Assembly: GCA_018398765.1 (NCBI GenBank)
Contig: JAHBMJ010000731.1
Coordinates: forward strand, 87,957-123,009
Length of the DNA: 35,053 bases
Reading direction: 5' to 3'
Source of the DNA: Chromera velia
Taxonomy: Eukaryota > Sar > Chromeraceae
The position numbers and the translations under genes are program-made. The notes beneath the pieces are model-generated. The model had not been told where the DNA came from and searched no databases. It saw nothing but the letters and a program-made list of their open reading frames with translations. Shown piece by piece: positions 1 through 35,053 of this stretch (the first letter of the stretch is position 1; every line of letters begins with the position of its first letter).

Positions 1-327
1 CCCCCCCCACACACACGAGAGGAAGGAGGCAGAAGGGATCATGGATGGGATCTGTTATGAGATCAAGCACGTTGTCAAAAGTTCTGTATGCAGCAAAAGA
101 GCAGAAGAAAACACAAAAGTGAAAGAGAGGGAAGGCGACGGAACCGAAAAGACGGTGCTGACAGAAAGTTTATTTGTCAAACAGATTTCACAAAACGACC
201 GTTAGAGAGCAGTCCAACGAACGGGAAAATCGAAAAACAGTCATCCAAACTGACACCCTCAAGCAGCTTCTTCTCAACACAACCACAAGCAAGCCAATAG
301 CAAGTCAGGAAGGACGAATCAACTGAC

Positions 328-1063
328 CAGATGTAAGCAACCCTCCCCAAACAACCCAAAAGTTTTCCTCGCTGGGAACCTTGGGCAGTGCCGCGAACGC
401 CTCCGCTTCTCCCATGAGGATGATCAGTGGGAGGAACAAGACAGCAGACATAGTCATGTTGTACAAGATCAAAACGCTCGACTCCCCCCCGACGTGTTTC
501 AGCGCGCGTTTGACCTCAACCATAGAGATGGCTTGAAGAAGGGAAGACAGGGCACCGGCTGCGAACCCCAGAGCGTGGAAGGTCACCTTATCGAACACAG
601 ACAGGACAAACCCAGCGCTCACGACTCCACACGCACAGAGGGCTTTGGGGCTGGTAGTCTCTCCCAGAAGAACAAAAGTAAGCACAACGTTGAACACCAG
701 TGTCAGAGAACGAGCTACTTGATAATTTGAGATCAAAACGTACTTCAGACAAAAGTTCGATGCACCAATGTATCCGACAAAAGTCAAAGCCAACGGTACT
801 AGTTTTTTTGCGACCACTGGATCAAAGACATAAGGTTTGAAGTAGCTGAAAGCACTCCACCTCTTCCCGAGAAAACCCAAGAAGGCCATGAAGAGGATCC
901 CTATGCTTTGTTGCATCCAGGTGACGAAGATCGGGTACCGAAACGTATGAGAGAACAACAGCTTGTTCACGTAGACGGTCCCAATCGACACCGTCGAGTA
1001 GAACAGCATGCAGGCCACGGCGACTGCCTGATGGCCCTTTTTCTCTTTTGCATCGGCAGACAT
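328..1063 (-). CDS. GDP-fucose transporter-like protein (SLC35C1 family), first exon, 3' part outside window
   Basis: Multi-spanning membrane protein of the triose-phosphate/nucleotide-sugar transporter superfamily, expected to exchange GDP-fucose for GMP across the Golgi or ER membrane. The start is the ATG at 1063 (MSADAKEKKG). About 245 codons are visible and contain many hydrophobic helices. Stretches closely resemble SLC35C1: 'FVGYIGASNFCLKYVLIS', 'YQVARSLTLVFNVVLTF', 'LLGETTSPKALCACG' and the loop-helix 'LPLIILMGEAEAF' before 'FWVVWGGLLTSG'. The reading frame meets a stop at 305, but a good donor (G|GTCAGT, intron from 327 downward) lies just before it, exactly where the family would continue into its last helices. 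The remaining exons must therefore lie left of base 1; positions 1-327 look like intron. Closely related GDP-mannose or other NST substrates cannot be excluded. It is head-to-head with the aminotransferase gene. Confidence 0.82.
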
Positions 1064-1575
1064 GGAACCAAATGTTCAGGAGAGGGGACAGGAATTAATT
1101 GGCAAAGTTTTTTATGACTGTATACGCAACTGTTGATCACCGACAGTGTTGTTCAACACAAGAGATCTCGTTTGCCCAGAGCACCACCAGTTGTTCGTGG
1201 GATTAATCCATATGAAGCCGACAAGATGCTACTCGCAAAGTCTTTCCCTTCATGCATCCCCCCGTGGCCTTTTCTCGAGGCAGAAGACATCTGCATGAAG
1301 ATGCATGGCTGGAGCCTTCAATTCCTCCGCGTTCTTGTCTCGCCTTTTTTTGTTGCGCGCCAACTTAGCTCGGTCACTCCCTCATGCGCATGCAATCCCA
1401 TGCACCGACCCCGCCGGGGCCATGGACCGTATCTCGTCCTATAAGTTTCACTTACACGGCCCCTCAATTCAATGTCCCTCTCGATACACGTGGCTCTGTT
1501 ACCTTGAGGACGTTGAAGGTCGACAGTTGAACTGAGAGGTCCGTTTTTTTGCGGTTCTGTCTGCTGTCTGGTAAG
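1064..1575. promoter_or_regulatory. Divergent intergenic region, presumed bidirectional promoter
   Basis: These 512 bp separate the start codon of the leftward transporter gene from that of the rightward aminotransferase gene. No convincing open reading frame or RNA gene is visible. Both promoters and 5' UTRs must lie here. I cannot point to a canonical TATA box. The region has several short pyrimidine runs, including a T-run at 1544-1550 just upstream of the aminotransferase start. Confidence 0.6.
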
Positions 1576-4500
1576 ATGCGCGTGTTTTGCTCGACGTCTC
1601 CTTTTCTTGCTTTTGCCGTCTCCTTCCTCTCTGGGTGTCTCTGTGCTGGCGCATTTGTCCAGCCCGAGCCACTCCGAAAATGCCATCTGTTTCAACAGGG
1701 ACGGATGAGAAGGGGTTTCACCGCACCATGGTCCCAAATTGGCACTGCAGATGTCGATTGGGATTCATTAAAGTTTGCATATGTGCCGGCGAAGTTTCAC
1801 TTCGAAGCGACGTGGAGAGACGGCAAGTGGTCCGAGGGACGTCTAGTGGATAGTCCCTACGTGAACCTCCATATTGCAAGCACGTGCCTACACTATGGAC
1901 AAGCGGTCAGACGTTGCCGCAATGCGGAACTTTTTTGAAAACTCTCCTTTTCACCCTCCCTTCCTAGCTACTGGTTTTCTTCTGATCTCTTCAGCCCCTG
2001 TCTCCAGACTGATGATCCGCGCGTCTCCTTTGAGTTGCATCCCTCGCCACCCACTTCCCATCCCTCAATCCAACTCTGTCCCCCCTCCCCCCCTCTCTCC
2101 CTCCTATCACCTCTCCCTCCCTTACTCTGTCTGTGTCAATTGTGTGTGTGCGCGCGCAGTGCTTCGAGGGTTTGAAGGCGTTCTCGGACGCGACAGGCGG
2201 TGTCTCTCTTTTCAGGCCCGACCAGAATGGCCTGAGGATGAACAGAAGTGCAGAGAGACTGTGTATGCAACCTCCGCCCCCAGACCTATTCCTAAAGGTA
2301 TGTCTGATCAGATGAAACTCGTCACTATGCATCTTACAGAAAGAACGGCGAGGAATCCCCCGAAGTCCGTTTCTGAAATCGTGAATGGAGAGGGAGAGAG
2401 AGTCCTCCTTTGATCCTCTGAGTGCCCTCTGCACATCACAGCATTTCATTGCCTACCCTTTCATTCTTACAGTCGGAGTGGAATTCTTTGAACACATGTG
2501 CAAGAGGATCCCTGAAGAATTCGACTGAAAATACAGATCGGTAACGGAGACGATCGCAAACACCATCTGATGAGAAAGATGACGACGAGAGGGAGAAAGT
2601 GCTTGATTGCAGGGTTGTGAGGAGGTTGTTCGGGCGAATGCCGCTTTTGTGCCTCCGTTCGAGACCCAGGGCGCCCTGTACATCCGCCCGCTTCTGGTCG
2701 GGTCTGGTCCCCGGATTGGCGTGGAGCCTTCGGACGAGTACACTTTCATCGTCTTGGCGATGCCCTGTGGGGACTACTATAAAGGGGGCGTCTCGAAGCC
2801 TGTAGGTTCTTTTTGTTTTCATTTATTTAATGATCTTAAATTGGTTGCGGGTTCAGAAGGAGAGGGCGAAAGATGAGGAGACATGCAGAAAAATGGTGGC
2901 TGAAAGAAAGAGCCATGGATGTTGAAGTATCTCATCGATCGATCTAGTGACAGATCGAAATGTGAAAACGCCAAAGGGACAAATTAGAATCACAAGGAGT
3001 CCACTTACCTCGACCACAGACACTTGCCCTCCCTGGCACCTGTGCTGTCTTTTCTGTTTTGTTTTGTTTTGTTTTCCTTGTTTGTTTGAAGCCCTTTTGA
3101 ATGCATGGACATAATGCGCAGCACCGAGGCCTGATCAGGTCAACGAGAAGGAAAACGGAGCCGCATCGCACTGCTTTAGTGGCCCTTGCCATTCACTGCC
3201 TGCCACTTAGGCTTCGACTCACGCGGCGTGCTGAGAAGGTGCCGCTAGAATTGTGCCGCACCTGTCACGAGTTTTTCGTTTTCCTTCATGGTTTTTTGTG
3301 GCGGCATGGCCACGCATGTCTCTGAGTGCTGAACAAAGATCCCTCCCTGCACTTCCCTTTTCTTCTGTTGCATCAATTTGCTCTTTTGTGCGGACACCGA
3401 TCATCAGGTTAGTGCGTGGGTAGTGGATGGATACGACCGTGCAGCCCCCCAGGGTGTGGGTGCCTTCAAAGTGGGGGGTAACTACGCAGCGGATTTGCAG
3501 GCGAATGGACTTGGAAAGAAAAAAGGGTGAGGTGGGAGGGGCTGGTTGGGTTGGTGCAGGCTGTGTTTTGTCGTGGGGGCTGAATTGTCACAGGCTTTCT
3601 TTTTCTTCTGTTTTATTTCCTTCGAAGTGACTGATCAACCTCCTACCTGCCTGCCCTCTTTCTTTCTCCGATTGAATTGTTTGTGCTCTCGCGTGCAGGC
3701 ACAGAAGCATTCTCTATCTCTCCACTTTGCCTTAGCTGATCTGCTGCAGATTCTCCAACCTTCGTTTGGAGAAAGGGGGCCAGGGAACCCACTCCCCCTC
3801 CTGTCTCGGAACTGTGACTGAATGTAGCTGACCTCCCTCTTATCTTCTCACCCTCGTCCCCTATCCCCCCTGCAGCCACCCAGTGGCCCTCTATCTTGAC
3901 GCAAAGGAACAAAAATTCATCGACGAGTTCTCCACTTCCAACTTTATTGCTTTCGAGAAGTGAGTCTGTCCACAAAGGTGACTGCAAGGCTGAATGGGAT
4001 GACATTCCTTCCAGTTGAGGAAGACTTGAGGCTGACTGACGACTGCGCGAAAACGGAACATCAGACGACGGAGATCAGAAACCACACTAAATTTATTTCC
4101 CTTTAAAAAAAAAAAAAACACACACACACACGGGAAGGAAAGGAAAGGCCTAGATCCCCTGTCTGTTTGTAAAATTCACACGACGGCAGTTTTTCTCTTT
4201 TGTTCTCCGCAGCATTGCCAAGCGAGCTTGAGAGAACCGTATTCAATCTACTTTTCTTTCGCCGATCCCCTCCCCTCGTATGGACTTTTTGTCCAATCCA
4301 AAACACTTTCTCTTCTCGTTTCCTCACGTTTATTATACAGGTGCAAGCTTCGTCCACATATGACCCTTCGTTCTTCACCCACTCCACCTGTACTGTGGTT
4401 TGCGGGAAAAGAAAACACTTCTTGGCGACATTAGGCATCAAGCAAAAGCAACGAAATGGACTCATGAAAAACCTGTACCGGTGCGCTCATTGACCCATTC

Positions 4501-6146
4501 ATGCAGAGGCAAAGACCGCTACGTGACACCTCAAAGCCCCTCAATTCTTCCGAGCATCACGAATCTGTCCTTGATGGACTTGGCAAGAGACCAGGGGTGG
4601 GAGGTGGTCCAACGGCCCGTCGAAATTGGTTAGCCGATCTGTTGGCTGAAGTGACCCTCTTTCTGTGTGTATGTCAGTCTGTCTGTCTGCCTGCCCCCCC
4701 CCCCCTTCCCCTCTTTCTTTCTGTCTCTCTCACTACCTTTCGGTCCTGCTGTCTCCTTCTTTTGAGCACGTGTGTCTTCAGGGGGAAAGGAGCGGAGGGG
4801 CAGGGTCCCGCCTCTGTGTGCGCCTGCTGATAGCCTCTTGCGCCAACATGTCTGTAGCTTTCGCTACGGCACATCTGCAGAATACTAGACTGTCATCTGG
4901 AGTACCGATGTGCTTGCTTGGTTTGGTTGCCTGCTCCTCACTGTTCCCTTTTTTACACTGTCACTGTAAGGTGCAGCTGAGGTGTTGGGCGGCAGGTTCA
5001 GTGAGGTAGCTGCATGCGGAACCGCAGTCGTGATCACTCCTCTGAGTGAAGTGGAATACAGGGACAGGTTCGTTTGGGTAGTTTTTTGTAGGCATGGTCG
5101 GTGCATTGGAAGCTGTGGTCGAGAGATGGAGTTTGTCTCTCTTGTTTTCTTTCTTTCTTTTTTTCTTGCTTCCTTTATTTATTCATGTATCCATTTCTGC
5201 CTGCCTGCCTGCCTGCCTGCTTGTTCCTTTTGCATGGCCTTGGTTGTTCCTTCTGCTTTGGTCTCTGCGGGCGTTTCCGTTCAGATTTGCATTCATGTTC
5301 TTTCTACTCTCGAAGAGTGTGCGTTCGCCTTAGAGTGTCCAGGAAACACGCCAAGCGCATGTACTGTTGAGCAAGGCTTTTCAGCTAGCCTGCGTCTAGT
5401 GACATTGCTGATCGATCCCTCACTCTTGCCGCCAGTGACCGTCAGAGTAGAAAGGGTTGGTGCGGTGCAGCGGCACGAAATCAACGCGTTACAGTGAAGC
5501 GCAACCTCCTTTGCAAAGCCACATGCAGTCATAGATGGAGTCCTCGTGCATTCCCACACATGTTGACGCTTGAAAAAATCCAGCAAGCACTCTTGGTGGC
5601 TGCTTGCAGTATGTACAGGGTTTCTGAGAGCACAGACGAAAAACCAATGGGACCGGCCTTCAGCACCCTCTATCGGTAAGTCAGACTCTCGGAGAGGCGC
5701 TGCGTGACTAAGCGGGGGGCAACCCCGATAGATCGTTCAGACCTTTTGTGGGAATCACACTGTCATCCAGCCATGCACGTTTTTCGGCTGAGAGGAAAAG
5801 ATGTCCAGGACATTTGTAGATCACAATGGGTTCATGGTCGTGGAAAGAGGACGAAGTTTGAAGTGTGACTTCATTTGTTTACCGAACGGTCTTTACCTCT
5901 CTGCAATTTGACATGTTTTTCGTCTCCTTCCCTTCCCCCTGAGTCTTCAGATTTTGTGGTTCTTTCACAGCTTCTAGGCTGCTTAAGGCGCGCCGTAAAA
6001 GAGTCTCGTCCCAGCGCAGCTTGCCAGAGCACGCTGCTGATGCACGCGTACCTGTTTTTTGTGTGTTGTTGCACTGCAGGCGATTGCGTGCTGTGCAAAG
6101 AAGGGAAGATGTCGACACTCACGGATGGCTTCACAGAGTTTTGTAG
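1576..6146 (+). CDS. Branched-chain amino acid aminotransferase (class IV PLP enzyme), nine exons, plastid-type leader
   Basis: Transfers the amino group between Leu, Ile or Val and 2-oxoglutarate, using PLP. Exons: 1576-1905, 2160-2297, 2613-2801, 3408-3526, 3876-3959, 4507-4628, 4977-5067, 5619-5675, 6080-6146. All junctions are GT-AG, phases match throughout, and the sum is 1197 nt (398 aa plus stop). Family landmarks in order: 'DWDSLKFAYV', 'LHYGQ/ACFEGLKAF', 'LFRPDQNGLRM', 'ALYIRPLLVGSGPRIGV', 'PCGDYYKGG', 'YDRAAPQGVGAFKVGGNYAA' (PLP lysine about K240, codon 3468-3470), 'LYLDAKEQKFIDEFSTSNF', 'SILPSITNLSLMDLAR', 'VAACGTAVVITPL', 'GPAFSTLYR' and 'THGWLHRVL' at the end. The ATG at 1576 gives a hydrophobic signal peptide (residues 9-24), then 'AGAFVQP' and a basic Ser/Arg-containing stretch before the mature domain near residue 55. 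This is a bipartite complex-plastid leader with Phe at +1 (inference). The final short exons rest on reading frame plus motif match. Confidence 0.92.
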
Positions 6147-7657
6147 CAAAATATAAAAAATGGTGCATATCAAAAGCAGATTAAATCAACGTTTTTAATT
6201 ATTTATGGCGCTTTTGCAGACCAGAAAATTTGAAAAGAATTGCCAGGTGGACCCTGCATATGATGATGTTTAGCTCTAGGTTTAGCTTAAAAGTTAAGTA
6301 AGTGATAAGTGATTTATTGGTGCCCTAGGACACTGTTGCCGTTCTATTTAAATTTTTAGAGGTCGCCCCCGGCCCCCCGCAACTAGCCCCGCAAACGACA
6401 TGGTGAGTCATCTGATTAACCCGGCATGTTATACAGAAAATCGTTTCCTCAACTTATAGGGGCCATGATGGGGTATTTGAAGAATCACCACGGTCACTGC
6501 GGTCAAACATGATGAACCAGTTAGCAGCTTTTGTTTGATAAGATGCTTTCTATCATGTCATCATATGAAGAAGCTACCAGTAAAAGCAGACCAAATTTTA
6601 AAACTTAATGATGATGTTACTTAATTGTAAGTTAGTAAGTTTAGCTTCCAGTCAGAGCTCATTCATCATCATTCCTTATTTAATCATGATTTAACTTAAT
6701 AGCTTGTAAGTTAGTAAGTCAATCTAGAAGTCAATCCCAGGACTTTTGTAACTCAATCACTACCTACAAGCGGAGAGTGACCGGGGTGATATTTGAAGAC
6801 TTATAAGACTAGGCGGCCTCTTTAGTTGAGTTTTAAGCATATACACTAGAAGAAGCAGAGTTTAGAAAAGATATAACCTGCATAATAAAACAACCCTTCC
6901 CCTTATCTTCTTTTTCACGTAAGTAGGATGCCCACTATCGCCCAGCGGCACCATATGAAGATGTTGGTACATGCAGACTCAATGGTAATGTGATAATGAT
7001 GGACTGAAGCTGTTATGGCAATATCTGCCGTTACATGCCAGGGCCGGGGTCCATTACGTGCGGCCTGAGTATGCGTGCATCCATGTATGCGATCCGTCAT
7101 CATGAAAGTAATTGAAATAATAGAATCCGATTCTGGTGAATACAACGCAATTATAGATCTCTATCTTGAAAACAGAACAGACAAACCGAACCATGCATGT
7201 CAGTCTATGCTGTCAGGACGTAGGCTCAGGTAGGACCCAAAGGTAGTTCACACACCATTTGTATACGTGCGGAACCAATATCATAGGCTACATGCATGGG
7301 GGGACGATGCGTCCCCATCCACGAATGTAGCTGCATGATCGATGCGCAAAAAAAAAAGAAAAAAGGGCGCATATCGCGTGCATGCATCTCTTTAGAGTCG
7401 TGCATGCATGCATGCAGTTTAAGGAATTGCATGTACACTCGATCAGTGATCGATCGATGGATGGCCGGACTATTCTCCGATCCTGGGATGAGTTTATTGG
7501 TTCTTCAATTATGGCTTTTGATGTACCTGAAGGAACGCATAGATCCTTAACAAACGACTCCGTGGCGGCAAACTTTCACGTCTCCCATCTCGTTCGCAAA
7601 GCGTTGCTCAGCAACGTAACCCCCGCCGAAGTCAAAAAAGGCCACAGGTTTGTCATT
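6147..7657. other. AT-rich intergenic spacer
   Basis: Contains the 3' end of the aminotransferase transcript and the presumed promoter of the secreted-protein gene. I see no supported gene. Short motifs such as GTAAGTTAGTAAGT recur near 6626 and 6708, and GCATGCATGCATGC runs occur near 7400-7420. The reading frame of the downstream gene stays open upstream of 7658 as far as 7382, but that stretch lacks protein character and is probably 5' UTR. Confidence 0.5.
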
Positions 7658-8227
7658 ATGAAGCTTCTCCAGACGGTGTTCTGTCTTCTTGTAGGCTTCT
7701 TCCACACTTTCTCAGAAGCAAAGAAGGCCGGCAGCTTGGGCTCCCTTGCTGTATTGACGGAAACAATCGAGAAAACCATTGGAACCCGAAGCCGCACCTC
7801 CTTCTTCGAAGACGCACAATCAAATGTGCTTTTGGAAAATGCAGCCAGGGCCGAGAGTGAGTTCACCAAGAAGTTTCCATCGACTTGGAAGGACGTTGAA
7901 CTCTGTGTAAGCAAGTCGGGAAAGGACTCGAAGCTCTTCCAGAAGTGCATCTACTGCTGCGCTCTGAAGGACTTTGAAAAGAAAGATTACTTCTCTGACT
8001 GCCGTCTCTACGAATGCCCTCTCAATTACGCTCTTGCCTGTTGGTTGAAGCAGAACCGATCAAATCACACCTCCTACGCAACAAAGAAGTATCTCGACTC
8101 TGAGCTGAACTCCACACGATGGGAACCAGACTTCGGTTGGACCTGCGCAGCGTCCAGCGAGGTCACCCGCTCAGGATCCTGGAGGTCCGACGGAGTGTGT
8201 CCGGAAAAGTACCCGAAGACTCAATGA
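7658..8227 (+). CDS. Small secreted cysteine-rich protein, unknown function
   Basis: I do not recognise a family. The chosen start (7658) opens a textbook signal peptide, 'MKLLQTVFCLLVGFFHTFSE', followed by a lysine-rich mature chain; the whole protein is 189 aa and intronless. The mature part carries nine cysteines, clustered as 'CVSKSGKDSKLFQKC', 'IYCCALKDF', 'SDCRLYECPL', 'LACWLKQ', 'FGWTC' and 'GVCPEKYPKTQ' at the end. One putative N-glycosylation site (NRSNHTS) is present. An upstream in-frame extension to 7382 is possible but would bury the signal peptide, so I reject it. The pattern suggests an extracellular or endomembrane disulphide-rich protein. It stands alone between AT-rich spacers, with no neighbour hinting at its role. 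An odd number of cysteines leaves one unpaired or used for dimerisation. Confidence 0.7.
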   Translation: MKLLQTVFCLLVGFFHTFSEAKKAGSLGSLAVLTETIEKTIGTRSRTSFFEDAQSNVLLENAARAESEFTKKFPSTWKDVELCVSKSGKDSKLFQKCIYCCALKDFEKKDYFSDCRLYECPLNYALACWLKQNRSNHTSYATKKYLDSELNSTRWEPDFGWTCAASSEVTRSGSWRSDGVCPEKYPKTQ

Positions 8228-9945
8228 TCAAGGCGAAAAAAAAGACGCAAGATAAGTTTACGAATAGGAAGGGATCGAGGAGGGTCAGGAGACTAGAGAG
8301 GAGCACTTTAAGTCTTCCAAGTTTCTCCCGAGGCTTGTCCCTCCAGAACTGGAATGTTTATACGAAGAGTCAACCCAAAAGATTGCATGAGCAAAAAAAC
8401 TCCTCCCTTGACTTGCAGAAAGACCGCCGTCTCTCATTCTGCCTTGCACTGGTGAAGACCTGTCGGCCGGCCGTGCTCGGACTTCAATCGGAAACGATCG
8501 CCGGAAGCTTCAAGTCGATGAGCTTCAACTAAGGCTGGTGCAGCTGATCATAGTTAATCTTCTGATACATCTCTGGTAAGTCACTAAGTGAATTCAGCCT
8601 ACTGTATGGCTTTCAAGCTTTGCATCGGCCCCAATCTAGACAGCAGTGGCGGAGTGATCTGAATTTCATCCTAGATTTCATGATTTAATTTTCATCAAGA
8701 AGCTAGTTAAGAAGCAAAGGGATCACTGCCTATATAGCTTGCTTGCTGTCTTACTTATTTTGATTTGCACTGTGAAGCGCTACTAAGTTAGTACTATGCT
8801 AGTACACGCTAGTCAAGACATACGGTAAGACGTGTGACTATTTTAATCTATTTACCATAGGATGACTGCGAATAATGCATTCTAGCATCGATGACTTCTC
8901 ACGTTATGAACTATAAGCCTATATATAAATATACGCGTTCCTAGACGTGCATGTTCTGTAATGTTTAGCAAACTTACGATTTGAATACAATTGTCAGTGG
9001 TAAAAAAAAAGGGCCCCTTGGGGAAGCCCAAGGCCTTCATATTTAGTACAGCATTATAAAGGACGTACATACATCTAGCTAGACATACATGTTATTAAAG
9101 CAGTTGCTACTGCCAGTTAGTACTAACTAATTTAATACGTTTAAAAAATATAATTAAGTTCAATTAAAAGTGATTGTTATTTTATGCAGTTTAGAACCTA
9201 GTTTAGAACATTGCATATATGACAAAATATATTCAAGTTCAAAAATATAGAACACAAAAAACTGGAGAAAAATAATTATGAATACGCTAGAAAACGTCAA
9301 GAGACGGGATCGAAGGTGAGTGAATAGAACACATCTTAAAATGTTAAAAATATATCATGATGACCGTCCTAGTAACTTTTGAACTATATGCTAGATCGAA
9401 CTATATGACTGTTTATTTTTTTATATATTAATTATTTTAGATATTATATTTAGTACAATATCCCTGGCCCTGTTAGCGGTGGCAACACCTTGACATAATG
9501 GGAAGGCCTAGCGCGGAACCAATCAATCAATCAATCAATCAATCATGGTATCATGTATAGATCCAGGTCTAGATTTATGAAAGAAAAAAAAAGAAAGCTA
9601 GCTTAACAGTGGAAAACATGTGAGTAGGAAACAACATATATTGCGCATCATCTATCACCAAGCTTGAGCGGTGCTCCCATTTCAGCTCGTCCCTCCATCA
9701 ACAGCTGCTACCACTGCCAGTAGCATCTGGGCTTGCAAGCATGACAGCAATATGATGACGCGGCAATAGCGTTGAAAAAGTCAAGATGCCGTCGTTCAGC
9801 ATTCTACCGCAGCTCCATACAGGGAAGATGCAGGTAAAATTCGTCAGCAAGCCCGACTGTTCATGCAGAGTGTTTGCCTAGCTTCGGTTCGCAGCCGATG
9901 GAGACAGGATCAGACAGCTACTCAAAGTGATCCGTCTTTTCCTTT
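8228..9945. other. AT-rich intergenic spacer with no recognised gene
   Basis: Mostly AT-rich sequence between the secreted-protein gene and the 3' end of the leftward glycosyltransferase gene. Open frames are short and lack protein character. An AATC microsatellite sits at 9521-9544. Composition rises sharply in GC around 9.9 kb, where coding begins. Confidence 0.5.
9521..9544. repeat. (AATC)6 microsatellite
   Basis: Six uninterrupted copies of AATC in the AT-rich spacer. Confidence 0.95.
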
Positions 9946-12900
9946 TCACGAACGCTTTGGTCGCTCAAGACCGGACACTTTCGGACCACCCTGGTCGAGC
10001 TGAGCCTCGTCCGCATGCTGCACAACGTCCGACGAGACGGTGTGTAATGAGACGTCCAGTACTTCAAGCCATCGTCGGAACGTCATGGAAAGACGGCGAA
10101 ATCCCTCCCGATCCCCACACGAGCTGGTGTGCTTCTCTGTGGTTCTCTCTCTTTTCGAGATTGAATCTGATGGGTCTCTCTTTACTGCCTTTTGGGATTC
10201 TTCAAACGCTGTGCTCACGTTCAGATGTACGTGAAGCCCCTTCCCTTCTGCATTTGCTGCGCCGAGTCGTCCCTGTGCAGGACACTCAGTCCCCCCCTCC
10301 CCTTCTTCAAAAGAATCTCTGAGCATATCCGAGAGGGGGGGCTCTGCGGGAGGGACGGAAGGAGAGAAAGTTTTGTTGAGAGAAAATGGACGCACGCAAC
10401 CAACAACATGGAATGAAACAGGCATACGGCAAATCCAGTTGTCTGTCGTGCTTGTTTGTTTTTTGCGGGCAGGGAGGCGGGTGGGAAATAAGAAGCTAAG
10501 CGTTTCTGCCGTTGAAAATTCAAGCGAACCCTAATGAAGATCAGAGACATACAGCACAACACGAAAGAAAACAGACTGACTGACCTGAGATAAGACCTAT
10601 CAGTTCCCTGCTCACGAATGCGAAAAAGGGGGAGGCGACACCTTTGCAGTGCCACGGAAATGAGCAGTCGCCTTTAGAGGAAGTCTCTTTCAGCTCTTCA
10701 CCGGAAGGTCCCCTCTGCCCTTCTTCTGCATGTGCTCTATCTTCCCCTGCGCATCCAGCAAACCCCTGAGATGGTAACACGACCGTCCAGCTTTTCCCTT
10801 CTACCCTCTCAAGAAGGTCTAAGAACTTCTCTGAGTGCACGAGGGCATCGTCAGACACTACAAGTGTCCACAGGCTCTGTCGTCCAAGCGCCCGCACACA
10901 GAATCCCAGGGCCTCAACAAGAGCACGGCCACCCCAAGCACCCACGCCTTCCCCACCTTTCCGTGTGGCCCCGGAAACAATGAAAACATCCCGAAAAGCG
11001 AAAATTTCCCTCTCGAGTTCTGCCCCTGCGTCTTCTTCTGAGTGAACGAGAAAAAAGTCCACGCTGCCATCTGTTTGGCCTGCAATCTCACGAAGGGCCC
11101 TATGGGACCCCTCACAGCCCCCTCCCCCGGCCTCTCCCCGAATGCACGCTCGGGCTTTCCGGGACCGCGCAGAATTGGAGGACAGAACAACCAGACTGAC
11201 GAGACGGAGCTTCGACCCATGGAGACGGGAGGTCGCCCAGGTCGGCACTGCCCCTGTGGGGCCCTGTCGAACCAGCCACGGTGCCACCCCTTTCCGTCGG
11301 AGTTCGTTGAAGTCTCCAGGATTTGACAGAGGGGACACAGGGTCATGGAGGGAAACGACGGCAGAGACTCCGGGAGGAAGGGCGGAGCTGAGAATGTCAG
11401 TATAATTGTGTAAAAAGTCGACATGTGCACATATGCATGCTTGTCAGGGAATCAGCCACACCAGGAGTAGGATTCCAGAATGAAAGCAAGCTTTTTGAGT
11501 CACTCTGCTCGCACAAGGGTGCCGCGAGACAACACAAAATCGGAATACAAAACCAGATGAATGAATGAGCGAGCAAAAACAACATTCTTGAGAGAAGAGA
11601 AGAGAAACGAGAATGCTGCTGAGGAGGAGCAGATTGCACCGATGGGGAGGCATGTTATACAACGAAGAGAGGAAAAAGGAAAGAAGGAGAAGAAAAGCAA
11701 CGACTCACTTTGAGTCATGAGCCTGCTACAAGATGTGTACGGAGATTCGGAGACGGAAGAATAAGTAGGGAAAAAAAACCAACAAACTTACTTGAGGAGG
11801 GACCCGGTCCGCTTCTTTCTCTCCATGTATGCTTGAACGTCAAACTCCACCTCCTTTACCACTATTCCCTTTCTCTCCAACCCACTCTGGCCTTCCTGCC
11901 GTGTCGTGTCTCCGAACACCTCCTCCGCCCTCTTTGTGCTTGCACCTCCCGTCCCAGTCTCCTCAACTTGAATACGAAAATGTCCAACCGAAAATCCTGT
12001 CCACACAGCAGCCTGGAGCCCCTTCTCATTGGCGTCCCAAAAGAATCTTTCGTGCTCTCCCAACACAAAAGGGACACTCTGGTGTCCCTTCTCTTTGGTT
12101 TCTCCACTCCCTTCTTCTCCAGCTTCTTCCTTCTCTGAAACCTTTGGTGTAGGCATCCAAATATTCTTCTCTGCCAGCCTGCGCACAGAGCCAAGAAACG
12201 CCATCGGCACAAGGTCATACCGGACCGTTCCATCCACAGCCCCCCCCCCTCCCATACGAGGATAGGGTTCCAATACCAGGAGCCCCCCCACCTCCCTGAG
12301 AGATCCTCTGTAGGCCCCGAATATCCGTTCGTCCTCTCTGATGGGAAACCCGAGCTGCATCATCGATGGCATAGGCATGAGTGAGGGTGCATGCACCAAG
12401 GAAAGAACGAAGAAGCAGCAAAGGAGAGCAAAATCGACTAGAAGACTTCAATTTTCCAGAAGGACATGGTCAAACTAAATGAGAAAGAAAAGCGCAAGAA
12501 AAAAGAAATGTAGGAGTGGCTACAAACAGACGTGCGCTTGCATACCTACATATATATCGAGATGTGAACATCTATATAAGTCAACGCAACCCCGCATCCC
12601 CTCTCCATTTCATCGGCCTCCAAAGAGACGATTCATGAAAACGAAACACTGTGCACACCACAAGGAACACGAAGAAACAAAAAACAGACTGCGTGACCTC
12701 TTCTTTTTCTGACCTCTGAAACGACTGTCAAACAGACACACACACACACACGCACACAGACACACAGACGCACAGACACACAGACACAGACACAGACACA
12801 GACACAGACACACACATCCAGGCAAAAATACAGAGACGTATAGATGCAATCTGCATGCTCTCTTTCTTTCAATTGGACAAGCTGGCAGCATTCAGACAGA

Positions 12901-14959
12901 CAGACAGACAGAGATAAGCATACACAACTGTCCCTGCAGACAGGCCTCTGAATACTGCCCCACACGAGCCCCAGCTACCCACTGACCGACTGACTGACCA
13001 CATCCAGAGCCGGCCCCCCTCTGCCCCCCCCGAGGAATCTCTCCAGCAAACAGGGGAGGCAGGTCTCGTGTGTGGGAAGGAAGTCATCATCGAGGAGAAG
13101 GACCATCTCCCTCTGGAGAGAATTGGCCCACTCACCGGGAAGTGATGATGCATTCTTCTGACCCGTCCCCTCTAACGTTGTCAACCGCGCATTTCCTCTT
13201 GAGCCAAATCTTACGTGGAAGAAGACGGGAAGAGAAGGGTCTAAGTGTGATTCCCCTTCTTCATTTGCACTTTCCGTTGAGATGACTTCGTTTCTGCTTT
13301 CTTCCTTTCTGTCTTCGGCGGCGGGAAAAACTAGTGAAAGCATCAAATTTCGGGAACGAGACAGACCGAAGTCATACGGCACACCGAGGGCGAACATGCT
13401 GATGTCCTCTGAGTGTCTCTTTACTGACACCCAACCATCAGGCCGAGAAGAAGGAAAAGCAAACGGACGATCCACAGTGGCAGAGAGCGAAGGACTGTCG
13501 CCTGCGTATTCCCCCTCTTCATACCCGCCCGCTTCTTTTGATAGAGACCGCACGCTATGCCTCTTTCCCTTTCCCCCATCTTCCTTCTTCTCTGTCTTCT
13601 TCTCTCTTTCACAAGAAAGGAGCACAGGCACATGTGTGTCGATACTCCGCACGCCGAGACGCAGTCTGCAGTCATCGAAAAGTCATCGAAAGAAGCCAAA
13701 AAGGAAGATAAAAGGAGGGGACGAGGGGTCGATGACGCTCGTGGTCGAGTGATAGAGCAAAAACAATTCCATCCTTCAGGAGGATTCTAGACATGACACA
13801 GCCAGAAAGCGCTTGAGCCACAAAGAAAGCTTGCAAAAGGTTCAGATAACATACAGTGACTGCATGTGTGTGTAGAGAGAGAGAGCCGTCCTCACCTTTC
13901 AAGTGCAGCACACCTGCCACCGCTGTGTGAAGCGACGACGACGGCGTCTTCAACTCTGACTGCGACGACCCGAAGAGAGACCGACGCAAAGCTGTGTACT
14001 TTCAAATTCATTTGCTTTTTTTCGGGAAGGGACCAAACGGGGCAGGCACAAGGAGAAGCGGAAGGGGAGTCCCGCATGCTCTCTGAAGACGGAAGAAGAC
14101 AATGAGAACACGAAAAACACGACAAGTCAAACACCGTCCCTCCTTTCAACCCCCCCCCAGCGCACGATGCTCCCGGTTTCCCTCTGCGCGTGTCTACACT
14201 CGTATCTGTGTCTGTGTACGTCTCTGAGACAACAACTGCCCTCGCAGTGGCAGTTTCTGCTGCCCTCCATGCCCCGCCGTTGAGGCTGCCGTATGGCTTT
14301 GGACGCTTGGAATCAGGCAGATCAGGGTAGACCGCGGAGGACAGCACCACCGTTTCTGCCTTTCTACCGATTCCACCAGTCAACCCTTCCTCGCAGCGCA
14401 CACACTCACATACATCTCGCCTACAATCACCAGTTTTGAGCGATTCTCCGCCCTTCTTTGCGCTCTTGCTGTCATCCATCCCATGTGCCGTTGCATTTTT
14501 TGCACCAAAATCAAAAGTTCTGTCTTGACCTCTTCTTTGGCGCACAAGTCGACAAGTCCCTCCAACGTTCAGAGCGGGGACAAAAGGGAAAAAGGTGGAG
14601 TGCGGGTGGAACTCAATCGAACAAAACCCTTTTTCTTCACCTTCTCCTTCTTCTGTGTGCATCTCTTGTGGACTCTCTGTGAGGGTCAGGAGCTGAAACC
14701 GCAAAGAGGAGAAAGCGCCGTCGGCGACCCCCTCAATCCCCCGTGTGCGCTTCTGTTGTCGCTTCTCAACCCCCCCCGCCCTCTCGTCACCCTTCCTCTC
14801 CCCCTTCCGTCCCCCCTCCACATTCCCTTCTGTGTGCCTTCCTAGCACAGGATCTCTTTCTGCATCCTCATCTTCAGGAAGAGAGAGGAAGCGAAGACTG
14901 CGGCCTCCCTTCCTCCTCGGGGGGTCCAGAAGAAGCTGCGAGACGGCTGCGTTCACTTC
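9946..14959 (-). CDS. Two-domain glycosyltransferase: GT12-like (B4GALNT type) fused to GT31-like
   Basis: Exons (minus strand): 14959-13896, 13665-12999, 12354-11792, 11387-10585, then a last exon starting near 10247 (or 10208) and ending with TGA at 9948-9946. Junctions are GT-AG with matching phases; the 10247 start gives 1132 aa. The first exon is low-complexity stem. A GT-A domain follows: 'VVVASHSGGRCAALERL' / 'GVRSIDTHVPVLLS', 'PYDFGLSRSRNLMLS', the metal-binding 'EMVLLLDDDFLPTHE' (DDD at 13083-13091) and 'LGEHERFFWDANEKGL' with 'GFSVGH'. This is the order of beta-1,4-GalNAc transferases. About 75 extra residues separate RNLMLS from DDD. After the splice 'SLLN/SALPPGVSAVVSLHD' comes a GT31-like domain: 'LVVLSSNSARSRKARACIR', 'VDFFLVHSEEDAGAELERE', 'LWTLVVSDDALVHSEKFL' (SDD at 10847-10855) and 'FPWHCKGVASPFFAF'. 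Probably Golgi glycan synthesis; substrates unknown. The N-terminus and membrane anchor are uncertain: the first exon begins at a repeated splice acceptor and may belong to the upstream gene. Confidence 0.7.
12733..12815. repeat. Intronic CA / CAGA microsatellite
   Basis: Interrupted CA and CAGACA units inside the 644-bp intron between 12998 and 12355. Cysteine/valine-rich open frames read through it on the minus strand are artefacts. Confidence 0.9.
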
Positions 14960-15344
14960 CTGCATGCACGGTAGACGACAAGAAAAAAGAGAGCGTTCAC
15001 TTCCTGCATGCACGGTAGACGACAAGAAAAAAGAGAGCGTTCACTTCCTGCATGCACGGTAGACGACATGAAAAAAGAGAGCGTTCACTTCCTGCATGCA
15101 CGGTAGACGACAAGAAAAAAGAGAGCGTTCACCTCCTGCATGCACGGTAGACGACAAGAAAAAAGAGAGCGTTCACTTCCTGCATGCACGGTAGACGACA
15201 AGAAAAAAGACAGCGTCCACTTCCTGCATGCACGGTAGACGACATGAAAAAAGAGAGCGTTCACTTCCTGCATGCACGGTAGACGACATGAAAAAAAAGA
15301 GCGTTCACTTCCTGCATGCACCGTAGACGACAAGAAAAAAGAGA
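14949..15344. repeat. Nine tandem copies of a 44-bp unit carrying a 3' splice-acceptor sequence
   Basis: Units begin at 14949, 14993, 15037, 15081, 15125, 15169, 15213, 15257 and 15301: exactly nine with no length drift and few substitutions. On the minus strand each unit reads as a T/C-rich run, then GTGCATGCAG, then GAAGTGAACGC, i.e. polypyrimidine tract plus CAG acceptor plus the first bases of the glycosyltransferase exon at 14959. Each unit also holds an ATG inside the acceptor (gcATGCAG). Because 44 is not a multiple of three, acceptors in successive units enter different frames; the two units nearest the exon keep the frame open, while unit three would meet a stop quickly. Confidence 0.95.
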
Positions 15345-15364
15345 GCTAAACACGATAAGAATTA

Positions 15365-18300
15365 TCAAGGTGGGGGATCATAGAGCATCCAACCAAAAGA
15401 TTCGACACCATCCATGGGGGTCCACCCGAGAGACCGACCCATGCCTTCCTTCTCTGTCCCTCCATGCAGCACAGAGCTAGCGGACTCTTTCGGACTTGTT
15501 GAATTCAGGGCAATGACAAAGACAGGACAGGAACAAGGGAAGAGAGGAGAATAACTGGCGCCCATCGATACACGCGCGCAAAGAACGCTATTCTTCAGCA
15601 AATTTTCCATACAGTTCATCCAGATTCAGAAGAACAGTGGGAAGACAGGCAGAGAGAAAGAATCGCAAAGCAAGAGAGAGAACAGACCAACCGAAGGCCG
15701 TCCCGTCAGAGAAAAGAGAAGTCTCTCTGTCCCCTTTCCACTGCGTTCCGGTTCATCCCCTTCCAAAGGACCGTCTCTTTCTGTCTCCCCACCCCTCCCT
15801 TCGCCCTCGCTCTCCCACCCACACGAAGAAGCCCGTACAGATACAAGACCCCATTCGCAGAGAGAGACTGCAGCAGAGGTCGAAAGCAGGCCCCCGATTC
15901 CTGCAATAGAGAGAGCACGGTCGGAGTCGGGGGATACATATGCAAACATTTCCCTGAGTACCAAATTCACAATTCGCAAAAAGAAAGACGCCCCTTGCGG
16001 TGACCGACGCCAACGACAGGGAGGGTATGCATGAATGACGATGACGTGAATGTAGTCATAGATCGATCAGCTCATAGCCAGGCAAAACTTGGATCAGCGA
16101 TTTGAGATACGAGAACAACCGAGTAGAAACGCTCAGAGACAGCGTGCGTGGGGCACCATACGCAGAATAGAGGCAAAACAAGCTTTGAAAAAAAGAAAAG
16201 AATGCAGGAAGGAGCTAGGGAAACACAGAAAGAAAACAGTGCAACAAACAGATGCATGCAGCTGGCAGACGCACCCTCTCTCCGTTGGCACTGCACCTTC
16301 ACGGGTCCGTCGGCAGGTGCCCAAATCTGCACTCATACATTGACTCACTCAGATAGACAGATATTAATAGATAGACAGAAAGACGGGCAGACAGAGCGCA
16401 ATTTTATGCTTCACAGGGGACCTCGAGCCAAGTTCTTGATCTGTCAGCGAGAAGATAGGCAGATTTCTGCGAACTGTCAGAAAGAAAATGCGTCTGTGGG
16501 AAGGAAACAAAGTCGGGGAAGAATTGTGTGAAACGGGAACGAGAGACGCCGTATTCGGTCATGATGAACAGAGAGACATTGGAGACGGGAGAACGTCCAG
16601 CCAGCCCACAGGGACACATGCAGAAGGCCAGAACAGCTAGAGCAGAACAAAAATGTATTCCTGAAGGGGGCAAACGTCCGCACGACAGGGAGTCAGAGAA
16701 AGACAGCGGAAGGTTAGAAAACGATGTGGACTGATAAGGCGATTGGGGGGGTCGACCATTCTGCGGACATGCGATTGATTTCGTCATACTTCATCTGTCG
16801 TGGGTCTGTCGATCTGTCAGCGAGATTATGGAACCAAACCGAAAAAAAAGGGCAACAGTCATTGTGCATTCAGAGCATTCGGACACTGTCCCACATCTTC
16901 ATCCAGGTTTCTCCTTTCCTTCCTCCCTGACCAACCTGAAAAACGACCCCCCACTCCCTCCCCTCAGCCTCAACAGGTGCAGCCCCAACCGCTCTGAAGA
17001 AACGAAACGCACGTCGCGAGCCTTCCGCCTCTGCTGGCAGGCCCACGGCCTCCGAGGGCGACCTCGGGTAAAGGCTGAAAGAAGAAAAAAGCGCAGGAGA
17101 AATCGAAGAATATCGCAATGACAGCCCTTCCCCTCCCAGACGACGACATTGCATCTTTTTCGTGTCGTCTTCCAAAGTCCGACAACTCAGGTCCTTCCCG
17201 TCTCTCTCTGCATTGTCAGGGTCGTTTGAGGCCATCTCGTTCTGCCCCAGCTCCAGAGAGAACAGACGAAGCGCGAGGCCTACCACACTGCAGGCAGGCA
17301 CGCAGGCAGTATTCAATCAAGTCTTTGAGGGCGAAGAAAACGGGAGCGAGTCTGGCCACCTCCCCAGTCAGAGGGAGGCTAAGCAGTGTGGCCCTCTCAC
17401 TCTATCGTTTTTTGCCCATATGCGTGTGGCGGGGAGGAGAGTGGAGATGACGCGATAAGTAAGGTAGGTGTGTATGTTTGAGTGTGTGTGTGTGTGTGTG
17501 TGTGTACGTGTGTATCCCGTGAGGAAGAGTAAAGACTTGCAAACGCACACAGCGCGACTTTTTTATTCTACCCCAGATTACATCTGCCAGTTCGACCCCC
17601 TGTCTCTATATCCCTTGGCCCCTTCCAATCGAATTTCTCAACTAATCTGACCACACGCAAATCCATTGCTGACAGAGAGATACCTGTTGTATGTCGGCGT
17701 AGGAGTCGCTCCCCGGAGCCACTGACCCTCTCCTCCCCCCTCCCTTTCCTTCCTCGCACTCCCTGCAGCCCCTTCCTGACGCTGACCCACCACGACACCA
17801 GGCACCGTCGCAGGCGACACCGGCAGTGGGAGACGTGAGGGCAGCCAGACACAGGAGGAGAGGACGGAGTCTAGATCGGCAGCTTCGAAGGAAGGACGGG
17901 CCTCGAAAAGTCCGGATGCGCCATGGAACTTCTTTTTCCGGCGCCGCTGTAGACACGGGGAGGAAAGAAGAGAGAAAAGGTGAACGTGACCATAAAATCG
18001 AACCTCACAGGAAAATGCGGGGGGATGACAAATACCTACCAGGTGCAACAACCTCCCATGCGCAACATCAAAATTCACAATACCCTCAATCGACGTTTCC
18101 ATTGAAAAGAACTGTGGACACACCGGGAAAGCACTATGAAAAGCCCCTCCAAACAAAAAAAGCTTTCGATCCATGTGCTGAGAATTTTTTCATCAAAAAT
18201 GATTGTCCAAGCACAACGCAAGAGAAGACTCAAACCACAAAATATCTATCATGACAGAAACAGAGTGTTCAACGAAGGAGACTCACGTCCACTCCCAATC

Positions 18301-19159
18301 CATCCTGCCACACATGGGAGGCGACAGTCCACGGAGGAAGAAGGACAATTTGCTCAACGCCCCCCTCCCCCTCCCCCTCTCCCTCTGCCTGCAGTTCACT
18401 CCCGGAATTTTGGACATGGGCGATACCGTCTCCTTGCCCTCTCGTAGAACCCGTCTCCATGTACTGTTTTGTTTTTTCTGCCCGTGCTTTTTTCTCTGAA
18501 ATGTGCTCCTTGTATGCTATTGAGAAGGCGAGATCTGCGAGATGTCAGGGGCGCACACCAGTTATGGAAAATGGGCGAGCTCTCGAAGCTAGGGCGCTCC
18601 ACTCGAACCCAAACGACAAATCTGTTCAACAACGCTTCACCTCCCAGCACAGCGAGAAAAACAAAAACCAAAAGACTACGAGACCGACCGCATCAGAGAA
18701 ATAGAGGGGACAGAAAAACGCAGCAAAGAAAGAACGAGGTCAAGTTGAAAGTTTTTACGTATGCACATGCAATTAAGTGCGCTAATGGCCTTAATTCCTT
18801 TTTCCCACACGGCTGAACAGAACCGACCGAGGGGGGTGACCATTTCCTCACGCAGTGCCCTTTCCCTCTCCTTCATGAGGGACCACAAAGAGGAATCAGA
18901 GAACCGGAGCAGGAGCTCGAAGGCCCTCTGTCCGAGCGGCGAATGGGTCCTCGCGAGAACTAACGGGAGGCTGGAGGCGCAAAGCCGGGAGGGAAGCTTT
19001 GAAGGGAGGTCTGAAGGTGCCTGAAAGAGAGGAGGCAGGTAAAGGCGTAAAGTCGAAAGGGGGGACACGTCATCAAGCCCAACGATAATCGACAGGCCAA
19101 AGAACGGACCGTCAGACAGACATCTACTCCTGTCCCTCTCTCACTCTCTCTCTCTCTCT

Positions 19160-19205
<46 letters not shown>

Positions 19206-21381
19206 CATACACACATACATGCATACACAGAGTACAGGGAAAGAGAGAGGCAGACAGTGAACGAAGTGCCGGGATTTAATAAAGAGCTCCAGGATCGAAG
19301 ATGAAAGAAGGTCAGAAGAAAACGAGAGTATAAAAAGCAAAAGAAGAAAAGGGAAGGGGTGTTCGAGGGTTCTGTTCACCAAAGAGGGTCACCGACCCGC
19401 CCAACCGACCTACAGACAGACAGACACAGACAGACAGACAGACACAGACAGACAGACACAGACAGACAGACAGACTATGTGTTTCTTCTTCTTCTCCCTC
19501 CTTTTCTTCATGAACACAACAGACAGACTATATGTTTCTTCTTCTTCTCCCTCCTTTTCTTCATGAACACAACAGACAGACTATATGTTTCTTCTTCTTC
19601 TCCCTCCATTTCTTCATGAACACAACAGACAGACTATATGTTTCTTCTTCTTCTCCCTCCTTTTCTTCATGAACACAATAGACTGACTGACAGACAGACT
19701 GTAGACTGACTCACTCTTTTGAAGAGACCCCATCGAGAAGTCTCATCAGTCAAGCCGAACGAGGGCGGAAGGGAAAAGGGAGACGGAGGAGGAGAAGTTT
19801 TCCCTTCTGGTTTTCCAACCCGAACCTCCTCTTCCTTTTCCAGGGAAGAGACAGAGTTCGTCCGCAATTTTCTGCCTTTCTCAAGTCGGCACTCAAACAG
19901 CAGGACGTCAAGCCGAAAGTCTGAAGCATCTTTTTGATCCGGTAACCTTTTTTCGTTCCCCCGTCCCTCATCTTGCTCTTCTTCTTTCAGAACTCTCTCC
20001 GCTTGTGATGCCTGTCGGGAACTTCTCCTCACAAGCAGGGGGTTTCCTGAAGAACGAACGGTGGACGCAAAGTCAGGCGAGGTCGTGTCAGAAACATTGG
20101 CATCTGTTAAATGAATTTAGAGAGGCGACGCATGATAGCTGGCTGCATGGCGTGGTGTATCTGTTGCTTAGCTGAGTAAAAAAAAAACCAACGGCGGTGC
20201 AAACAGGCCGCGAATGGTGAATTGCTACCTTTTCGAAGGAGCCAGATTTTGCATGAGCGTCTGAGTGCTGCAAATTGACAACCTTGCAGCTTTACACACG
20301 CACTCACTTACTTGCAGTTGCGAACACGTCAATGCGGTTGAGGAAAAGGCCGAGGGGGCGCATGCAGACACCTGCGTGAGCGACGGATGGATGGATCAAC
20401 GGACTGAGGGGTACTTGCAGGACGAATGCATGCAAGAAACTTCGAAATGGATACAATTGACCCCACCGACAAGTGCCAGGAAGAGAAGTGGGAGAAGTAC
20501 ACTAGTCTATTGATCGCTTCGCGAGTGAGAAGAGAAGAAACTGAGTGAAACGGCAGAGCCGTGAGGGGAAGACGGTGGATCGAAGGAAAGCGAGAGAGGG
20601 GACGTACAGAAAAAAGGGGAGATATTAATAGAAGAGAGCGAAATCTGGATTGCCGCAAACGGGAACGTCACCGACCTCCTTCCCTCAGCACAAAGTCCAA
20701 GCAGACAACATCCAGTGCGTACTGAACTTTCCCCTCTCTCAGCAGATTCAACACGGCGCCTCCACTTTGGAGGCCCTCGTGCAACAGAAGCTCTATTGAG
20801 GTGACCAGAACCAAACAATAACCGTGGTCGCTGTACCTTTCTTCAAGTTCACTCTTCTCTTCATTCTTCTGTCTTTCTCTGTTGGCTGTTCCTTCTCCTT
20901 CCCCCGCGTTGAGGACAATGACGACCACGCGGCTCTCAGGATGGTGCCAGAATATGCTGTCCAGAGATGCTATTGCTCCCTCAGTCAAGGAATGCTCACC
21001 CCCCCCGTCACTGTAACCCTCCACAAGTAAAAAGAAGGTCAGCCTCCGAGGGACTGTCTCCGTCTCTGCCCCTCCCTTTCCAGAAGAAGACACTCGAATG
21101 GAAGGGCGAGTAAGGATTTTGTCTCGCACACAGACAGGTAAAATCGGAGAAGGCCTCTCGCATCCCGCAGCGATCTGCCCACCTTTGCACCCTTCTCCAG
21201 TGTCCCCGGAGCCCCTCTGTACCCTGTCGTCTTCTGGATCCCTTCGCCCCTTCTCCCCAACCTCGACACTTGACCACTCGACGGACGCTTTTGAATGTTG
21301 GTGGACACAGCATCGAGATGCCGAGGACCGGTCGAGGAGGGAGCCAAGCAACGAGAACAGAAAAAGAAAGATCGTGGCCAT
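15365..21381 (-). CDS. GT32 / alpha-1,4-galactosyltransferase-like type II membrane protein; 3' half of model tentative
   Basis: Start ATG at 21381 opens a short signal anchor, 'MATIFLFLFSLLGSLL'. Model exons (minus): 21381-20676, 20371-20312, 20103-19715, 19020-18759, 18384-18287, 18111-18040, 17946-17684, 17287-16936, 16326-16275, 15953-15823, 15592-15365. Phases agree and the sum is 2613 nt (870 aa). Exons 1-6 resemble A4GALT/GT32: 'RLTFFLLVEGYSD', 'HHPESRVVVIVLN', 'YALDVVCLDFVLREGG', 'LPLVLARTHSPLGQRAFEL', 'TPLGRFCSAVWEKG' and 'EQIVLLPPWTVASHVW'. Where the family has GG-Y-L-D-x-D, this model reads GG-V-C-M-R-P-L, so the metal-binding DXD motif is missing unless a small exon was overlooked. 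Exons 8-11 rest on splice signals and frame alone ('GVVFQ/IWAPADGPVKVQC', 'LSANGVLYLYGLLR'); the gene could instead end at TGA 17638 or continue into the glycosyltransferase exon at 14959. Expected in the Golgi. Confidence 0.55.
17482..17505. repeat. (GT)12 microsatellite
   Basis: Twelve GT dinucleotides, probably within an intron of the minus-strand glycosyltransferase gene. Confidence 0.95.
19145..19202. repeat. (CT)n-(AC)n compound microsatellite
   Basis: CT run at about 19145-19160 followed by about 19 AC units, in the intron between 19714 and 19021. Confidence 0.95.
19412..19475. repeat. CAGA/CACAGA microsatellite
   Basis: Interrupted CAGA units within the same intron, running directly into the 53-bp tandem repeat. 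Confidence 0.9.
19473..19684. repeat. Four tandem copies of a 53-bp intronic unit
   Basis: Units start at 19473, 19526, 19579 and 19632 and are nearly identical: GACTATATG, a TTTCTTCTTCTTCTCCCTCC run, TTCATGAACACAA and CAGACA. The last copy fades into GACTGACTGACAGACAGACT. The array lies just downstream, on the minus strand, of the donor at 19714. Confidence 0.95.
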
Positions 21382-21765
21382 CGGCTCCTTCGGGGGCTCA
21401 AATCAAAATTCGAAAAGCCAAAAGAGACACGATGTAAGGTGAGTGAAGAGGGGGATCAAGAAGGGAAAAGGCGAACAGGGATCTTCCGTCTCTGCACTCC
21501 CTCCCTTGATCAAGCCCATGCATCTACCCGTCTCCTCGTATCCTCTCGCTCGATCTGCATGATGGACGACCCGCATTCGGCCATGGTGGACGTCCACAGC
21601 CTACCTACCACGTCCACAGCCTACCTACCAGATTTCTCACATTTTTTTCTGCCGGAATGCGCATATGCTGTGATGTAGTTAACTGCAATGGTGACGGGAA
21701 TTGACGGGTCAGACGGGATTCTCTGACAGATCGCCAATGGCCCCGCGGGGCGGAGGGCGGAGCAT
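21382..21765. promoter_or_regulatory. Upstream region of the GT32-like gene, with a duplicated 20-mer
   Basis: The promoter and 5' UTR of the leftward gene starting at 21381 must lie here. No supported gene is visible on the plus strand. The 20-mer CGTCCACAGCCTACCTACCA is repeated exactly at 21591-21610 and 21611-21630. Confidence 0.4.
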
Positions 21766-22110
21766 AACCCGAAAATCCCGAAAATCCAAAAACCTGAAAA
21801 TCCGGAACAATCCCGAAAATCCAAAAACCCGAAAATCCCGAAAATCCAAAAACCCGAAAATCCCGAACAATCTAGAACATGCAATCCCGAAAATCCAAAA
21901 AAGTTCCCGAAAAACCCGAAAAATCCCGAAAATCCCAAGTCCCGAAAATCCCGAAAATTCAAAAACCTGAAAAACCCGAAAATCCCGAAAAATCTCAAAA
22001 CCCAAAAATCCCGAGAATCCAAAATCCCGAAATTTCATTCAAAAACCCGAAAATCCCCAACAATCCAGAAAACCCAAAAACTACTAAAAACCCGAAACTC
22101 CCAAAAATCC
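21766..22110. repeat. Degenerate satellite-like array of CCCGAAAATCC / AAAACCCG units
   Basis: About 345 bp built almost entirely from short units such as CCCGAAAATC, CCGAAAATCCAAAAA and CCCGAACAATC, with a loose 9-11 bp period and occasional longer interruptions. It is strongly strand-asymmetric (purine plus C runs on plus). Phe/Gly-rich open frames on the minus strand and Pro/Lys/Ser-rich frames on the plus strand are by-products of the repeat. Confidence 0.85.
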
Positions 22111-22132
22111 ATGCTGTCTGAAGTTAGAAAAA

Positions 22133-22154
22133 ACCAGGCTTGCCCCCGCCTGGT
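22133..22154. other. Perfect 7-bp stem-loop
   Basis: ACCAGGC at 22133-22139 pairs with GCCTGGT at 22148-22154 around an 8-nt loop, immediately after the satellite array. A second small inverted repeat, GGGAGC-A-GCTCCC, lies near 22211. Confidence 0.6.
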
Positions 22155-22368
22155 GAGATGTTAGGTGGGGGTATAAGTATTCTAGGCCCCTGGGTGGTCC
22201 AAAAGTTAACCGGGAGCAGCTCCCAGCTGCCCACCTTCCCAAAATTGTCCAAAATAAAAATAAAAACACAATTCTCTTACATACATCATCTAAGAAAAAT
22301 TTGTTATCAAATCGCATGGTTCATTCTACCAACGAGTTATCAAATCAACCCCCCTGACACTCAAGTAA

Positions 22369-22534
22369 ACTTGAAACGCTGCACCGTAGGCGTAGCCAGA
22401 CTTAAAACGCCCGCACTGCAGGCGCAGCTTAACTTGAAGGTACCGCGCTAAAGACGCAACCAAAATAAAGTACACTTCAATTTTTTTGTAAAAGGTGCAG
22501 ACAGTCTTGAAAGAACCCTGCCACAGGCGCGGCC
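22369..22534. repeat. Degenerate GC-rich ~30-bp modules
   Basis: Related modules begin near 22369, 22400, 22432 and 22506. Each starts with (A)CTTGAAA-like or CTTAAAA sequence and ends with AGGCGYAGCC, GGCGCAGC, GACGCAACC or AGGCGCGGCC. They lie between the hairpin region and the retrotransposon tail, and may be part of that element's remains. Confidence 0.5.
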
Positions 22535-22623
22535 AGCATTGAAAAATCCATTTACATGAACAAATGAAGGACGCCTTTTGCTAGGCCTTTTGCTCCCTCC
22601 TTTAAGGCCTCCGTCACTACTAT

Positions 22624-23007
22624 ATGACAAGAGAGCCGACGTTTGGGCAGCTTGGGCTGTCTACCACAACCCGTCTGGTCGAAGAGAGACAAAAACGCCC
22701 CGATTTTCTTGTGCGGCTCCCATCCGGAGACACAGTGCTCGCCGACGTTGCTGTCACCCATCTGTTTTCCATCAATGCTAACCGCCTGCGCCGATTTGCA
22801 AAAACAGCAGGGTCAGCAGCGAGGGGAATGGAGAAAATGAAGAACGATAGGTATGGGGAGATCTGCCATGAAATCAGTTTTCGTTTTGTGCCGCTTGTTT
22901 TTAAAACTTATGGAAGACCAGGCGGGGGAGTAGTAAGGTTTTTGAAAGAAGTGGCAAAGTTAGGGGCAGGGAGGGTGAGGGGTGGGGAGGGAGACGAAGC
23001 AGTCTAA
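22624..23007 (+). pseudogene. C-terminal fragment of a non-LTR retrotransposon (restriction-like endonuclease motif)
   Basis: 127 codons open from 22624 to the stop at 23007. The core 'KRPDFLVRLPSGDTVLADVAV' region (22711-22775) has the RPD...(x)n...DVAV spacing of restriction-like endonuclease domains that follow reverse transcriptase in R2-type and related protist elements. The following 'MEKMKNDRYGEI' and 'FRFVPLVFKTYGRPGGGVV' match the Lys-Tyr and F-x-P-x-x-x-E/K-x-x-G pattern often seen at the ends of such proteins. No reverse transcriptase is visible upstream, so this is a 5'-truncated or decayed copy, typical of target-primed insertions. The ATG at 22624 is probably only the first in-frame Met, not a true start. 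The assignment rests on motif shape alone. Confidence 0.5.
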
Positions 23008-26000
23008 GCAAGGTTGATGGACCGCTACTACAAGCTCTTGTCCTGCACTCTGCAGCGTTTTGTCGCAGTAAACCTTCTGTTCTCCATCCATAGCAAGAGG
23101 AGCACAAGGGGCCCCTTCTAGCCCGAGGGTCTGCTTGGGAGGGAAGTGGCCGTGTTCTCCGGGTCTTTTGACTGGGAGGGCGCAAACTGAAAGAATTTCT
23201 TTGGCAATGTGAGAAGATAGAAGAGGGATGGGTAAAAACGCAAGCAAATAAATTGAAAAAGTTTTGGGAACTGAGTTTTAAAGAAAGAGTTTTGATGGGG
23301 TGCTTAAAGCAGGAGTTCTTTGAAGGGATGGAAGACGTGCGGGATACACATCTGTACAATTAAAGTCTTTCTGATTAAAAGGGTAGCCTTTTTTCAATGA
23401 AAGAACTGAAGTGTTTCGAAGGTTCTGCCCTGTATCCCCTCTTTCTCTTTTCTCTCTCTTTTGATTGTCCAACCTGTTGTGAGGCCGCGATTGATCAGCT
23501 GTATCAGGGTGATCGAAGTTATGCCTATTTTCGTCGCTGGTAGTCATAGGATGGAACAAATCAACAAAGTAGGTTAGATCCGCCTCTCATATATGGGGAC
23601 ACGGCATGCATGAAAAAACCTTCAATCATTATTTCAAGACAGACTGGAGTGTCAGGGAGGTTACCAAATCTACCAACACATCACCATTGATTCACCTAAA
23701 ATCTAAAGTGCAGAACATAGATTCTGCTTACGATATTCACAACAAGATCATGAAAAGGTTCTACCACTTCAAGCCTAGTCGTCTTGCTTGATTCTCCCCC
23801 CCCCAACTGGCATCCAGTATTCATGAGTGTGGATGTGTATCAGTGTGTATATCGGTATGTTCATATATGTTCTAGTGTGTTGGTAGGAGCAAAAGCAAAA
23901 AAACATGAAAAGAACAAGGTAGCCGGTTGTATAAAAAGAGAAAGATGTGTTTCCCTAGTGTGTTTCTACTTACGCGAAAACATGGTGATCATTTATGACA
24001 GAGTGAAATGATCGAAGAGAAGCAGTATAGAGATGATGTAAAGATGTGTCACTAACAGCTGACAGTGTTTGTATATATGGGAATATGTGGGGCAGATCTA
24101 TAAAATTTAATCCATTGTTACGTGGTAGTCATGATACTCAAGAGGCTAAGCTAGAAGGCGGTGGAAAGACTCTGTCCTAAACTAATTGACTTCAGAAGGT
24201 TGAGAAGGTCTACAGGTAAAGATCGTCAAGATACCTCAAGATTCTCCAGTCAATATCAGGTGATCTGAGACGATAGATGGAAGGAGACAAGGGGGTTAGC
24301 ATGGAAGTTCACAAGAAACGTGAAATTTCTGCAGACCCAGTCGAGTTCTGGAGACTGATCTTCAAGAAACTGTAAGAGTCGGAGAGAGATCCGCTAGGAG
24401 ATCCATCTCTGGGCCAGTGGAGATGAAGTTGAGACAGATAGAGCAGTGGGAATGGGGAAAGAGAGATGTGGTGAGGTGATAATGTAAGATGCGATTTGTT
24501 GTTAGCAGGCTCAGAGAGTCTGTGACGCTGTCACGACCGTTGCAGCCCTGAGTCGTGAACACAGATTGGTTAAGTTGATCGAGCTGCAAAGTGGTACGTC
24601 ACTGGGTGCGTCACTTTACGATGTGGGGCTGTGGTGTCTATCGGAAATGGAACACTGCGGCGTGAAGAGGATGTAGGGAGGTGTGGTTGGAGTGCTGGTA
24701 ATATAAGAATGTGGACTGGCTGTATGACTTTGTCGCAGAGGTGTGAAGCTTAGCGTGCGACATTGTTGTAAGCCGATGAGAATTATGGAGGGGAATAAAG
24801 ATTGCTGTAGCTTAGGGTTATGATATTATTATTATTATTATTAATGCGTTTGCTTTGCGTGCAAAAGAAAAGAAACAGATTCGTGAAGACGCGTCTGCTT
24901 ATGTGTGGTTGCAACCGTCAATATAAAAATGTCTATCTCTCTCTCCGTCTGTCAGTGCGAGGGAATTAAAATTGAAAGAACGCCGATCGATATGAAGATT
25001 CTTCATTTCATATCTCGCTGACTGTTTGTGTGGATGCAATTAAGAAGAAGTAGAAGTGATTTTAGGGTTGAAGCAGAATAGAATTGAATAAAAAGAAAAG
25101 TGATGTCTAAAGCCGTTAACCTTTAGAAAGAAGTATGAGGTCCTTGGATCGAATTACAAGGATCGAACGATCATCGGGGTATGTTTTGATCGGATCGATC
25201 GAGGACGATCGATTTGAGGGGAGGGCATATGTGACGTGTCACGCTCGCGCCCCGCCTCTTTGCATATATCATAATTGAGCCGGCCCGCGTGTGCGTCTTT
25301 CCGGGGTCATGATTAAAGTGAGCATATGCATCATTACATGGCTTTTAGCTACATGAATCAACAGTCACGTTTCTGTTGTATGAGAGAGTAGAATTAGGCT
25401 GACAGACACAGAGTGACTGAGGGAATAGCAACGAACGTCTAACTCAACAAACCTTCCTGTTTGAATTCGTGAATCGACTAGTAGACACGTTATACCGAAA
25501 ATCCAAATCAGAACGCGAACCCATCTGGTTTATGGAATCAATTTACAAATGAAACAACTCGCAGTTTCACTCGATTCATGCAGTATCGATCAAGCCTGTG
25601 TTCTATCAAAAGATTTACTTGCTTACCTGCTTGGGGGGTGAATCAGAACGGCGCAATGCGCGCGCGAATATTTGCAAACGTGCAGAAATAAAATGAAATA
25701 AAATACATGCATGCAAAAGCATGTTTGAGGCAATTCAAATTGACGTCCATGCATTCGTGGTCAATGCAAGATACAAAAGCAGACAAAGACTACTCTGGGC
25801 AACTGCCAGAGGTTTTGCGTAAGAAGTAGATCTTCATGTTAAACATATCTAGAGCGCTAGCTCTTTCTGCTGGTGCTCTCTGTATGTAGGCAAAGACCTG
25901 TCCCGTGTTCTCTTGTTCAGAGACTTGACCGATAGAGAGCTCAGTCTGCTTCCCCCTCTCTGTTGCTGCTAACTTTCGGCTTGTGATTCTGGGTTTCTCT

Positions 26001-26067
26001 CTGTGCTGCCAGAGGGATAACCGACAAAACAGGTTCCCGTCTTGACTTCCTGGTTTTAGGAGTAAAG
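23008..26067. other. Gene-poor AT-rich region upstream of the copia element
   Basis: Nothing here is firmly supported. A minus-strand frame at 23247-22960 contains protein-like text ('KRPGEHGHFPPKQTLGLEG', 'KVYCDKTLQSAGQELVVAV') and may be a decayed coding fragment. A 61-codon plus frame at 23606-23791 ('KSTNTSPLIHLKSKVQNID') is too short to judge. An (ATT)n microsatellite lies near 24824-24842. The 5' LTR and primer-binding site of the copia element should be within the last kilobase, but I cannot define them without the partner LTR. Confidence 0.4.
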
Positions 26068-27154
26068 ATGAGCAAAGGACAGTTTCGAAGGTTTCAAGCT
26101 GGACTGCACCGCCATCTGTAAGGGTGACCCCGCTTTCAAGAAGCTGAGCAAGGATGAGCAGCTGTCAAAAGTTGCGACAGCCTTCTTCCGATCAGCAAAG
26201 GGGCATCCAGACTGCGGAGAGCAGGTGATCTCCTTGTTCAAGAAGATAGATGCTCCTGAGTTCTCCAATGGGAACACCTCCGCCCTAGACACGAACTATG
26301 ATAAGTTCTATACGACCATGTGGGAGACTATCAGGATCCCGCTAGAAAAGAAGGACAGAGAGAAGAAAGAGGCAGTGAAGGCAGAGTACACGGAGTTCTC
26401 GAAGTCGCTCGTGTTTGACCGTATTTCCAAGTGAACTGTGAAGTGGGGGTTGATAGAGCAAAGGGCAGCCGAAGTGGGGGTAACGATCATAGATAAAGAC
26501 AAGGCCACGCACCTTCTGAAGTCCATCTCCCGGCACTCGCCGTCCCTTCACGCCATTTTGAAGGTGACGATGGATGCAGCCGACCAAGAGGATCCGAAAA
26601 AGATCCTTGACAAACTGAAAGGCCTTCAAAAAATGTGGGAGGGAGATTCGTAGTCTTTGGTCGGTGATGCTCTCGGTAGGGGAGGTGGCAGTGCCTTACC
26701 TACACATTGTCAAAGAGCAGCTAAGGGTCCAAAGGTAAAGGAAGAGTTTGCCAGTCTCGTTTCTGTCGTGCAGCAGACGGTGCAAGAGCAGCTCCATCTC
26801 GTAGGTTTCGTTGGCCCTGGAAATGTTCCTGCCCGGTCTTTAAACGGAAAGGGGGGAAAGGGGCAAAGTAGAGGAAGGAACCAAGGTGGAAGAGGGGGCT
26901 CTAGCGGTGCAGAGGGTGCACAGGGAGGTCCTCCCAATCACGGAGGAGGTTTCTGCGATGTTTGTCCCAGATGTGCACGCCCTGGTGGTTACGATACGGG
27001 CTTCCCATGCTCTGTACTCAGACGCACCTGTGGCTATAAACCCTGCGGTAGAAAGGGGCACGATGCAGTCGCATGCAGGATGAGAAAGAGGGATGAAAAA
27101 AACAAGCAGCCAGGGAAGAGCGGACCGAGAGGGCCCCAAGGGTATGCAGGCTAG
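26068..27154 (+). pseudogene. copia gag remnant with zinc knuckles
   Basis: The ATG at 26068 is out of frame with the rest by one base (frameshift near 26076-26083). Downstream frame: 'FEGFKLDCTAICKGDPAF', 'KFYTTMWETIRIPLEKKD', 'HLLKSISRHSPSLHAILK'. This is an alpha-helical capsid-like protein followed by a Gly/Arg-rich stretch and two Cys clusters near 26950-27090. The first cluster ('CPRCARPGGYDTGFPC') has Gly where the zinc-binding His is expected. The second ('CGYKPCGRKGHDAVAC') keeps C, C, H, C with a four-residue first gap. In-frame stops occur at 26432, 26651 and 27152. Confidence 0.75.
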
Positions 27155-28890
27155 GTTGGAGGGGGACAGGAGTCATCCGAGCAAAGAATCCGTGTGCGTG
27201 ACAGGATCACGGTCATGGACATGGCGTTTCTCTCTGTCGGTGCATGCATAAGACAGATGAAACGTCCATCTCCTCCGATCGACAAGTTTGTGGCCGATAC
27301 AGGTGCTACAGACAACATAGGCTCCACCTGCGTGTTCAGACAGTACATGATTATACATAAGCCGTCCACCCAAGATTTCGGACAGGCCCATGGAGATGCC
27401 CCTGCTGTGCAAACTGAAATGGAGTGTATAGTTGCCCTCCCAGTGACACTTCTGGAGGGGGAGCCAGACAACTGGCAGCAACGCACAGACGAGCCATTCG
27501 TGATCCGCATGTGGCTGTCTGAAGATGACTCTGTCCATTCCCTTCTGTCCTCCGAAGTGATGAACAACGACAAAGCCGATACAGTCAACTCCCACTGCGT
27601 GTTTGAGGACATATGGGGGAGAAGGAAGAAAGTCAAAATTGACTACCCCAGAGGAGATGACAGATTCGCTGTTCCCATGGTGCAGTTGCACCCCAAACGA
27701 TTTCAGTATTTGGAGTTGGGAGGGGCGCATGGACTGGCAGCAGCCGTGTCTGCAAGCAGACACAGCCAGCGACTGAAGGAAGCCGACGAGGAGACGTGCA
27801 TGACTTAGCATAGAAAACTTATGCACCAAGGTAAGGAGAGGTTAGAAAAGACCCTAAAAGAAGAAGGTCTTCGCATGAGTCATGCAGCGTGGCAAAAAGT
27901 GTATGCTGACTGTCGTGTCTGTAAAAGGAGAAATGCAATCTTTCCGTCTCTCCATGCAGTTCCCGACTGCTGATCACGAGTCACTCAATTCGGACAGGTT
28001 GTCTACCTGGACCACTGGTTCATTAATGACAGTGGTGGCGTGGGAGGGAGGGGTGAGTACACAGTCTCCTTCATGCTCGACTACTACAACGGCAAATGGG
28101 ACATGATGGCAGACGCCAACCGCAAGGTGGAAGGCGACCTGGGCGCACACCTGTTCAGATGGAAGGCACGCTACGGCAGCTTTCCCGAGTCCATTGAAGC
28201 AGACAAGACGCAGGAGCTGTGGGCAGTGGGGAGGAAATGGCATATGCCATGGTGCCAGCGCCACCGTACTGTTATGGTCCATATAGGGCGATTGACACCG
28301 CCACCTGCACAGCTCGAGTTCTAGTGCAGACTGTATTAGAAGAGCTGAACCTGCCGAAGGTCTTGTACAAGCATGTGCTCGACGGCATTTGTGAGACCTA
28401 GAATAAGACCTACAACAAACAGATTGGCATGACTCCTATAGAGAAATATTTGGGCTTCCTATCCGTGCGGACATTCATGTTTAGAGATCAGGTTGTGGTG
28501 AAAATGAATGAGAAGAGCCTGGAGCTGGCAAGGGTGGAGGTCACGTATCTCCACAAAGAAAATTCTCATCTTGCCACTGTTCTCCGCAGAGCACCCGTCT
28601 TGGACAAGGGCACAGAGACCCATACTGTGCTCGAAGTCCACCCAGCATGGCTGAAGCCGGTCAAGCGAGGCCTGAACAACTCATGGCTGGGGTGCCGACA
28701 AAAGTGGGAGGTTCTAGAGGCTCGTCACTGGTCGGACATCCAAGCACAGAAGCAGCAGCAGGCACCACCCGTGCTCCACAGTCCGTCCCTGTCCCTTGTA
28801 TCCATGTTTTCAATTCCTTCTCAGTCCAGACCGCAAGAGGTCGGGGGTGCCGCCGCGCATGGCCCGGGTGTTGCGGGGTTGGAAGTCTGA
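27155..28890 (+). pseudogene. copia protease and integrase remnant
   Basis: Same frame as gag. The aspartic protease signature 'FVADTGATDNIG' (DTG from 27296) is intact. After a TAG at 27806 comes the integrase zinc-binding region: 'HRKLMHQGKERLEKTL', then 'YADCRVCKRR'. The integrase core follows: 'VVYLDHWFINDSGG', 'FMLDYYNGKWDMM' and 'SIEADKTQELW'. Near 28216 the frame shifts by one; the new frame reads 'TCTARVLVQTVLEELNLP' and 'YNKQIGMTPIEKYLG', the C-terminal integrase part. The catalytic glutamate, expected before 'RAIDTATC', is not evident. Stops at 27971, 28399 and 28888 break it further. Confidence 0.75.
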
Positions 28891-30165
28891 GGAAGGGTTG
28901 AGGGAGATGACAATGGAGAAGGGGTGAAGGCGCGAAAGTACAGCGGTATCTGGGCTCAAACAGGCAGAGGAGGGGCATTGCAGCCTTTCATTGTCCGACA
29001 AAAAAACAGCAGAAGCGTGCAGGTCAATGAATTCGACCAGACGCCAGCTGGAGAAGCTAGAGTTGGGGGTATGCGTCATAACAACATCAACCACCGACTC
29101 GTTGTCTTCTGCTTTCAGTGGTCCGAGGGACAGCCCTTTCCGTCTGCTCCGGAGACGGCTAACGTAGCCGTGCCTCCCGTTGTCTCTCCCGAGGCCGTGC
29201 CTGCGGTCGTCCCTCCATCCACCTCTGCAGACGCGGCTACTCAGCCATCGGGGGTGAATCAAGAAGAAGAAGAGAGGGGGAGAGTGAAGGAGGAACTGTT
29301 TGGAGACAGAGCTTTGGAGATGAAAGCAGAGGAAGGGCAGGTTCAAGAGGAAGGTCACCGTGGTGCCATGCTGATCGCAAAGCAGGGGCAGCCTACCTTG
29401 CCTCAAACGCAATCCAATCGTCCGGCTCCTCCCACAAAGATCCCATATATCCGCGGCATGCTGCAGTGGGACTCTGACGTCCGTAGATACTCAGAGGAAT
29501 TTGGGGGAGACACTCCGTTTCTCGCTCTGGCTAGCTTCCGAAAGGGAGCAACCATACTTCCTACCAGCAGAGAGGAGATCGCAAGAAGAGAATTTTGGGA
29601 GGCTAACGTCAAAGAGTGGGCAGCCATCCTTCACACGAAGATGATCGGAAAGCGCCGCTCACACCTTGAGCTTGCTGCCGTGCTCAACATGGGTTTTACC
29701 AGAAACCATAAAAAAGATTTGAGCAAGGGACCCAGAGGGAGAAAGAAGAAGACGCGCATTTATATCGCAGGGTACGATGACCTGAGGAAGGTGGACACAT
29801 TCAGTGGCACTCCGAACCGCGACTGTTTTCTTCTCACCTTCCTGTATATTGCCACTCGGGGGTTTGAGGTGGAGTTGGTGGATATCAAGAATGCATTCCT
29901 CCAGTCCCCTGACGACCACGTAGAGCACGTAGGGGTGCGCATCCCGAAGAGCATTCCCATCATGCCTGTACAGAAGCCTTCCTTTCTTACTGAGTACAGC
30001 GATGCCAAGTGGGGAGAGATAAGGAAAGAGGCAGAGAGAGTGGTCCCAGGTCAGATCTACGAACTTAGCACTGCCCTCTACGGCACCCCTGCAGCACCCA
30101 CATTTTGGGGGAAGGCGTTACGTTGTGGCTTGTACGGCGACTTGATCACCCGCCAAACTTGCTAG
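28891..30165 (+). pseudogene. copia reverse transcriptase, N-terminal half only
   Basis: About 425 codons remain open up to 30165. After an acidic linker the RT begins around 29690: 'DDLRKVDTFSGTPNRDCFLL', then the diagnostic 'VELVDIKNAFLQSPDDHVE' and 'QIYELSTALYGTPAAP'. The palm motif YVDD, thumb and RNase H are absent because the sequence changes to the gypsy element's putative LTR. The region before RT is Pro/Glu/Gln-rich and poorly conserved, as is usual in copia linkers. Confidence 0.8.
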
Positions 30166-30435
30166 AACTGGGACTGGGAAACTAACTTCGTAATACTAAG
30201 CCCGGCCGGCATTAATTAAGTGCACTAAGAGAATTAAGTGACAGACTGACAATACAGAGAAAGAAATAATAGACTTGCAATACAGAAATAAATAGAAGCA
30301 TGCCGTACAGTCTTCGTCCATCTGTATCGCTTGAATGGAGTCCTTGGAAGTGAACTCTGACTGACAGACTTAAGGAGGTAAGGTATGATAAGTCTCCAAC
30401 TAGACTACGTTCTTAGTCTAGGAGGAAATCTGACG
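30160..30435 (+). repeat. Putative 5' LTR of the gypsy element
   Basis: Noncoding sequence between the end of copia coding similarity and the primer-binding site. It could begin at TGCTAG (30160), but no clean terminal CA precedes the primer-binding site, so both ends are approximate. Confirmation needs the 3' LTR, which is outside the window. Confidence 0.45.
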
Positions 30436-30451
30436 TGGTAGCAGCAGAGCC
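30436..30451 (+). promoter_or_regulatory. Putative tRNA primer-binding site (initiator-Met type)
   Basis: TGGTAGCAGCAGAGCC resembles the TGGTATCAGAGC site complementary to the 3' end of initiator tRNA-Met used by many LTR elements, with a small insertion or substitution. Its position, about 45 bp before the start of gag, fits. Confidence 0.55.
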
Positions 30452-30496
30452 CCGGTCCTCCACCTCAGGGAGACCCCGCTTTGCCTCTCAACCGTT

Positions 30497-32574
30497 GTTT
30501 GAAGTGCGGGCAGGATAGACCCGTCTACTATCACTCCTGAGGTCATTCAGCAGCTCATTCAAACTTAACAGCAGCAGCAAGCTGAGATCCAGGCACTGCA
30601 GGTCCAAAACGGGCAGTTAACCCAACAGAATCAACAGCTGCACCAAGAGCTGATCAACCATCAGCAGACAGTCGTTACAGTACAACAAGGCACCGCGGGG
30701 AACAGCCCCCCAGCGGCTGTGAAGTCAAATTTGAAACCCAAAGAGCCGTTCACGTACGCAGGCAGCCGCAAACAACTCCCAGATTGGCTCTGTACGACCG
30801 AGAGATGGCTTCGCTTGTCGCGAGCGTCGGAAGCCGAGAAATGCGAAGCAGCATGTCAGTACCTATCCTGTCCCCTGCAGAGGTGGTATGAGCTTGAAAA
30901 CCTCCGAACGCCGTTCCAGGGGTGGGAGAATTTCAAAGAGAGGATTGGGAAGAAGTTCAAAGACCCAAATGCTCAGACACGTTTGTGAAAGGAAGTCTGA
31001 GCAATGAAATGTGGGAACAAGACAGTATAGAAGTACACCGATGACTTCATAGAGAAGGCCATGCAGATTGAGGATATCATAGAAGCCGACCTACTGCACG
31101 ACTACCTCAGGAGATTGCCAACTGACATTCGTCTCGCTGTGAAGCGTCGGGGAGTCATGGGACTTGAGGCCGTCATAACAGTGGCGGACGAGGAAGACCA
31201 ATTGATCAGAGGCAAGCGCGCGGATGGGGGCGGGCATGCGGTGCAACAGCGCAACACGGATGGGCCTGCACCGATGGAAATAGATAGATTGTCGCGCTTA
31301 TACGCGCTGTCGCACGAGCAGGTGCAGAGGCACATCAGAGAAGACAGATGTTTCAACTGCCACCAACAGGGCCACCGGGCGAACAGGTGCCCAAAGTCCA
31401 ACAACCGTCTTCTCCCCCAGCAGCACCGAAACTTCCCATACCAGTCATTTCAGCAGCAACAACAGCAGCATCGGAATGCCCCTCCCCGTCCTGACAATCG
31501 GAATTTCAGGCACATGGGAGTCAGCAACCCTCTCATGCAACTTCAGGGTCCGGTGGTGCCCTCAGGCCTCGCACCTTCACCCATGCAGCACCAGCAGATG
31601 TGGCAGCCTGCCGCACGCCCAGTCACTGACTTCCCGCCGGGGTTGTGGGGCTTGCAACAGCAGAATCAAAATGCAAGCATGCGGAACGGCTACCCATTTC
31701 GCAGATACTACTCCACGAAGACCTCCTGCGCACCGGGGAAGCTCATCCGCTTCCACGGTCGGTTAGCAGGGGTCCCTGTTCACTGTCTGTACGATCCTGG
31801 GGCAGATTCGAACTTCCTTGCCCATTCCGTTGCCGAGTCGAACCGCTTCACTCTCTGGGATCTCGATGAACCGACCGCATGCAAGGGTGGGTTGAACGGA
31901 GGACCGCAACTTCCGATTTCCCAGGAGGTCAAAGGCCTTCCCCTCTGTATCCAGGGCTTCAGCGCGCCTCTGGATCTCACAGTAGTCGATCTGGATGATG
32001 ATTACAATGTTGTGTTGGGGATGCCTTTCTGTGAGGAGTATATTCCTATCCCACATTACCGTGAGAAGGCCCTCACGATCCCCGCATGTGAGTCGCCGAC
32101 TGGGAGAGACTTGCTCCTGCTTGACAGCAAGGAGTACCCGGCGGAAGGGGAGGGGGAGGACTTCTTTAGCCAGAGAGAGCTCCGTCGGCTGATGAAGAGA
32201 CCCAGTTCCCGTGTGCATCTATTCCGCCTCGAAGCAGTGCGGAAGGGGGGGGTGAGTGATACGTTGGGGGTGCATTCCCTGCAGTCTGCCGGTAAGCCCG
32301 GAGACCCACCGCCCCTTTCATCTTTCCCTCCTGACCATCCGATCAATTCTTCGACCTACACGGGATTCCAAAAGCACCTCCAGAGCAAAGAAGTCCCACC
32401 CAGCATCCGACCGGTTCTCGAGAAACATTTTGATCGATTCCTAGACGAGCTCCCGGGTCTCCCGCCCCACCGAAAGATTGAGTGTGAGATCAAGCTCGAG
32501 GCAGGGCACTCTCCTCCTGCGAGAGCACCCTACCGACTGTCATACGGTCAGCTTGACGAGCTGAGACGGCAGTG
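30497..32574 (+). pseudogene. gypsy gag and protease, with in-frame stops
   Basis: The frame can be followed from about 30497, where ATA-GAC may be a mutated start codon, through a Gln-rich coiled-coil segment ('IQALQVQNGQLTQQNQQLHQ') and the capsid region ('FTYAGSRKQLPDWL', 'KYTDDFIEKAMQIEDI'). A perfect CX2CX4HX4C knuckle, 'CFNCHQQGHRANRC', lies at 31349-31390, followed by a Gln/Pro-rich linker. The protease motif is 'CLYDPGADSNFLA' (31784-31822): the usual D-S/T-G is D-P-G, probably inactivating. Stops: 30566, 30986, 30998 and 31028. The frame runs on to the start of RT ('DELPGLPPHRKIECEI') and is lost at about 32573, where one base seems missing. Confidence 0.85.
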
Positions 32575-35053
32575 GACTCATACCTAGAGAAAGGGCACAT
32601 CCGCCCTTCGACAAGTCTATACGCTGCGCCAGTCCTGTTTGTGCAAAAGGCAGACGGGACGCAACAGATGTGCATCGACTTCACGGGACTCAACAAGATC
32701 ACAGTCCGCGACAAATTCCCCATTCCTCACCCAGAGGAGCTGCTGAGTCGCCTCCATGGTGCGAAATTTTTCTTGTCTCTAGACTTACGGCAATACTTCC
32801 ATCAGACAAGGATCAGGGAGGGAGATGAGGAGAAGACGGCATTCGTCACAAGGTACGGCAGTTTTGAATGGCTGGTAATGCCGTTTGGCTTGTGTAACAC
32901 ACCTTCCATCAGCATGCGTCTCATCACGGATGTGCTCAAACCACTCCTTGACAAGTGTGTTGTTGTGTTTATTGATGATGTTCTTGTTTTCAGCCGCACT
33001 CCGGAGGAGCATATCGAACACATCAACCAAGTCCTTTCCCTTTTGAGGGAACACCAGCTCTACGTCAAGGTCTCTAAATGCGTATGGCTTCGGACAGAGG
33101 CGAAATTTTTGGGGTTGGTGGTTGATGAGGAGGAGGTCAGACCAAGCTATGAGAAAATGCAAGGGCTCACTGAGTTCGCACAACCCACAGACCGCACTTC
33201 CCTGCGCCAGTTTCTGGGACTGGCCAATTGGTTCCGCCGGTTTATCCCAAGGTTCTCGTTTCTTGCGGGGCCTCTCACATTCCTCCTCCAAGGGAACGTC
33301 CTTTTCGAATGGAAGACTGCACAGTCGCGTGCGTTTGCTGAGCTGAAGCAGGTAGTACAGGAGCATGCCACCCTTGCCCTCCCCGATTCCAGCAAGCCAG
33401 TCATTCTGATGCCCGACGCATCGCAGTCTGCAGGAGCCATTGGGGCTGTCGCCCTCCAGAAGGACTGTGCAACCGGGAGGTACCGCCCCCTCGCTTTCGG
33501 CTCCCGCCGTCTGACATCTACGGAAGCCAAGTACCCCGTCCGAGAGTTAGAATTTCTAGCGATTGTGCATTTCGCAAAGGTGTGGAGACACTTCCTGTCT
33601 TCAGACTCCGAAATATGGACCGATCACCAGAGCTTCACAAATTTCAGCCACCGATCGTTCGAATTTTGCTCCCTGCGAGTCCGACGCTGGATTGAGTTCA
33701 TGCAGGAGCTCAGCATCACTCCAAAGTATATCCCAGGGAGAGCAAACATTGTGGCAGACGCCCTTTCCCGAAACCCTCCCGCCGCACAGCAGCTCATGCC
33801 GTCTTCTGCCGAGGTTTCTCACATGGGTCGCGCTCAGCGTCTGCCTGTACGTCCCAGGCCCCTGCCGGAGGCTGTTCCGGTGTCTGTCCAGCCCATTGGG
33901 TCTTTGGGGGCAGAGTACGCTGAGCTGCCCGATTTGGTTCCTGAGATTGAGGAGAACCAGACTCCAGTTAGGGAGGGAGATGGGCAGCAGTCTCGGGTGG
34001 GGATGGAGTTGCAGAGTTTGACGGTCTCCGCCACACAGTCACAGGCATTCCTTGATGCCTGCAGGAGAGGATACTCAGCCGATCCCTTCTTCCACCCTGT
34101 CCTTCAGCATCTGTCACAGCAGCACCCACCCGCCCCCACCCCTGATTTTGCCCTTCGTTTGCGAGGCATGTCGCTTGGTGCCGGTCTCCTGTATTTTGAG
34201 GGGAATCGTCTCTGTGTCCCTAGATCTCAGCAGGGGACTGTGATGGCTGGGGTGCACTCCCCTCTGCACGCTGCTCACTTTGGGACGGGGAAGACCTATC
34301 GGAAGGTGGCGTCATTGTACTACTGGCCCAAGATGTGGAGGTCAGTCGCTTCTTTTGTTCGCGCGTACGATCGGTGTCAGAGAAGCAAAGGTCCCACTGC
34401 GGCCCGCCCCGGGCTCCTGCAGCCCCTCCCTATCCCTTCACGCCCTTGGGAGTCGACTTGCATTGACCGCCTTACTGACTTACCGCCTTCCGGTGATGAG
34501 GGGTTTGATGCGATTCTTGTGGTGCTTTGCCGGCTCATTAAAGCAGTCGTCTTGATTCCAAGTCACAGCACAGCAGGAGCAGAGGCGACCACACGGATCT
34601 ACCGCCAGCACGTTTTGTGCAAGAAGGGCTTCCAGCGTCATATTGTCTGCGACCGTGACCCCCGTTTTGTCGCCCGCTTTTGGCAGACCCTCCACGCCTC
34701 CAGCGGTTCAGAAGTCGATTTCGCGACTGCATCGCACCACGATACAGCGGGTGCCGCAGAGAGGATGAATCGCACCCTCAAGGAGGCTTTGCGGTGTCTG
34801 GTAGACACGAAACACTCCCGGTGGTCTGAATTTCTATGTGATGTGGAGTTTGCATACAACTCCTCTGTCCATGAGGGGACTGGTTTTGCGCCCCTCGCTC
34901 TCGATGGTGGGAAGTCCCCGCTCATCCCTCCTGCTCTCAATCTCCCAGTCTCAGTCGAACCTTCTTTCGACGCAAAGGAATTTCTGGAGGAGCACAACCA
35001 GATGATCGCTGCAGCGAGAGATTCACTCCGCTCAGCCCAACAAGTCATGACCC
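32575..35053 (+). CDS. gypsy pol: reverse transcriptase - RNase H - integrase, 3' partial
   Basis: 826 codons without a stop, open at the window edge. RT: 'YLEKGHIRPSTSLYAAPVLF', 'LDLRQYFHQTRI' (usually LDLRSGYHQI), 'MPFGLCNTPSISMRL' and the catalytic 'VVVFIDDVLVFS' (FIDD rather than YIDD). RNase H: 'MPDASQSAGAIGAV', 'ELEFLAIVHFAKVWRHFL', 'WTDHQSFTNF' and 'GRANIVADALSR'. The integrase zinc domain is 'HSPLHAAHFGTGKT' with 'RAYDRCQRSK', so the first Cys of the CxxC pair is Tyr. The core keeps D (TCIDRL), D (VCDRDPRFVARFW) and E (GAAERMNRTL). It needs fusion with the upstream frame to be expressed; no start of its own is evident. A long intact pol beside a broken gag suggests selection ended recently or that the copy depended on other elements. 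Confidence 0.92.

Follow-up and report, generated by a model that had tools for sequence, protein, structure and literature searches.

A nine-copy 44-bp tandem repeat beside a probable minus-strand exon of Chromera velia: a minisatellite with acceptor-like cores and a palindromic octamer in every unit

Introduction

The window analyzed here, a stretch of 35,053 nucleotides from Chromera velia (contig JAHBMJ010000731.1, forward-strand positions 87,957 to 123,009; coordinates below are those of the window), contains nine head-to-tail 44-bp units at 14949–15344. Read on the minus strand, each unit consists of a pyrimidine run, GTGCATGCAG, and then GAAGTGAACGC or a near variant of it. A sequence-only reading of this DNA described the array as a 3' splice acceptor multiplied nine times in front of an exon, with copy number as a possible switch of productive splicing, and offered repeated start sites as an alternative. 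The question is whether the copies serve as acceptors, as start sites or as regulatory sites, or whether the array is a minisatellite that lies beside an exon.

Results

Tandem Repeats Finder reported the array at 14949–15346 with a period of 44, 9.0 copies, 96% matches, 0% indels, and a score of 740. Counting of complete 44-bp units gave nine, from 14949 to 15344. These results bear out the description of nine near-identical units carrying a pyrimidine tract and a common core. With 9.0 copies of 44 bp and 96% matches, the array is a minisatellite in the usual sense of head-to-tail units of about 10–100 bp with high identity. The minus-strand sequence TGCATGCAG occurs in all nine units and at a total of 11 sites across the window, against 0.26 expected per window. 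Six of the 44 columns vary among the units, for a total of eight variant cells, three of which correspond to a single change common to units 3, 7, and 8. A T-to-A change inside the pyrimidine run is present in three of the nine units. No partial copy of the unit was detected elsewhere in the window, where the best ungapped 44-mer had 17 mismatches to the 44-base consensus, and exact searches with a 29-base core in the genome_contigs and viral_contigs collections (bacteria, archaea, and viruses) returned no match. The RNA of the array was not predicted to fold better than shuffled sequences (z of -0.47). The window contains two further repeats, an array of 4.2 copies of 53 bp at 19466–19688 and an irregular CCCGAAAAT-type array at 21766–22111.

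The GC content of the window ranges from 0.39 to 0.57 per kb. The plus strand carries a branched-chain aminotransferase gene, the first exon of which matches 7lv7 (E of 1.1e-12), the further exons being placed by eye, and the minus strand carries a triose-phosphate-transporter-type exon (Pfam E of 4.8e-17). Pieces of a Ty3-type LTR retrotransposon occupy the right end of the window (30569–35052, plus strand). They include RVT_1 (E of 3.4e-31), RNase H, and an integrase zinc domain, together with a CCHC knuckle and a protease that score below the curated cut-offs; the last frame runs off the end of the window. Frames at 26654–30165 (plus strand) look copia-like by eye, e.g. VELVDIKNAFLQ, and may belong to a second element; Pfam matched neither of the two frames tested in this region (27155–27805 and 28891–30162) at E 0.01. 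A 298-codon frame at 7331–8224 (plus strand), located in an AT-richer stretch (6–10 kb), contains many cysteines and a stretch that resembles a signal peptide by eye (MKLLQTVFCLLVGFF), and a 133-codon frame at 22606–23007 (plus strand; RPDFLVRLPSGDTVLADVAVTH...) resembles a LINE-type endonuclease, also by eye. Neither frame had a Pfam match. Scans of the window with Rfam, at the gathering threshold, and for tRNAs returned no hit. With its aminotransferase gene, transporter-type exon, and Ty3-type element, the window looks coccidian-like. In comparison, Cystoisospora suis has a GC content of 50.0% and carries ty3-gypsy genes (PMC5354109); it belongs to the 20 out of 64 apicomplexan genomes that gave transposon hits, a set lacking Toxoplasma, Neospora, Hammondia, Besnoitia, and Sarcocystis (PMC9141347).

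On the minus strand, an open frame of 382 codons (15040–13895) spans the first two units of the array and ends at a donor, aag/GTGAGG at 13895, which ranks in the top 0.1% of 800 GT sites. The frame is unusually long, since the run of 355 codons that it contains within 13700–14959 exceeds the longest run in all 1000 shuffled sequences (largest, 297). The surrounding region (10.4–21.6 kb) harbors five stop-to-stop frames of at least 200 amino acids on the minus strand, of which the array-adjoining frame is the largest; 200 shuffles contained 0.3 on average and never more than 2. The plus strand has a single such frame (shuffle mean, 0.46). Codon usage was assessed with two models. The first, built from 533 codons, none of them from this gene, assigned the array-adjoining frame a total of -15.2 bits; of the six longest minus-strand frames at 10.5–21.4 kb, four, this one among them, had totals below zero. 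This model was judged too small and was replaced by a model of 1362 codons, a substitution that favors the exon reading. The larger model was built without the array-adjoining frame, and part of its training codons came from other exons of this predicted gene region. Over the whole length, this frame had no stop and was the best of the six (0.092 bits per codon, against at most 0.028 for the other five); considered slice by slice, it was the best of the six in four of seven slices. The codon evidence is modest, and the combination of an unusual frame length with codon usage under one of the two models suggests that an exon is likely to adjoin the array on the minus strand. The exon that had been proposed directly downstream of the array is thus probable, on the basis of frame length, codon score, and the high-ranking donor.

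The limits of this probable exon depend on the parse. If the whole region is treated as one gene, the predicted exon extends from 14871 to 13896 (minus strand), behind the acceptor ...cttcctgaag/ATGAG. It would start at 14959 if unit 1 of the array provided the acceptor, and at 14965 if the ATG of unit 1 were the start codon. The preceding predicted exon (15688–15900, minus strand) follows the acceptor ctctattgcag and has a weak coding signal. Its 3' end is uncertain: it may be at 15688 or at 15793 if the segment is spliced on, or the segment may close a separate gene as its final exon, with a stop near 15706.

Database searches assigned no family to the minus-strand gene region. Pfam matched neither its single open frames (up to E 1) nor the joined product with X between the pieces (up to E 10), and the only match to seven short pieces, at the same limit of E 10, was a linker family below its cut-off (E of 0.048). 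Two pieces of the gene were searched against PDB sequences; one had no match, and the other had one match at E 0.85. The AlphaFold model of the piece at 11.4–10.6 kb had a mean pLDDT of 41.7. Some pieces of the gene look glycosyltransferase-like, by eye only (LLLDDDFLP, VVSDDALV).

With the reading frame fixed to that of the downstream open frame, units 1 and 2 meet no stop codon, and units 3 to 9 each meet one to three. The earlier statement that only the two units nearest the exon remain open was therefore right, with the qualification that these two units require different phases (0 and 2). The presence of an ATG in each unit was also confirmed, the array containing 12 minus-strand ATGs. 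The notion of repeated start sites holds for one of them, the ATG of unit 1, which opens a frame of 357 codons and serves, at normal coding weight, as a start in the two-gene parse described below, but not for the other 11, which open 18 to 62 codons.

The strength of the unit as a splice acceptor was estimated with generic splice matrices, typed from general knowledge. The CAG sites of eight of the nine units scored 2.02 bits (top 8.5%), and that of the ninth scored 0.72 bits (top 13.3%), the ranks being taken among 753 minus-strand AG sites at 10.3–21.6 kb. This middling strength results from the purine-containing GTGCATG, which parts the pyrimidine run from the AG. Of 4864 AG sites outside the array, counted on the two strands of the window, 342 scored at least 2.02 bits. 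Among 20000 random 44-mers drawn from positions 1–22000 and treated as tandem arrays, 18% reached this score when only the minus strand was considered and 35% when either strand was allowed, indicating that an acceptor-like core is ordinary for a 44-bp repeat in this DNA. Seven acceptors of the aminotransferase gene, placed by eye from homology, ranked between the top 0.5% and the top 37% in an earlier version of the score, in which the array units ranked at 7.6% and 12.3%. A middling score is thus no bar to use as an acceptor. One of these seven acceptors also ends in ATTCATGCAG. The acceptor at 14871, which has an A at position -3, scores above the array units.

A search for a branch point revealed that exact CTRAY and YTRAY are absent from the unit. 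These motifs are present in 10% and 20% of random 48-mers, respectively. The absence of YTRAY says little, since this motif is also missing nearby in four of the seven homology-placed aminotransferase acceptors and at 14871, and since the branch consensus described for T. gondii is weak (ctrayk in 17.75% of introns; PMC2483917).

A dynamic-programming parse of the region as one gene yielded 14 minus-strand segments, the last of which is a 4-base stub, and placed the array in the intron between the segments 15900–15688 and 14871–13896. The parse was repeated with a single acceptor offered at a time in 14300–15700. The highest score was obtained with 14871 (232.4), followed by unit 1 (14959; 229.6), 14935 (224.1), unit 2 (15003; 222.8), 14915 (222.6), 14692 (215.5), and 14676 (211.9). 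Units 3 to 9 and position 15345 gave 208.0, none of them being used. The margin of 14871 over unit 1 was 2.8 bits, or 4.5 bits at double coding weight. At that weight, 14871 and unit 1 still came first and second, and both 14935 and 14915 then outscored unit 2. The forced-acceptor parses led us to reject units 3 to 9 as acceptors and to keep 14871 and 14959. The idea of a multiplied acceptor consequently survives for unit 1, a credible acceptor (TGCATGCAG at 14960–14968, minus strand; first exon base, 14959; candidate start codon, 14965), but not for units 3 to 9, which are closed.

The same region was also parsed as two genes. The first gene then ends at the stop near 15706 and the second starts below 15346, which leaves about 740 bp of spacer, containing the array, upstream of the second gene. 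The summed score of two genes was 236.1, against 232.4 for one gene (515.8 against 510.1 at double weight), the costs of starts, stops, and spacers in this comparison being arbitrary. Under the normal coding weight, the start chosen for the second gene is the ATG of unit 1 (14965; score of 139.6). At double weight, this start scored 293.5, against 293.8 for a start within unit 7 joined by splicing to 14871. Since two genes score slightly above one, an intronic position of the array is not established, and, with arbitrary costs, so small a gap decides neither for an intron nor for a spacer.

Each unit contains one copy of the palindromic octamer TGCATGCA, giving nine copies spaced by 44 bp at 14961–15320. 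The window contains 18 copies in all, nine of them outside the array, against 0.71 expected. The octamer is held by only 0.8% of random 44-mers, and its presence in every copy is the more unusual feature of the array. Its invariance over the nine units was not significant (P of 0.28). Four octamer sites, some of them overlapping, are clustered at 7379–7416, at the start of the cysteine-containing 298-codon frame. The octamer has been described in Apicomplexa: C. parvum, T. gondii, and E. tenella have an excess of TGCATGCA in their non-coding DNA (PMC2688925), and it is also reported as the motif of PF14_0633 (PMC2965767). A cell- and life-cycle motif located upstream of genes in T. gondii reads TGCATGC (PMC4035076).

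Discussion

We favor, with moderate confidence, the interpretation of the array as a mostly passive minisatellite that borders a probable minus-strand exon on its 5' side, either at the end of an intron or in an intergenic spacer. Tandem duplication, by slippage or by unequal exchange, would have built up the array immediately in front of this exon. If intronic, it would be spliced out through the stronger acceptor at 14871 or, at most, through its last unit (14959). If located in a spacer, it would lie between two minus-strand genes, as a leader or a promoter. Unit 1 may be a real acceptor or a real start, and the remaining copies would be acceptor look-alikes devoid of function.

The most interesting alternative is a regulatory array, in which the nine octamers would be putative ApiAP2-type sites forming a promoter or upstream element of the second gene (start at 14965) or an intronic enhancer. 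This role, proposed from the sequence, is possible but somewhat doubtful. Nine octamers in front of a gene would make a natural regulatory array if the repeat lies in a spacer, as in the slightly better-scoring two-gene parse, and the excess of the octamer in the window, its rarity in random 44-mers, and its earlier description as an apicomplexan element (PMC2688925, PMC2965767, PMC4035076) all argue in the same direction. However, a minisatellite multiplies any motif that was present at its start, the lack of octamer variants among the nine units is not significant, and the difference between the parses is too small to decide.

The two-gene arrangement is also the basis of a further explanation, which we regard as unlikely: the array would belong to the transcript of a separate gene downstream, as its 5' leader, with translation starting at the ATG of unit 1 (MQEVNAAVSQ...), and the upstream ATGs would form small uORFs, the number of which would track the copy number. 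The observations that this ATG is the only one to open a long frame, that the two-gene parse selects it at normal coding weight, and that the coding signal of the preceding predicted exon is weak are consistent with such a leader, although translation would be burdened by 11 upstream ATGs and the advantage of two genes is small, with arbitrary costs for starts, stops, and spacers. Competition between nine 3' splice acceptors, with copy number setting the share of productive splicing, appears very improbable. This scheme, read from the sequence, would account for the conservation of the acceptor-like core in nine of nine units and for the second rank of unit 1 in the one-gene parse, and units 3 to 9 would yield unproductive products, as a switch requires. 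In opposition to these features, the acceptor score is an ordinary one, as shown by the random 44-mers; the exact CTRAY and YTRAY motifs are absent from the unit, itself a weak point; the pyrimidine run is interrupted by A in three units; and a better acceptor is available downstream, at 14871. The ordinary score and the stronger acceptor leave the copy-number switch of the sequence-only reading unsupported. The boldest version combines elements of these two explanations into a length-variable rheostat of a single gene, consisting either of a duplicated intron 3' end, in which unit 1, or units 1 and 2, would be productive and the others decoys, or of a uORF number set by the copies; we consider it quite unlikely.

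Comparison with known systems places the array closest to the minisatellites (VNTRs) of introns and spacers, with which it shares head-to-tail near-identical units of tens of bases, sharp edges, a unit length that is not a multiple of three, and a location outside the main coding frame. It differs from them by the acceptor-like core and the TGCATGCA octamer held in the unit. In the promoter of the T. gondii SAG1 gene, 27-bp repeats are found upstream of the gene; both cases involve short tandem repeats near a gene, with different unit lengths, the SAG1 repeats being in the promoter. Tandem alternative 3' splice sites (alternate acceptor events) have been described in T. gondii (PMC3543268) and likewise involve multiple AG acceptors at short distances in front of a single exon, whereas the present array offers nine candidate copies of 44 bp, seven of which lead into stops. 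The TGCATGCA or TRP-2 (YGCATGCR) promoter element, reported as an apicomplexan ApiAP2 motif (PMC2688925, PMC2965767), is present as the exact octamer in each unit, but the promoter position of the array is only a candidate one.

If the copies competed as acceptors or as uORFs, one gene would carry a switch that the length of the minisatellite tunes directly. As an ordinary minisatellite, the array is a warning that acceptor-like cores often arise in repeats of such DNA.
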